This document shows positions 1 to 64,000 of a stretch of DNA of 64,000 nucleotides, one piece after another. The stretch comes from Pseudomonas maumuensis (lineage in GTDB: Bacteria > Pseudomonadota > Gammaproteobacteria > Pseudomonadales > Pseudomonadaceae). The notes beneath the pieces are model-generated. The model saw nothing but the letters and a program-made list of their open reading frames with translations, did not search any database and had not been told where the DNA came from. The DNA lies in assembly GCF_019139675.1 (NCBI RefSeq), contig NZ_CP077077.1, forward strand, positions 1,612,001 to 1,676,000. Direction: 5' to 3'. Within the stretch, counting starts at the first letter, position 1. Each line of letters starts with the position of its first letter. The translations under genes and the position numbers were made by a program.

Positions 1-1944
<1,944 letters not shown>

Positions 1945-2043
1945 TTGCCGGCATTTGTGCCATTTGCTGACCTTTGTCAAACCCTTACATGATTATCAGT
2001 CATTTCCGTGGCGTCGAACCTTGCCTGATCGGTCGGGTCATGG

Positions 2044-2062
2044 TTAGCTGGCTAATAATTAG
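2044..2062 (+). promoter_or_regulatory. SlyA/MarR-type operator, two overlapping palindromes
   Basis: TTAGCTGGCTAA at 2044-2055 is a perfect inverted repeat (TTAGC/GCTAA) and matches the published SlyA consensus TTAGCAAGCTAA at 10 of 12 positions. A second perfect repeat, CTAAT-A-ATTAG, overlaps it at 2052-2062. The site lies about 20 bp before the start codon of the MarR-family gene, where an autoregulatory operator would block transcription. Binding itself is inferred. Confidence 0.6.
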
Positions 2063-2082
2063 TTCTGTTCATTGAGTTGCTT

Positions 2083-2520
2083 ATGCCCCTGACCGATAAC
2101 CAACACCGCTTCGGTATGCAGCTGGCCCAGATGTCCCGGGGTTGGCGCGCCGAACTGGATCGCCGCCTGGCCGGGCTCAACCTGTCGCAAGCCCGTTGGC
2201 TGGTGCTGCTGCACCTGGCCCGGTTCGACGAGGCGCCGACCCAGCGTGAATTGGCCCAGAGCGTGGGCGTCGAGGGACCGACCCTGACTCGCCTGATCGA
2301 TACCTTGGTGGAGCAGGGGTTGGTGCTGCGCAAGGCAGACCCGAAAGACCGCCGAGCCAATCAGATTCTGCTGTGCCCGCCGGCCAAGCCGTTGATCGAT
2401 CAGATCGAAACCATCGCCAATGCGCTGCGTCTCGAGTTGTTCACCGGTGTCGACGAGGCGGATCTGGAAGTGTGCATGCGGGTGCATGCGAAAATTCTCG
2501 ATAATCTCGAAAAGTCCTGA
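2083..2520 (+). CDS. MarR/SlyA-family transcriptional regulator
   Basis: A 145-residue winged-helix regulator of the MarR family. The central region reads WLVLLHLARFDEAPTQRELAQSVGVEGPTLTRLIDTL (recognition helix), followed by a DPKDRRANQI wing that is the MarR signature D.RDRR. ATG at 2083 is preferred over TTG six bases upstream because it matches the usual family N terminus. The protein resembles SlyA most closely and has a SlyA-like palindrome just upstream, so autoregulation is likely. Target genes and ligand cannot be told from the sequence. It is followed by a REP hairpin pair that separates it from the convergent patatin gene. Confidence 0.88.
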   Translation: MPLTDNQHRFGMQLAQMSRGWRAELDRRLAGLNLSQARWLVLLHLARFDEAPTQRELAQSVGVEGPTLTRLIDTLVEQGLVLRKADPKDRRANQILLCPPAKPLIDQIETIANALRLELFTGVDEADLEVCMRVHAKILDNLEKS

Positions 2521-2530
2521 GCCTTACCTA

Positions 2531-2597
2531 GATCGCGGGGCAAGCCCGCTCCCACAAGACTCTGCATGGCTTGTGGGAGCGAGCTTGCCCCGCGATC
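2531..2597. repeat. REP pair (inverted), convergent terminator
   Basis: Two REP-type units face each other around a short spacer: gatcgcggggcaagcccgct ... and its reverse complement ending cttgccccgcgatc. This is the P. putida type of repetitive extragenic palindrome. It lies between two convergent genes and may act as a bidirectional transcription stop. Confidence 0.85.
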
Positions 2598-2601
2598 GTT
2601 T

Positions 2602-4788
2602 CTAGAAGGTATGCCCCAGGTTCAGGTACACCGCCTTCTCGTGCGCATCGTTGGCGCCATAGCTCAGGTTCAACGGCCCCAGTGGTGTCTCCAGTCCCAG
2701 GAAGATGCTGGCGGCATTGATGTAACCGCTGTCGAATTCGTTGTCGTTGTTCCACGCTCGCCCACGCTCCAGCGAACCGCCCAGGTACAACGGGAAGTCC
2801 AGCGGCAGGTAGGCCCGTGGGGTCAGGCGGCGGTAGTAGACCATGCGCAGCAGGCTCATGTTCTGTCCGGAGATCGAGTCTTGGCGGAACCCCGATAGCT
2901 GCCGGGCGCCGCCGAACACGAAGCTGGAGGTGACCACTTCGGCATCGTCCAGGGTGCGCCCGTAGCGCCCGCCCAGCACCAGAGTGTTCGGTCCGCTGCT
3001 GAAAGCCTTGTCCAGGTTGAACAGCCATTGCCGGTAGTTCTGGTCCGAGTCCAGCGACTTGTCGTACTTGCGCACGGTCAGGCCGATGTCTTCGCCGCTG
3101 TGCGGGAAGTAGACGTTATCGAAGGTGTCGAAGGAGTATTTGAGCTCGTAGAAGCCTTCGTTGAAGCTGACCTTGGGCAGGTCCTGGTCGCCGATGCGCA
3201 CCTCTGCGTTGCCCCAGGCCTTGCCCACGCCCAGGCGTACCTCGCCGTAGGTGCCGATCTGCCTCCCGACATTGAGCCCGAAGCCGTAGCGTTCGAGGCG
3301 GTATTCGGCCACCGGGTCGTTATCCAGGGTGGCCTCGACATTCTGCGAACCCAGGGCCAGGTAGGGGGCGATGAAGTAGCGCGAGCCCACGTCCAGCGGC
3401 TGGTAGAACTCGCTGTACAGCTCCTGTTCGTCGCCGATCTGGGCCCGGGTCAGCCATTCGCCGCCGAGCCGGTTGATGCCGTTGACCCGGTAGCTGGCGC
3501 CGAGGTTGAAGGCGCTGTCGCCGCGCAGGTCGTCCGACAGGTTCAGGCCCAGGCGCAGGTAATCGGTACCGCCACGCCGGCCGCGGGCGTTGATCACCAG
3601 GGTATGTTCGTTGCCCTTGTGCGCGACGCGGTATTGCACCTGATCGAAGTAGTCCAGGCCGTAGAGGGTGCCCATGTCGGTCTGCAGGCGGCCTAGGTCC
3701 AGTGGTTCGCCGATGGGTTGGCGGATGTAGTAGCGGATCACGTCGTCGCTGACCTTGGAGTCGTTCTCCACCTTGATGGCGGTGATGATCGGCGTGCGCT
3801 GTTTCGGCGAACGCGCCACCGCCAGGTTGCTGTCGCCCTCGGGCTGGCGCAGCGCCGCCAGGCGCGGATCGAGGGCACGGGTGGCGCGGTAGCCGGCGTC
3901 GATCATGTCCTGGGCGCGGCCGAAGTCGGTGACGCCGAAGGCCGAGAGTGGCGGCTGGACGAGAATGTCTTCGCGGCGCAGGCTGGCCAGTTGCTCCTCG
4001 GAGTTGCGCCGGGTCATCAGGGTGATCGACTGGTTGAGCACATCCACTACCGTGGCCAGTTGCTTGCGGTTGCGCAGCGGGGTGCCGATGTCGACGACGA
4101 TGGCCAGGTCCACGCCCATCTCGCGCACCACGTCTACCGGGATGTTGTCGGTCATGCCGCCATCCACCAGTAGGCGGCCGTCCAGTTCCACCGGGGCGAA
4201 CACCGCCGGGATCGACATGCTGGCGCGGATCACCTGGGGCAGGTGGCCGCGGCGGAAGATCACCTTCTCGCCGCTGGTGATGTCGGTGGCCACGGCGCGG
4301 AAGGGAATCGGCAGCTTGTCGAAGTCGCGAATGTCGGCTGTGTGGGCCAGCTTGCTTTCCAGCAGTAGGGCGAGGTTCTGGCCCTGGATCACCCCCAGCG
4401 GCAGCCCCAGGCTGCCGTCGTCGCGAAAGCTCAGCTTCTGTTTGACCAGGAAGTCGCGATCGTCCTGCTTGCGTCGGAACGGCACGTCCTTGCGCGGTGG
4501 GGCGTCGGACAATGCCTGTTGCCAGTCCAGGGTGGTGGCCAGTTTTTCCAGTTCGGCGATGCTATAGCCCGAGGCGTACAGCCCGCCGACCACCGCGCCC
4601 ATGCTGGTGCCGGCGATGGCGTCGATGCGCACGCCCTGTTCTTCCAGGGCCTTGAGTACGCCGATATGGGCCAGGCCGCGGGCGGCACCGCCCGACAGCA
4701 CCAGGCCGATTTTCGGCCGCGCCGTTTCGGCGGCATGCAAGGTGATGGAAGTGAGCATCAGCAGGAGGCAGAACAGCAGGCGGCGCAT
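2602..4788 (-). CDS. Patatin-like phospholipase with POTRA and beta-barrel (type Vd autotransporter, PlpD-like)
   Basis: A 728-residue outer-membrane lipase. After a signal peptide (about residues 1-20) comes a patatin domain with the oxyanion loop GGAARG, nucleophile motif GTSMG and catalytic Asp in DGGMTDNIP (about 25-310). A POTRA-like segment follows (about 340-410), then a 16-strand-type Omp85/TpsB-like barrel ending in an aromatic residue (...NLGHTF), as required for Bam recognition. This is the domain order of PlpD, in which the barrel exports the lipase domain. An in-frame TTG lies 12 bases upstream, but ATG 4788 gives the more typical signal peptide. It probably hydrolyses phospholipids at the cell surface; substrates are unknown. 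Confidence 0.93.
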   Translation of the reverse strand: MRRLLFCLLLMLTSITLHAAETARPKIGLVLSGGAARGLAHIGVLKALEEQGVRIDAIAGTSMGAVVGGLYASGYSIAELEKLATTLDWQQALSDAPPRKDVPFRRKQDDRDFLVKQKLSFRDDGSLGLPLGVIQGQNLALLLESKLAHTADIRDFDKLPIPFRAVATDITSGEKVIFRRGHLPQVIRASMSIPAVFAPVELDGRLLVDGGMTDNIPVDVVREMGVDLAIVVDIGTPLRNRKQLATVVDVLNQSITLMTRRNSEEQLASLRREDILVQPPLSAFGVTDFGRAQDMIDAGYRATRALDPRLAALRQPEGDSNLAVARSPKQRTPIITAIKVENDSKVSDDVIRYYIRQPIGEPLDLGRLQTDMGTLYGLDYFDQVQYRVAHKGNEHTLVINARGRRGGTDYLRLGLNLSDDLRGDSAFNLGASYRVNGINRLGGEWLTRAQIGDEQELYSEFYQPLDVGSRYFIAPYLALGSQNVEATLDNDPVAEYRLERYGFGLNVGRQIGTYGEVRLGVGKAWGNAEVRIGDQDLPKVSFNEGFYELKYSFDTFDNVYFPHSGEDIGLTVRKYDKSLDSDQNYRQWLFNLDKAFSSGPNTLVLGGRYGRTLDDAEVVTSSFVFGGARQLSGFRQDSISGQNMSLLRMVYYRRLTPRAYLPLDFPLYLGGSLERGRAWNNDNEFDSGYINAASIFLGLETPLGPLNLSYGANDAHEKAVYLNLGHTF

Positions 4789-4854
4789 CGTGAGTCTCAA
4801 ACCAGAGGGTAAAGACCGCTAGTATAAGCGGCCCTTCCTACGGAGTTCCCCGGC

Positions 4855-5136
4855 ATGGCAGACAGCAAGCCACAAATTGTCATCACTTATTGCACCCAGT
4901 GCCAATGGCTGCTGCGCGCTGCCTGGCTGGCGCAGGAGTTGCTCAGCACCTTCGCTGACGACCTCGGTCAGGTCGCCCTGGAACCTGGCACCGGCGGGGT
5001 GTTTCGCATCACCTGCGACGGCGTGCAGATCTGGGAACGCAAGGCCGACGGTGGCTTCCCCGAGGCCAAGGCGCTCAAGCAGCGGGTACGTGACCAGATC
5101 GATCCGCAGCGCGACCTGGGTCACAACGATCGCTGA
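4855..5136 (+). CDS. SelT/SelW/SelH-family selenoprotein homologue (Cys form)
   Basis: A small (93 aa) thioredoxin-like protein of the Rdx/SelWTH family. The redox motif is CTQC (Cys13, Cys16), so the selenocysteine of animal relatives is replaced by cysteine. The FRITCDGVQIWERKADGGFPE segment matches the family's second half, where a beta strand and the GGFPE loop follow. It is divergent from the patatin gene (66 bp apart) and ends back to back with the EamA transporter gene on the other strand. A role in thiol redox is inferred from the family; the bacterial substrate is not known. Confidence 0.9.
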   Translation: MADSKPQIVITYCTQCQWLLRAAWLAQELLSTFADDLGQVALEPGTGGVFRITCDGVQIWERKADGGFPEAKALKQRVRDQIDPQRDLGHNDR

Positions 5137-6024
5137 TCAGGCGCTTTCGGCCACGCTCTGCCGGGTGGGTTGCTCGGCGGCCAGGCGGCTGGACAGCACG
5201 ATGGCGAAGATGATCAGCGCACCACCGGCGAGCATGCGCAGGGTCGGCTGTTCGGCGAACACCACCCAGGCCACGGCGATGCCATACACCGGTTCCATGC
5301 CGAACACCACCGCGGCGGTGCGCGCCTTGATCACCGCCAGGCTGGCGACGAACAGGCTGTGGGCGACGCCGGTACAGAAGATGCCGAGCAGGGCGATCCA
5401 CAGCCAGTCCATGGGCGCCACGGCAGCCAGGCCCGGCGCGGCGAACGGCAGCAGGCACAGGCTCACCACCAGATTCTGCCACAGCGCCGCCTGCACGGCG
5501 GGCAGGCGCCCGGAGCCGGCGCGGTTGGTCAGCGACAGCAGCGAGAACAGCAGGCCCGAGAGCAACGCCCAGAGCAGCCCGCCGGTGGCCTCGCTGGCCA
5601 GGTCGAAGGCGGGGGTGACCAGCACCAGGCCGATGCTCACCAGTAGCACCAGGACAACCTCGTTGCGACGGATGCGTTCGCGGAACAGCAGGCCTTCGAG
5701 AATCACTGTAAAGGCGGGGAAGCTGGCGAAGCCTAGGGTAGCGATGGCCACCCCGCCGACCTTGACCGCGATGAAGAAGCTCACCCAGTGCCCGGCCAGC
5801 AGCACTCCCCCCAGCAGCAGGCGGCGCAGGTCCTGGCTGCGCAGCGGTTGCCAGGCCTGGCGCGCCAGGCTGGCAAACAGGCCCAGGGCCAGGACCGCGA
5901 ACGCGGCGCGACCGAAGACGATGATCGAGGGGCTGGCGCTGGCGGCTAGTTTGCCGAAGACGCCGGTCAGGCCGAAGAACAGCGCGCCGATATGCAGGGC
6001 GCCGAGGGCGGTGCGGTGGTTCAT
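5137..6024 (-). CDS. EamA/DMT-family inner-membrane transporter
   Basis: A drug/metabolite-superfamily permease of 295 residues with ten predicted membrane helices in two repeated EamA halves; the second half begins near SLTNRAGSGRLPAVQAALWQNLVVS. ATG 6024 is chosen over upstream codons because it follows AGGGA and the protein then starts directly with the first helix. The AraC-type gene lies just upstream on the same strand, separated by a REP pair, so it may control this exporter. Such proteins usually export amino acids or related metabolites; the substrate cannot be named. Confidence 0.9.
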   Translation of the reverse strand: MNHRTALGALHIGALFFGLTGVFGKLAASASPSIIVFGRAAFAVLALGLFASLARQAWQPLRSQDLRRLLLGGVLLAGHWVSFFIAVKVGGVAIATLGFASFPAFTVILEGLLFRERIRRNEVVLVLLVSIGLVLVTPAFDLASEATGGLLWALLSGLLFSLLSLTNRAGSGRLPAVQAALWQNLVVSLCLLPFAAPGLAAVAPMDWLWIALLGIFCTGVAHSLFVASLAVIKARTAAVVFGMEPVYGIAVAWVVFAEQPTLRMLAGGALIIFAIVLSSRLAAEQPTRQSVAESA

Positions 6025-6056
6025 GGTGGTCCCTAGAGTGTGAGGTTTGCTGTACC

Positions 6057-6130
6057 GGCCCCTTGCCGGCAAGCTGGCTCCCACAGAGGTGCGCGCGATC
6101 CTGTGGGAGCCGGCTTGCCGGCGAAGGGCC
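6057..6130. repeat. REP pair (inverted)
   Basis: Two facing REP units, cgccggcaagccggctcccac type, around a 13-base spacer, between the AraC-type gene and the EamA gene. Possible transcript end or mRNA stabiliser. Confidence 0.85.
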
Positions 6131-6194
6131 GTTACAAGTGCGGTAGATAGTGGCAGCAGTGTAAAAAAAACTGCTGGCGCTTTCTGTCGCCCAA

Positions 6195-6968
6195 CTAGCG
6201 TTCCTTGTCGCCAGGCTCGCGCCGCAACGCCAACGGCGTACAGCCGAACGTCCGCAGCACCGCCGCGCTGAACGCGCTCTGCGAGCCATACCCCACGCGC
6301 ATGGCGATCTCGCCCACCGGCAACAACGTCTCACGCAACAGTTGGCGCGCCATCGTCAGCCGCCGTTGGCGGATATAGTCCATCGGCGTCATGCCGCACT
6401 CGCTGGCAAACCGCGCATGCAGGCGCGCACTGGACAAGCCGGCCAGCCGCGCCAGGTCGGCGACCTGCAGCGGGTAGGCGGCGTGCTGCTCGATATGGCG
6501 GTCAAAGGTGGCATAGGGCAACCGCCGGCTGGTCAGCGCCGAGGCGCAGGCCTGTGGATTGAGGCTGGCCAACAGCAACACCGCGCCCTGGCGGGCAATC
6601 AGCGGGTCGTTAACGGGGCTGGTCGCCAGCCAGTCCACCAGTTGCTGCTGGCGGCTGTCCAGGCTCAGCGGGCCGGGGCGGTCGAGCAGGCGACGGCTGT
6701 CGTCGGCGTGCTCGCCCAGGTGGTCGCCGAGCCAATGTCCGCCCGGCACGTCCAGTACCAGGCAATCGCTACCCTCGGGGCTCCCGCAAGTGTGGTGGGC
6801 ACCGGCGGGTACCACCATCAGGTCCTGGCGACCGACCCGGCCACCACGGCCATCCACCTCGAACTCCAGGCGCCCGCCCAGGCCGAACACCAGTTGCGGG
6901 TGGTCGTGGCTGTGGGCGATCAGGTCGTGGCGGTAGTGGCGCAGCGACAGCAAGGGGCTGGCGGTCAT
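6195..6968 (-). CDS. AraC-family transcriptional regulator (cupin sensor)
   Basis: A 257-residue AraC/XylS regulator. The N-terminal half is a cupin-like ligand pocket (SHDHPQLVFGLGGRLEFEVDGRGGRVGRQDLMVVPAGAHHT). The C-terminal half has the two helix-turn-helix motifs, the second with the family signature AMRVGYGSQSAFSAAVLRTFGCTPLALRR. It is transcribed toward the EamA exporter 170 bp downstream and is divergent from the LpxH-like gene. Control of the neighbouring exporter is a reasonable guess, not shown. Confidence 0.92.
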   Translation of the reverse strand: MTASPLLSLRHYRHDLIAHSHDHPQLVFGLGGRLEFEVDGRGGRVGRQDLMVVPAGAHHTCGSPEGSDCLVLDVPGGHWLGDHLGEHADDSRRLLDRPGPLSLDSRQQQLVDWLATSPVNDPLIARQGAVLLLASLNPQACASALTSRRLPYATFDRHIEQHAAYPLQVADLARLAGLSSARLHARFASECGMTPMDYIRQRRLTMARQLLRETLLPVGEIAMRVGYGSQSAFSAAVLRTFGCTPLALRREPGDKER

Positions 6969-7092
6969 GGTGAGTCCTCGCGGGGCAGGCGCAGAGTGTA
7001 CACCTCACAGTGGGCGCAGGATGGTCACGTGTCTGCCACCAATCCGTCACCTGCGCCTGCCAGTCTCCAGCAAACAGCGCCGGAGCCTGCCT

Positions 7093-7908
7093 ATGAGCCA
7101 CGCCGAACCCATCCGCCCAGCACGCAAACAGCGTGTCCGTACCCTATGGATCTCCGATGTACACCTGGGCACCCGCGACTGCCAGGCCGAACACCTCGCG
7201 CATTTCCTCAAGGGCTACCAGGCCGAGCGCATCTACCTGGTCGGCGATATCATCGATGGCTGGAAACTGCGCAGCGGCATCTATTGGCCCCAGGCCCACA
7301 CCAATGTCATTCGCCGCCTGTTGACCCTGAGCAAGCGTGGCACCGAGGTGATCTACGTCACCGGCAACCATGACGAGTTCCTGCGGCGTTACTCGAAACT
7401 GATACTGGGCAACATCCAGTTGGTGGACGAGGCCGAACACCTCACCGTCGATGGCCGGCGTTTGCTGGTGATCCACGGCGATCAGTTCGACGTGATCACC
7501 CGCTACCACCGCTGGCTGGCCTTTCTTGGCGATCGGGCCTACGAGTTCACCCTGGTGCTCAACCGTTGGCTCAACCACTGGCGCGCCCGTTATGGCTATG
7601 GCTACTGGTCGCTGTCGGCGTACCTCAAGCACAAGGTCAAGGGCGCGGTGAACTTCATCAGCGACTTCGAGGATGCCATCGCCCACGAATGCACCCGGCG
7701 GGGCTTCCAGGGCGTGGTGTGCGGGCATATCCACCATGCCGAGATCCGCAAGGTGGGCGAGGTGGAGTACCTCAACTGCGGTGACTGGGTGGAGTCATGC
7801 ACGGCGCTGATCGAACACTGGGACGGGCGGATCGAGTTGTATCGGTTCGCCGAGGCGCAGGCCCGCGAGGCGGCGTTGCGCTTGGCGGAGTTGGGCGAGC
7901 CGGCCTAG
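7093..7908 (+). CDS. UDP-2,3-diacylglucosamine diphosphatase-like metallophosphoesterase
   Basis: A 271-residue calcineurin-type phosphoesterase with all metal-binding motifs in order: DVHLG (about residue 22), GDIIDGW, GNHDEF, HGDQFD and GHIHHAE. This set and length place it with the LpxH-related family often annotated as UDP-2,3-diacylglucosamine diphosphatase. Pseudomonas usually also has a true LpxH elsewhere, so this is probably a paralogue acting on a related nucleotide-lipid or phosphoester. ATG 7093 begins the conserved sequence (MSHAEPIRPARKQRVRTLW). It is divergent from the AraC-type gene and converges with the HD-domain gene. Confidence 0.9.
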   Translation: MSHAEPIRPARKQRVRTLWISDVHLGTRDCQAEHLAHFLKGYQAERIYLVGDIIDGWKLRSGIYWPQAHTNVIRRLLTLSKRGTEVIYVTGNHDEFLRRYSKLILGNIQLVDEAEHLTVDGRRLLVIHGDQFDVITRYHRWLAFLGDRAYEFTLVLNRWLNHWRARYGYGYWSLSAYLKHKVKGAVNFISDFEDAIAHECTRRGFQGVVCGHIHHAEIRKVGEVEYLNCGDWVESCTALIEHWDGRIELYRFAEAQAREAALRLAELGEPA

Positions 7909-7964
7909 GCCCATCGGCGCTGCATGGCACAGGCCGCGCCTGTGATCGCGAACCGGTAGTGCGG

Positions 7965-8552
7965 TCAGGCGGTGGCTTGCAGGGCCGCCTTGTAGATCGA
8001 CTGCCTGGGTTGGGCAAACAAACGCTCGAGCATTGGCTCGAAGAACGCAAGCGGCAGGCTTTCATAGTCCGGATCGAACGCCGCCGCGTCGTAGCGGGCG
8101 CAGAACTCGAGGGTCCGCTGGTAATGCGGATGATCGCGGAATTGCTCGCGCAGGTGGCGATCCATGCCCAGGTGGTGGAAGAAGTAGTAGCTCTGGAAGA
8201 TCCCGTGTTTCTCGATCATCCACAGGTTCTCGTCGCTGACGAACGGCTTGAGGATCGCCGCGGCGATATCCGGGTGGTTGTAGCTGCCCAGGGTGTCGCC
8301 GATGTCATGCAGCAGGGCGCAGACCACGTACTCTTCATCGCGGCCGTCGCGGTGGGCGCGGCTGGCGGTCTGCAACGAATGGCTCAGGCGGTCGATGGGG
8401 AAGCCGCCGAAGTCGCCGTCGAGCAGGCGCAGGTGGGCGAGGATGCGTTGGGGCAACTGCTGGGCGTAGGCACGAAAGTCGTCGGCGATGATCGCCCAGT
8501 CCTCGGCGGTGCCGTCGCGCATGTGGTTGAAGTTGGCTTGCTTGCTCATCAT
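7965..8552 (-). CDS. HD-domain protein
   Basis: A 195-residue HD-superfamily metal protein. The core motif is CALLHDIGDTLG, and further His residues occur at HSLQTASRAHRDG upstream and EKHGIFQSYYFFHHLG downstream. This His-rich pattern resembles the small HD proteins related to di-iron oxygenases such as PhnZ as well as phosphohydrolases, so its chemistry is open. Two ATG codons adjoin (8552 and 8549). It lies downstream of the Mpo1-like gene on the same strand, 98 bp apart, which suggests a joint lipid-related role. Confidence 0.85.
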   Translation of the reverse strand: MMSKQANFNHMRDGTAEDWAIIADDFRAYAQQLPQRILAHLRLLDGDFGGFPIDRLSHSLQTASRAHRDGRDEEYVVCALLHDIGDTLGSYNHPDIAAAILKPFVSDENLWMIEKHGIFQSYYFFHHLGMDRHLREQFRDHPHYQRTLEFCARYDAAAFDPDYESLPLAFFEPMLERLFAQPRQSIYKAALQATA

Positions 8553-8650
8553 CGCGCGCCGCTCGTGTCGGGGAACATACGGCAGTGTTGGCCAGGATCC
8601 CGGCTTTGGCAGTGGCCGGCTGGGACGCGAACCTGGCCTTGCGGGCCGAT

Positions 8651-8962
8651 TCAGAGACTCAGGCGGCCCAGCAGAATGTCGCGGAACATGGCGAAGTCGC
8701 CGACCAAGCTGTACCAGGGGTGGCTGAAGGTGGCGGGGCGGTTCTTCTCGAAGAAGAAATGCCCGGCCCAGGCGAAGCCATAGCCGGCCAGCGGCACGGC
8801 CAGCAGCAACAGCCACTTGCCGCTGCCGATGCTGTAGGCGAGCAGGGCGATCACCAGGCTGGTGCCGACGAAGTGCAAGCGACGGCAGGTGGGGTTGCTG
8901 TGCTCCCCCAGGTAATAGGGGTAGAACTCGGCAAAACTGCGGAACTGCGCTGTGCGGGTCAT
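8651..8962 (-). CDS. Mpo1-like (DUF962) membrane protein
   Basis: A 103-residue protein with two or more membrane helices. It carries the DUF962/Mpo1 signatures: YYLGEHSNPTCRRLHFVGTSL near the N terminus and GHFFFEKNRPATFSHPWYSLVGDFAMF near the C terminus. Yeast Mpo1 is an Fe(II) dioxygenase that alpha-oxidises 2-hydroxy fatty acids, and the conserved His residues seen here are those implicated in iron binding. The start at 8962 follows GGAAG. It is probably co-transcribed with the HD-domain gene. Activity in this organism is inferred. Confidence 0.9.
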   Translation of the reverse strand: MTRTAQFRSFAEFYPYYLGEHSNPTCRRLHFVGTSLVIALLAYSIGSGKWLLLLAVPLAGYGFAWAGHFFFEKNRPATFSHPWYSLVGDFAMFRDILLGRLSL

Positions 8963-9116
8963 GGCGGGCTTCCGGATCTGCGGGGCTTGCTGACAGGATA
9001 CACGGCGTGGAGCCTGAATCGAGTCTAGAGTCACTGGGTGCCATGGCCAGTGACAATAGGCGCCAATTGAGTATCCTTTCGGTTCACCGCAGGAGCGGTC
9101 AGCACAAGAGCCTGTC

Positions 9117-10163
9117 ATGAGTGAGAGAACCACGTCAGCCAGCTGGGCATCAGGGATCGTCAAGGCACTTGAGCTGGAAGGGCTCGATTGTCCAGCCATG
9201 TTCAAGCAGCTCGGGCTCGACTTCGCCGCCCTCGACGACCCCGACGCGCGATTCACCCAGGATTCGATGACCCGGCTGTGGCAGCTGGCGGTCGAGCTGT
9301 CGGGCAACGAGGCGATTGGCCTGAACATGGCTCGGGTAGTACGCCCGGCCTCGTTCCATGTGGTGGGCTACGCACTGATGTCCAGCCGCACCCTGGCCGA
9401 GGGCTTCGAGCGCCTGGTGCGTTATCAGCGCATCATCGCCGAGAGCTCGGACCTGAGCTTTCGCCTCGAACCTGACGGCTATGCCCTGGTGCTGACCGTG
9501 CATGGCGATCACCTGCCGCCGACACGGCACAGCGCCGAAGCCTCGCTGGCCTGCGCCCTGGCGTTGTGCAGCTGGCTCAGCGGGCGACCGATCCAGCCGC
9601 GGCGGGTGCTGATCCAAGGCGACCTGCCGAAGAATGTCGAGCCGTACAAGGTCGCTTTCCACGCGCCGCTGCAATTTGGCGCAGCCCATGATGCGCTGGT
9701 GTTCGCACACGCCGACATGGAGGCGCCGTTACCCACCGCCAACGAGGCGATGGCGGTGCTGCACGACCGTTTCGCCGGTGAGTACCTGGCGCGTTTCTCG
9801 GAAAGCCGCGTGACCCACCGCGTGCGCCAGGTGCTGTGCCGTATCCTGCCCCAGGGCGAGCCCAAGCGCGAAACCGTGGCCCAGGCCCTGCACCTTTCGC
9901 AGCGCACCTTGCAGCGGCGCCTGCAGGACGAGGGCACCAGCTTCCAGACCCTGCTCGACGACACCCGCCGCGAACTGGCCGAGCAGTACCTGGCGCAGCC
10001 TGGCACCACGTTGCTGGAAACCGCCTACCTGCTGGGTTTCGCTGATCCGAGCAACTTCTACCGGGCGTTCCGCCGCTGGTTCGACAGCACGCCGAGCGAG
10101 TACCGCACGCGCCTAGCGGTCAGTGACGCCAGAACGCCGGCATGCACAACACCAGCACCGTGA
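9117..10163 (+). CDS. AraC-family regulator (OruR/arabinose-binding-like N terminus)
   Basis: A 348-residue regulator with an N-terminal 'arabinose-binding-like' domain (about residues 20-200, RPASFHVVGYALMSSRTLAEG) and a C-terminal AraC helix-turn-helix pair (LHLSQRTLQRRLQDEG ... AYLLGFADPSNFYRAFRRWFDSTPSEYR). This is the layout of OruR-type and other Pseudomonas lipid- or amino-acid-responsive activators. It is divergent from the Mpo1/HD pair and may regulate it. Its 3' end overlaps the convergent trkH by 44 bp. Confidence 0.92.
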   Translation: MSERTTSASWASGIVKALELEGLDCPAMFKQLGLDFAALDDPDARFTQDSMTRLWQLAVELSGNEAIGLNMARVVRPASFHVVGYALMSSRTLAEGFERLVRYQRIIAESSDLSFRLEPDGYALVLTVHGDHLPPTRHSAEASLACALALCSWLSGRPIQPRRVLIQGDLPKNVEPYKVAFHAPLQFGAAHDALVFAHADMEAPLPTANEAMAVLHDRFAGEYLARFSESRVTHRVRQVLCRILPQGEPKRETVAQALHLSQRTLQRRLQDEGTSFQTLLDDTRRELAEQYLAQPGTTLLETAYLLGFADPSNFYRAFRRWFDSTPSEYRTRLAVSDARTPACTTPAP

Positions 10164-11574
10164 TGATCTCCAGGCGGCCCAGGAGCATGCCGCCGGCAAG
10201 GATCCATTTGGCGGCATCCGGCAGCGTCGCGTAGTTGCCGGCCGGGCCGATCACTTCGCCCAGCCCCGGGCCGACGCCCGAGACCGTCCCGGCGGCACCG
10301 GTGAGCGCGGTCATCCAGTCCACGCCCAGCAGCGACAGCAGCAGGGCTATGATGCAGATGGTGATGGCGAAGAAGAACGAGAAGGTCAGGATCGAGCGCA
10401 CGATCTCTTCGTCGAGGCGGTGGCCGTTGTATTTCTGCTTGATCACCGCGCGCGGGTGGATCAGCTGGTTGAGGTTGGCCTTGAGCAGGATGTAGGCGAC
10501 CTGGAAGCGGAAGATCTTGATACCGCCGGCCGTCGAGCCGGAGCAGCCGCCGACGAAGCCCAGGTAGAAGAACAGCATCAGCGAGAAGTTGCCCCACAGG
10601 CTGTAGTCGCCCAGGGCAAAGCCGGTGGTGGTGACCACCGAGGTGACGTTCAGCGCCACGTGGCGCAGGGCATCGAGCCAGTGCAGCTCGGTGGTGGCCC
10701 AGTACCAGGTGCCTAGCACCAGCCAGGTGGCCACCAGCATGGCCAGCAGACCCTGCACCTGCTGGTCCTTGATCAGCGCCCGGCGGTGGCCGCGCAGGGT
10801 GGCCACGTACAGGGTGAATGGCACGCTGCCCATGATCATCACCACCACCGCGACCCAATGCACCGCAGGGATGTCCCATTTGGCCAGGGACTGGTCGGAG
10901 GTCGAGAACCCGCCGGTGGAGATCGCCGACATGGCGTGGTTGACCGCATCGAACAAGCCCATCCCCGCCCACCAGAAGGCCAGGCTGCCAAGCACGGTGA
11001 TACCGACATACACCGCCACGATCGACTTGGCGACCATGTGCGAGCGCGGCATGACCTTCTCCGAACGGTCGGAGGACTCGGTCTGGAACAGGCGCATGCC
11101 ACCGATGCGCAGCAACGGCAGGATCGCCACCGCCATGCCGATGAAACCGATGCCGCCCAGCCAGTGCAGCATCGAGCGCCACATCAGGATGCCCGGAGAC
11201 ATGTTGTCCAGGCCGCTGAGCACGGTGGCGCCGGTGGCGGTGATGCCGGACATGCTCTCGAAGAAGGCGTCTGTGTAGCTGATGTGCTGGGTCAGCAGAA
11301 AGGGCAGGGCGGCAAACACGCAGACCACCAGCCAACTGCTGACGGTCAGCAGGTACATGTCGCGGGGGCGCAGGTGTACGTGCTCGGGGCGGCCGGGGAT
11401 GACCAGGCCCAGCCCTGCGAGGAAGGTGATCAGGCTTGACCAGAGGAACGACGGCATGTCGCCGGTGCGCTCGAAGATCACCAGGGTCGCCATGGGCACC
11501 ACCATGCTCACCGCCAGGGTGATCAGGAAGATGCCGATGATGAAACCAATGATCCTTAAGGTCGGCAACGCCAT
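10120..11574 (-). CDS. trkH: Trk-system potassium uptake protein TrkH
   Basis: A 484-residue integral membrane K+ transporter subunit with the four membrane-pore-membrane repeats of the TrkH/KtrB family. The pore loops can be seen, for example SMSGITATGATVLSG, AMSAISTGGFSTSD, NVTSVVTTTGFALGDY and TGAAGTVSGVGPGLGEV. It works with the cytoplasmic TrkA, which is not in the window. Its last 44 bp overlap the 3' end of the convergent AraC gene, so antisense overlap of the two mRNAs is expected. Confidence 0.97.
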   Translation of the reverse strand: MALPTLRIIGFIIGIFLITLAVSMVVPMATLVIFERTGDMPSFLWSSLITFLAGLGLVIPGRPEHVHLRPRDMYLLTVSSWLVVCVFAALPFLLTQHISYTDAFFESMSGITATGATVLSGLDNMSPGILMWRSMLHWLGGIGFIGMAVAILPLLRIGGMRLFQTESSDRSEKVMPRSHMVAKSIVAVYVGITVLGSLAFWWAGMGLFDAVNHAMSAISTGGFSTSDQSLAKWDIPAVHWVAVVVMIMGSVPFTLYVATLRGHRRALIKDQQVQGLLAMLVATWLVLGTWYWATTELHWLDALRHVALNVTSVVTTTGFALGDYSLWGNFSLMLFFYLGFVGGCSGSTAGGIKIFRFQVAYILLKANLNQLIHPRAVIKQKYNGHRLDEEIVRSILTFSFFFAITICIIALLLSLLGVDWMTALTGAAGTVSGVGPGLGEVIGPAGNYATLPDAAKWILAGGMLLGRLEIITVLVLCMPAFWRH

Positions 11575-11716
11575 GTGATCTGCTCTGACTCGCTACGGAA
11601 AGGGCGCCATTCTACCTGCGGGTCGGGGGATGTAAACGCACGATTGTGCGCGCTTACACGACGGCGGCCCGATAGTGCAGAATGGCCGCACTTTCAATCT
11701 GCCAGGAGGGTAGCCC

Positions 11717-12274
11717 ATGGAGGCTCTCGACGCATTGCTCAACCGTGTTTCCGTGCCACGCCTGACCGACCCGGCGCCCAATGCCGCCCAGCGCGAGGCG
11801 CTGTTCCAGGCTGCGTTGCGTGCGCCGGATCATGGTCAGCTGCGCCCCTGGCGCTTCCTGACCATCGAAGGGCAGGGCCGGGAAAAGCTCGGCGAGCTGT
11901 TCGCCGAAGCCGTGCAAGCCAAGGGCGAAGCTACCCAGGCGGCACTGGACAAGGCCCGGGCGATGCCGCTGCGCGCGCCGTTGCTGATCGTGGTGATCGC
12001 CCGGCTGCAGGATCATTTCAAGGTGCCGAAGATCGAGCAGCGCCTGGCTGCCGGATGCGCTGCACATGGCATTCTTATCGCCGCCCATGCCCAGGGCATC
12101 GGCGCGGTGTGGCGTACCGGCGACATGGCCTTCGATGCCAATGTACACAAGGGACTGGGGCTTGCCGAGAACGAAGAGCTGATCGGTTACCTGTATGTCG
12201 GCACGCCAATGGCCGAGCCACGCACCGCGCCGATCCTGGAAACTGCCGAGTACGTCAGCGCCTGGGGCGAGTGA
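11717..12274 (+). CDS. YdjA-like nitroreductase family protein
   Basis: A 185-residue FMN-dependent nitroreductase of the small YdjA type. It shows LRAPDHGQLRPWRF (FMN/flavin contacts), FRAPL-like MPLRAPLLIVVIAR and AAGCAAHGILIAAHAQGIGAVWRTG, in the same order as E. coli YdjA. These enzymes use NAD(P)H to reduce nitroaromatics or quinones; the natural substrate is unknown. Start 11717 follows CAGGAGGG. A perfect palindrome follows the stop codon. Confidence 0.92.
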   Translation: MEALDALLNRVSVPRLTDPAPNAAQREALFQAALRAPDHGQLRPWRFLTIEGQGREKLGELFAEAVQAKGEATQAALDKARAMPLRAPLLIVVIARLQDHFKVPKIEQRLAAGCAAHGILIAAHAQGIGAVWRTGDMAFDANVHKGLGLAENEELIGYLYVGTPMAEPRTAPILETAEYVSAWGE

Positions 12275-12280
12275 TTGAGT

Positions 12281-12302
12281 GGGGCCGCTGCGCAGCGGCC
12301 CC
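12281..12302. terminator. Perfect GC palindrome between convergent genes
   Basis: A 22-bp perfect palindrome (11-bp arms, ggggccgctgc and its complement) sits between the nitroreductase and the convergent sensor kinase. There is no T-run, so it may be a terminator or an mRNA end stabiliser. Confidence 0.5.
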
Positions 12303-12310
12303 TGTATCAC

Positions 12311-13642
12311 TCAGCCAGCGCTAATTTCGCTGGGCAGCTCCAGCGTAGCCACGAACCCACCCTGTGGATGGTTCGCAAGCTTCAGGCTGCCACCATGGCG
12401 CTCCGCCGCCTTGCGTGCAATCGCCAGCCCCAGCCCATGTCCCGGCGCCTCCTGCCCCGGTGCCCGGAAGAATGGCTCCCCCAATTGCTCCAGATGTTCC
12501 GTCGCCACTCCCGGCCCATGGTCGCGCACGCTCAGCACGATGCGGTCCTGTTCGCGGCCGGCGCGCAGCTCGATCGGCTGCCCGGCCGGATTGAAGCGCA
12601 GCGCATTGCGCAGCAGGTTGTCCACCGCCCGTTCGATCAGCATGGGCCAGCCATGCAGGGTCAGGCCCGGCTGCATTTCCAGGCGTACTTCCTGGTCTGG
12701 CGCTGACAGCTGGGCGTCCTTGCGCACGCCGCCCAGCAAGGCATTGAGGTCCACCGGCTCGGCATGCGCCTGCTCGGCATCGACCCGCGCCAGCACCAGG
12801 ATCTCGCTGATCAGGTCTTCCAGACGATCGCATTCGCGGGTCAGGCGCGGCCACAGCGCCTGACGCTGTTCGGGTTCGGCGCGCTCGGCCAGCGCCAGGG
12901 CGATACGCAGCCGCGCCAGGGGCGAGCGCAGTTCGTGGGACACGTCGCGCAGTAGTTGGCGCTGGCTGCCGATCAGGCTCTGCAGGCGTGCGCCCATCTT
13001 GTTGAAGTCGTTGGCCAGCACGCCGAACTCGTCGCGGCGCACGGCCAGTCGCGCCAGGCTGTTCTGCTGGTAGCTGGTCTGCCCCAGGTCATGCACGGCG
13101 CCGCGCAGGCGGCTGAGCGGGCGGGTGATCGATAGGGTCACCAGCAGGCTGAACAGGGTCAGTACCACCAGTGCTATGCCCAAGGCGCTGAGCGGCCAGA
13201 TCAGGCTTTCGCGGTGCCAGGCGGCCAGCTCCGGGTGGGGAATACGGTAGATCAGCAGGTAGGTCTCACCGCTGCCGGGGCTGGTGTATTCCTCGGTCAG
13301 GCGGCGCCACGGCAGGCGACGTTCGTCGTTGTGCTGGCGCGCCTCGAAGGCCGCTGCGCGGCGCGGGAAGGTGCCGGGGACCACGGCATCGCCGCTGTCG
13401 TCGAGCACTTGTACGTCGATCTTGTAGCGCTGCTTGCGCCGTTCCAGGAAGCGTTGCGACGACTCCAGGCCTTCCTGTTCATAGTGCTGGGCCCAGTGGC
13501 TGGCCAGGTTGTTCAGGCCAGGGTGGCGACTGAGGATCCAGGTGTCCTGGTTGAGCATATGCCCGAGCAGGATCGACAGCCCGGCGACCAGGGCGATGGC
13601 CAGCCAGAAACTGGCCAGGATGCGCCAGAACAGTGAACGCAA
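12311..13642 (-). CDS. cpxA: CpxA-like sensor histidine kinase
   Basis: Membrane histidine kinase of 443 residues: TM1 (about 9-28), a periplasmic sensor of about 115 residues, TM2 (about 148-171), HAMP, then the H box DVSHELRSPLARLR with His236 and an ATPase domain with N box (NLLRNALRF), DHGPGV and GHGLGLAIARKAAERHGG. The start is taken as TTG 13642, because GGAGG stands eight bases ahead of it and the first helix follows directly; GTG 13651 overlaps that GGAGG. It lies downstream of the Spy-like and CpxR-like genes. The partner regulator closely resembles CpxR, so an envelope-stress role is likely. Confidence 0.88.
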   Translation of the reverse strand: MRSLFWRILASFWLAIALVAGLSILLGHMLNQDTWILSRHPGLNNLASHWAQHYEQEGLESSQRFLERRKQRYKIDVQVLDDSGDAVVPGTFPRRAAAFEARQHNDERRLPWRRLTEEYTSPGSGETYLLIYRIPHPELAAWHRESLIWPLSALGIALVVLTLFSLLVTLSITRPLSRLRGAVHDLGQTSYQQNSLARLAVRRDEFGVLANDFNKMGARLQSLIGSQRQLLRDVSHELRSPLARLRIALALAERAEPEQRQALWPRLTRECDRLEDLISEILVLARVDAEQAHAEPVDLNALLGGVRKDAQLSAPDQEVRLEMQPGLTLHGWPMLIERAVDNLLRNALRFNPAGQPIELRAGREQDRIVLSVRDHGPGVATEHLEQLGEPFFRAPGQEAPGHGLGLAIARKAAERHGGSLKLANHPQGGFVATLELPSEISAG

Positions 13643-13711
13643 GACAAGCACCTCCAGGAAATGACGAAAGCCCGGCCCGCAGGGAAGCGGGCCGGGCATC
13701 GGGCGGTCAGC

Positions 13712-14128
13712 TTACTGGGCCTTGCCGGTTTTTTCAGCTTTCCAGGCTTGGAACTCCTGCCACTCGGCCTTGCGCGCGGCGCGTTCCTTCTGCAAATCGT
13801 CGAATTTCTTCTGCTGCTCGGGCTTGAGCAGCGCGCGAACCTGACTGTCGGTCTTGTCGTGGCTGGCCTTGAGTTCGTCCTTCATGGCTTTCTGCTCGGT
13901 GGCCGGCAGCTTGGCGATGTAGCGCTCGGTGATGTCGCGGCGCTGCTTCATCTGCTCACCCATCAGCTTGCCGATCTGCTGGCGCTGGTCGCGGCTCAGG
14001 TCCAACTGGGCGAAGGGGGCGTCACCGCGATGATGCGGGCCGTCGTGGCGTGGGCCGCCTTCGGGCATGGCCATGGCCACGGTCGGCAGGGTGGCGGCGA
14101 ACATCAGGGCGATAAGGGTTTTGCGCAT
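13712..14128 (-). CDS. Spy/CpxP-like periplasmic chaperone
   Basis: A 138-residue periplasmic protein with a clear signal peptide (MRKTLIALMFAATLPTVAMA) and a charged all-helical body. It has LDLSRDQRQQI near residue 43 and LLKPEQQKKFDDL later, the two LTxxQ-type motifs of the Spy/CpxP family. E. coli Spy is an ATP-independent chaperone and CpxP an inhibitor of CpxA. Its place between the response regulator and kinase genes, behind a CpxR-type box, favours a CpxP-like feedback role. Confidence 0.87.
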   Translation of the reverse strand: MRKTLIALMFAATLPTVAMAMPEGGPRHDGPHHRGDAPFAQLDLSRDQRQQIGKLMGEQMKQRRDITERYIAKLPATEQKAMKDELKASHDKTDSQVRALLKPEQQKKFDDLQKERAARKAEWQEFQAWKAEKTGKAQ

Positions 14129-14208
14129 GGTGTCTCTCCTTTCAGGGGCCGGTGTTTACCGGATGAGCCCAGTCTAGGGAGGTCAAGGTCAAGGGCGGTC
14201 AGGCGAGG

Positions 14209-14224
14209 GTAAAGGCTGGGTAAA
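14209..14224 (+). promoter_or_regulatory. CpxR-type box
   Basis: GTAAA-N6-GTAAA, matching the tandem GTAAA pattern bound by CpxR in enterobacteria (spacing 4-8). It lies about 80 bp upstream of the Spy/CpxP-like start and downstream of the regulator gene, which suggests that the phosphorylated regulator drives the chaperone and kinase genes. Confidence 0.55.
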
Positions 14225-14256
14225 GATGACAGGGCCGCGGCGCGGCCCCGCGTTTT

Positions 14257-14934
14257 CTACAGGCTGTAGTAGTAGCCGCGGCTGCGCAGGGCAACGATGC
14301 GCGGGCGGCCATCCGGGTGCGGGCCGATCTTCCTGCGCAGGTTGCTGACATGCATATCCAGGCTGCGGTCGTAGAGCGTGAGCTTGCGGCCCAGGCCGAT
14401 CTGCGCCAGTTCCTGCTTGTCCAGCGGTTCGCCGGGTTGGCGCAGCAAGGCTTCGAGGATCCGGCTTTCGGACAGCGTGAGGGTCATCTCGCGCTGATCG
14501 ATGCTGACCACGCCGCGCACCGGGCTGAAGATCAGGTCGCCGATCTCCACCTGGCTGCTGGGCGCGCTGGGGTGGCTGCGGCGCAGCACCGCGCGCAGAC
14601 GGGCGGTGAGCTCGCGGGGGTCGCAGGGTTTGGCCAGGTAGTCGTCGGCACCCAGCTCAAGACCGAGAATGCGGTCCAGTGGCTCGCCACGGGCCGAGAG
14701 CATCAGCACCGGCAGGTCAGTGTGCTCGCTGCGCAGCTGTTTGAGCAGTTCCAGGCCGCTGCCATCGGGCAGCATGACATCCAGCACCACCGCCGCCGGG
14801 GCGTGGGTGGCCAAGGCCTGGCGCGCACTTTGGCCATCGTGGCAGGCGCGCACCGCAAACCCTTCCTGGGTCAGCCAGCTGCCGAGCAGCTCGCACAGTT
14901 CCTGGTCATCATCAATCAGTAACAGCTCGCTCAT
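14257..14934 (-). CDS. cpxR: CpxR-like response regulator (OmpR family)
   Basis: A 225-residue two-component regulator. The receiver domain has the acidic pocket IDDD (residues 7-10), phospho-acceptor Asp52 (VVLDVMLPD) and Lys102 (YLAKP). The OmpR winged helix follows (about 130-225), with RSLDMHVSNLRRKIGPHPDGRPRIVALRSRGYYY. The segment LDRILGLELGADDYLAKP and the DNA-binding part closely follow E. coli CpxR. It is translationally close (7-nt gap) to the upstream membrane coiled-coil gene and ahead of the Spy-like and CpxA-like genes. Confidence 0.92.
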   Translation of the reverse strand: MSELLLIDDDQELCELLGSWLTQEGFAVRACHDGQSARQALATHAPAAVVLDVMLPDGSGLELLKQLRSEHTDLPVLMLSARGEPLDRILGLELGADDYLAKPCDPRELTARLRAVLRRSHPSAPSSQVEIGDLIFSPVRGVVSIDQREMTLTLSESRILEALLRQPGEPLDKQELAQIGLGRKLTLYDRSLDMHVSNLRRKIGPHPDGRPRIVALRSRGYYYSL

Positions 14935-14941
14935 TTCTCAC

Positions 14942-15334
14942 TCAATTCAACCATTGCCGGCGTCTTCTGTGTCCGCCGCTGGCTAAGATACCGCAGACTA
15001 CCGACAACAGTGCAACGGCCGAGCCGATCAGGAACCATTGCTGCTGGTCGGTCAGCAGGCGTTGCGGGGTGCTGGCACCGGCCTGCAGTTCCTTGATCGT
15101 CAGCTTCAGGCGTTGGTTGTCCTGGCGCAGGCGGGTCAACTGGGCGCTTTCGCGCTCGCTGTCCTGATTCTGCAGTTGCTGGGTCAGCGCCGTGCGCTGC
15201 TTCTCGCTCTCTTCCAGGCGCTGCTGCAAGTCGGTGATCCGCGCCCCGGCTTCCAGCGACAGCGGCTGTTCGGCCGCGGCGAAAGGGGACAGCAGCAACA
15301 GGCAAAGCAGCAGGGACATCGGACCTTGACGCAT
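14942..15334 (-). CDS. Coiled-coil membrane protein resembling the C-terminal half of YgiM/TIGR04211 proteins
   Basis: A 130-residue protein with a signal peptide (about 1-21), a heptad-rich coiled coil (about 30-90, LQQRLEESEKQRTALTQQLQNQ ... LRQDNQRLKLTIKEL) and one C-terminal membrane helix (QQWFLIGSAVALLSVVCGILA) followed by a basic tail (GHRRRRQW). This is the lower half of SH3-domain YgiM-type proteins, but the N-terminal SH3 domain is absent. It follows AGGAG and stops 7 nt before the CpxR-like start, so it belongs to the envelope-stress operon. Function unknown. Confidence 0.82.
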   Translation of the reverse strand: MRQGPMSLLLCLLLLSPFAAAEQPLSLEAGARITDLQQRLEESEKQRTALTQQLQNQDSERESAQLTRLRQDNQRLKLTIKELQAGASTPQRLLTDQQQWFLIGSAVALLSVVCGILASGGHRRRRQWLN

Positions 15335-15408
15335 TGGAACTCCTGATTCGTATCGATTCAGGAGGTTGTCGGCCAGTCGTCGGAATTTATGAGCGGGGCA
15401 GGGGGCAC

Positions 15409-15453
15409 ATCGCGGGGCAATTCCGCTCCCGCAAGAAAAACCTGCGGGAGCCT
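15409..15453. repeat. Degenerate REP unit
   Basis: Shortened REP-like sequence (atcgcggggcaattccgctc ... cgcaag/cttgcgg style arms) in the 124-bp gap between the YciI gene and the coiled-coil gene. Confidence 0.55.
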
Positions 15454-15458
15454 TGGGT

Positions 15459-15758
15459 TTACGGCAGGACTTGTTTGAACGGCTTGACCACGACCTGGTC
15501 GTACACGCCCGCGGCGATGTACGGATCGGCGTCGGCCCAGGCCTGGGCGGCGCTCAGCGAGTCGAACTCGGCGACGATCAGGCTGCCGCTGAAGCCGGCG
15601 GCGCCCGGGTCGTTGCTGTCGATGGCCGGGTGCGGGCCGGCGAGCACCACACGGCCTTCGGCCTTGAGCTGCTGCAGGCGTTCGATATGCGCGGGGCGTG
15701 CGGCCAGGCGGTTTTCCAGGGAGTTTTCGACGTCGCTGGCGATGATGGCGTAGAGCAT
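15459..15758 (-). CDS. YciI-like protein
   Basis: A 99-residue single-domain YciI-family protein with a ferredoxin-like alpha/beta fold. The family's His/Asp pair occurs in [24 protein letters not shown] and in [14 protein letters not shown]. The true start is ATG 15758 (MLYAIIASD), one nucleotide after the yciB stop codon (TGAcATG), so the two genes are translationally coupled. The biochemical role of YciI is not settled; related proteins are dehydrochlorinase-like. Confidence 0.92.
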
Positions 15759-15759
15759 G

Positions 15760-16356
15760 TCAGTCCTTGGGTTTGGAGGTGGAGGGGTCGGCATCGTGCA
15801 GGTGGCGCGACAGGTAGACACCCTGGGCCACCAGGAACAGCACGGTCATGCCCAGGCTGCCGAATACCTTGAAGTCGACCCAGATGTCCTGGAAGGTGAA
15901 GGCGACGAACAGGTTGGCGGCGCCGCATACGAGGAAGAAGGCGATCCACGCCAGGTTCAGGCGGTTCCACACTGTTTCTGGAAGTGTCAGGGCATGGCCC
16001 ATGATGCGTTTGATCAGCACCCGGTCACCGATGAAGTGGCTGCCGGCGAACGCCAGGGCGAACAGCCAGTTGACCACGGGCGCCTTCCACTTGAGGAAGG
16101 TCTCGCTGTGGAAGGCCAGGGTCAGGCCACCGAACACCAGGCAGGCGACCAGGGTCAGCAACTGGCCTTTCTCCAGCTTGCCATGGCGCAGGAACAGCGC
16201 GCCGTAGACCACCACGGAGCTGGCGATCAGCATGGCGGTGGCGCTGTAGATCCCGCCGAACTCGAAGCCGTGGCCGGCGAATTCGACCGGGCGCGGGTCA
16301 AGCTTGTAGACGATGAAGAACAGCAGCAGCGGGATGAAATCGATGAATTGTTTCAC
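15760..16356 (-). CDS. yciB: Inner membrane septation protein YciB/IspZ
   Basis: A 198-residue membrane protein with five predicted helices. It starts [19 protein letters not shown] (GTG start at 16356) and contains [38 protein letters not shown], both diagnostic of YciB/IspZ. It acts in cell envelope elongation and septum-related protein interactions. No ATG fits the conserved N terminus, so GTG is the start. It is divergent from rnm. Confidence 0.95.
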
Positions 16357-16423
16357 AGTGGCAGCCAGAAGCGGGATGTGACGGCATAATAACAAACATC
16401 GATTCCAGCGAAAGCGCTCCTCC

Positions 16424-17284
16424 ATGAATGTTGATCTGCACTGTCACAGCACGGCCTCCGATGGCGCCCTGTCGCCCACGGCACTGGTCGCCCGGGCCCA
16501 TGAGCACGGGGTGCGCACACTTTCGCTCACCGACCATGACACCCTTGAAGGCCTGCCGGAGGCGCGCCAGGCGTGCCTGGACAACGGCATGCAGTGGATC
16601 AGCGGCGTGGAGCTTTCATGCACCTGGGGCGGCGCCACCATTCATGTGCTGGGCTACGACTTCCCCCTTGATGCGCCGCCGTTGCTAGATGCCATCGCCA
16701 GCCTGCACCGTGGTCGCTGGCTACGCGCCGAGGAAATCGACCGCAAGCTGGCGGCCAAGGGCATGCCCGGCGCGCTGGACGGCGCGCGGGCCGTGCAGCA
16801 GGAACTGGGCGACAGCGGCAACGCCCCGGCGCGCCCGCATTTCGCCGAGTTCATGGTCCGCGCCGGCTTCGTCAAGGACCGCGGTGAGGCGTTCCGCAAG
16901 TGGCTGGGCGCCGGCAAGCTGGGTGACGTCAAGCTGCACTGGCCGACGCTTGAGGAAACTGTCGCGACGCTGCGTGAGTCCAATGCGTGGGTGAGCCTGG
17001 CCCATCCCATGCACTACGAACTGACCCGCAGCAAGCGCAGACGGCTGATTGCCGACTATATTCAGGCTGGAGGGCAGGCACTGGAAGTGGTCAACGGGAT
17101 GATGCCGCCCGAGCAGGTGGGGACGATGTCGATCCTCACCCGCGAGTTCGGCCTGCTGGCAAGCGCCGGCAGCGACTTCCACGGCCCTGGCACCTGGGGC
17201 GAGATCGGTGCCTATCGGCCATTGCCTGAGGACCTGCCACCCCTGTGGCGCCGATTCCGACATGAACAGCCTATGGCGGTATGA
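16424..17284 (+). CDS. rnm: PHP-domain nuclease (RNase AM / 3',5'-nucleotide phosphatase, YciV)
   Basis: A 286-residue PHP-family metal phosphoesterase. The metal ligands are visible: [11 protein letters not shown] (H6, H8, D13), [23 protein letters not shown] and AGSDFHGPG. The E. coli orthologue (YciV, RNase AM) matures the 5' end of rRNAs and hydrolyses 3',5'-bisphosphonucleotides. It is followed by yciO after a short gap and shares the neighbourhood with yciI/yciB as in many gamma-proteobacteria. Confidence 0.94.
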
Positions 17285-17297
17285 ACAGGACGACTTC

Positions 17298-17927
17298 GTG
17301 AGCCAATTTTTCCAGATTCATGCGGAGAACCCGCAGGCGCGCCTGATCAAGCAGGCCGTCGAGATCATCCGCAAGGGTGGGGTGGTGGTCTATCCGACCG
17401 ACTCGGCCTATGCCATGGGCTGCCAGATCGGTGACAAAGGTGCCATCGAGCGCGTACGCCGCCTGCGCCAGCTGGACAAGCACCACAACTTCACCCTGCT
17501 GTGCTGCGACCTGTCCGAGATGGGCACCTTCGCCAAGATCGACACGGCGACGTTCCGCCTGCTCAAGGCCCACATTCCGGGCCCGTACACCTTCATCCTC
17601 AACGCTACCCGCGAGGTGCCGCGCCTGCTGATGCACGACAAGCGCCGCACCATTGGCCTGCGCGTGCCGTCCAACCCCATCGTCCTGGCCTTGCTCGAAG
17701 AGCTTGGCGAACCGCTGATGAGCGTCAGCCTCATCCTGCCGGGCGACGACGAGCCGATGACCGACCCCTACGAGATCCGCCAGCGCCTGGAGCACCATGT
17801 CGATCTGATCATCGACGGCGGTTTCGGCGACCTGAAGGCCTCGACCGTGATCGACCTGTCCGGTGACGAGCCCGAGCTTATCCGTGAAGGCTGCGGGGAT
17901 CCGACACCGTTCCTGGTCAACGCGTGA
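17298..17927 (+). CDS. yciO: YciO family protein (Sua5/YwlC-like)
   Basis: A 209-residue protein of the YrdC/Sua5 fold. GTG 17298 is the start because it follows AGGA at good spacing and gives the family N terminus VSQFFQIHAENPQARL; longer starts would overlap rnm. It contains VVVYPTDSAYAMGCQ (nucleotide/phosphate site), LDKHHNFTLLCCDLSEMG and RTIGLRVPSNPI. True Sua5 makes threonylcarbamoyl-AMP for tRNA t6A; YciO has related but weaker or distinct activity. Its stop overlaps the scpA start (GTGA). Confidence 0.93.
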   Translation: MSQFFQIHAENPQARLIKQAVEIIRKGGVVVYPTDSAYAMGCQIGDKGAIERVRRLRQLDKHHNFTLLCCDLSEMGTFAKIDTATFRLLKAHIPGPYTFILNATREVPRLLMHDKRRTIGLRVPSNPIVLALLEELGEPLMSVSLILPGDDEPMTDPYEIRQRLEHHVDLIIDGGFGDLKASTVIDLSGDEPELIREGCGDPTPFLVNA

Positions 17928-18751
17928 GCCAGGTACAAGCCCCCGAGGCGCCGGCCACAGAGGCGCAGACGCCGTTCCAGCTGCAACTGGCCCTGGTCTA
18001 CGGCGAAGCCCTGACCGAGATGCCGGTCGACCTGTACATCCCGCCGGATGCCCTGGAAGTCTTCCTCGAAGCCTTCGAAGGCCCGCTGGACCTGTTGCTG
18101 TACCTGATCCGCAAGCAGAACGTGGACATTCTCGACATCCCCGTGGCCGAGATCACTCGCCAGTACATGAGCTATGTCGAGCTGATGAAGAGCGTGCGCC
18201 TGGAGCTGGCGGCCGAGTACCTGGTGATGGCCGCCATGCTCGCCGAGATCAAGTCGCGCATGCTGCTGCCGCGTTCCGGCGAGGTCGAGGAGGAGGAGGG
18301 CGACCCGCGCGCCGAACTGATTCGCCGGCTGCAGGAGTACGAGCGGTTCAAGGCCGCCGCCGAAGGTATCGACGAGTTGCCCAGGGTCGGGCGCGAAATC
18401 GTCGTGCCGCGCCTGGAGGCTCCGCAGGCCAAGGTGCGCAAGTTGTTGCCGGAGGTGGCGCTGGAAGAGATCCTGCTGTCCATGGCCGAGGTCATGCGCC
18501 GCAACGACCTGTTCGAGAGCCACCAGATCACCCGCGAGGTGCTGTCGACCCGCGAACGCATGAGCGAAGTGCTCGACCGCCTCAAGGGCGGCGCCTTCGT
18601 GCCCTTCGTCGAACTGTTCACCCGCGAGGAGGGCAAGCTTGGCGTGGTGGTGACCTTCATGGCGATTCTCGAGCTGGTGAAGGAATCCTTGATCGAACTG
18701 GTGCAGAATGAGCCCTTCGCCCCGATCCACGTCCGTGCCCGGGCAGAGTGA
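17924..18751 (+). CDS. scpA: Segregation and condensation protein A
   Basis: A 275-residue kleisin subunit of the SMC-ScpAB condensin. The core begins VFLEAFEGPLDLLLYLIRKQNVDILDIPVAEIT (residues about 45-80) and the C-terminal winged helix ends with VVTFMAILELVKESLIELVQNEPFAPI. About 40 extra N-terminal residues (Pro/Ala/Glu-rich) precede the conserved part, typical of Pseudomonas. The GTG start overlaps the yciO stop by four bases, and scpB follows 14 bp downstream, so the proteins are probably made together. Confidence 0.96.
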   Translation: MSQVQAPEAPATEAQTPFQLQLALVYGEALTEMPVDLYIPPDALEVFLEAFEGPLDLLLYLIRKQNVDILDIPVAEITRQYMSYVELMKSVRLELAAEYLVMAAMLAEIKSRMLLPRSGEVEEEEGDPRAELIRRLQEYERFKAAAEGIDELPRVGREIVVPRLEAPQAKVRKLLPEVALEEILLSMAEVMRRNDLFESHQITREVLSTRERMSEVLDRLKGGAFVPFVELFTREEGKLGVVVTFMAILELVKESLIELVQNEPFAPIHVRARAE

Positions 18752-18765
18752 CCTGACGACTACCG

Positions 18766-19527
18766 ATGAACCTGAACGAACCCCGCGAACTGGCGTCGCT
18801 GATCGAGGCCTTCCTGCTCGCCTCGGGCAAGCCGCAATCCCTCGAGCGTCTGTACGAGCTGTTCGAGGAGGCCGAGCGCCCGGCCCCCGCCGTTTTCAAG
18901 AAGGCCCTGGAGGTGCTGGGCAAGTCCTGCAACGGCCGCGCCTTCGAGCTCAAGGAAGTGGCCACCGGCTACCGCCTGCAGATCCGCGAAGACTATGCAC
19001 CCTGGGTCGGCCGTCTGTGGGAGGAGCGCCCGCAGCGTTACTCCCGCGCGCTGCTGGAAACCATGGCGCTGATCGCCTACCGCCAGCCCATCACCCGTGG
19101 CGAGATCGAGGACGTGCGCGGCGTGGCGGTCAACAGCAACATCATCAAGACGCTCATGGAGCGCGAGTGGATCCGCATCGTCGGCTACCGCGAGGTGCCC
19201 GGGCGACCGGCGATGTTCGCCACCACCAAGGCATTCCTCGATCATTTCAACCTCAAGAGCCTCGATGAGCTGCCGGCGTTGGCCGAGCTGCGCGAGCTGG
19301 AGATGGAACCCGAGGTCGATCCCGACGAGGCGCCGGTGCCCGCTCACCTGCAAGCCCTGGCCGATGCCAGCCTGGGCGAGGAGGGCGAGGAAATCGAGCC
19401 GAAGGAGGAGACCAGCTTCCGCTCGCTGCTGGTGGAGCTGGATGCGATGGAAGAAGGGCTCAAGATCGATTTCGATGATTTACGCGATGAGGCTTCCATC
19501 GAGCCCGAGGACGAACCAAAGGCCTGA
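18766..19527 (+). CDS. scpB: Segregation and condensation protein B
   Basis: A 253-residue condensin partner of ScpA with two winged-helix domains (about residues 5-170). Diagnostic segments are IEAFLLASGKPQSLERLYELF, RYSRALLETMALIAYRQPITRGEIEDVRGVAVNSNIIKTL and GRPAMFATTKAFLDHFNLKSLDELP. A long acidic C-terminal tail (about 175-253) follows, usual for the genus. It completes the rnm-yciO-scpA-scpB unit. Confidence 0.96.
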   Translation: MNLNEPRELASLIEAFLLASGKPQSLERLYELFEEAERPAPAVFKKALEVLGKSCNGRAFELKEVATGYRLQIREDYAPWVGRLWEERPQRYSRALLETMALIAYRQPITRGEIEDVRGVAVNSNIIKTLMEREWIRIVGYREVPGRPAMFATTKAFLDHFNLKSLDELPALAELRELEMEPEVDPDEAPVPAHLQALADASLGEEGEEIEPKEETSFRSLLVELDAMEEGLKIDFDDLRDEASIEPEDEPKA

Positions 19528-19681
19528 CAGCGCAGCTCTGTGGACGCCGGCACCGTCAATATGTGCCTTTGGGCAGAATCTGCTGGGCGATCGGCAAAAA
19601 CCTTCTACCCTCCAGTGCGTTCCCTTACCGAACCGCGTATGATGCGCGCCCGCTTTCACTACTACACCGGGAGGTGCCCAG

Positions 19682-20746
19682 ATGAGTGACAAAGACCTGC
19701 AAGACCAACAACCTACCCCGCCGTCCGGCGAAAAGCTGCAGAAAGTGCTGGCGCGCATCGGCGTCGGCTCGCGCCGTGACGTCGAGGCCTGGATCGGCCA
19801 GGGCCGTATCAAGGTCAACGGCGTCGAGGCCACCCTCGGCCTGCGCGTCGACCTGCACGACGCCATCACCGTCGACGGCAAGCTGATCAAGCGCGTCGAG
19901 GCCGCCGAGGCGACCCGCCGCGTGATCATGTACAACAAGCCCGACGGCGAGATCTGCACCCGTGACGACCCGGAAGGCCGCCCGACCGTGTTCGACCGCC
20001 TGCCGCGGCCGAAAGAGGGGCGCTGGATCAACATCGGCCGCCTGGACATCAACACCACCGGCCTGCTGCTGTTCACCACCGACGGTGAGCTGGCCAACCG
20101 CCTGATGCACCCGTCCTATGAAATGGACCGCGAGTACGCAGTGCGTGTGCGTGGCGAAGTCGACGACGACATGGTCGACCGGCTCAAGGCCGGCGTGGTG
20201 CTTGAAGATGGCCCGGCCAAGTTCACCGATATCCAGAAGGCACCGGGTGGCGAAGGCTTCAACCACTGGTACCACTGCGTGGTGATGGAAGGCCGCAACC
20301 GTGAAGTGCGTCGCCTGTGGGAATCCCAGGGCGTAGTGGTCAGCCGCCTGAAGCGCGTGCGTTTCGGTCCGGTGTTCCTCAACTCCGACCTGCCGATGGG
20401 CCGCTGGCGCGAAATGAGCCAGGGTGAGATCGATATTCTCGCCGCGGAAGTTGGCCTGCAGCCGGTGGCGCTGCCGGAAATGAAGCTCAAGGCCAAGGAC
20501 AAGCTCGAGCGCCTGCAGCGCAAGTCGACCCGTCCGCTGGGGCGTGGCGAGCGCGTGCGCACCCTGCGCCCTGCCGCTGAAGGCCAAGCCGAGCGTCCGG
20601 CACGTGCGCCGCGTGAAGACGCAGCGCCGCGCAAGGGCGGCCGCGGCAGCACGGTAGCCGAGCGCCCGAGCGAGATGCGCAAGCGTCCGTCCCGTCCTGA
20701 AGGCGATAAGCCGGCAGGCCGTGGTCGCGGCAAGCCGCGCGGCTGA
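19682..20746 (+). CDS. rluB: 23S rRNA pseudouridine synthase RluB (position 2605)
   Basis: A 354-residue RsuA-type pseudouridine synthase. The S4 RNA-binding domain (about 17-75, LQKVLARIGVGSRRDVEAWI) is followed by the catalytic domain with Asp122 in GRLDINTTGLLLFTTDGELANRLMHPS. The last 80 residues are an Arg/Lys/Pro-rich disordered tail that should bind rRNA. Start 19682 follows GGGAGG. An intrinsic terminator with a TTCG tetraloop lies 20 bp after the stop. Confidence 0.95.
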   Translation: MSDKDLQDQQPTPPSGEKLQKVLARIGVGSRRDVEAWIGQGRIKVNGVEATLGLRVDLHDAITVDGKLIKRVEAAEATRRVIMYNKPDGEICTRDDPEGRPTVFDRLPRPKEGRWINIGRLDINTTGLLLFTTDGELANRLMHPSYEMDREYAVRVRGEVDDDMVDRLKAGVVLEDGPAKFTDIQKAPGGEGFNHWYHCVVMEGRNREVRRLWESQGVVVSRLKRVRFGPVFLNSDLPMGRWREMSQGEIDILAAEVGLQPVALPEMKLKAKDKLERLQRKSTRPLGRGERVRTLRPAAEGQAERPARAPREDAAPRKGGRGSTVAERPSEMRKRPSRPEGDKPAGRGRGKPRG

Positions 20747-20765
20747 TTCGGTCGGGTAGTGAAAG

Positions 20766-20790
20766 AGCCAGCCTTCGGGCTGGCTTTTTT
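20766..20790 (+). terminator. Intrinsic terminator after rluB
   Basis: AGCCAGCC-TTCG-GGCTGGCT followed by six T. Perfect 8-bp stem with a UUCG tetraloop. Confidence 0.93.
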
Positions 20791-21104
20791 GTGCCCATCG
20801 GGAAGGCGCTACTGCGCACTGCATCGCGGCTGTGAAATGGGCTCAAGTACTTGAGCGTACGAAAATTTTCCCGACGGCTGGAAAGATTTCGAACCGTCTT
20901 GTAAAGAAAGTTTTACGTTTCTTGATGAATTATCCCGCTAAATGCTCATCTGTAACAAAAATCTTCCAAGAGCCCCATGCCAGAGCCCCCGCGCCGCCCT
21001 TCACCCCCTTCCAAAAATTCTGCCCAAGCGCTGAGATAGCGCCATTGCCGTGTGCAGAGCCAGGCAGGATCGCCAGGCACTTAAAACAACAAAATGGAGG
21101 CGCC
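20791..21104. other. Long upstream region of aroP2 with palindromes
   Basis: No gene is supported here. It holds a cluster of perfect palindromes, CTCAAGTACTTGAG (20842-20855), CGTACG (20856-20861) and GAAAATTTTC (20861-20870), then a PhhR/TyrR-type box (20900-20917). AT-rich sequence follows, and AACAACAA occurs before a GGAGG-ATG pair at 21105. Confidence 0.6.
20900..20917 (+). promoter_or_regulatory. PhhR/TyrR-type box far upstream of aroP2
   Basis: TGTAAA-GAAAGT-TTTACG matches the TyrR/PhhR operator TGTAAA-N6-TTTACA at 11 of 12 fixed positions. It lies about 510 bp before the aroP2 start and about 205 bp before the candidate leader ORF. PhhR is encoded in the same window, which makes aromatic amino acid control of the transporter plausible. 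Confidence 0.6.
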
Positions 21105-21275
21105 ATGCACGCCGATCACTCCGCCTTTTCAGGCCTTCACCCCAGGACCGCTGCGTTTTTTCCACAGGAAACGATGCAACGCGTTGACGCCTGCGCGTTT
21201 GCAGGGGTATACAATGCGCCGCGTTTTACCTGTGACTCCCTTGCGTACCGCGCACGCTTGCTGACACCCGGTTGA
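21105..21275 (+). CDS. Candidate 56-residue leader ORF upstream of aroP2
   Basis: A short ORF starting MHADHSAFSG and ending RLLTPG, 136 bp before aroP2. Its ATG follows ATGGAGG at ideal spacing, and an AACAACAA motif (Crc/Hfq type) sits just ahead. The composition is unremarkable, no known family is recognised, and a good sigma70 promoter lies inside it (21184-21213). It could be a real small protein, a regulatory upstream ORF or chance. The strong ribosome site is the main support. Confidence 0.35.
   Translation: MHADHSAFSGLHPRTAAFFPQETMQRVDACAFAGVYNAPRFTCDSLAYRARLLTPG
21184..21213 (+). promoter_or_regulatory. sigma70-type promoter for aroP2
   Basis: TTGACG (21184-21189), 18-bp spacer, TATACA (21208-21213). 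It would give a leader of about 190 nt before aroP2. Confidence 0.55.
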
Positions 21276-21387
21276 TCCGCCCTTGGCTACCAAGGCCAGG
21301 TGCGACTCCCCGTCACAAGTATCCAAGGTAACCACCTTGCCCATTCCGCTGCGCCACGAGTGCGGTGGGTCCGATTCCGTCACAGAT

Positions 21388-21395
21388 AAAAACAA
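21388..21395 (+). promoter_or_regulatory. Crc/Hfq-type A-rich motif before aroP2
   Basis: AAAAACAA, fitting the AANAANAA pattern bound by Hfq/Crc, about 20 nt before the aroP2 start and overlapping the approach to its ribosome site. It suggests catabolite repression of the transporter at translation. Confidence 0.5.
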
Positions 21396-21411
21396 GCAGG
21401 TGACTTCGTTC

Positions 21412-22830
21412 ATGAGTGGACATAACTCACAGTCCGGCGAACTCAAGCGTGGCTTGAAGAACCGCCATATCCAATTGATCGCCCTGGGCGGCGCCATCGG
21501 CACCGGCTTGTTCCTGGGCTCGGCCGGCGTGATGAAGTCCGCCGGTCCGTCGATGATCCTCGGCTATGCGATCTGCGGCTTCATCGCCTTCATGATCATG
21601 CGCCAGCTCGGCGAGATGATCGTCGAAGAGCCGGTGGCCGGCTCCTTCAGCCATTTCGCGCACAAGTACTGGGGCGGTTTCGCCGGCTTCCTGTCGGGCT
21701 GGAACTGCTGGGTGCTGTACATCCTGGTGGGCATGTCGGAACTGTCGGCGGTGGGCAAGTACGTCCATTACTGGTGGCCGGAGATCCCGACCTGGGTCAC
21801 GGCGGCGGCGTTCTTCCTGCTGATCAACGCGATCAACCTGATGAACGTGAAGTTCTTCGGCGAAGCCGAATTCTGGTTCGCCATCATCAAGGTGGTGGCC
21901 ATCGTCAGCATGATCGGCCTGGGTGCCTACCTGCTGACCAGCGGCAGCGGCGGTCCTGAAGCCTCGGTGACCAACCTGTGGGCCCATGGTGGTTTCTTCC
22001 CGCACGGTGTCAGCGGCCTGGTGATGGCGTTGGCGTTCATCATGTTCTCCTTCGGTGGCCTGGAGATGCTCGGTTTCACCGCTGCCGAGGCCGACAAGCC
22101 GAAGACCGTGATCCCCAAGGCGATCAACCAGGTCATCTACCGCATCCTGATCTTCTATGTCGGCGCCCTGGTGGTGCTGCTGTCGCTGACCCCATGGGAC
22201 AACCTGGTGGCGAGCATCGACGCCTCCGGCGGCAGCTATGGCAGCAGCCCGTTCGTTCAGGTGTTCTCGCTGCTGGGCAGCGACGTGGCCGCGCACCTGC
22301 TGAACTTCGTGGTCCTGACCGCGGCACTGTCGGTGTACAACAGCGGCACCTACTGCAACGCCCGCATGCTGCTGGGCATGGCCGAGCAAGGTGATGCGCC
22401 GGCGGCGCTGGCCAAGGTCGACCGTCGCGGCGTACCGGTGCGTTCGATCCTGGTCTCGGCAGCCGTGACCCTGATCGCGGTGTTGCTCAACTACCTGATG
22501 CCGCAGAATGCCCTGGAGCTGCTGATGTCGCTGGTGGTGGCGACCCTGGTGATCAACTGGGCGATGATCAGCTACTCGCACCTGAAGTTCCGCCAGCACC
22601 TTGACCGCACCGGCCAGAAGCCGCTGTTCAAGGCGCTGTGGTACCCGTATGGCAACTACCTGGTGCTGGCGTTCGTGGTGCTGATCCTGGGCATCATGCT
22701 GCAGATTCCGGGCATCCAGGTATCGGTGTACGCGATGCCGGTGTGGCTGGTGGTGATGTATGTGGCCTATCAGCTCAAGAGCAAGCGCGGCTCCCAGGCC
22801 AATGGCGCTGCAGGCAGCATCGCCAAGTAA
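21412..22830 (+). CDS. aroP2: Amino acid permease, AroP/ProY type (AroP2)
   Basis: A 472-residue APC-family H+/amino acid symporter with 12 helices. It begins RGLKNRHIQLIALGGAIGTGLFLGSAGVMKSAGPSMILGYAICG, the diagnostic AroP/PheP/ProY N terminus. Gene order relative to ydiJ, phh and acsA matches the P. putida locus whose permease is called AroP2. Start ATG 21412 is chosen from family length. Substrate (aromatic amino acids) is supported by a PhhR-type box upstream and the phh genes nearby; proline or histidine transport cannot be excluded from sequence alone. Confidence 0.85.
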   Translation: MSGHNSQSGELKRGLKNRHIQLIALGGAIGTGLFLGSAGVMKSAGPSMILGYAICGFIAFMIMRQLGEMIVEEPVAGSFSHFAHKYWGGFAGFLSGWNCWVLYILVGMSELSAVGKYVHYWWPEIPTWVTAAAFFLLINAINLMNVKFFGEAEFWFAIIKVVAIVSMIGLGAYLLTSGSGGPEASVTNLWAHGGFFPHGVSGLVMALAFIMFSFGGLEMLGFTAAEADKPKTVIPKAINQVIYRILIFYVGALVVLLSLTPWDNLVASIDASGGSYGSSPFVQVFSLLGSDVAAHLLNFVVLTAALSVYNSGTYCNARMLLGMAEQGDAPAALAKVDRRGVPVRSILVSAAVTLIAVLLNYLMPQNALELLMSLVVATLVINWAMISYSHLKFRQHLDRTGQKPLFKALWYPYGNYLVLAFVVLILGIMLQIPGIQVSVYAMPVWLVVMYVAYQLKSKRGSQANGAAGSIAK

Positions 22831-22844
22831 GCGCTGAGGCGCAC

Positions 22845-22890
22845 CAACAAAAAACCCGATGCCGGGTAACCGGCATCGGGTTTTTTGTTG
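22845..22890. terminator. Bidirectional intrinsic terminator
   Basis: aaaaaacccgatgccgg-gtaa-ccggcatcgggtttttt: a long perfect stem with A-run and T-run, serving both aroP2 and the convergent lysR-type gene. Confidence 0.95.
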
Positions 22891-22902
22891 CCTGTACCGG
22901 TC

Positions 22903-23784
22903 TCAGATCTGTTCGAGCAACCAGCCACGAAACGCTCGCAACGATGGCAATGCCTCGTTCCTGGGCGGATAGATCAGGTAGTAGCTGCGCTGGCTGGCAA
23001 ACGGTGTGCCCGGGCTGAACAGTTCGCCGCTGGCCAGTTCCTCCTGCACCAGGATCCTGGGCACCAAGCCAATGCCTATGCCTGCCCGAACCGCCTGGAT
23101 CAAATGCGAGGTCAGCTCGAAACTTGGCCCAAGGCGCATCGCCCGGTGGGGCAGGGCATGGTGGGAAAACCACTCGCCCCAGGCATGGGGGTTGTTGGCG
23201 ACGTTGAGCAGTACTTCCTCGCTGATCCTTTGCGGGTTCCAATGCACGTCCGCATTGGCTTCGGGCGGCAGGATCACCACCAGTTCCTCGGCATGCAGGC
23301 GATGGCAGATCAGCCCGGGCAGGTCGTGGCTGGCAACGCCGATGGCCGCGTCGATCTCGCTGGTGTCGAAGTTGATGGCTTCGATACGTGAATGAATGTG
23401 TACCAGCATGCCAGGGTGGGCGCCGTAGAAGGCATGCAGGCGCGGCAGCAGCCATTTCGAGCCGAAGGTAGGCAGCGTTGCCAGGCGCAGGGTGCCGACA
23501 CCGGACTGATAGGCCAGGGCCTGCAGGGTGGCGCTGCGGATGCGCCCGAGGGCTTCGCTGAGTTCGCGCTGGTAGAGGCGGCCGACATCAGTCAGTTGCA
23601 CCTGACGCCCCTCGCGGCGAAACAGGGTGAGCCCCAATTGCTGCTCCAGTGCCTGCACCTGCCGGCTAACCGCGCTCTGAGTCAATGACAGTTCAGCGGC
23701 GGCGCGGGTATAGCTTTCATGCCGCGCGGCGGCCTCGAAAGCCAGCAGGAGCGACATCGAAGGTGTGAGGTGGCGGTAATTCAT
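22903..23784 (-). CDS. LysR-family transcriptional regulator (GcvA-like)
   Basis: A 293-residue LysR regulator. The N-terminal winged helix (LLAFEAAARHESYTRAAAELSLTQSAVSRQVQALEQQLGLTLF) is followed by a periplasmic-binding-like effector domain with the GcvA-subfamily GTLRLATLPTFGSKWLLPRL. It is divergent from the YdiJ-type dehydrogenase gene, 151 bp away, the usual arrangement for a LysR protein controlling its neighbour. It shares a terminator with aroP2. Inducer unknown. Confidence 0.92.
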   Translation of the reverse strand: MNYRHLTPSMSLLLAFEAAARHESYTRAAAELSLTQSAVSRQVQALEQQLGLTLFRREGRQVQLTDVGRLYQRELSEALGRIRSATLQALAYQSGVGTLRLATLPTFGSKWLLPRLHAFYGAHPGMLVHIHSRIEAINFDTSEIDAAIGVASHDLPGLICHRLHAEELVVILPPEANADVHWNPQRISEEVLLNVANNPHAWGEWFSHHALPHRAMRLGPSFELTSHLIQAVRAGIGIGLVPRILVQEELASGELFSPGTPFASQRSYYLIYPPRNEALPSLRAFRGWLLEQI

Positions 23785-23935
23785 TCATAAAGCTCATCGA
23801 TAGCGGCAGGAATATCCGTTTGCCCCTGGCGCGAAACTACAGGAACATTGGCGCATTCGAAATCCTCCCATGAGCCATTCATGCCGGAGCGACAAGATTT
23901 CCGTGAATTAGCCGATATCAAAGAGGCATCCTTCG

Positions 23936-26900
23936 ATGATCGCCCTGCTGCCGCCCCGCGCGCCCGCCGCCCAATACCCCGATTTCCTCGACGCCCTGAA
24001 GAACAGCGGCTTCCGTGGCCAGATCAGTGCCGACTACGGCACCCGCACCGTGCTGGCCACCGACAACTCGATCTACCAGCGCCTGCCCCAGGCGGCGGTG
24101 TTCCCGCTGGACGCCGACGACGTGGCGCGGGTCGCCACGCTGATGGCCGAGCCGCGTTTTCGTGACATCAAGCTGACCCCGCGTGGCGGCGGTACCGGCA
24201 CCAACGGCCAGTCGCTGACCGACGGTATCGTCGTCGACCTGTCGCGGCATATGAACACCATCCTCGAAATCAACGTCGAACAGCGCTGGGTGCGCGTCCA
24301 GGCGGGTGTGGTCAAGGACCAGCTGAATGCCGCGCTCAAGCCCCACGGGCTGTTCTTCGCCCCAGAGCTGTCCACCTCCAACCGCGCCACCGTCGGCGGC
24401 ATGATCAACACCGACGCCAGTGGCCAGGGTAGCTGCACCTACGGCAAGACCCGCGACCACGTGCTCGAATTGCACAGCGTGCTGCTCGGCGGCGAGCGCC
24501 TGCACAGCCTGCCGATCGACGATGTGGCGCTGGAGCAGGCCTGCGCCGCTCCAGGCCGGGTCGGCGAGGTGTACCGCATGGCCCGTGAGATCCAGGAAAC
24601 CCAGGGCGAGCTGATCGAGAGCACCTTCCCCAAGCTCAACCGCTGCCTGACCGGTTACGACCTGGCGCACCTGCGCGACGATCAGGGCCGCTTCAACCTC
24701 AACAGCGTGCTGTGCGGGGCCGAGGGCTCGCTGGGTTATGTGGTCGAAGCCAAGCTCAATGTGCTGCCGATCCCCAAGTACGCGGTGCTGGTCAACGTAC
24801 GCTACACCAGCTTCATGGACGCCCTGCGCGACGCCAATGCGCTGATGGCGCACAAGCCGCTGTCGATCGAGACCGTTGATTCCAAGGTGCTGATGCTGGC
24901 GATGAAGGACATCGTCTGGCACAGCGTCGCCGAATACTTCCCGGCAGACCCCGAGCGCCCGACGCTGGGTATCAACCTGGTGGAGTTCTGCGGTGACGAA
25001 CCGGACGAGGTCAATGTCCGGGTCCAGGCCTTCGTCGCGCACCTGCAGGCCGACAAGGGTGTCGAGCGCCTGGGCCACACCCTGGCCGAAGGCGCCGAAG
25101 CGGTGACCCGCGTCTATGTGATGCGCAAGCGCTCGGTGGGGCTGCTGGGCAACGTCGAGGGCGAAGTGCGCCCGCAGCCGTTCGTCGAGGACACCGCGGT
25201 TCCGCCGGAGCAGTTGGCCGATTACATTGCCGACTTCCGTGCGCTGCTCGATGGCTATGGCCTGGCCTACGGCATGTTCGGCCATGTCGATGCCGGTGTG
25301 CTGCACGTGCGCCCGGCGCTGGACATGAAAGACCCGGCCCAGGCCGCGCTGGTCAAGCCGATCTCCGATGCCGTGGCGGCGCTGACCAAAAGCTATGGCG
25401 GCCTGCTGTGGGGCGAGCATGGCAAGGGCCTGCGCTCGGAGTATGTACCGGAGTACTTCGGCGAGCTGTACCCGGCGCTGCAGCGCCTCAAGGGCGCGTT
25501 CGATCCGCACAACCAGCTCAACCCCGGGAAGATCTGCACCCCACCCGACAGCGCTGAAGGCCTGACCCCGGTAGACGGCGTGACGCTGCGCGGTGATCTG
25601 GATCGCAGCATCGACGAGCGCGTCTGGCAGAGTTTCGGCAGTGCCGTGCATTGCAACGGCAACGGTGCCTGCTACAACTACGACCCCAACGACGCCATGT
25701 GCCCGTCGTGGAAAGCTACCCGCGAACGCCAGCATTCGCCCAAGGGTCGTGCCTCGCTGATCCGCGAGTGGCTACGCCTGCAGGGCGAGGCGAACATCGA
25801 TGTGCTTGCCGCCGCCCAGCGCAGGGCCTCCTGGTTCAAGGGGCTGCCTGCACGGCTGCGCAACAGCCGTGCGCGCCAGCAGGGCCAGGAAGACTTCTCC
25901 CACGAGGTGTACGACGCCATGGCTGGCTGCCTGGCGTGCAAATCCTGCGCGGGGCAGTGCCCGATCAAGGTCAACGTGCCGGACTTCCGTTCGCGTTTCC
26001 TCGAGCTGTACCACGGTCGCTACCAGCGTCCGCTGCGCGACTACCTGATCGGTTCGCTGGAGTTCACCATCCCGTACCTGGCCCATGCGCCGGGCCTGTA
26101 CAACGCGGTGATGGGCTCGAAGTGGGTGAGCAGGCTGCTGGCGGAAAAGGTCGGCATGGTCGACAGCCCGCTGATCAGTCGTTTCAACTTCCAGGCTACT
26201 CTGACCCGTTGCCGGGTTCAGGTCGCCAGCGTGCCCGCGCTCCGTGAGCTGACCCCGGCCCAGCGCGAGCGCAGTATCGTGCTGGTGCAGGACGCCTTCA
26301 CCCGTTATTTCGAGACGCCACTGCTGGCCTCGTTCATCGAGCTGGCCCATCGCCTGGGGCACAAGGTGTTCCTCGCGCCCTACAGCGCCAACGGCAAGCC
26401 GCTGCATGTGCAGGGTTTCCTCGGTGCCTTCGCCAAGGCGGCTGTGCGTAACGCCACTCAGCTCAAGGCCCTGGCCGACTGCGGCGTGCCGCTGGTGGGG
26501 CTGGATCCGGCGATGACCCTGGTCTACCGCCAGGAATACCAGAAGGTCGATGGCGTGGAGTGCCCGTCGGTGCTGCTACCCCAGGAGTGGCTGATGAACG
26601 TGCTGCCCGAACAGGTGCCGGCCAAGGCCGACAGCTTCCGCCTGATGGCCCATTGCACCGAGAAGACCAATGTGCCGGCCAGTACCAAGCAGTGGGAGCA
26701 GGTATTCGCGCGCCTGGGCCTGAAGCTGGTGACCGAGGCCACCGGCTGCTGCGGCATGTCCGGCACTTACGGGCATGAGTCGCGTAACCAGGAGGCTTCT
26801 AAGACCATCTTCGAGCAGTCCTGGGCGACCAAGCTGGACAAGCAAGGGGAAGCCCTGGCGACCGGTTACTCGTGCCGCAGTCAGGTCAAGCGCATGACCG

Positions 26901-26953
26901 AGAAGCAGCTGCGCCACCCGCTTGAGGTAGTGCTGCAGTTCGCGCAGCGCTAG
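23936..26953 (+). CDS. ydiJ: YdiJ-type FAD/Fe-S dehydrogenase (D-2-hydroxyglutarate dehydrogenase-like)
   Basis: A 1005-residue flavo-iron-sulfur oxidoreductase. The FAD-binding PCMH domain (about 45-280) shows LTPRGGGTGTNGQSLTDGIVVDLSRHMN and a TVGGMINTDASGQGS loop. The FAD-linked C-terminal cap (about 290-540) ends FDPHNQLNPGKIC. A ferredoxin segment CLACKSCAGQCPIKVNVPDF binds Fe-S, and a CCG-type domain follows (AHCTEKT ... TGCCGMSGTYGH). Length and order match E. coli YdiJ (1018 aa), for which D-2-hydroxyglutarate oxidation has been reported; electrons would go to the quinone pool. Probably regulated by the divergent LysR protein. Confidence 0.9.
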   Translation: MIALLPPRAPAAQYPDFLDALKNSGFRGQISADYGTRTVLATDNSIYQRLPQAAVFPLDADDVARVATLMAEPRFRDIKLTPRGGGTGTNGQSLTDGIVVDLSRHMNTILEINVEQRWVRVQAGVVKDQLNAALKPHGLFFAPELSTSNRATVGGMINTDASGQGSCTYGKTRDHVLELHSVLLGGERLHSLPIDDVALEQACAAPGRVGEVYRMAREIQETQGELIESTFPKLNRCLTGYDLAHLRDDQGRFNLNSVLCGAEGSLGYVVEAKLNVLPIPKYAVLVNVRYTSFMDALRDANALMAHKPLSIETVDSKVLMLAMKDIVWHSVAEYFPADPERPTLGINLVEFCGDEPDEVNVRVQAFVAHLQADKGVERLGHTLAEGAEAVTRVYVMRKRSVGLLGNVEGEVRPQPFVEDTAVPPEQLADYIADFRALLDGYGLAYGMFGHVDAGVLHVRPALDMKDPAQAALVKPISDAVAALTKSYGGLLWGEHGKGLRSEYVPEYFGELYPALQRLKGAFDPHNQLNPGKICTPPDSAEGLTPVDGVTLRGDLDRSIDERVWQSFGSAVHCNGNGACYNYDPNDAMCPSWKATRERQHSPKGRASLIREWLRLQGEANIDVLAAAQRRASWFKGLPARLRNSRARQQGQEDFSHEVYDAMAGCLACKSCAGQCPIKVNVPDFRSRFLELYHGRYQRPLRDYLIGSLEFTIPYLAHAPGLYNAVMGSKWVSRLLAEKVGMVDSPLISRFNFQATLTRCRVQVASVPALRELTPAQRERSIVLVQDAFTRYFETPLLASFIELAHRLGHKVFLAPYSANGKPLHVQGFLGAFAKAAVRNATQLKALADCGVPLVGLDPAMTLVYRQEYQKVDGVECPSVLLPQEWLMNVLPEQVPAKADSFRLMAHCTEKTNVPASTKQWEQVFARLGLKLVTEATGCCGMSGTYGHESRNQEASKTIFEQSWATKLDKQGEALATGYSCRSQVKRMTEKQLRHPLEVVLQFAQR

Positions 26954-26982
26954 TGATTTTGTCGGGGCCGCTATGCGGCCCA

Positions 26983-27063
26983 ATCGCCGGCAAGCCGGCT
27001 CCCACTCTGATCGCATAAGCCCGAGCCATGCGCTAACCCTGTGGGAGCCGGCTTGCCGGCGAT
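26983..27063. repeat. REP pair (inverted)
   Basis: Facing REP units atcgccggcaagccggctc... and ...gagccggcttgccggcgat, separated by a 35-base spacer, between the convergent ydiJ and MFS genes. Confidence 0.87.
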
Positions 27064-27087
27064 GAGGCCGGTGGGGCTACAGCCGAA

Positions 27088-28287
27088 TCAGGATTGATGT
27101 GCACTTTGGCGCATCCGCCGCGCCTGGCGATACAGGTACAGGCTCAGCACCAGCCCGCAACCCGCCGCCGCCGCCGCGAACAGGAACATCGAGGCAAAGC
27201 CGAAGCCAGCCGCCACGGCGCCCACCAACGGTCCGGTGATGCCCAGCGACAGGTCGATGAACAGCGAGTAGGCCCCCACCGCCGCGCCGCGGTTGGCCGC
27301 CGATATCTGGTTGACCGCCTCCACGCCCAGTGCTGGGAACACCAGCGAGAAACCGAAGCCGCTCAGCGCCGCGCCCGCCAGGGCCAGCCCTGGCGTCGGC
27401 GCCAGCCAGAGCATCAGCAGCCCGAGCATCTCCACCGAAAGGCAGGCGATCGCTACGCGAAAACCGCCGATCCGGTTGATCTGGTTGCCGAACAGCAATC
27501 GCGCGCAAATGAAGCTGGCGCCGAACAGACTCAGGGTCAGCGCCGCGTCGGGCCAGTCACGGCTGGCGTAGTACAGGGTGATGAAGGTGGCGATGGTGCC
27601 GAAACCGATCGAGCCCAAGGCCAGCCCCGAGCCATGCGGGAAGACTTTGCCCAGCACCCGCAGGAACGGCAGGCGTACGCCAGCGACTACCGGCGCGGCG
27701 CGCTTGGGCCAGGCCAGCAGAAGGCCGATGATGCCCAGAAGGATGATACTCGCGCCCATGCTCCACAGTCCGAGCTGCTTGACCATCACCACGCCCAGCG
27801 GCGCGCCGATGGCCAGTGCGCCATAGCTGGCGATGCCGTTCCAGGAAATCACCTTGGCGGTATTCTGCGAGCCGACCCGGCCGATCCCCCAGCCGATCGA
27901 CCCCGACCCCACCAGGCTCTCGGCGCTGCCCAGCACCAGGCGGCCGATGAACAGGCAGGCCAGGCTCAGCCAGGGCAGGTGGGTGAGGAAGCTGCAGGCC
28001 AGCATGAATACGCCGCTCAGGCCGCAGCCGAACAGGCCATACATGACCGCCTTCTTGCTGCCGAGGTTGTCGATGATGCGGCTGGCGGTAGGGCGGCTGA
28101 GCAGGGTGGCCAGGTACTGCACGCTGATCACCAGGCCCGCGACCACGGCGCTGAAGCCCAGGTCGTTATGCACGTAACCGGGCAGCACGGCCAAGGGTAT
28201 GCCGATATTCAGGTAGCCGATGAAGGTGAACAGGACGATGGAAACGACTTGCAGGGTGACCGCAAGGGGGCGCGGTGAGTCGGGCAT
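27088..28287 (-). CDS. MFS transporter (YhhS-like)
   Basis: A 399-residue major facilitator with 12 helices, starting [40 protein letters not shown]; segments [21 protein letters not shown] and [22 protein letters not shown] match the YhhS/UPF0226 group. ATG 28287 follows GAAGG and is preferred to an upstream in-frame ATG at 28365. In this family substrates are mostly undefined, with some members linked to arabinose or herbicide export. No partner gene is obvious; the next gene upstream is a 42-codon ORF. Confidence 0.9.
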
Positions 28288-28386
28288 GAGGGCCTTCGGT
28301 GGCAGAGGTTCTGGACGGTGTGAAAACGTGATGACGGGGATAGCCCGCAGGTCAGCCGTTTTCACACAGTCGGGGGGGATGCGCGG

Positions 28387-28515
28387 CTATTCCTGGTCGG
28401 CGCTGGATTGATCGTCACCATCCTGCTCGACGGCGGGCGTCGGTTCGGCGTGGGCGGCAACGGATTGCTCTTCGGGGTTCAGGCTTGGGAAGGGAAGATT
28501 CGGGATTTCATGCAT
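28387..28515 (-). CDS. Small 42-residue protein of unknown function
   Basis: A short ORF, MHEIPNLPFPSLNPEEQ... ending DGDDQSSADQE, preceded by GAGGA at ideal spacing. It is acidic, Pro/Glu/Asp-rich and has no membrane segment, so probably disordered. It lies between phhC and the MFS gene, on the same strand as both. I do not recognise a family; the codon use and ribosome site support that it is real. Palindromic REP-like sequence precedes it. Confidence 0.55.
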   Translation of the reverse strand: MHEIPNLPFPSLNPEEQSVAAHAEPTPAVEQDGDDQSSADQE

Positions 28516-28679
28516 CTCGTCGTTCCTCGCAAGTGTGAGTGAAAAGGCAGCGCAGGGCGCAAGTGAGGCTTCGAAAAGCTGGGGCAGGATACAGCAGTCT
28601 GGATGACAGTTTGAGATTTTTGCCGGGCGCTGGTCGATTTTAGCGGGCGGCTATCGGACAAGGAGGTGGGAGAGGCGTG

Positions 28680-28709
28680 GTACCCCGCGATATTGCTATC
28701 GCGGGGTAC
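28680..28709. terminator. Palindrome downstream of phhC
   Basis: GTACCCCGCGATA-TTGC-TATCGCGGGGTAC: 13-bp perfect arms around a 4-base loop, 30 bp past the phhC stop. REP-like bases follow. Likely transcript end of phhABC. Confidence 0.6.
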
Positions 28710-28738
28710 GCCCGCTTCCACGCGACATCGGCTAGGTT

Positions 28739-29932
28739 TCAGCGGCAGACGTCGGCGATGGCCGCTGCCAGCTGTTCCAGGCGCTTGGCGTCCGCTCCGG
28801 CGATGTTCGCCCGGCCGGTGCCGACCATGTACACGCTGTGCCGTTCACGCAGCAGGCGCACTTGCTCCGGGTTCAGGCCGGTGTAGGAGAACATTCCACG
28901 TTGCGCGGCGATATGCGCGAAGCGCTCGGCCAGGCCATGGGGCTCCAGCGCTTGCACCAGGCCTACTCGAAGCTCGGCGATGCGCTGGCGCATGACGTTC
29001 ACTTCCTCGGTCCACAATGCCTTGAGTGCCGGGTCGCCGAGAATCTCGGCAACCACCGCCGCGCCATGGTCTGGCGGCGTCGACCACAGGTTGCGCGCAA
29101 TGAACGCCAGCTGGCTGCGCACATCTTGCAGTTTCTCGGCGTCATGGCTGCACACCAGCAGGGCGCCGGTGCGATCGCGGTACAGGCCGAAGTTCTTCGA
29201 GCAGGAGCTGGTAATCAGCAGTTCCGGCAGTTCGGCGGCGAACAGACGCACTGCCCAGGCGTCCTCTTCCAGGCCGTCACCGAAGCCTTGGTAGGCAAAG
29301 TCGATCAAAGGCAGCAGGTTGCGCCGCTTGACGATGTCGAGCACTGCGCGCCAGTCGTCCTGACCCAGGTCGAAACCGGTGGGGTTGTGGCAGCAGGCGT
29401 GCAGCAACACCACGTCGCCTTGCGGTGCCCGCTCCAGTGCGGCGAGCATGCCGTCGACGTTCAGGCGGTTGTCCGCGCCCACGTAGGGGTAGTGCGACAC
29501 CTTGAGCCCGGCGCCGGCGAAGATCGTCTCGTGGATCGGCCAGGTCGGATCGCTCAACCAGATACCGCGCCCCGGCAGGCAATGGGCGATGAACTCCGCC
29601 GCCAGGCGCAGGGCACCCGTGCCGCCAGGGGTCTGGGTGGCGCCGGCGCGCTGGCTTTTGAACAGCGTGGAATCGCTGCCCAGCACCAGCTCGCTCACCA
29701 GGCGTCCAAACGCTGCATCGCCATGACCGCCAACATAGCTCTTGGTGGCTTGCCGCTCGACCAGGCGTTGCTCAGCCTGCTTGACCGCAGCCGGAATCGG
29801 CGTCAGCCCCTGGGCGTCCTTGAACACGCCGACACCCAGGTCGAACTTGGCCGGGTTGCCGTCGCGGGCGTAGGCTTCCATCAGCCCCAGGATCGGGTCG
29901 CCAGGGACCCGAGCGATGGCGGCGAAGTGCAT
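28739..29932 (-). CDS. phhC: Aromatic amino acid aminotransferase PhhC
   Basis: A 397-residue class I PLP aminotransferase. The family motifs are GTGALRLAAEF, CCHNPTGFDLGQDDW, FAYQGFGDG and the PLP-lysine SSCSKNFGLYRDRTGAL. It converts tyrosine or phenylalanine with 2-oxoglutarate to the 2-oxoacid, the step after PhhA. ATG 29932 overlaps the phhB stop (TGATG), so translation is coupled. Third gene of phhABC. Confidence 0.95.
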   Translation of the reverse strand: MHFAAIARVPGDPILGLMEAYARDGNPAKFDLGVGVFKDAQGLTPIPAAVKQAEQRLVERQATKSYVGGHGDAAFGRLVSELVLGSDSTLFKSQRAGATQTPGGTGALRLAAEFIAHCLPGRGIWLSDPTWPIHETIFAGAGLKVSHYPYVGADNRLNVDGMLAALERAPQGDVVLLHACCHNPTGFDLGQDDWRAVLDIVKRRNLLPLIDFAYQGFGDGLEEDAWAVRLFAAELPELLITSSCSKNFGLYRDRTGALLVCSHDAEKLQDVRSQLAFIARNLWSTPPDHGAAVVAEILGDPALKALWTEEVNVMRQRIAELRVGLVQALEPHGLAERFAHIAAQRGMFSYTGLNPEQVRLLRERHSVYMVGTGRANIAGADAKRLEQLAAAIADVCR

Positions 29933-30288
29933 CACTTGCGCCCTTCAGCAGTTTTGGCGACCTCGTCGGTGCGCGCGCACATGATGAAGTCGTTGCGGTG
30001 CAGGCCTTTGATCGAGTGGCTCCACCAGGTCACGGTGACCTTGCCCCACTCGGTCAGCAGGCCCGGGTGGTGGCCTTCGGCTTCGGCGATCTCGCCGATG
30101 GCGTTGGTGAAGGCCAGGGCGTGCTTGAAGTTCTTGAACAGGAACACGCGCTCGAGCTCCATGTGGCCGTCGCGGGTTTCGATGTTCCAGTCCGGGATCA
30201 GTCGGATCAGTTCCGCCAGCTCCTCGTCGGTGACTTTCGGCGCATCGGCGCGGCAGGCTTCGCAGTGGGCTTGGTTCAAGGCATTCAT
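29932..30288 (-). CDS. phhB: Pterin-4a-carbinolamine dehydratase PhhB
   Basis: A 118-residue PCD/DCoH protein with [48 protein letters not shown], containing the catalytic HH pair and the later His. It recycles the hydroxy-pterin formed by PhhA. It lies 38 bp after phhA and overlaps phhC by one base, as expected for a single operon. Confidence 0.97.
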
Positions 30289-30326
30289 GGGTGTTTTCCG
30301 GTTTGAGTTGTTATCGACAGGGTCGC

Positions 30327-31115
30327 TCAGGCAGCGACCTTGGGTGGAAACTTCGGTGCGTGCAGGCCCAGCTGCATGGCCTGGTGGACCATGGCCATGA
30401 TGTCTTCGTGGGCCAGGTCGAACAGGCGCTTCATGTTCGGCAGGACGAAGTACAGGGGTTGCAGGATATCGATGCGGTAGGGCGTGCGCATGGCTTCGAT
30501 CGGGTCGAAGGCCTGGTGCTCCGGTTCGCTGGACAGGCTGTAGACCGTCTCTTTCGGCGAGGAGAGGATGCCGCCGCCGTAGATCTTGCGGCCTTGCGCT
30601 GTCTCCATCAGGCCGAACTCGATGGTCATCCAGTACAGGCGCGCCAGGTAGACGCGCTGTTCCTTGGTCGCGGCCAGGCCGAGCTTGCCATAGGTGTGGG
30701 TGAATTCGGCGAAGAACGGGTTGGTCAGCAGCGGGCAGTGGCCAAAGATCTCGTGGAAGATGTCGGGCTCCTGCAGGTAGTCCAGCTCTTCCGGGGTGCG
30801 GATGAAGGTGGCGACCGGGAAGCGCTTGCTGGCAAGCAGTTCGAAGAAGGTCTGGAAGGGAATCAGCGCAGGGACGCGGGCGACCTGCCAGCCGGTGGTG
30901 GCACCGAGCACCTTGTTGACTTCGCCCAGCTGCGGGATGCGGTCATGGGGCAGCTTGAGCTGGTCGATGCCGTCCAAGTACTCCTGGCATGCCCGGCCTT
31001 CGATCACTTTCAGCTGACGAGTGATCAGGGTGTTCCACACCGCATGCTCTTGCTGCGGGTAGTCGATAAAGCCATGCGCATCGGGCTCGCGTGCCACGTA
31101 TTGCGTCTGTTTCAT
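30327..31115 (-). CDS. phhA: Phenylalanine-4-hydroxylase PhhA
   Basis: A 262-residue bacterial phenylalanine hydroxylase that turns L-Phe into L-Tyr with O2 and a tetrahydropterin. The iron ligands are visible as HEIFGHCP (two His) and the Glu in [10 protein letters not shown]. Length matches the single-domain bacterial enzymes, with no ACT domain. The start follows CAGGAGAG. Two PhhR-type boxes lie in the 255-bp gap to the divergent phhR. Confidence 0.97.
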
Positions 31116-31233
31116 GTGGCTCTCCTGGTGAGGGCGTTCTTGTTATGTTCAGGACATGCCTTAGGAATATCCCTACAAACGAGGTTTTGCACCGGGGTGA
31201 GGGCCCATGCTGCGCCGCCGTTTATCTTCTGTG

Positions 31234-31251
31234 CGTAACGATAATTTTACA
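31234..31251. promoter_or_regulatory. PhhR box 1 of phhA promoter
   Basis: CGTAAC-GATAAT-TTTACA on the + strand (TGTAAA-N6-GTTACG on the phhA strand), close to TGTAAA-N6-TTTACA. About 120 bp before phhA. In P. putida, PhhR is known to bind two sites upstream of phhA and to activate with sigma70. Confidence 0.65.
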
Positions 31252-31306
31252 AAATCAGCGTCATCCCGGAAAATCACGGACATCGAGCTGGGCAGATGAC
31301 TATTTC

Positions 31307-31324
31307 TGTCAGCTTATCTTTACG
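31307..31324. promoter_or_regulatory. PhhR box 2 of phhA promoter
   Basis: TGTCAG-CTTATC-TTTACG, a weaker match to TGTAAA-N6-TTTACA, about 190 bp before phhA and 47 bp before phhR. It could also serve phhR autoregulation. Confidence 0.5.
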
Positions 31325-31370
31325 ACTTTTCCACGGCGCGAGCAAAAACTCGGCCGCTTAGAGAGCCTTC

Positions 31371-32930
31371 ATGCGCATCAAAGTGCATTGCCAGAACCGC
31401 ATCGGCATCCTGCGGGACATTCTCAACCTGTTGGTGGAGTACGGTATCAACGTCCTGCGCGGCGAAGTGGGGGGGGACCATGGCAACGCCATCTACCTAC
31501 ACTGCCCGAACCTGATCAACCTGCAGTTCCAGGCCCTGCGGCCCAAGTTCGAGTCGATCGCCGGGGTGTTCGGGGTCAAGCGCGTCGGCCTGATGCCCAG
31601 CGAGCGCCGGCACATGGAGCTCAATGCGCTGCTGGGGGCGTTGGACTTCCCGGTGCTGTCGATCGACATGGGCGGCAGCATCGTTGCCGCTAACCGCGGC
31701 GCGGCACAGCTGCTTGGCGTTCGGGTGGACGAAGTGCCGGGCATTCCGCTGTCGCGTTATGTCGAGGACTTCGACCTGCCGGAGCTGATACGGGCCAACA
31801 AGTCGCGGATCAACGGCCTGCGGATCAAGGTCAAGGGCGATGTGTTCCTGGCCGATATCGCACCGCTGCAGTCCGAGCATGACGACAGTGAAGCCCTGGC
31901 CGGCGCGGTAATCACCTTGCACCGCGCGGACCGTATCGGTGAGCGCATCTACAACGTGCGCAAGCAGGAGTTGCGGGGTTTCGACAGCATTTTCCAGAGC
32001 TCACGGGTTATGGCTGCCGTGGTGCGCGAGGCGCGGCGCATGGCGCCGTTGGATGCACCGTTGCTGATCGAGGGCGAGACCGGTACCGGCAAGGAGCTGC
32101 TGGCGCGGGCCTGTCACCTGGCCAGCCCGCGTGGCCAGGCGCCGCTGATGGCGCTCAACTGCGCCGGCCTGCCCGAGTCGATGGCCGAGACCGAGCTGTT
32201 CGGCTATGGGCCGGGGGCGTTCGAGGGGGCGCGGGCCGAGGGCAAGCTGGGGCTGCTGGAGTTGACGGCCGGCGGCACGTTGTTCCTCGACGGAGTGGGG
32301 GAGATGAGTCCGCGCTTGCAGGTCAAGTTGCTGCGCTTCCTGCAGGATGGCTGTTTCCGCCGGGTCGGCAGCGACGAGGAGGTGTACCTGGATGTGCGGG
32401 TGATCTGCGCGACCCAGGTCGATCTGTCCGAGCTGTGCGCCCGCGGCGAATTCCGCCAGGACCTCTACCACCGCCTCAACGTGCTGTCGCTGCACATCCC
32501 GCCGCTGCGCGAATGCATGGACGGCCTGGAAGGGCTGGTGCAGCATTTCCTCGACCAGGCCAGCCGGCAGATCGGTTGCCCGCTGCCGCGCCTGGCGCCG
32601 CCGGCTATGGAGAAACTCGGCCAGTATCATTGGCCGGGCAATGTGCGGCAGTTGGAAAACGTGTTGTTCCAGGCGGTGTCACTATGCGAAGGCGGGGTGG
32701 TGAAGAGCGAACATATTCGCTTGCCGGATTATGGCGCGCGTCAACCGTTGGGCGAGTTTTCCCTGGATGGCGATCTTTCGCAGATTGTCGGGCGGTTTGA
32801 AAGGGCGGTATTGGAAAGTTTGATGAGTGAGTTTCCAAGTAGTCGGGCGCTGGGAAAAAGATTGGGCGTTTCCCATACGACCATTGCCAACAAGTTGCGA
32901 GATTATTCGCTGAACAAGTCGGTGGAGTAA
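31371..32930 (+). CDS. phhR: TyrR-type regulator PhhR
   Basis: A 519-residue regulator of aromatic amino acid catabolism: ACT-like domain (about 1-75), PAS domain (about 80-190), AAA+ domain (about 205-440) with Walker A GETGTGKE (235-242), and a C-terminal Fis-type helix-turn-helix (ALGKRLGVSHTTIANKLRDY). The sigma54-contact motif GAFTGA reads GAFEGA (282-287) and Walker B has LDGVGE in place of LDEIGE, so it should not drive sigma54 promoters. This agrees with P. putida PhhR working with sigma70. Divergent from phhABC. Confidence 0.96.
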   Translation: MRIKVHCQNRIGILRDILNLLVEYGINVLRGEVGGDHGNAIYLHCPNLINLQFQALRPKFESIAGVFGVKRVGLMPSERRHMELNALLGALDFPVLSIDMGGSIVAANRGAAQLLGVRVDEVPGIPLSRYVEDFDLPELIRANKSRINGLRIKVKGDVFLADIAPLQSEHDDSEALAGAVITLHRADRIGERIYNVRKQELRGFDSIFQSSRVMAAVVREARRMAPLDAPLLIEGETGTGKELLARACHLASPRGQAPLMALNCAGLPESMAETELFGYGPGAFEGARAEGKLGLLELTAGGTLFLDGVGEMSPRLQVKLLRFLQDGCFRRVGSDEEVYLDVRVICATQVDLSELCARGEFRQDLYHRLNVLSLHIPPLRECMDGLEGLVQHFLDQASRQIGCPLPRLAPPAMEKLGQYHWPGNVRQLENVLFQAVSLCEGGVVKSEHIRLPDYGARQPLGEFSLDGDLSQIVGRFERAVLESLMSEFPSSRALGKRLGVSHTTIANKLRDYSLNKSVE

Positions 32931-32956
32931 TCTGGAAGTTTATCGAGGCCTAAATT

Positions 32957-33017
32957 GATCGCGGGGCAAGCCCGCTCCCACGAATGCAAAGGTGGTGGGA
33001 GGGGCTTGCCCCGCGAT
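32957..33017. repeat. REP pair (inverted)
   Basis: Facing REP units gatcgcggggcaagcccgct... and ...cttgccccgcgat between phhR and the convergent DUF2790 gene. Confidence 0.85.
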
Positions 33018-33029
33018 AAGCCTATGGCC

Positions 33030-33284
33030 TCAGCCGTTGGAACAACCGTTGCCCATCACGCGGTATTCGAGAATGTGCTTCTGGCCCTGGGAGTCCTCGT
33101 AGGTCATGCGCGCAGGCACCACTTCGCAGACGTTCGGCACTTCGCTCATGGAGATGACGCGGGCGATGTCCAGGTGCTGCGAATAACTGTACTGTTCAAC
33201 CGGAATCTGCTCGACATCTTTTGCTTCGCCGGCCAGTGCCGCGCCGCAAAAACCGCCAAGTACCAATACCAGTAAAGCTTTCAT
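33030..33284 (-). CDS. DUF2790 small secreted protein
   Basis: An 84-residue Pseudomonas-type DUF2790 protein. Signal peptide MKALLVLVLGGFCGAALAG, then the conserved YSYSQHLDIARVISMSEVPNVCEVVPARMTYEDSQGQKHILEYRVMGNGC with two Cys that could form a disulfide. ATG 33284 is preferred; a TTG six bases upstream is closer to AGG. Function unknown; family members are periplasmic and often stress- or copper-associated in reports. Divergent from acsA. Confidence 0.9.
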   Translation of the reverse strand: MKALLVLVLGGFCGAALAGEAKDVEQIPVEQYSYSQHLDIARVISMSEVPNVCEVVPARMTYEDSQGQKHILEYRVMGNGCSNG

Positions 33285-33691
33285 TTTCAATTTACCTGTC
33301 TAAGGTCGTGAGGGGGCGCGCGGCGCTTGTGGCGCCGCGAGTGCAACTAAGTTTCAACTATCGGGATGAGGTGCGGATTAACGTTGCCTTCGTGGGGGCT
33401 GTTTCCAAGTTAATCGCGTTGCCGTTGCTGGCGAGGTGAATTCTAGGAGGGTGGTCGGGGCTGAAACAGAGCGGGTTTTGATAAAGTCTTTTGACAGAAT
33501 CTGTAACAATCACTGGCAATGGGCTGCCTTTTCCCGCCTGCGATTGCTGGATGCCACGCGCTAGAGCGGTCGCTGCACATTCGTGGATTGCCGGTCCGTC
33601 GCGTTACTACCAACGTCGAATGGTCTTTGTCGCTCTGGTACAGTTACAAACGCTTCCATACAAAAACAACTATTACACCGAGGTAACACAG
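33285..33691. other. Divergent regulatory region DUF2790/acsA
   Basis: No gene. A possible sigma70 element TTGACA (33491-33496) has TGGCAA 17 bp later, a poor -10. The 3' end carries AAAAACAA just before acsA. No clear terminator or RNA gene is seen. Confidence 0.4.
33662..33669 (+). promoter_or_regulatory. Crc/Hfq-type A-rich motif before acsA
   Basis: AAAAACAA about 22 nt before the acsA ATG, fitting AANAANAA. acsA is subject to catabolite repression in Pseudomonas, so a translational Hfq/Crc site here is plausible. Confidence 0.5.
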
Positions 33692-35653
<1,962 letters not shown>

Positions 35654-35703
35654 GCGTCGTGGGGCTGCGTAGCAGTCCTGGTGGGCCTGAGCCCATGACA
35701 AAG

Positions 35704-35728
35704 CCCCGCCGACACCCGGCGGGGTTTT
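35704..35728 (+). terminator. Intrinsic terminator after acsA
   Basis: CCCCGCC-loop-GGCGGGG followed by five T, 45 bp after the stop. Confidence 0.9.
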
Positions 35729-36175
35729 TGCTTTACTGGTAAAAACTGTTACTCCGACATTCATCGGTAACCGTCGCTGTCACCGATTTCGCCCAAATGC
35801 GGGGCTTGTGGAAACATCTGAGTGCCAAATGGGTGCATTCTGCGGGCATTTCGTGCAGGGTCGCACGCTGCGCTTGCCGGAATACAAGGCTTTGCCAATA
35901 ATGGGCCCGCTTATTGCTTTGGGTATGGGTTATTTCTCTTTTGCTCTTGCATATCTCGCAGGAGCTGTCAATATCGCCCGCCGCGGTTCCTGGCGCTTCT
36001 GTAATTAGTTGTCGCTTTGAAGAAATATCGACCACCGGGCTGTCGCTAGAATGCCACTCACTCGCTCGTGGTCTGCGACCTTGGTCGAAACCTGCGCGGC
36101 TCGCGCTGTACCCATTCGCATATCGGGCAGCCGTTACAACTGCCTTGTATTGCCCCGTACCGATGGAGTTACCTG
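35729..36175. other. Upstream region of the arginine-transport operon
   Basis: About 450 bp without a supported gene. It carries ArgR-type half-sites (35989-36025, and an extra TGTCGC at 36041). A 66-codon frame at 35808 has no ribosome site and atypical codons. Long leader or multiple promoters are likely, as known for aot in P. aeruginosa. Confidence 0.5.
35989..36025 (+). promoter_or_regulatory. ArgR operator upstream of aotJ
   Basis: TGTCGC-N8-AA at 36010-36025 is a perfect P. aeruginosa-type ArgR half-site. Exactly 21 bp upstream is a degenerate one (CCTGGC-N8-AA, 35989-36004), giving the direct-repeat layout described for ArgR. Confidence 0.6.
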
Positions 36176-36961
36176 ATGAAGAAGCTCGCACTGCTTGGCG
36201 CCCTGGCGCTTTCCGTGTTTTCCCTGGTATCGCAGGCCGATGAGAAGCCGTTGAAGATCGGTATCGAGGCCGCCTACCCACCCTTCGCCTTCAAGCAGCC
36301 CGATGGCAGCCTCGCCGGCTTCGACTACGACATCGGCAACGCCCTGTGCGAACAGATGAAAGCCAAATGTACCTGGGTCGAGCAGGAGTTCGATGGCCTG
36401 ATCCCGGCGCTGAAAGTGCGCAAGATCGACGCCATCCTGTCGTCCATGTCGATCACCGACGACCGTAAGAAGTCGGTCGACTTCACCAAGCGCTACTACC
36501 TGACTCCGGCGCGCCTGGTGATGAAAGAAGGCACCGCCGTCAGCGACAGCCTGGCTGAGCTCAAGGGCAAGAAGATCGGCGTGCAGCGCGGTTCGATCCA
36601 CGACCGTTTCGCCAAGGAAGTCCTGGCCCCGCAAGGCGCCACAGTGGTGCCCTACGGTACCCAGAACGAAATCTACCTGGACGTCGCCGCCGGTCGCCTG
36701 GACGGCACCGTGGCCGACGCCACCCTGCTCGAGGACGGCTTCCTGAAGACCGATGCCGGCAAGGGCTTTGCCTTCGTCGGTCCGGCCTTCACCGACACCA
36801 AGTACTTCGGTGATGGCGTAGGTATCGCCGTGCGCAAGGGCGATAAGGAAAATGCCGAGCGCATCAACGCCGCCATCGACGCGATCCGCGCCAACGGCAA
36901 ATACAAAGAGATCGAGAAGAAGTACTTCAACTTCGATATCTACGGTCCAGACTCGAAGTAA
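36176..36961 (+). CDS. aotJ: Arginine/ornithine ABC transporter, periplasmic binding protein
   Basis: A 261-residue basic-amino-acid binding protein with a signal peptide (about 1-21, ending VSQADEKP). The ligand fold shows [71 protein letters not shown] and [11 protein letters not shown], as in ArgT/HisJ/AotJ. GGAG stands seven bases before ATG 36176. A hairpin with T-run follows the gene, so this component may be made in excess over the permease. Confidence 0.95.
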
Positions 36962-36981
36962 CCATCGAGTTTCACCTGTGC

Positions 36982-37023
36982 AATGGTGCAAACAGCAGAA
37001 TCTCTGAGGTTTGCACCATTTTT
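36982..37023 (+). terminator. Attenuator-like hairpin between aotJ and aotQ
   Basis: AATGGTGCAAAC at 36982-36993 pairs perfectly with GTTTGCACCATT at 37009-37020, then five T in total. A 12-bp stem that could partly stop transcription or protect the aotJ message. Confidence 0.8.
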
Positions 37024-37051
37024 CATTCCCAAGCCCTGAGGAATCCGAATC

Positions 37052-37741
37052 ATGTTGAAAGGCTATGGGGCAGTCATCCTCGACGGGGCGTGGCTGACGC
37101 TACAGCTCGCCTTGTCGTCGATGGCCCTGGCCATCGTCCTCGGCCTGATCGGCGTGGCGCTGCGTTTGTCGCCGGTGCGCTGGTTGGCCTGGCTGGGGGA
37201 TCTGTACTCCACGGTGATCCGTGGCATCCCTGACCTGGTCCTGATCCTGCTGATCTTCTATGGCGGTCAGGACATCCTCAACCGAGTGGCGCCGCTGCTC
37301 GGCTATGACGACTATATTGACCTCAACCCCCTGGTCGCCGGCATCGGCACGCTGGGTTTCATCTTTGGCGCGTACCTGTCGGAAACCTTCCGCGGTGCCT
37401 TCCTCGGCATCCCCAAGGGCCAGGCAGAGGCGGGCGCGGCCTACGGCATGAGCGGTGTCCAGGTGTTCTTCCGCATCATGGTGCCGCAGATGATCCGCCT
37501 GGCGATTCCGGGCTTCACCAACAACTGGCTGGTGCTGACCAAGGCGACCGCGCTGATTTCGGTGGTCGGCCTGCAGGACATGATGTTCAAGGCCAAGCAG
37601 GCGGCGGACGCCACCCGCGAACCCTTCACCTTCTTCCTCGCGGTGGCGGCGTTGTACCTGGTGCTGACCAGTGTCTCGCTGCTGGCGCTGAAGTATCTCG
37701 AGAAGCGCTACTCGGTGGGCGTCAAGGCGGCTGAACTATGA
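37052..37741 (+). CDS. aotQ: Arginine/ornithine ABC transporter permease AotQ (HisQ type)
   Basis: A 229-residue His/Glu/Gln/Arg-type permease with five helices. The EAA loop for ATPase contact reads EAGAAYGMSGVQVFFRIMVPQMIRLAIPGF. It pairs with AotM. Its last four bases overlap the aotM start (ATGA), so both are coupled. Confidence 0.95.
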   Translation: MLKGYGAVILDGAWLTLQLALSSMALAIVLGLIGVALRLSPVRWLAWLGDLYSTVIRGIPDLVLILLIFYGGQDILNRVAPLLGYDDYIDLNPLVAGIGTLGFIFGAYLSETFRGAFLGIPKGQAEAGAAYGMSGVQVFFRIMVPQMIRLAIPGFTNNWLVLTKATALISVVGLQDMMFKAKQAADATREPFTFFLAVAALYLVLTSVSLLALKYLEKRYSVGVKAAEL

Positions 37742-38436
37742 TCTTCGACTACAACGTCATCTGGGAAGCCATGCCGCTGTACCTGGGCGGTCTGCTGACC
37801 ACCCTCAAGCTGCTGGCGCTGTCGCTGCTGTTCGGCTTGCTGGCGGCCATCCCGCTGGGCCTGATGCGCGTCTCGAAACAGCCGCTGGTGAACATGAGCG
37901 CCTGGCTGTACACCTACGTGATCCGCGGCACGCCGATGCTGGTGCAGCTGTTCCTGATCTACTACGGCCTGGCCCAGTTCGAGGCGGTGCGCGAGAGCAT
38001 CTTCTGGCCGTGGCTGTCCAGCGCGACCTTCTGCGCCTGCCTGGCCTTCGCCGTCAACACCAGCGCCTACACCGCCGAGATCATCGCCGGCAGCCTCAAG
38101 GCCACGCCCCATGGCGAGATCGAGGCGGCCAAGGCCATCGGCATGTCGCGCATGAAGATGTACCGCCGCATCCTGCTGCCTTCGGCGCTGCGTCGGGCGC
38201 TGCCGCAGTACAGCAACGAAGTGATCATGATGCTGCAGACCACCAGCCTGGCGTCGATCGTCACCCTGATCGACATCACCGGTGCCGCGCGCACGGTCAA
38301 CGCCCAGTACTACCTGCCTTTCGAGGCCTACATCACGGCGGGCGTGTTCTACCTGTGCCTGACCTTCATCCTCGTGCGCCTGTTCAAGATGGCCGAACGC
38401 CGCTGGCTCGGTTACCTGGCGCCGCGCAAGCACTGA
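37738..38436 (+). CDS. aotM: Arginine/ornithine ABC transporter permease AotM (HisM type)
   Basis: A 232-residue second permease subunit with five helices and EAA loop [35 protein letters not shown]. It forms the membrane channel with AotQ. The aotP ATPase follows directly at 22 bp; P. aeruginosa has an extra gene, aotO, at this point, which is missing here. Confidence 0.95.
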
Positions 38437-38458
38437 CCGCTCTGTGAGATCCGACAGT

Positions 38459-39223
38459 ATGTACAAACTCCAAATCCAAGACCTGCACAAGCGCTACGGC
38501 AGCCATGAGGTGCTCAAGGGCGTCTCCCTCGAAGCCAAGGCAGGCGATGTGATCAGCATCATCGGCTCCAGCGGCTCGGGCAAATCGACCTTCCTGCGTT
38601 GCATCAATCTGCTGGAGCAGCCGCACGCGGGCAAGATCCTGCTCAACAACGAAGAGCTCAAGCTGGTCGCCGGCAAGGACGGCGCGCTCAAGGCCGCCGA
38701 CCCGAAGCAGCTGCAGCGCATGCGTTCGCGCCTGTCGATGGTGTTCCAGCACTTCAACCTGTGGTCGCACATGACCGCGCTGGAAAACGTCATCGAGGCG
38801 CCGGTGCACGTGCTGGGCGTGAACAAGAAGGAAGCGCTGGAGAAGGCCGAGCACTACCTGGCCAAGGTCGGCGTATCCCACCGCAAGGACGCGTTCCCCG
38901 GGCATATGTCCGGTGGCGAGCAGCAGCGTGTGGCCATTGCCCGCGCCCTGGCCATGGAGCCGGAGGTGATGCTGTTCGACGAGCCGACTTCGGCGCTGGA
39001 TCCGGAGCTGGTGGGCGATGTGCTCAAGGTCATGCAATCGCTGGCCCAGGAAGGTCGCACCATGGTGGTGGTCACCCACGAGATGGGCTTTGCCCGCGAG
39101 GTTTCCAACCAGCTGGTGTTCCTGCACAAGGGCCTGGTGGAAGAGCGGGGCTGCCCGCGTGAAGTGCTGGTCAATCCGCAGTCGGAGCGTCTCAAGCAGT
39201 TCCTTTCCGGCAGCCTGAAGTAA
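38459..39223 (+). CDS. aotP: Arginine/ornithine ABC transporter ATPase AotP (HisP type)
   Basis: A 254-residue ABC ATPase with Walker [11 protein letters not shown] loop, signature [39 protein letters not shown] (LSGGQ and Walker B) and switch His in [19 protein letters not shown]. Powers import through AotQM. ATG 38459 is taken, although GTG 38444 is in frame. argR follows after 102 bp. Confidence 0.95.
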
Positions 39224-39249
39224 AGGCTGCACTTTTGCACCATGATGGG

Positions 39250-39276
39250 GCATGCTGCGCAACGCACGCAGCATGC
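39250..39276 (+). terminator. Hairpin between aotP and argR
   Basis: GCATGCTGCG-caacgca-CGCAGCATGC: perfect 10-bp stem, no T-run. Possible processing or stability element separating transporter and regulator mRNA. Confidence 0.5.
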
Positions 39277-39325
39277 TCCGGCGCCACAAGCGCGACCCTC
39301 CTTTTCAGGTTTCGGACCACACCCT

Positions 39326-40306
39326 ATGACCACCCAGCGAATCGGATTTCTCATCTGGCCCAGCACCAAGCCGCTGACCCTCGCGTTGGCCGAAGAGGTA
39401 TTGCAGGTGGCCCAGCGGGTGCATCCGGACGTGGTCTATACGATGTCCTACCTGCAGGCCGAGGCCGGGCAGGAGGGCGCCTGGCGTCTGCCGGGCGAAG
39501 CGTGGAGTGGTCGACTGGAGGGGTACCACAAGCTGTTCCTGCTGGCTGATGAGCCGCCGGCGGCGATCGGTTCGACCTTGTCCGCCGCGCTCAAACAGTT
39601 GGCGCGCAGCGGATGCATGATCGGCGGCTTGTCCGCGGGCGTGTACCCGCTGGCGGCGCTGGGCCTGCTCGACGGCTACCGCGCCGCGGTGCATTGGCGC
39701 TGGCAGGATGATTTTGCCGAGCGCTTTCCCAAAGTGATCGCCACCAGCCATCTGTTCGATTGGGATCGTGATCGCCTGACCGCCTGCGGCGGCATGGCGG
39801 TGACCGACCTGCTGCTGGCTGTGCTCGCTCGGGATCACGGGGCGGAACTGGCCGGCGCGGTATCGGAAGAACTGGTGGTCGAGCGCATTCGCGAAGGTGG
39901 CGAGCGCCAGCGCATCCCGCTGCAGAACCGCCTGGGCTCCAGCCACCCCAAGCTCACCCAGGCGGTGCTGCTGATGGAGGCCAACATCGAAGAGCCGCTG
40001 ACCACCGACGAAATCGCCCAGCACGTGTGCGTGTCCCGCCGCCAACTGGAACGGATCTTCAAGCAGTATCTCAATCGTGTACCTAGCCAGTATTACCTGG
40101 AGCTGCGCCTGAACAAGGCGCGGCAGATGCTGATGCAGACCAGCAAGTCGATCATCCAGATCGGCCTGTCCTGCGGCTTCTCCTCCGGGCCGCATTTCTC
40201 CAGCGCGTACCGCAACTTCTTCGGCGCCACGCCGCGCGAAGACCGTAACCAGCGACGTAACAGCAGCCCGTTCGAGCTGAGTTCGGCGCCGGCCGAGCGC
40301 GGCTGA
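39326..40306 (+). CDS. argR: Arginine-responsive regulator ArgR (AraC family)
   Basis: A 326-residue regulator with an N-terminal glutamine-amidotransferase-like domain (DJ-1/PfpI fold, about 5-190, GCMIGGLSAGVYPLAALGLLDGY) and a C-terminal AraC helix-turn-helix pair (TDEIAQHVCVSRRQLERIFKQYLNRVPSQYYLELRLNKARQ ... GLSCGFSSGPHFSSAYRNFFG). This is the Pseudomonas ArgR, not the E. coli type. It controls arginine uptake, biosynthesis and the aru pathway; candidate sites are present before aotJ and aruC. Confidence 0.95.
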   Translation: MTTQRIGFLIWPSTKPLTLALAEEVLQVAQRVHPDVVYTMSYLQAEAGQEGAWRLPGEAWSGRLEGYHKLFLLADEPPAAIGSTLSAALKQLARSGCMIGGLSAGVYPLAALGLLDGYRAAVHWRWQDDFAERFPKVIATSHLFDWDRDRLTACGGMAVTDLLLAVLARDHGAELAGAVSEELVVERIREGGERQRIPLQNRLGSSHPKLTQAVLLMEANIEEPLTTDEIAQHVCVSRRQLERIFKQYLNRVPSQYYLELRLNKARQMLMQTSKSIIQIGLSCGFSSGPHFSSAYRNFFGATPREDRNQRRNSSPFELSSAPAERG

Positions 40307-40332
40307 GATTTCATTGGGGCTGCTCCGCAGCC

Positions 40333-40482
40333 CATCGCCGGCAAGCCGGCTCCCACCGGTGCGTGTAGGCCTTGGGGGTGATGTGTTCGGGTGTGGCCTT
40401 AGCGCTGGTAACCCAGCACTCATACGGATGGCACCTGGCTTAAAGGTGGCGCGGTCGGGGTGGGAGCCGGCTTGCCGGCGAT
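40333..40482. repeat. Two facing REP units
   Basis: atcgccggcaagccggctccc at 40333 and its reverse complement ending at 40482, about 100 bases apart, between argR and aruC. Confidence 0.82.
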
Positions 40483-41957
<1,475 letters not shown>

Positions 41958-42010
41958 TCCTGCGGTTCTGTCGCCGGCCTCGAGCGAGGTCGGCGATACC
42001 TGATTCCAGT

Positions 42011-42054
42011 GCGGGCACCTGCTTGCAGGTAGTGGCGCGTGCCCGCCGTTTTTT
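42011..42054 (+). terminator. Attenuator-like terminator between aruC and aruF
   Basis: GCGGGCAC at 42011-42018 pairs with GTGCCCGC at 42039-42046, with an inner CCTGC-tt-GCAGG stem, and six T follow (42049-42054). Likely partial termination inside the aru operon. Confidence 0.82.
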
Positions 42055-42097
42055 CGTGCCGAGGTGATCGGCCCGCTTTCCCGAAAGGAGTGACACC

Positions 42098-43117
42098 ATG
42101 CTGGTGATGCGCCCCGCGCAAATGGCTGATCTGAACGAAGTGCAGCGCATGGCTGCCGACAGCCCCATTGGTGTCACCTCGCTGCCGGACGATGCTGGCC
42201 GCCTGGGCGACAAGATCGCCGCGTCGGAAACCTCTTTCGCCGCCGAGGTCAGCTTCAACGGCGAGGAAAGCTACTTTTTCGTGCTCGAGGACAGCGCCAC
42301 CGGCAAGCTGGTCGGCTGCTCGGCCATCGTCGCCTCGGCCGGCTACTCCGAGCCGTTCTACAGCTTCCGCAACGAGACCTTCGTGCATGCCTCCCGCGAG
42401 CTGAAGATCCACAACAAGATCCACGTTCTGTCGCTGTGCCACGATCTTACCGGCAATAGCTTGCTGACCAGCTTCTACGTGGTGCCGGAGTTGGTGACCA
42501 GCGCCTTCGCCGAGCTCAACTCGCGTGGTCGCCTGCTGTTCATGGCCTCGCACCCCGAGCGCTTCGCCGAGTCGGTGGTGACCGAGATCGTCGGCTACAG
42601 CGACGAACAGGGCGAGTCGCCGTTCTGGGATGCCATCGGCCGCAACTTCTTCGACCTCAACTATGCCGACGCCGAGCGCCTGTGCGGCCTGAAGAGCCGC
42701 ACCTTCCTTGCCGAACTGATGCCGCACTACCCGATCTACGTGCCGCTGCTGGCCGACGAGGCGCAGGAGGCCATGGGCCAGGTGCATCCGCGGGCGCAGA
42801 TCACCTTCGACATCCTCATGCGCGAAGGCTTCGAGACCGAGCACTACATCGACATCTTCGACGGCGGCCCGACCCTGCACGCCCGCGCCTCGGGCATCCG
42901 CTCCATCGCCCAGAGCCGGGTGGTGCCGGTCAAGCTCGACGAGACGCCGGTCAAGGGCGGCCGTCCGTACCTGGTGTGCAACGGCCAGTTGCAGGACTAC
43001 CGCGCGGTGCTGCTGGAGTTGGACTGGGTGCCGGGCAAGCCGGTCAGCCTGAGCGGTGAAGCCGCCGAGGCCCTGGGTGTCGGCGAAGGCGCCAGCGTGC
43101 GCCTGGTCGCGGTCTGA
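42098..43117 (+). CDS. aruF: Arginine N-succinyltransferase alpha subunit AruF
   Basis: A 339-residue acyltransferase of the AstA family (GNAT-like fold), the first enzyme of the arginine succinyltransferase pathway. It begins MLVMRPAQMADLNEVQRMAADSPIGVTSLPDD and shows SVVTEIVGYSDEQGESPFWDAIGRNFF. It pairs with AruG; the two share the same motifs, showing an old duplication. GGAG precedes the start. Confidence 0.95.
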   Translation: MLVMRPAQMADLNEVQRMAADSPIGVTSLPDDAGRLGDKIAASETSFAAEVSFNGEESYFFVLEDSATGKLVGCSAIVASAGYSEPFYSFRNETFVHASRELKIHNKIHVLSLCHDLTGNSLLTSFYVVPELVTSAFAELNSRGRLLFMASHPERFAESVVTEIVGYSDEQGESPFWDAIGRNFFDLNYADAERLCGLKSRTFLAELMPHYPIYVPLLADEAQEAMGQVHPRAQITFDILMREGFETEHYIDIFDGGPTLHARASGIRSIAQSRVVPVKLDETPVKGGRPYLVCNGQLQDYRAVLLELDWVPGKPVSLSGEAAEALGVGEGASVRLVAV

Positions 43118-43172
43118 ACCGCCGCAACAGAGAGTTTCGCGGCAGGCACAGACCGCCGCACAAGGAGATAGC

Positions 43173-44201
43173 ATGATCGTTCGTCCTGTACGCAGCAGCG
43201 ATTTACCCGCGCTGATCGAGTTGGCCCGCAGCACCGGCACTACCGGGCTGACCACCCTGCCTGCCAACGAGGAACGCCTCGGCCAGCGGGTCGGCTGGGC
43301 GGAAAAGAGCTTCCGTGGCGAAGCCGAGCGCGGCGACACCGACTACTTGTTCGTGCTGGAGAACGACGAGGGCCTGGTGGTCGGCATCAGCGCCATCGCC
43401 GGCGCCGTCGGCCTGCGCGAGCCTTGGTACAACTACCGGGTCGGCCTGACCGTCAGCGCTTCCCAGGAACTGGACATCTACCGCGAGATCCCCACGCTGT
43501 TCTTGGCCAACGACCTGACCGGCAACTCCGAGCTGTGTTCGCTGTTCCTGCGCAGCGACTACCGCAGTGGCCTCAATGGCCGTCTGCTGTCGAAGGCGCG
43601 CATGCTGTTCATCGCCGAGTTCCCGCAGTTGTTCGGCAACAAGATCATCGCCGAGATGCGCGGCATGTCCGACGAGGCAGGTCGTTCGCCGTTCTGGGAA
43701 AGCCTGGGCCGGCACTTCTTCAAGATGGAGTTCAGCCAGGCCGACTACCTCACCGGCGTGGGCAACAAGTCGTTCATCGCCGAGCTGATGCCCAAGTTCC
43801 CGCTGTACACCTGCTTCCTCTCGGAAGCGGCGCGCAACGTCATCGGCCGCGTGCATACAGATACCGAGCCTGCGCTGGCCATGCTCAAGCGCGAAGGCTT
43901 CAACTACCAGGGTTACGTCGACATCTTCGACGCCGGCCCCGCCATCGAATGCGAGACCTCGAAGATCCGCGCCGTGCGTGACAGCGAGACCCTGGTGCTG
44001 GCCGTTGGTACACCAGGCGACGACGCCACCCCTTTCATCATCCACAACCGCAAGCGCGAAGACTGCCGCATCACGGCCGCGCCGGCGCGCCTGGCCGCAG
44101 GCACCCTGGTGGTCGATCCGCAGACCGCCAAGCGCCTGCGCCTGGGCGCAGGCGACAACGTGCGCGCCGTGCCACTGTCCGCCGGTCGGGAGGCCCAGTA
44201 A
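43173..44201 (+). CDS. aruG: Arginine N-succinyltransferase beta subunit AruG
   Basis: A 342-residue AstA-family subunit, paralogue of AruF, starting MIVRPVRSSDLPALIELARSTGTTGLTTLPANEERL and containing IIAEMRGMSDEAGRSPFWESLGRHFF. ATG 43173 follows AAGGAGA; earlier in-frame codons would run into aruF. Its stop touches the aruD start (TAAATG), so the genes are translated in series. Confidence 0.95.
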   Translation: MIVRPVRSSDLPALIELARSTGTTGLTTLPANEERLGQRVGWAEKSFRGEAERGDTDYLFVLENDEGLVVGISAIAGAVGLREPWYNYRVGLTVSASQELDIYREIPTLFLANDLTGNSELCSLFLRSDYRSGLNGRLLSKARMLFIAEFPQLFGNKIIAEMRGMSDEAGRSPFWESLGRHFFKMEFSQADYLTGVGNKSFIAELMPKFPLYTCFLSEAARNVIGRVHTDTEPALAMLKREGFNYQGYVDIFDAGPAIECETSKIRAVRDSETLVLAVGTPGDDATPFIIHNRKREDCRITAAPARLAAGTLVVDPQTAKRLRLGAGDNVRAVPLSAGREAQ

Positions 44202-45665
<1,464 letters not shown>

Positions 45666-45688
45666 CAACAGGTCTCGGAGCCTTGCCG

Positions 45689-47038
45689 ATGAAATCCTTT
45701 GAAGTGAATTTTGATGGCCTGGTGGGGCCGACCCACAACTACGGCGGTCTGTCCTACGGCAACGTGGCCTCGCAGAGCAACAGCCAGCAGGGTTCCAACC
45801 CACGCGAGGCGGCGCGCCAGGGCCTGGCGAAGATGAAGGCACTGATGGAGATGGGCTTCAAGCAGGGCGTGCTGGCCCCGCAGGAGCGCCCGGATGTGGC
45901 CGCATTGCGCCGCCTGGGTTTCACCGGCAATGATGCCGAAGTGATCCAGCGTGCCGCCAAGGAGGCCATGCCGCTGCTGGTCGCCAGCTGCTCGGCGTCG
46001 AGCATGTGGGTGGCCAACGCCGCCACTGTCAGCCCCAGTGCCGACACCGCCGATGGTCGCGTGCATTTCACCGCCGCCAACCTCAACTGCAAGTACCACC
46101 GCAGCATCGAGCACCCGACCACCAGCCGGGTGCTGGGCGCCATGTTCAGCGATGACAAGGTCTTCGCCCACCATGAGGCGTTGCCGGCGGTTGCCCAGTT
46201 CGGTGACGAGGGCGCGGCCAACCACACCCGCTTTTGCCGCGCCTATGGCGAGTCCGGCGTCGAGTTCTTCGTCTATGGCCGCAGTGCCTTCGACAGCCGC
46301 TACCCCGCGCCGCAGAAGTATCCGGCGCGCCAGACCCTGGAGGCTTCCCAGGCCGTCGCCCGCCTGCATGGGCTGCGCGATGATGGCGTGGTCTACGCTC
46401 AACAGAACCCGGCGGTGATCGACCAGGGCGTGTTCCACAACGATGTGATTTCGGTGGGCAACGGCGAGGTACTGTTCTACCACGAGGACGCCTTCCTCGA
46501 GACCGACGCGGTGCTTGGCCAGCTGCAGGCTAAACTGGCCAGCAAGGGTGGCCGCTTCCAGGGTATCTGCGTGCCGCGTGCGGCGGTGACGGTGGAAGAC
46601 GCGGTGCGTTCCTACCTGTTCAACAGCCAGTTGCTCAGCCGCGAGGATGGTTCGATGCTGCTGGTGGTCCCGGAGGAATGCCGCAACAACGAGCGCGTCT
46701 GGGCGTACTTGGGGCAACTGACCAGCCAAGGCGGCCCGGTGAAGGAGGTCAAGGTGTTCGACCTCAAGCAGAGCATGCAGAACGGCGGTGGCCCGGCTTG
46801 CCTGCGGCTGCGCGTGGCGTTGAAGGAAAACGAACTGGCGGCGGTCAACCAAGGCGTTATCATGACCGCCCCGCTGTACGACACCCTGGTGCAATGGGTC
46901 GACAAGCACTACCGCGATCGCCTCGGCGAGACCGACCTGGCCGACCCGCAGTTGCTGGTGGAATGCCGCACGGCACTGGATGAACTGACCCAGATCCTCA
47001 AGCTGGGTTCGGTCTATCCGTTCCAACGCCAACCTTGA
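45689..47038 (+). CDS. aruB: N-succinylarginine dihydrolase AruB
   Basis: A 449-residue AstB enzyme that removes both NH3 groups and CO2 from succinylarginine. Signature start [25 protein letters not shown]; the guanidino-hydrolase fold includes His/Asp residues in [20 protein letters not shown] and the C-terminal nucleophilic Cys in [15 protein letters not shown] 45683 is in frame but ATG 45689 sits eight bases after GGAG. Confidence 0.96.
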
Positions 47039-47052
47039 AGAGAGAAATTGCA

Positions 47053-47343
47053 ATGTCCGACGCCCTGCGCCTGATCCTGGAAGATGAAGACGGCACCCAG
47101 CTGGAAACCTCGTGCACCCGTTTTGCCGTGGTCTGGCAAGGCAAGGAAGTGTGGATTCAGCAGGACGGTCGCGGCCAGCTGCTGATCGGCGTCGATGTCG
47201 AGGAAGACGACACCGAGTACGCCAACCTGCTGCTGCGCCCGATGGCCACCAACCTGGTCAGCCTGCAGCTGGAAATGGAACCGGCCGATGTCGCCGGTGA
47301 CGACGACCACGTCCACGGCCCGGACTGCGGCCACCACCACTAA
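47053..47343 (+). CDS. Conserved small protein within the aru operon (PA0900-like), His-rich tail
   Basis: A 96-residue acidic protein, [23 protein letters not shown]..., ending [14 protein letters not shown]. It lies between aruB and aruE, 14 bp from aruB and 10 bp from aruE, as in P. aeruginosa. The tail with six His, Cys and Asp residues could bind a metal such as Zn2+, which AruE (a zinc hydrolase) needs. No function has been assigned; some databases use an unsupported topoisomerase label. Confidence 0.88.
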
Positions 47344-47353
47344 GGAAGCGCCT

Positions 47354-48361
47354 ATGCTCGCCCTTGGCAAACTGCTTGAGCTGACCCTGACCGATCACGA
47401 ACCGGCCGAGAAGACCCAAGTGACCACCCGGGGCGTGCGTTTGCGCTGGCTGGGGGAGGGCGCGCTGGAAGTGCGCCCGCCCGAAGGTGAGGATTGCGGG
47501 CTCGACCTGCTGCTGTCGGCCGGTATCCATGGCAACGAGACAGCGCCGATCGAGTTGCTCGAAAGGCTGCTGCACGGCGTGGCCAACGGCAAGATCAAGC
47601 CGCGTGCGCGGGTGTTGTTCCTGTTCGGCAACCCGGCGGCGATCCGCAAGGGTGAGCGTTTCATCGAGCAGGACATCAACCGTCTGTTCAATGGCCGGCA
47701 TGAACTCTCCAGTGGCTTCGAGGCATTGCGGGCCGCAGAGCTGGAGCAGTTTGCCCGGGTGTTTTTCAGCAAGCCCGAGCGCACCCGCCTGCATTACGAC
47801 CTGCATACCGCCATTCGCGGGTCGAAGATCGAGCAGTTCGCGCTGTATCCCTACAAGGAAGGCCGCCAGCACTCCCGGCGGGAACTGGCGCGCCTGGCGG
47901 CAGCCGGCATGGAGGCGGTGCTGCTGCAGAGCAAGTCGTCGATCACCTTCAGCGCCTTCACCTATGAGCAGCTCGATGCCGAGGCCTTCACCCTGGAGCT
48001 CGGCAAGGCCCGTCCGTTCGGGCAGAACGAGGAGGTTAATCTCGACAGGCTCGAGGCGCGCTTGATCCAGCTAATCGAAGATACCGAGCCGGCAACCGAG
48101 CAGTCCCTGGATGGCCTCAAGCTGTTCAGCGTCGCCCGCGAGATCATCAAGCACAGCGACAGTTTCCGCCTGCACCTGCCGGCGGACATCGAGAACTTCT
48201 CCGAGCTGAAAAAGGGCGACCTGCTGGCCGAGGATCTCGCCGAGACGCGTTGGGTGGTGGAGGAGGAGGGGGCACGGATCATCTTCCCCAACCCCAAGGT
48301 GAAGAACGGGCTGCGCGCTGGCATCCTGATCGTGCCGGATTCGGGGCAGCGCCTGGCCTGA
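47354..48361 (+). CDS. aruE: Succinylglutamate desuccinylase AruE
   Basis: A 335-residue zinc carboxypeptidase-like enzyme of the AstE/AspA family, last step of the pathway, giving glutamate and succinate. Zinc ligands are visible as [16 protein letters not shown] (His, Glu) and [21 protein letters not shown] (His). Start follows AAGGAAG. Ends the aru operon; a hairpin follows. Confidence 0.95.
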
Positions 48362-48366
48362 TAGCG

Positions 48367-48393
48367 GTAGGTGCGGGGCAAGCCCGCGCCTAC
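48367..48393 (+). terminator. REP-like hairpin after aruE
   Basis: GTAGGTGCGGG-gcaag-CCCGCGCCTAC, 11-bp stem with one wobble, six bases after the stop. A single degenerate REP unit that may end the aru transcript. Confidence 0.6.
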
Positions 48394-48664
48394 AACTTTG
48401 GATCCCTTCGGTGATGAAATTCTTTTAATTCACCAACCTGTTAATTTTCCCCGCTCCGGGACCGTAATTGGCTTGCCAGTAGCGAAACGCTGGCGATAGC
48501 ATCGCGGTCATGCCGTTTTCAATTGCTTTAGCCCTGCAAGCCGTCCAATCGACGGTTTCTATCGCATAAACACACTGCACCGAGACTGCAGGACCGATAT
48601 AATGCGGCCCTTTGCCGTCGTTTCGTCGATTCGACGCGTGGCCGCCGTTTCCGTGGAAGAACCT
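48394..48664. other. aruE-alaS intergenic region with alaS promoter
   Basis: No gene. TATAAT occurs at 48598-48603 with CTGCAC 17 bp upstream (48575-48580), a likely alaS promoter. A small stem CCGTC-caat-cGACGG lies at 48541. Confidence 0.55.
48598..48603 (+). promoter_or_regulatory. -10 element of alaS
   Basis: Perfect TATAAT 62 bp before the alaS ATG; -35 candidate CTGCAC at a 17-bp spacing. Confidence 0.55.
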
Positions 48665-51289
<2,625 letters not shown>

Positions 51290-51372
51290 GATGGAGGGGG
51301 CGTCGGTCTAGTCGGCGTCCCCGCCATGTTGGATTGTTTTTTGGGGCCCTTTAGGGCTGAGGCACCTTTGAA

Positions 51373-52608
51373 ATGGCGTTGATCGTACAGAAATTTGGCG
51401 GTACCTCTGTCGGTTCCATCGAGCGGATCGAGCAGGTTGCCGACAAGGTCAAGAAATTCCGCGAGCAAGGCACCGACCTGGTGGTTGTGCTGTCGGCGAT
51501 GAGCGGGGAAACCAATCGCCTGATCGACCTGGCGAAGCAGATCACCGACAAACCCGAACCCCGCGAGCTGGACGTGATCGTCTCGACCGGCGAGCAGGTC
51601 ACCATCGCCCTGCTGTCCATGGCCCTGATGAAGCGCGGCGTGCCGGCGGTGTCCTATACCGGTAACCAGGTGCGCATCCTCACCGACAGCGCGCACAACA
51701 AGGCGCGCATCCTGCAGATCGACGACCAGAAGATCCGCGCCGACCTCAAGGCCGGCCGTGTCGTGGTGGTCGCCGGGTTCCAGGGGGTCGACGAGCACGG
51801 CAACATCACCACCCTCGGTCGTGGCGGTTCCGACACCACCGGCGTGGCCCTGGCGGCGGCGCTGAAAGCCGATGAGTGCCAGATCTACACCGATGTCGAT
51901 GGCGTCTACACCACCGACCCGCGTGTCGTGCCCCAGGCCCAGCGCCTGGAGAAGATCACCTTCGAGGAGATGCTGGAAATGGCCAGCCTCGGCTCCAAGG
52001 TGCTGCAGATCCGCTCGGTGGAGTTCGCCGGCAAGTACAACGTCCCGCTGCGCGTGCTGCACAGCTTCAAGGAGGGTCCGGGTACCCTCATTACCATCGA
52101 TGAAGAGGAATCCATGGAACAGCCGATCATTTCCGGTATCGCCTTCAACCGTGATGAGGCCAAGCTGACCATTCGTGGCGTCCCGGATACCCCTGGCGTT
52201 GCCTTCAAGATCCTCGGCCCGATCAGCGCTGCGAACATCGAGGTCGACATGATCGTGCAGAACGTCTCGCACGATAACACCACCGACTTCACCTTCACCG
52301 TGCATCGCAACGAGTACGAGAAAGCGCTGAGTGTGCTGGAGAACACCGCCCGCGAGATCGGCGCGCGTGAAGTGATCGGCGATACCAAGATTGCCAAAGT
52401 GTCGATCGTTGGCGTCGGCATGCGCTCCCACGCGGGCGTTGCCAGCCGCATGTTCGAGGCCCTGGCCAAGGAGAGCATCAACATCCAGATGATCTCCACC
52501 TCCGAGATCAAGGTCTCGGTAGTGATCGAAGAGAAGTACCTGGAGCTGGCCGTACGCGCGCTGCACACCGCGTTCGAGCTCGATGCTCCTGCCCGACAGG
52601 GTGAGTAA
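51373..52608 (+). CDS. lysC: Aspartate kinase
   Basis: A 411-residue aspartokinase, first enzyme of the Lys/Thr/Met branch. The N-terminal kinase domain has KFGGTSVGSIERI, VSTGEQVTIALLSMAL and GRGGSDTTGVALAAAL; two ACT domains at the C terminus (about 265-405) carry lysine/threonine feedback sites. The length agrees with the alpha form. A GC-rich stem loop follows the stop. Confidence 0.97.
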   Translation: MALIVQKFGGTSVGSIERIEQVADKVKKFREQGTDLVVVLSAMSGETNRLIDLAKQITDKPEPRELDVIVSTGEQVTIALLSMALMKRGVPAVSYTGNQVRILTDSAHNKARILQIDDQKIRADLKAGRVVVVAGFQGVDEHGNITTLGRGGSDTTGVALAAALKADECQIYTDVDGVYTTDPRVVPQAQRLEKITFEEMLEMASLGSKVLQIRSVEFAGKYNVPLRVLHSFKEGPGTLITIDEEESMEQPIISGIAFNRDEAKLTIRGVPDTPGVAFKILGPISAANIEVDMIVQNVSHDNTTDFTFTVHRNEYEKALSVLENTAREIGAREVIGDTKIAKVSIVGVGMRSHAGVASRMFEALAKESINIQMISTSEIKVSVVIEEKYLELAVRALHTAFELDAPARQGE

Positions 52609-52622
52609 GACGCTGCCTGGAG

Positions 52623-52642
52623 GGGCGCGGCTTGCCGCGCCC
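52623..52642 (+). terminator. GC stem-loop after lysC
   Basis: GGGCGCGGC-tt-GCCGCGCCC, 9-bp perfect arms, 14 bp past the stop. No T-run directly after it, so transcription may continue into csrA. Confidence 0.55.
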
Positions 52643-52776
52643 TTCGCGTTTCTGGCTGCTGCCGGTGTCCCTGTCCAGGCATCTGTGGTGGTCGATTCGG
52701 GTCTGCGCCGTCGTCCCCGGCCAGTCCCTGCTTATCAAAGACTGTTGTCCCTGAAGATTCATGTGAGGAGAAAACT

Positions 52777-52965
52777 ATGCTGATTCTGACTCGTCGGTGC
52801 GCCGAGAGCCTGATCATTGGTGACGGTGAGATCACCGTGACGGTCCTGGGTGTCAAAGGCAACCAGGTGCGTATCGGCGTGAGCGCGCCGAAGGAAGTGG
52901 CCGTTCACCGCGAGGAAATCTACCTGCGGATCAAGAAAGAGAAGGACGAGGAGCCAAGCCTTTAA
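52777..52965 (+). CDS. csrA: Carbon storage regulator CsrA/RsmA
   Basis: A 62-residue RNA-binding protein of the CsrA family ([52 protein letters not shown]). Binds GGA motifs in mRNA leaders and represses translation. Its own ribosome site is GAGGAG, which contains such a GGA and allows autoregulation. An all-A/T hairpin and then the tRNA promoter follow. Pseudomonas genomes carry two to three paralogues; this is the lysC-linked one (rsmA position). Confidence 0.97.
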
Positions 52966-52991
52966 TTTTTTTGAAGTTTTTTTCAAAAAAA
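52966..52991. terminator. A/T-only hairpin after csrA
   Basis: TTTTTTTGAA at 52966-52975 pairs perfectly with TTCAAAAAAA at 52982-52991 over a six-base loop. An unusual AT terminator immediately at the csrA stop codon. Confidence 0.5.
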
Positions 52992-52994
52992 GGG

Positions 52995-53023
52995 TTGCAA
53001 ACGAGGAAGGGTGTGTTTAATAT
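52995..53023 (+). promoter_or_regulatory. sigma70 promoter of the tRNA array
   Basis: TTGCAA (52995-53000), 17-bp spacer, TAATAT (53018-53023), 15 bp before tRNA-Ser. Confidence 0.8.
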
Positions 53024-53037
53024 TCGCCTCGTGTTGC

Positions 53038-53128
53038 GGTGAGGTGGCCGAGTGGCCGAAGGCGCTCCCCTGCTAAGGGAGTATACCTCATAAGGGTATC
53101 GGGGGTTCGAATCCCCCCTTCACCGCCA
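53038..53128 (+). tRNA. tRNA-Ser(GCT)
   Basis: 91-nt tRNA with the long variable arm of class II serine tRNAs, anticodon GCT in CTGCTAA, T loop TTCGAAT and encoded CCA. Acceptor arms GGTGAGG and CTTCACC pair with one G-T wobble. First in a five-tRNA array. Confidence 0.97.
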
Positions 53129-53176
53129 TTATTTGCCTGGAGCGCTTAAAGCGATCCGAATGGCACAGCAAGACAC

Positions 53177-53253
53177 GGACTCATAGCTCAGCTGGATAGA
53201 GTACTCGGCTACGAACCGAGCGGTCGGAGGTTCGAATCCTCCTGAGTCCGCCA
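53177..53253 (+). tRNA. tRNA-Arg(ACG), copy 1
   Basis: 77-nt tRNA, acceptor GGACTCA/TGAGTCC, anticodon ACG (read as ICG), CCA encoded. T stem is GGAGG/CCTCC. Confidence 0.97.
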
Positions 53254-53323
53254 CTTTTGAAGTGGCTTTGCCTGCAAGGCTGCTTCAATCAACCAGTGGT
53301 AACCTGGTCTAAAACTACCCCAC

Positions 53324-53400
53324 GGACTCATAGCTCAGCTGGATAGAGTACTCGGCTACGAACCGAGCGGTCGCAGGTTCGAATCCTGCTGAGTCCGCCA
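53324..53400 (+). tRNA. tRNA-Arg(ACG), copy 2
   Basis: Same as copy 1 except for the T stem, GCAGG/CCTGC (compensated base pair). CCA encoded. Confidence 0.97.
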
Positions 53401-53472
53401 CTTTTGAAGTGGTTTTGCTTGCAAAGGCACTTCAACAAGCCAGTGGTAATCTGGCCTAAAACTACCAACCAC

Positions 53473-53549
53473 GGACTCATAGCTCAGCTGGATAGAGTAC
53501 TCGGCTACGAACCGAGCGGTCGCAGGTTCGAATCCTGCTGAGTCCGCCA
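53473..53549 (+). tRNA. tRNA-Arg(ACG), copy 3
   Basis: Identical to copy 2, T stem GCAGG/CCTGC. Confidence 0.97.
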
Positions 53550-53621
53550 CTTTTTGAAGTGGCTCTGCTTGCAAAGACGCTTCAACAAGCCAGTGGTAAT
53601 CTGGCCTAAAACTACCACCAC

Positions 53622-53698
53622 GGACTCATAGCTCAGCTGGATAGAGTACTCGGCTACGAACCGAGCGGTCGGAGGTTCGAATCCTCCTGAGTCCGCCA
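53622..53698 (+). tRNA. tRNA-Arg(ACG), copy 4
   Basis: Identical to copy 1, T stem GGAGG/CCTCC. Followed by a strong terminator. Confidence 0.97.
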
Positions 53699-53706
53699 TA
53701 CATCAA

Positions 53707-53737
53707 GAAGCCCGCTCAAATTGAGCGGGCTTTTTGT
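53707..53737 (+). terminator. Intrinsic terminator of tRNA array
   Basis: AAGCCCGCTC-aaatt-GAGCGGGCTT followed by a T-rich tract. Confidence 0.95.
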
Positions 53738-53998
53738 TTTTCTGGCGCGCTGAATTGTCACGGATGTCCATCTACGCTGTTCTGTAGTTGTTCCCTGCAG
53801 GGATCGGTGCTGCAAATCGAACCGGCACAAAGACGAATGTGCTTTTCAAGCTAGAGCAACCGTCGCACTGATGGCTTCGAGCGTTGTCACAGCTTTAGCG
53901 CGCAAACGATTGTTCTGGCCAAAAATTTAAGCGATCCGACAGCTTACACAGTGTATGATTGCGCCCGTCAGCCCCGCCGGGGCTTGTGGAATCCCACC
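53738..53998. other. Region upstream of mgtE
   Basis: About 260 bp without a supported gene. A possible -10 (TATGAT) is near 53955, and a stem AGCCCC-gcc-GGGGCT follows (about 53970-53984), just ahead of a small leader ORF. Promoter and leader of mgtE are likely here. Confidence 0.5.
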
Positions 53999-54058
53999 AT
54001 GGACTTACCCAGTAGTTACTCGCTAACACGCTTCATACAGCCAGATCTGACCGATTGA
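53999..54058 (+). CDS. Candidate 19-residue leader peptide of mgtE
   Basis: A short ORF reading MDLPSSYSLTRFIQPDLTD, 40 bp before mgtE. It stands between two stem-loops (the AGCCCC/GGGGCT stem before it and a CTCCC/GGGAG stem after it), a layout like Mg2+-sensing leader ORFs of other transporters (mgtL of MgtA). The ribosome site is weak (GGA). Existence and role are inferred. Confidence 0.35.
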   Translation: MDLPSSYSLTRFIQPDLTD

Positions 54059-54098
54059 TTCTCCCGGCGTACTCCGCTGCTGGGAGTGGAGTTCGCCT

Positions 54099-55541
54099 AT
54101 GACCGAAATCGAAGTAAAGAAAGCTCAAGACAGCCTGCAGGATCGCCTGGCTCAGGTGATCGAACTGCTGCAGCGCCAACGGGTGGTCGAAGATCTGACG
54201 CACCGTCAGGAAGGTCATCACCATGACTTGGTGGAAAACCTCGTCCACCGCCAGAACCTTGTCGAGCTGCAGCGCAAGCTTGACGACCTGCACCCCGCCG
54301 ACATCGCCTACATCCTCGAAGCCCTGCCACTTGACGATCGCCTGACGGTCTGGCAGTTGGTACGCTCGGATCGCGATGGCGACATCCTGCTCGAAGTCTC
54401 CGACGCCGTACGCCAGACCCTGATCGCCGACATGGATGATCATGAGCTGCTGGCCGCCGCCAAGGAGATGGACGCCGACGAACTCGCCGACCTTGCTCCT
54501 GAGCTGCCTCGCGACGTCGTCCACGAGCTGATGGAAAGCCTCGATGCCCAGCAGCGCGAGCGTGTGCGCTCGGCCCTGAGCTATGACGAAGAGCAGGTCG
54601 GCGCGCTGATGGACTTCGAGATGGTCACCATCCGCGAAGATGTCAGCCTCGAGGTGGTATTGCGCTATCTGCGCCGGCTCAAAGAGCTGCCGGGGCACAC
54701 CGACAAGCTGTTTGTCGTCGATTACGATGGCATTCTCAAAGGCGTGCTGCCGATCAAGCGGTTGCTGGTCAACGACCCGGAAAAGAAAGTCGCGGAGGTC
54801 ATGGCCAATGACCCAGTGACCTTCCACCCCGAGGAAGATGCCTACGACGCTGCCTTGGCCTTCGAGCGATACGATCTGGTCTCCGCCCCTGTGGTGGACA
54901 AGAACGAGCGCCTGATCGGCCGTCTGACCATCGACGAAATGGTCGACCTGATTCGTGAAGAGAGCGAGAGCGAAGTGCTCAACATGGCCGGTCTGCGCGA
55001 AGAGGAAGACATCTTCGCTTCGGTCTGGCGCTCGCTGCGCAACCGTTGGGCTTGGCTGGCCATCAACCTGATCACCGCGTTTGTCGCGTCGCGGGTAATC
55101 GGCCTGTTCGAAGGTTCCATCGAGAAGCTGGTGGCCCTGGCGGCATTGATGCCGATTGTTGCTGGTATCGGCGGTAACTCCGGCAACCAGACCATCACCA
55201 TGATCGTTCGCGCCATGGCGCTGGACCAGGTGTCACCAGGCAACACCAGCCGCCTGATGCGTAAAGAGCTGGCGGTGTCGTTGATCAATGGCCTGGTCTG
55301 GGGCGGCGTGATCGGGGTGGTGGCGTTCTGGCTATACGGCAGCTGGTCGCTGGGATTGGTCATGACGGCCGCGATGACCTTGAACCTGTTGCTGGCAGCG
55401 CTGATGGGGGTATTGATCCCGATGACGCTGACGCGCCTGGGCCGAGATCCGGCAATGGGGTCGAGCGTGATGATCACTGCCGTGACCGACAGTGGTGGAT
55501 TCTTCATCTTCCTCGGCCTTGCAACGCTGTTCCTGATGTAG
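54099..55541 (+). CDS. mgtE: Magnesium transporter MgtE
   Basis: A 480-residue Mg2+ channel/transporter. The cytosolic N domain (about 20-150, LHPADIAYILEALPLDDRLTVWQLV) and tandem CBS domains (about 155-285, MDFEMVTIREDVSLEVVLRYLRR and VMANDPVTFHPEEDAYDAA) gate the pore by Mg2+. Five helices follow, with the pore segment PIVAGIGGNSGNQTITMIVRAMAL and a final TAVTDSGGFFIFLGLA. In P. aeruginosa, MgtE also affects virulence signalling through rsmYZ; csrA lies nearby here. Confidence 0.97.
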   Translation: MTEIEVKKAQDSLQDRLAQVIELLQRQRVVEDLTHRQEGHHHDLVENLVHRQNLVELQRKLDDLHPADIAYILEALPLDDRLTVWQLVRSDRDGDILLEVSDAVRQTLIADMDDHELLAAAKEMDADELADLAPELPRDVVHELMESLDAQQRERVRSALSYDEEQVGALMDFEMVTIREDVSLEVVLRYLRRLKELPGHTDKLFVVDYDGILKGVLPIKRLLVNDPEKKVAEVMANDPVTFHPEEDAYDAALAFERYDLVSAPVVDKNERLIGRLTIDEMVDLIREESESEVLNMAGLREEEDIFASVWRSLRNRWAWLAINLITAFVASRVIGLFEGSIEKLVALAALMPIVAGIGGNSGNQTITMIVRAMALDQVSPGNTSRLMRKELAVSLINGLVWGGVIGVVAFWLYGSWSLGLVMTAAMTLNLLLAALMGVLIPMTLTRLGRDPAMGSSVMITAVTDSGGFFIFLGLATLFLM

Positions 55542-55563
55542 GTCGACGGAACGCCAGAAACAA

Positions 55564-55588
55564 GAAAGCCAGCTTACGCTGGCTTTTT
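55564..55588 (+). terminator. Intrinsic terminator after mgtE
   Basis: AAAGCCAGC-ttac-GCTGGCTTT and T-run; also A-rich on the other side, so it serves the convergent amrZ too. Confidence 0.93.
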
Positions 55589-55613
55589 CGTGTGCGGTTG
55601 TCACTTGCGTGGG

Positions 55614-55940
55614 TCAGGACGCGTCGGCGGCCATCTCCACATCGTGAGCGATGAGGGCGACCAGTGCATTCTGCTGGCGGTGGGACAGCTGGCGGAAGCG
55701 TTGGAGCAGTTCGCGTTCGTGGAGGCTGAGCTCTGGGCTGTCCAGGCGCATGCTCAGTTCGTCGCCCAGGGCACCTTCCTGGATAAGGCTCTGCTCCAGG
55801 CGGGCGATGATCTCGGAGTTCATGCTGCGGTGATGGTTGCGCGCTACCTCGGCAATGCGCTCACGCATCCCGTCTGGCAGGCGGACGACAAACTTGTCAG
55901 CGGTGCGGCTCGAATAGATAGCCTGTTTCATTGGGCGCAT
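55614..55940 (-). CDS. amrZ: Ribbon-helix-helix regulator AmrZ/AlgZ
   Basis: A 108-residue Arc-type regulator. Start [58 protein letters not shown] closely follows P. aeruginosa AmrZ; the C-terminal helix [25 protein letters not shown] makes the tetramer. It controls motility, exopolysaccharide and iron genes. ATG 55940 is chosen over an upstream in-frame start. Convergent with mgtE. Confidence 0.97.
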
Positions 55941-56285
55941 ATAAATTGACCGGTTGTTCTGGTTCAGGGGAGCGGTTCTCAAATTGGCCGCACGGTGGAA
56001 GTACGACCGCGGCGACGACAAAATGTTCAACCGTGATGTGATTTTGGTTCTTCATCTTGCCTCATGGTCGCCGTTTCCTTGGCGTCAATTCTGTGACAAA
56101 TAGTGATCCCGATAAAGGCTTTTTGCCAGTACCAATTATCAGAAATGAGCACTGGTTTGAAAAGTTTCACATTCATCGAATTGCACGTGCGTCAGACAAA
56201 TGCCGTCAAAATCTGGTAAAAGACGACAAAAGCCTAGGGAAAATCATTGAATAGGCTGATTTCCCATACATTGAGCATAGTGGCT
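55941..56285. other. amrZ promoter region and phnN upstream region
   Basis: About 345 bp with no convincing gene. A 65-codon frame (56057-56254) has no ribosome site. AmrZ usually represses its own promoter in this position, but no clear operator could be assigned by eye. Confidence 0.45.
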
Positions 56286-56908
56286 ATGCAATATGACGCA
56301 AGCGGTGGGGTGCCCTCAAGTGGGCGCCTGATATTCCTAATGGGACCTTCTGGTTCGGGAAAAGATTCCCTTATCGACGCGGCCCGGGAACGATTGTCTG
56401 CCCACGGCGTTGAAGTCGCCCGCCGGGTGATCACCCGCTCAGCCGAGGCGAAGGGGGAAGCTGCGCATGGAGTGAGCATCGAGCGCTTCGAGGCGATGCG
56501 CACGCGGGGGCATTTGCCTTGGACTGGCAAGCGAACGGCCTTCACTATGGTATCCCCGCACAACTGAATGCCTGGCTTGCTATGGGGCACTCGGTACTGG
56601 TCAATGGCTCGCGTGCGTATCTGTCTGTTGCCCGGCAACGCTATCCCGACCTCGTGGCCGTAGGGCTGGTCGTTTCAACGCAGGTACTGCGCCAACGCTT
56701 GCTGGCCCGGGGGCGGGAAAGCACCCAGGAAATCGAGCAGCGTCTTGCCCGCAACTCCAGGTTGCAGGCCTACGATGTTGGGGTGCATGTCGTGGACAAC
56801 TCCGGGTCGCTGACCAGCGCGGTCGAGGCGTTGTTCGCCCTGTTACGCAGCGAAGGTATGATCGCCGACGTGCAGGGGAAAAGGCCGACGTGCAAAATGC
56901 CCGATTGA
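56286..56908 (+). pseudogene. phnN: phnN, ribose 1,5-bisphosphate phosphokinase, frameshifted
   Basis: PhnN makes PRPP from ribose 1,5-bisphosphate. Frame one (56286-56510) begins MQYDASGGVPSSGRLIFLMGPSGSGKDSLIDAA (P-loop). Frame two, from the run of five G at 56506-56510, continues GAFALDWQANGLHYGIPAQLNAW...LVNGSRAYLSVARQRYPDL...GRESTQEIEQRLARNSR, the rest of the family. One extra G (six) would join the halves, so one G appears lost. It may be an inactive gene, a phase-variable tract or a sequence error. No other phn genes are near. Confidence 0.88.
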
Positions 56909-56981
56909 TGCATGACAAATGCCCGCACGCTGGTTAACATGCTCGCCGTCCCCGCTACACAGCGTCTTGTGTGGCTTCTGT

Positions 56982-57058
56982 GTCTCAGTAGCTCAATTGG
57001 ATAGAGCATCCCCCTCCTAAGGGGAAGGTTGGCAGTTCGAACCTGCCCTGGGACGCCA
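56982..57058 (+). tRNA. tRNA-Arg(CCT)
   Basis: 77-nt tRNA, acceptor GTCTCAG/CTGGGAC, anticodon CCT in loop CTCCTAA, T loop TTCGAAC, CCA encoded. Its 3' end borders the AT-rich accessory region, a typical integrase site. Confidence 0.96.
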
Positions 57059-57147
57059 TACATTCGAGGCATTTCAGAAATGCATGTCCCACGTTCCAGA
57101 TCTTGATGGGGCAGGGCGGTCAACTGAGAGCCTTCGGCATTACTGAC

Positions 57148-57178
57148 CCCGTCCGACTTTCGTCTGACGGGGTTTTTT
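57148..57178 (+). terminator. Intrinsic terminator downstream of tRNA-Arg(CCT)
   Basis: ACCCCGTC-loop-GACGGGGT followed by six T. Ends the tRNA transcript. Confidence 0.9.
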
Positions 57179-57286
57179 CGGCTCAAAATATCTATTGGTC
57201 TCCTCGAACTGGAAGATCATCACGCTGACGATGGCTCGTTCACGAGGACGTCCATGTGGGTAAGCTGTGAGATCATCGTCAGATTC

Positions 57287-57448
57287 TGTACGAAAAGTGC
57301 CTACGCGACGATCATGCTGTGTTGAAAAGAGGCTGGTGCGCCAGCTCGGTCGGAATGCTCATAGACAGCCAGCCAAGTCGCGCGAAACGCAAGTTGTTCC
57401 TCGCCTGTTTTCGCCTGCCATGATCGCGGTTCGCTGATTTTTCGTACA
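57287..57448. repeat. MITE-like segment with terminal inverted repeats
   Basis: TGTACGAAAA at 57287-57296 and its exact complement TTTTCGTACA at 57439-57448 bound 162 bp without coding. No target-site duplication could be seen. It contains direct-repeat copy A. The mobile nature is a guess. Confidence 0.4.
57305..57362. repeat. Direct repeat copy A at left edge of operon
   Basis: 58 bp, about 84% identical to copy B at 61915-61972, same orientation; shared cores include gcgacgatcatgc and ggctggtgcgccag. The two copies enclose the five-gene operon. Confidence 0.8.
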
Positions 57449-57462
57449 AGCCGTAAGTCGTT

Positions 57463-57498
57463 GAAATTCCATTTGTGGGACCTGCAAATGGGAATTTC
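57463..57498. promoter_or_regulatory. Long inverted repeat before the ketosynthase gene
   Basis: GAAATTCCATTTG and CAAATGGGAATTTC pair over a nine-base loop with a single bulged C. Located about 100 bp before the first gene; could be an operator or a leader hairpin. Confidence 0.6.
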
Positions 57499-57597
57499 AT
57501 GCCGTTCAAGCAATTTGAGGCAAAAAGCATGATCCGTTTCTGGGACGATATGGGGAATGAGTATAGGTACTGAACACTTCTTTCCTGCGGAAGCATT

Positions 57598-58557
57598 ATG
57601 CTGCCACTTAATGATTTATGTTGGTTGCCGGATCGTATCTCATTAGTGCCATTGAGCATGCTTGAGCGATCGCATGATTTAAAATCAGGTGCTTGCAGGG
57701 TACTGCAACGCTATTATTTTTTGCAGTCGGTCGGGGTGTCTTCGCGAACGCATGCAGATATGTTATCGGAGATACTTGGCGAATTGATTGCCGCCAATCC
57801 CAAAGTGAAGCAGGTCAAAGGGTGTCTGGTTTATGCCAAGACGCAAACCCATAACACATTCTTTGATGATCATTGGCTGGAGAATCTTGCCAAGGCGTGT
57901 GGGATTGGTCATTGGGACGTGCTGAGTGTCAGTTTGAATCATTGTGCATCAGCCTTGTCAGCCATTCACTTGCTCAAGCATAGATCGATAAGGAGAGGTG
58001 AGCCGCTGTTGCTGCTTACAGGGGAAAAGGCCTTCCATAGTGCTATCAATCGACTGGACAATGCCGTGCTGGCCGAAGTGCCTGCTGCGATGCTACTCAA
58101 CGCTGGGCCAGCCCAGTGGAATCTGAAGCATACGGCCGTTAGGCACCTGCCCTCCTTTTACGATAATCACCGGAATCTACCGGCGGCGCGCCGGCGTGAG
58201 TTATATGCATCGCTGGAGCAGGAGTACCTTGATTTCTACTTCTATGCGTTAGATAAATTCAATGTCCTGCCTGAAAGTATTGATGCGATTGTTCCAGGTA
58301 ATCAGGATCTGCCAATGCTGAAGAAAGTAGTAGACAAATTGGGTTTTCAGGGCACTTTGTTTACCGATCATATTTCCAACTATGGGCACGCTTATTGTTC
58401 GGATGCTTTATTCAACTTGTCTGCCTTGTTGAAGGATTTTGCTGGGCAACGGATTGTCTGTCTTACCATGGGCATGGGTGTTACGTTCTCATGTGTTTTA
58501 ATTGAAAAAAACCAAAGCAGCGAGGTTGTACATGTCACGTCTTCTCTTGGCGGTTAA
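57598..58557 (+). CDS. FabH-like 3-oxoacyl-ACP synthase III-fold protein with altered active site
   Basis: A 319-residue thiolase-fold protein resembling KAS III. By alignment to E. coli FabH, the nucleophilic Cys is Cys116 (SLNHCASAL) and the Asn is Asn261 (ISNYGHAYCSD). The segment that normally holds the catalytic His (VPHQAN) reads VPGNQD (232-237), so the His is absent; the glycine-rich end GMGVTF fits the family. Such changes occur in KAS III relatives that transfer acyl groups instead of decarboxylating. GGAAG precedes ATG 57598. First gene of the operon; it overlaps the ACP gene by 26 bp. Confidence 0.82.
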   Translation: MLPLNDLCWLPDRISLVPLSMLERSHDLKSGACRVLQRYYFLQSVGVSSRTHADMLSEILGELIAANPKVKQVKGCLVYAKTQTHNTFFDDHWLENLAKACGIGHWDVLSVSLNHCASALSAIHLLKHRSIRRGEPLLLLTGEKAFHSAINRLDNAVLAEVPAAMLLNAGPAQWNLKHTAVRHLPSFYDNHRNLPAARRRELYASLEQEYLDFYFYALDKFNVLPESIDAIVPGNQDLPMLKKVVDKLGFQGTLFTDHISNYGHAYCSDALFNLSALLKDFAGQRIVCLTMGMGVTFSCVLIEKNQSSEVVHVTSSLGG

Positions 58558-58792
58558 TGAAGCACTCAATGATGTCATGTCGTCGCCCGTAACGATCGAT
58601 CTGGATACGGATTTTAACGAAGACTTGGATTTGGATTCGGTATTGTTCGTGCAGTTCCTGCTGACACTGGAGGAAAAAATTCCAGGCTTGATGTTTGAAC
58701 CTGATCAGATCAATCAAGATGCTTTTACCACGGTCGCTAAATTGACCTGTTGGATTCAGCAGCATCTGCAGTTGGAGGACAACTATGCCTGA
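58532..58792 (+). CDS. Acyl carrier protein
   Basis: An 86-residue stand-alone acyl/peptidyl carrier protein. The phosphopantetheine site is Ser in DLDLDSVLFVQFLLTLEEKIPGL (variant of DSL), flanked by the usual helices; it is strongly acidic. ATG 58532 follows GAGG and lies inside the end of the ketosynthase gene. It overlaps the next gene by eight bases. It should hold the growing or transferred acyl chain for this operon. Confidence 0.9.
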   Translation: MSRLLLAVNEALNDVMSSPVTIDLDTDFNEDLDLDSVLFVQFLLTLEEKIPGLMFEPDQINQDAFTTVAKLTCWIQQHLQLEDNYA

Positions 58793-59414
58793 AGGTCTGT
58801 TTAACAGGGTCTATCAGCTATTTGCCAGCAATGAACCTGTGGACGCCATGCGGCAGTTGCGTCTCGAACTGTCCCAACAGGCCAAAGATGCCTTCTGCCA
58901 GGGCTATCAACTCGTGCCGAACGAACAGGCGTCACCGCAGGCGGACAGGGTGCTTGCTTCCATTGGCTTCGAGCTGCGGTTGCAGCCAGGGGAAGAGATG
59001 ATAGCCGGTGATGACACCCAGCTCGTGGCCTCTGTCGCCGCCCGTTTAGGGTTGCTGATGCGCATGCTGGGCACTAGCTGGACGCACTTATCCGCGCGCA
59101 GGAGCTTCGGTGTGAAAACCACCCGGCATCAGCTGATAAAAGCCGAGTTTGCGGATCTGAGCAGTCAGTGCAGCCTGCTGGTGTCGCAATGGAGGTTACG
59201 TAGCGTTGCACGGGACTTTCAGGACGTCGAGGAAGACCATTGGCAGATTACCCTGCTGACCAACAGGGCAGAAAAGCTGATGGGAGGCCATGGCTATCTG
59301 CTGGGTGCGACGCACACATTGTCGTACCTCTCGATGATGCTCTACAGCCTCTATGGCAAAGCGACAGGGCAATATCCCGCATCACGGCGGGACGGCCAGG
59401 GAGTGCTTGCGTGA
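58785..59414 (+). CDS. Protein resembling the C-terminal helical domain of acyl-CoA dehydrogenases
   Basis: A 209-residue, mostly helical protein. The end ITLLTNRAEKLMGGHGYLLGATHTLSYLSMMLYSLYG resembles the C-terminal domain of acyl-CoA dehydrogenases (the GGHGY region that binds FAD). The N-terminal and beta domains are missing, so it is half the usual size, and the catalytic Glu is not obvious. It may need a partner or have lost flavin chemistry. Start overlaps the ACP gene, and its stop overlaps the next start (GTGA). Confidence 0.6.
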   Translation: MPEGLFNRVYQLFASNEPVDAMRQLRLELSQQAKDAFCQGYQLVPNEQASPQADRVLASIGFELRLQPGEEMIAGDDTQLVASVAARLGLLMRMLGTSWTHLSARRSFGVKTTRHQLIKAEFADLSSQCSLLVSQWRLRSVARDFQDVEEDHWQITLLTNRAEKLMGGHGYLLGATHTLSYLSMMLYSLYGKATGQYPASRRDGQGVLA

Positions 59415-60763
59415 ACACATCACCGGGCGTGGTTCTGTCGCAACGTCAGGGGGCAGGCCGGGATATCGCAGATCTGTTGAAGCTTGCCTGGCCGATGATC
59501 GTTGTTGCGGTCGCGGTGTCATTTTCACAAAACATCCAGACCGCGATCTTGGGGCATGGCGTTGAGACGACATCGATCTACTGGCTATCAATGTTGCAAC
59601 CGTTCAGCTTTTTGTTTCTGGCAATTCTTGAGTGCCTGGCGATCAGCAATCAGGTATTCAGTGCCAGGTCTGTAAACCTGTGGTCAAGGCACAAGGTCCT
59701 GAAGGCGACCTTGATCTTGTCTGCTCTGGGAATACTGCTAGTCGCCTTGCTGAGCGGGACGATCGCGCTGACGTCCACCTGGCTGGAGAGGCTGCTGCCC
59801 GTTTCTGGAGGGGGCTTCTATCAAGAGGCGCTTCCCCTCTATTTCCTGTCGACATTGCCGTTCATTCAACTGGAAATGTGCAACAGTGCCTTGCGAGGGC
59901 AGGGCAAGAGTGCGTTGAGCATGTTGCTGGTCATTGTCTATATCGCCCTGAATGCCAGTATTTGTTACACCAGCTATCACGTCTACGATCTGGGTTTCTA
60001 TTCCATAATCTTGGCCAATGCCTTGGCCTCTGGGTTGTTGATCCCGGTCGCGACATGGCTGGTATGGCGTGTCGGTCATCAACAGCAGGATGATCGGCCG
60101 CAAGCCTTTACTGCGCGGTTGAAAGGCCTTATCCAACAGGTTGGCTTGCCGATCTTTGCGTCTTTCATAGTAGTGTTCATTAGTTCACTGCTGGTGTTTC
60201 CACTGATTGGAACGCTGGGCGAACAATATGTCGCCGCGTTCCTGATCATCACCAAGATCAGGATGTTCATCGTCATTCCAGCCGTGGCTTGCGGTTCTGC
60301 CTTGGCGATCTTGATTAACCAGCGTTTGGCGATCAGTAGCGGTGAGCATCTCAAGCGCCTACTGCACCGAGGGCTGATGTTCATTGGAGGGCTCTATTTG
60401 CTGTTGACGCTAGGAGTCTACTGGGGTGAGGCAACACTGATCGGCATTCTTTCAGGTGATGGGGCGATCAGGGACGCCAGTCGTCAGATGATGCTGATCT
60501 TACTGCCAACGTTTTTCCTCACCGCGTGCGTGGCTTCTCTGCAAGCGCTACTTGAGCAGCTTGATCAGGCGCGTCGTGTCCTGATATTGACGGTGATCAT
60601 AGAGTTACTCATGGTGATCGTGTTGCTGGCGGGGTGGGAGCGTTTCTCTGACTTAAACTCAATGATGAGCGTAATAATACTGTTCAGTGCAATTAATTTC
60701 CTGGCCTTTGCCAACGAATACTGGCGGCTGGCGAACAAAATAGGCAGTGAGCATGTTATTTAG
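59411..60763 (+). CDS. MATE-family efflux transporter
   Basis: A 450-residue integral membrane protein with 12 helices in two bundles, typical of MATE exporters (DLLKLAWPMIVVAVAVSFSQNIQTAILGHG at the start; ALRGQGKSALSMLLVIVYIALNASICY in the first half). GTG 59411 has GGGAG seven bases ahead and overlaps the previous stop by four bases. As part of the operon, it probably exports its product by Na+ or H+ exchange. Substrate unknown. Confidence 0.88.
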   Translation: MNTSPGVVLSQRQGAGRDIADLLKLAWPMIVVAVAVSFSQNIQTAILGHGVETTSIYWLSMLQPFSFLFLAILECLAISNQVFSARSVNLWSRHKVLKATLILSALGILLVALLSGTIALTSTWLERLLPVSGGGFYQEALPLYFLSTLPFIQLEMCNSALRGQGKSALSMLLVIVYIALNASICYTSYHVYDLGFYSIILANALASGLLIPVATWLVWRVGHQQQDDRPQAFTARLKGLIQQVGLPIFASFIVVFISSLLVFPLIGTLGEQYVAAFLIITKIRMFIVIPAVACGSALAILINQRLAISSGEHLKRLLHRGLMFIGGLYLLLTLGVYWGEATLIGILSGDGAIRDASRQMMLILLPTFFLTACVASLQALLEQLDQARRVLILTVIIELLMVIVLLAGWERFSDLNSMMSVIILFSAINFLAFANEYWRLANKIGSEHVI

Positions 60764-61808
60764 TGCTGTCTATCCCCTGTTGCTGGTGGTGGCACTGATC
60801 CATCAGAATTATCTGCGTGTCCTGGTGATCATGCAGCTCAGGCCTACATTGCTGATGAAAGCCAAAGTCAGGCCGACAACTCACTATGTCCGCACGTGCC
60901 GAATAATAAGGATGTTTGATCTGTATGTGCTCGACATTATGTCTTCCTATCTTTCCGCGCTGTATGCATTGCATCTTTTCGAAAAGACCAGGCCACTGCC
61001 CTATAAGCCAGCAGAGCTAAAGCTGCTCGGCCAGTGTCGACAGGAAAACTTCGCCTGGCGGCATAAGTTCTTGAAGATGTTCATTTACCCTCAACCTGTG
61101 CAGGCTGCAGAGAAGGTTTTGCTGGTTCATGGTTGGGACGGGCGAAGCATCATGCTCAGGCACCTTGCCCAACGCTTGCAGGCGAAGGGGTACGTTGTCT
61201 TTGCACCTGACCTGCCGGCGCACGGAGTTTCTCCAGGCAAGGGCGTCTCATTTTACGATCTTTCCAGGGCTGTCATTGATATGGAAAGACAATATGGCCC
61301 TTTTTCAGTAGTGATCGGGCACTCGTCCGGTGGGTTGGTAAGCTGCATGGCCGCTTTACAAGGGCTGTGCTTCAAGCGAATGATCTTGATCAGCAGCCCT
61401 TGCTGTTTCGGAGAGGTGCTGGATAATTATGTGTTCAATCAGAAGTTACCCAGGCATATTGCAGCACCCATGAAAACGCTTTATCGGCTACGCTACGGCG
61501 TGCATCCAGACAAGATTGGCCCCGAGTTGATTAAAAAAATAAAGCAGCCGGTCCTGATTTTACATGACAAGGGCGACGTAAGTATTGATATGGAAGAGGC
61601 CATGGTGCTTAACCATGCTCTGGACAATAGCGAACTGATTGTGACCGAAGGTAAGGGGCACAATGGCGCACTGCGCGATGCCTCCGTGTTTAGTCGTATT
61701 GCTGCTTTTTTGGACCCCGTTGAGCAGGAAAATTATTCCACTATCGTTGATCCCGCATTACGCTTGCGTGCCACCCTGGTTAAACCTGTTAAACACCCGG
61801 TGCGCTAG
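60753..61808 (+). CDS. Membrane-anchored alpha/beta hydrolase
   Basis: A 351-residue alpha/beta hydrolase. A hydrophobic N-terminal helix (about 3-25) may anchor it in the membrane; the hydrolase domain (about 110-330) has HGWDGRS (oxyanion), nucleophile elbow GHSSGG, an acidic residue in LHDKGDVSI and the His in EGKGHNGAL. It could release or load acyl chains (thioesterase/acyltransferase). The start overlaps the MATE gene by 11 bp. A stem-loop after it ends the operon. Confidence 0.87.
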   Translation: MLFSAVYPLLLVVALIHQNYLRVLVIMQLRPTLLMKAKVRPTTHYVRTCRIIRMFDLYVLDIMSSYLSALYALHLFEKTRPLPYKPAELKLLGQCRQENFAWRHKFLKMFIYPQPVQAAEKVLLVHGWDGRSIMLRHLAQRLQAKGYVVFAPDLPAHGVSPGKGVSFYDLSRAVIDMERQYGPFSVVIGHSSGGLVSCMAALQGLCFKRMILISSPCCFGEVLDNYVFNQKLPRHIAAPMKTLYRLRYGVHPDKIGPELIKKIKQPVLILHDKGDVSIDMEEAMVLNHALDNSELIVTEGKGHNGALRDASVFSRIAAFLDPVEQENYSTIVDPALRLRATLVKPVKHPVR

Positions 61809-61824
61809 TTTAATGTTGTTGTGC

Positions 61825-61862
61825 GCAGAGGGTAACCATGATCGTTCAAGGTTGCCCTCTGC
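61825..61862 (+). terminator. Stem-loop after the operon
   Basis: GCAGAGGGTAACC pairs with GGTTGCCCTCTGC (one wobble) over a 12-base loop; only a weak T-run. Probable end of the acyl-ACP operon. Confidence 0.6.
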
Positions 61863-61914
61863 ACATTTCTGACCTCCCCTCCGGTATCTGCTTTAGACTT
61901 TTATGAAAAATCCT

Positions 61915-61972
61915 GCGACGATCATGCCGCTTTGAAAGCAGGCTGGTGCGCCAGTGCGGTCGAAGTGCTCAT
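61915..61972. repeat. Direct repeat copy B at right edge of operon
   Basis: 58-bp partner of copy A (57305-57362), about 84% identical and in the same orientation. Confidence 0.8.
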
Positions 61973-62127
61973 TTACAACACGTAAAGCGAGCTCAATCGA
62001 AGGCCTTTGTAATTTCTGCATTTTCCTGATCGTAGGGAGGCTGCAGCTGCACAGTGATGCAGGTCTTTGCGTTTGCTTGCTTATATAATCGGCTGAAAGT
62101 TTATGCCTGCACAGCAGGGCTATAGAA

Positions 62128-62673
62128 TTAAAGCGAGTTGATATTGTTGAGCAGCATGTTTCGCGAGAAGTCGCTTCTTTGTATGCCAAAGATAAAGTCA
62201 TATTCGGAGGATTCTTTCTTTATGACGGGTTTAGTCGACTTTGTTACGCTTTGTTTAAATTTCAGCGGTGTTTTGTTGTAGGCTCTGCTAAAACTTCTGG
62301 AGAAGTGGGGTAGGGAGGAAAATCCGCAGGCATAGCTGATGTCGGTCAGTGACCAGTCCGGGGCAAGGTGGATGAACTCCTTTGCCAGGGCCAGGCGTAC
62401 TCGCCACATCCACTTGATCGGGGTGACACCGTAAAATAAGTTGAACATTCGGCAAATATCAAATCTGGACTTGCCACAGATTTTTTCCAGGTCTTCCAGC
62501 GCAATATCCTCTGAAATGTTATCTATGATGTGGTTTATCACTGTGACAATGCACAGTGCTTTCTCTGTATGTGCATGCTTGCCATAGATCTCAAAGTGAC
62601 GTTTGTACAGGTCGTCCATTATTTTTTGTGTGAATAGGGTCTTTTCAGCATTCGAGATTTTGTGATCCCACAT
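62128..62673 (-). CDS. AraC-family transcriptional regulator (short form)
   Basis: A 181-residue regulator consisting mainly of the AraC DNA-binding domain (about 45-145): helix one IALEDLEKICGKSRFDICRMFNLFYGVTPIKWMWRVRLALAKEF and helix two LTDISYACGFSSLPHFSRSFSRAYNKTPLKFK. There is no long sensor domain. The C-terminal 35 residues are Lys/Ser-rich and unlike others. It is divergent from the HlyD gene and probably controls it, and perhaps the acyl-ACP operon. AT-rich. Confidence 0.88.
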   Translation of the reverse strand: MWDHKISNAEKTLFTQKIMDDLYKRHFEIYGKHAHTEKALCIVTVINHIIDNISEDIALEDLEKICGKSRFDICRMFNLFYGVTPIKWMWRVRLALAKEFIHLAPDWSLTDISYACGFSSLPHFSRSFSRAYNKTPLKFKQSVTKSTKPVIKKESSEYDFIFGIQRSDFSRNMLLNNINSL

Positions 62674-63095
62674 ACAGACTCCGTTCTGCAGCGCTCAGTG
62701 GCGAAATTTCTTATTTTTTATGTAAGCTTTTGGCTCGCATTCGAGTAAGCAATTGCTGTGCCACGTTATTTTTAGCTGCAACACGTTGTTTATTAAGTAG
62801 TTTTTTCAATGATCTCAAGGTTGGGAAAGCGCAGTCCCATTTTCGAACGATTTTTTCCCAGTCTGCTGACATGCGTCCCATTATTGGGACGCGGTGAGTC
62901 TTGGCCATGAGCAGCGAATACAAATAAACGTAGGGAGCGGCTCGGTGGCGAAATTGAGACCGTTGCTGGTTAGTCGAGCGCTGGCCAAACTCGGTGGGCA
63001 TTGCCAGACCTGTGATATCAGCACTTAAGTTTATTATCTTGAATTTGGCATGAACCGTGCATTCACTTGCCGATATTATCAACGTTGGTGTGCTT
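62674..63095. other. Divergent region between AraC and HlyD genes
   Basis: About 420 bp. Contains a perfect palindrome GCGTCCCATTATTGGGACGC (62873-62892) and further TGGGA/TCCCA copies around it. A minus-strand frame (62711-63151) overlaps the HlyD start and has no ribosome site, so it is not called. Confidence 0.6.
62873..62892. promoter_or_regulatory. Perfect 20-bp palindrome, candidate operator
   Basis: GCGTCCCA-TTAT-TGGGACGC, midway between the AraC regulator and HlyD genes. TGGGA at 62822 and TCCCA at about 62835 and 62857 repeat its half-site. Confidence 0.5.
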
Positions 63096-64000
63096 ATGGA
63101 TATTTCGATCCCGCAGTCGGGAACTAGGCGACTGCTCAAGAAACACAGCAAGGTCCTTGCCGTTGGCGTCTGCTCACTGGTACTGCTGCTGGCGATTTAC
63201 AACTATCGCTTCTCGCCTTATCAAGTGGCTCTTGGTAGCGTGGCGGTCGCCGAGGTCAAGTATGGTGATTTCTCCGTTGAGGTGCGCGGGAATGGCGTGC
63301 TGCTCCCTCGGGATATCAATTGGGTGGCTGCCAATGTTGATGCCCGGGTCGAAGAAATCATCTACAAGGCCGGCATGAAAGTCAGTAAGGGGCAGTTGTT
63401 GGTTGTCATGAGCAATCCTACGCTGGAGCAGCGGCTTCAGGAAAATCAACTCGAACTCAATGCCCTCAGGGCAGAAACCGAGGCCAAAAATGCTGAGCTT
63501 CAAAATAAGATCCTGACTCAAGAAGCAGTCATACTCGAAGCCAAAACCCGGTTGCTTGGATCGTCACTGCGACTTGCAGCCCAGAAACAATACAGTGAAG
63601 CCGTGCCACGGCTGGAATACGAAACTACGCGCATTCTGACTGAGCAATATACTCAGCAGGTCAGTTTTGAAGAGCGTAGGTTAGGGTCGCTCAAACTCAG
63701 TGTCGAGGCGGATAAAAAGGCCAACTTCATGCGTCTTGATAAAATGGAGTCGCTGGTTGCACTGGGGCAGCAGGAGGTAGATTCACTCAAGGTCAAATCA
63801 CCGATAGATGGTGTTTTACAGGATGTGAGCGTTCAGGTCGGACAGCGGGTAACGGTGGGCAGTGATATTGCTCGTCTTGCCAAAGAGACAGAGCTGTACG
63901 CCGAACTCAAAGTACCCGAACTACAGTCACGCGATCTTGCGGTCGGGCAGGCCGTCACGATCAACACTGGTCGCAGCCGGTTCACGGGAGTTCTTTCGAG
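63096..64000 (+). CDS. HlyD-family periplasmic adaptor (efflux), 3' end cut by window
   Basis: An open frame of 301 codons to the window edge. A short cytosolic tail and one membrane helix (about residues 22-37, VLAVGVCSLVLLLAIYNY) come first. Then the HlyD/MacA pattern: first lipoyl half VDARVEEIIYKAGMKVSKGQLLVVMSNPTLEQRL, a long coiled coil (about 107-235) and the second half IDGVLQDVSVQVGQRVTVGSDIARL. It bridges an inner membrane pump and an outer membrane channel; those genes should lie downstream. Weak GGTG ribosome site; GTG 63090 is also in frame. Confidence 0.9.
   Translation, partial: MDISIPQSGTRRLLKKHSKVLAVGVCSLVLLLAIYNYRFSPYQVALGSVAVAEVKYGDFSVEVRGNGVLLPRDINWVAANVDARVEEIIYKAGMKVSKGQLLVVMSNPTLEQRLQENQLELNALRAETEAKNAELQNKILTQEAVILEAKTRLLGSSLRLAAQKQYSEAVPRLEYETTRILTEQYTQQVSFEERRLGSLKLSVEADKKANFMRLDKMESLVALGQQEVDSLKVKSPIDGVLQDVSVQVGQRVTVGSDIARLAKETELYAELKVPELQSRDLAVGQAVTINTGRSRFTGVLS

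Follow-up and report, generated by a model that had tools for sequence, protein, structure and literature searches.

The closest described counterpart of the locus considered here is the Vfm quorum-sensing system of the plant pathogen Dickeya, which was described in 2013 and whose signal, according to PMC9306890, had not been isolated by 2022. In D. dadantii, the genes vfmAZBCD are arranged in this letter order as a single unit, and a polar insertion in vfmA is reported to lower protease, with pectate lyase responding similarly and cellulase not (PMC4686594). The wider stretch indC-vfmAZBCDFG has been described as a single transcription unit (PMC9239193), and the regulator VfmH is reported to bind the vfmE promoter and also that of vfmA (PMC7912708). 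In D. dianthicola, the biosensors continue to respond to a strain with a 1-kb deletion in vfmC (PMC9306890). Vfm is treated as confined to Dickeya in reviews of 2021, 2022, and 2024; a group VI, that of Musicola, is named in PMC10319131. Musicola apart, no report of Vfm outside Dickeya was found in the literature searched, an earlier remark on relatives being possible; within that literature, the statement of the original prediction that the operon is not a described Pseudomonas pathway holds.

The window, that is, the whole 64,000-nucleotide stretch of Pseudomonas maumuensis DNA that was analysed, contains at 57598-61808 five open reading frames on the plus strand, the starts of which were set from the DNA:

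57598..58557, plus strand: vfmA homologue of 319 aa with a KAS III fold, 43% identity to D. oryzae ZYY5
58532..58792, plus strand: vfmZ homologue, acyl/peptidyl carrier protein (PP-binding), 86 aa, ATG start, 55% identity to ZYY5
58785..59414, plus strand: vfmB homologue, 209 aa, resembling acyl-CoA dehydrogenases but lacking the middle beta domain, several Dickeya relatives named "VfmB protein"
59411..60763, plus strand: vfmC homologue, MATE family transporter, GTG start, 46% identity to ZYY5
60753..61808, plus strand: vfmD homologue, alpha/beta hydrolase, ATG start, N-terminus hydrophobic as judged by eye, 43% identity to ZYY5

With these starts, the genes overlap by 26, 8, 4, and 11 bp, in gene order. 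Pfam assigns ACP_syn_III_C (4.5e-9), PP-binding (4.4e-6), MatE (1.4e-14), and Abhydrolase_6 (5.7e-16), while the third gene matches Acyl-CoA_dh_1 at 2.2e-4 with 21.9 bits, slightly below the cut-off of 22.4. The GC content is 0.513 in the operon and 0.644 in window bases 1-52000. One compact, AT-rich operon with these four overlaps and these gene families, including a half acyl-CoA dehydrogenase, had been predicted, and is borne out.

The window does not reveal what the operon is, since it stops partway through the locus. In the full genome sequence, the operon is seen to open a cluster of about 32 kb, of which two further genes begin within the window:

62128..62673, minus strand: vfmE homologue, regulator of the AraC type (181 aa), running convergently to the operon, 47% identity to ZYY5
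63096..64000, continuing to genome position 1676346, plus strand: HlyD/MFP adaptor, cut by the window end, absent from two Dickeya clusters

Downstream of hlyD and beyond the window follow genes for an ABC ATPase (vfmF), a MacB permease (vfmG), and a two-component system comprising an NtrC-type regulator (vfmH) and a histidine kinase (vfmI), then homologues of the phosphopantetheinyl transferase gene vfmJ and of vfmX, and finally a biosynthetic block on the minus strand that encodes VfmM, VfmO, and VfmP, all three of them stand-alone adenylating enzymes; a second ACP and a PLP decarboxylase are also encoded beyond the window. All 26 vfm genes counted in ZYY5, a count that leaves out two unmatched plus-strand open reading frames of 112 and 113 aa, have counterparts in the same order and orientation. 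The counterparts of J and X were assigned via the Rahnella HX2 proteins, and the letters J, K, L, N, Q-V, X, and Y follow from gene order. Identities to ZYY5 amount to 78% for the ABC protein, 64% for NtrC, 55% for MacB, 54% for the adenylase VfmM, 53% for the decarboxylase VfmK, 50% for the histidine kinase, 47% for AraC, and 43-55% for VfmAZBCD, and several Dickeya relatives of the third gene already bear the name "VfmB protein". The layout, in which vfmE lies on the opposite strand beside vfmD and is followed by vfmFG and vfmHI, is that of ZYY5 and 2B12, save for hlyD between vfmE and vfmF. Five extra genes occur inside the cluster, encoding HlyD, a luciferase-like oxygenase (LuxMO), a P450, a hydrolase (ABH2), and a KAS III-like protein (KAS4), and an outer-membrane factor gene adjoins it. 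VfmY has no Pfam match and was labelled a carrier by eye.

Gene content, order, and homology, together with the adenylation codes and the conserved sigma-54-like sites, were established in this analysis, and it is highly probable that the operon represents the vfmAZBCD part of a Vfm-type quorum-sensing locus that is complete and was acquired horizontally. The stand-alone five-gene pathway, originally proposed as having no adenylating enzyme, was dropped when adenylating enzymes and regulators were found in the genome past the window; three such enzymes occur further downstream in the locus, and the genes belong to a well-described cluster (PMC4686594, PMC7912708).

The search for the same five-gene order elsewhere, which the original prediction had called for, was run on 29 loci found with the first operon gene as query. 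In 22 of them, matches to the five genes follow one another in the same order and on the same strand, uninterrupted by other cluster genes, which argues for an arrangement beyond chance. Among the remainder, in L048 the first operon gene is followed by two inserted cluster genes, no hydrolase is seen in L054, and the contig of L051 stops within the fourth gene; L040, L045, L042, and L049 show the first gene alone or with a distant MATE gene, L040 and L045 being contigs of less than 4.5 kb.

Within the genus, the locus is rare, occurring in 4 of 298 Pseudomonas genomes; in the own and the three other genomes the operon comes with the whole cluster, conserved gene for gene. The three other Pseudomonas copies show 67-94% identity, a range that omits the outer-membrane factor and, since they were compared with Rahnella only, J and X. 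Among 369 genomes of the class searched at an E-value of 1e-15, only the own genome gave a match. Rarity in the genus and closest similarity to copies on Rahnella megaplasmids fit horizontal transfer. The recent acquisition suggested by the original prediction is likely, at least as far as acquisition is concerned. The tRNA-Arg(CCT) gene at 56982-57058 was considered as an integration site and found to be unsupported, its last 14 bases and longer ends occurring only once in the 50 kb read and no tRNA gene being found in 14 loci (12 stretches from other Pseudomonas and the own L007 and L008). In the search for an empty site in relatives, both flanks were found only on different contigs, and otherwise one flank or none.

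Related forms of Vfm were found in Vibrio, Xenorhabdus, Lonsdalea, Prodigiosinella, and alphaproteobacteria. In the four alphaproteobacterial loci of the matrix, vfmAZBCD is kept, in one case with other genes inserted, and no AraC, NtrC, or kinase homologue occurs in the stretches fetched; vfmAZBCD is thus found where no quorum-sensing circuit is seen, a point against the quorum-sensing reading. In two Rahnella victoriana strains the sensing genes persist, but the three adenylating enzymes have been lost, together with most of the remaining genes for synthesis. Lonsdalea britannica, which is reported from the same oak lesions as R. victoriana (PMC10673434), possesses a Vfm-type locus (L046).

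The codes of the adenylating enzymes were read from nine alignment columns, the one unique set fixed by the published Dickeya codes (PMC9306890). These columns reproduce VfmO2 for ZYY5 and 2B12, VfmP2 for ZYY5, and VfmP3 for 2B12. The VfmM code is identical in Pseudomonas and Dickeya, while the Pseudomonas VfmO code, DVFVICTVA, differs from the published VfmO1-O3 and the VfmP code, DMLFFAGGM, from VfmP1-P4. Since the latter matches none of the four published codes, the Pseudomonas locus is predicted from its sequence to specify a signal analogue differing from that of Dickeya. The Rahnella VfmP code is DMLFYGACV. These deviations from VfmO1-O3 and VfmP1-P4 concern the signal variant and not membership of the locus.

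VfmA shares a C-terminal domain profile match with FabH/PqsD-type KAS III enzymes (PDB 2ebd, 3h76) and the KAS III-fold ChlB3 (7eqi), but differs from them in the catalytic triad. It retains Cys116, while the triad His is replaced by Gly and the triad Asn by His264. In the alignment of 25 rows out of 79 proteins, with the His and Asn columns set by alignment to 2ebd, Cys is found in 25, His in 8, and Asn in none; the His column reads Gly, Cys, Ser, Gln, or Tyr in the other 17 rows, and His stands in place of Asn in all 25. VfmA consequently departs from the Cys-His-Asn triad of KAS III, and the predicted loading of the ACP by a ketosynthase is uncertain, the triad His being missing. The structure model of VfmA, built from 4 close rows, failed (pLDDT 48.4), so that its mechanism is deduced from the alignment only. 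For VfmB, an acyl-CoA dehydrogenase fold was obtained with TM-scores to full-length enzymes of at most 0.51 among the matches listed, values that are low because part only of the fold is present. At 209 aa, the protein has two short strands only in its model and lacks the middle beta domain of acyl-CoA dehydrogenases, the paired ChsE4-ChsE5 (4x28) and Fic32-33 (8hk0) included. Full-length acyl-CoA dehydrogenases carry a YEGT motif where VfmB reads YSLYGK; the VfmB alignment ends there, in the region of the catalytic Glu, which by-eye comparison did not find. The VfmB profile had no match among PDB sequences at an E-value of 0.01. VfmV (284 aa) and VfmL (301 aa) were considered as PqsB-like inactive KAS partners, which profile comparison did not support, their profiles reaching at most 5.2% probability against KAS1-4; they match each other (100%). 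The MATE protein, predicted to export the product, is doubtful as a needed exporter, since biosensors are active despite the vfmC deletion in D. dianthicola (PMC9306890).

Two sigma-54-type sites were noted in the window:

62748..62763, minus strand: sigma-54-type -24/-12 site TGGCACAGCAATTGCT, ahead of vfmE
63046..63061, plus strand: sigma-54-type site TGGCATGAACCGTGCA, ahead of hlyD

With 2-3 mismatches, a site is present upstream of vfmE on the same strand in all seven clusters scanned and before hlyD in the five scanned clusters that have this gene (5/5); in two Dickeya clusters there is none between vfmE and the ABC gene. The scan is permissive, giving 34 matches in the own 50 kb at up to 3 mismatches, and the two stricter sites of the window, taken by themselves, do not exceed chance expectation, since at least two were obtained in 12 of 100 shuffles. 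It is only their conservation that speaks for these putative elements. Those before vfmE would fit an NtrC-type VfmH, the reported binder of the vfmE promoter (PMC7912708). VfmH is reported on the vfmA promoter, too (PMC7912708), yet upstream of vfmA no such site occurs in the own cluster, with one weak match in G218, which counts against this assignment.

For the locus in Pseudomonas, the following course may be proposed, in which the signal, two-component sensing, and the VfmE cascade are carried over by analogy from the Dickeya papers. The carrier proteins would be armed by VfmJ. VfmM, VfmO, and VfmP would adenylate building blocks, in the case of VfmO and VfmP probably amino acids, and pass them to VfmN and VfmZ as carriers, with VfmY as a possible third. 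Assembly and oxidation of the signal would fall to VfmK (decarboxylase), VfmR and VfmU (acyl-CoA-dehydrogenase-like), and VfmT and VfmW (KAS III fold), possibly joined in Pseudomonas by KAS4, the P450, and the luciferase-like oxygenase. VfmZ would carry one unit, VfmA would use its Cys to transfer acyl or aminoacyl groups instead of working as a standard condensing enzyme, and VfmB might be a non-catalytic partner of full-length dehydrogenases. VfmD, as a hydrolase bound to the membrane, would release or trim the product, while VfmC could serve as accessory exporter next to the VfmF/VfmG pump with HlyD. Eventually, the signal would be sensed by VfmI, possibly together with VfmG, phosphorylated VfmH would act on the sigma-54 promoter before vfmE, and VfmE would activate the vfm operons and further targets.

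Other explanations have been weighed against this scenario. Little is left of an acyl-ACP pathway of five genes, by which an acyl chain from primary metabolism would be loaded, modified, released, and exported: its overlaps are real and its order is widely kept, but the operon travels with the whole cluster in four Pseudomonas genomes, the remaining locus matches vfm gene for gene, and the ketosynthase has lost its triad His. Largely refuted already by genomic context, it is extremely improbable. A Vfm locus that was transferred and has since decayed or fallen silent would agree with the rarity, the AT-richness, and the repeats that flank the operon, but is very unlikely with cluster genes that are open reading frames, match the G083 copies over 93-100% of their length, and keep the identities given above to the three Pseudomonas copies.

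It is also conceivable, albeit unlikely, that the product of the locus is a bioactive compound for secretion, such as an antibiotic or a siderophore-like molecule, made under dedicated regulators, quorum sensing being a Dickeya-specific use. The P450, the luciferase-like oxygenase, KAS4, HlyD, and the nearby outer-membrane factor do resemble tailoring and export functions, and in the fetched stretches of the alphaproteobacterial loci biosynthetic genes are seen, but no regulator. On the other hand, kinase, NtrC regulator, permease, and AraC protein are conserved at the identities listed above and in the same arrangement, a sigma-54-like site precedes vfmE, and R. victoriana, which keeps sensing and has lost the adenylating enzymes, suits a listener better than a producer.

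Under the preferred reading of a Vfm-type quorum-sensing locus, complete loci in Pseudomonas and Rahnella and related forms elsewhere change the Dickeya-only picture. They reveal which genes travel together, their adenylation codes predict analogues, and non-Dickeya producers offer new routes to isolating the Vfm signal. A further question is whether plant-associated Pseudomonas or Rahnella and soft-rot bacteria engage in cross-talk or interfere with one another. With about even chances, Vfm would be a proteobacterial signalling language that is old, mobile, and rich in dialects, and not an invention of Dickeya; the extended form of Pseudomonas and Rahnella, with extra oxidation and export genes, would make a new analogue round an invariant VfmM unit, Dickeya would have the smallest form among those seen end to end, and R. 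victoriana might listen to neighbours such as L. britannica.

Summarizing, the same gene set and order as in Pseudomonas are found on Rahnella megaplasmids. The copy annotated on plasmid PRA1 of R. aquatilis HX2 (CP003404.1) shares hlyD, LuxMO, P450, ABH2, KAS4, PPTase, vfmX, and the four overlaps of 26, 8, 4, and 11 bp, with identities of 49-88% by gene; it differs in being plasmid-borne and in having no match to the outer-membrane factor. With the Vfm system of Dickeya (D. dadantii 3937, D. oryzae, D. undicola; vfmA-Z, 26 genes), whose cluster is the smallest of the seven gammaproteobacterial ones seen end to end, the Pseudomonas locus has order, orientation, operon layout, the VfmM code, and the sigma-54-like site before vfmE in common, whereas HlyD, LuxMO, P450, ABH2, KAS4, the nearby outer-membrane factor, the site before hlyD, and new VfmO and VfmP codes set it apart.

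The operon at the start of the locus, which is made up of five overlapping ORFs, very probably represents vfmAZBCD of the Vfm quorum-sensing system:

57598-58557, plus strand: vfmA homologue, overlapping the next ORF by 26 bp
58532-58792, plus strand: vfmZ homologue, overlapping the next by 8 bp
58785-59414, plus strand: vfmB homologue, overlapping the next by 4 bp
59411-60763, plus strand: vfmC homologue, overlapping the next by 11 bp
60753-61808, plus strand: vfmD homologue, last of the five

Re-reading of the DNA bore out the five ORFs with overlaps of 26, 8, 4, and 11 bp, and the AT-rich composition noted in the original prediction was confirmed by a GC content of 0.513 versus 0.644 for bases 1-52000 of the window. 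A 58-bp direct repeat (57305-57362 and 61915-61972, 84% identical) lies on both sides of vfmAZBCD; genome-wide, it has four matches plus a weak partial one near an outer-membrane factor gene. Upstream, a gene (56247-56908) that we take to resemble a PhnN-type kinase is divided between two plus-strand ORFs that overlap (56247-56567 and 56519-56908), the split being either a frameshift or a sequencing error. The minus-strand tRNA-Val called by ARAGORN at 53242-53330, among and overlapping tandem tRNA-Arg(ACG) genes, is probably a false call.

Relatives of the first gene are found up to 30 kb downstream of the operon in the 5.76-Mb genome. Pfam scans of positions 1668000-1718000 delimit a cluster from 1669598 to approximately 1701250, with the outer-membrane factor gene ending at 1703132:

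Directly after the five genes, minus strand: AraC regulator
Next, in order, plus strand: HlyD, ABC ATPase, MacB permease, NtrC-type response regulator, histidine kinase
Between kinase and monooxygenase (found by Rahnella queries): phosphopantetheinyl transferase homologue, further small protein
Start of minus-strand block: luciferase-like monooxygenase, P450, KAS III, 284-aa protein, ACAD, KAS III, hydrolase
Middle of block, minus strand: 170-aa protein, ACAD, glyoxalase-like protein, two adenylating enzymes, ACP
End of block, minus strand: third adenylating enzyme, KAS III-like protein, 301-aa protein, Orn/DAP-type PLP decarboxylase, 101-aa protein

The original prediction noted no adenylating enzyme in the five-gene set; the locus as a whole encodes three, all past the window end. 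The longer genes of the minus-strand block are less AT-rich (GC 0.55-0.63). Its last protein, of 101 aa, has no Pfam match and by eye looks like a carrier protein.

Searching with the protein of the first gene brought up 79 proteins, and Pseudomonas, Rahnella, Dickeya, Musicola, and roseobacters are among the names listed. These taxa suggested the Vfm locus, which was then tested. A scan of named genomes gave 29 loci, among them those of D. undicola 2B12 and D. oryzae ZYY5, which PMC9306890 includes among its typed Vfm strains. Downstream of the five genes, both strains have AraC (minus strand), ABC, MacB, NtrC, and kinase genes, as does P. maumuensis, which has hlyD in addition. Counted from vfmA up to the gene of the last small protein, the ZYY5 cluster has 26 genes, not including two plus-strand ORFs (112 and 113 aa) that found no match; all 26 have counterparts in P. 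maumuensis in equal order and orientation. Passages of the literature give Vfm as 26 genes with the operons vfmAZBCD, vfmFGHIJ, and vfmK-W (PMC7912708), vfmA heading the five genes vfmA, Z, B, C, and D (PMC4686594). VfmM, VfmO, and VfmP are described there as adenylating enzymes, VfmC as multidrug transporter, VfmG as permease, VfmH/VfmI as two-component system, and VfmW as oxoacyl-ACP synthase (PMC9306890), while VfmE is the AraC protein (PMC8860905, PMC9045272). The name "VfmB protein" is borne by several relatives of the third gene in Dickeya, and a Lonsdalea protein is named VfmB as well, so that databases partly reflect this already. The remaining vfm letters were assigned here from gene order.

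If the enzymes are VfmO and VfmP, published specificity codes are expected at fixed alignment columns. The columns had to yield VfmO2 in each of the Dickeya strains, VfmP2 in ZYY5, and VfmP3 in 2B12, within broad spacing limits; exactly one nine-column set does so, the code leaving out the tenth position, an invariant Lys. On this set, the four Pseudomonas copies read DMLFFAGGM (VfmP), DVFVICTVA (VfmO), and DYYPTTMRC (VfmM). The VfmM code is the same in both Dickeya strains and R. aquatilis HX2, and one letter off in Vibrio, Prodigiosinella, Xenorhabdus, and Lonsdalea; the Pseudomonas VfmP code is unlike any of the four variants published. Predicted for Pseudomonas are a VfmM unit in common with these bacteria and a different analogue of the signal.

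The first gene occurs in 4 of the 298 genomes of the genus sample, P. maumuensis included. The three other Pseudomonas genomes carry the cluster genes, to the last small protein, in identical order; the outer-membrane factor found no match in the stretches fetched from them. HlyD, the luciferase-like monooxygenase, P450, the second hydrolase, and KAS4 are present in Rahnella HX2 and missing from the two Dickeya clusters. Of these, P450 and KAS4 were found in Vibrio sp. MEBiC08052, Prodigiosinella, and Xenorhabdus as well, which makes the Dickeya cluster look reduced instead of ancestral. Dickeya poaceiphila (P0024, P0113, and P0120 being its VfmA-/VfmB-type proteins) seemingly has two VfmB-type proteins, one so named and one nearer the P. 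maumuensis/Rahnella type, and its VfmA-type protein is 56% identical to that of P. maumuensis; perhaps it carries two Vfm-type loci. Alphaproteobacterial loci of Epibacterium, Tritonibacter, and Phaeobacter (L038, L043, and L053) keep vfmAZBCD with relatives of T, K, U, V, and W, and the approximately 21 kb fetched showed nothing related to AraC, NtrC, or the kinase; possibly, they represent the same chemistry without the circuit.

In the tree, the Pseudomonas sequences form one group (support 89/91) with Rahnella as nearest relative (joint group 100/99); according to a warning of the program, the further join with Dickeya may reflect a long-branch effect. The first gene product is 67% identical to that of Rahnella HX2 and 43% to that of ZYY5. 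The Rahnella protein P0018 and the Dickeya-type protein P0031, the latter 94% identical to D. undicola, share only 44% identity, although both genera belong to the Enterobacterales. PLSDB has the first gene in 17 plasmid records, of which 11 belong to Rahnella and measure 514-723 kb. Tree, identities, plasmid location, and low GC content together support horizontal transfer of the locus.

Two R. victoriana records (the strains being DSM 27397 and JZ-GX1, and the loci L035, L071, and L073, with NZ_CP089920.1 as the sequence of L073) retain vfmA-I and hlyD, together with the last small gene and a decarboxylase gene that is shortened, with no match to the three adenylating enzymes, P450, KAS III, ACAD, or other block genes. 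The left end of the loss differs, DSM 27397 retaining vfmJ, vfmX, and a partial luciferase gene, and JZ-GX1 only a partial vfmJ. In this species, KAS-type genes are found at one place, versus three in each of the other 10 Rahnella plasmid records. It is possible that R. victoriana would be a listener without its own signal.

A putative sigma-54-type site with 2-3 mismatches precedes vfmE on the vfmE strand in all seven clusters scanned (P. maumuensis, the three other Pseudomonas, Rahnella HX2, ZYY5, and 2B12). A second one precedes hlyD in 5/5 scanned clusters having that gene; none lies between vfmE and the ABC gene in the two Dickeya clusters, or before vfmA in P. maumuensis. The scan is permissive (34 matches across the 50-kb stretch), and the two stricter matches in the window are within chance (0.66 expected; at least two in 12 of 100 shuffles), so that the case for the sites is their conserved position.

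The original prediction did not recognize a described Pseudomonas pathway; this stands insofar as no Pseudomonas report was found, whereas the cluster itself is known as Vfm of Dickeya. Musicola, separated from Dickeya, likewise carries Vfm, as stated in PMC10319131, and the open-access literature searched yielded no report outside these two genera. In contrast to ZYY5 and 2B12, the P. maumuensis cluster contains hlyD, and the putative site before this gene, within 62128-64000, suggests VfmH feedback on the sensor/transport operon in Pseudomonas and Rahnella, which would differ from what is reported for Dickeya. The locus is therefore a known system found in another host than before, where it has an extended form and a predicted new signal analogue.
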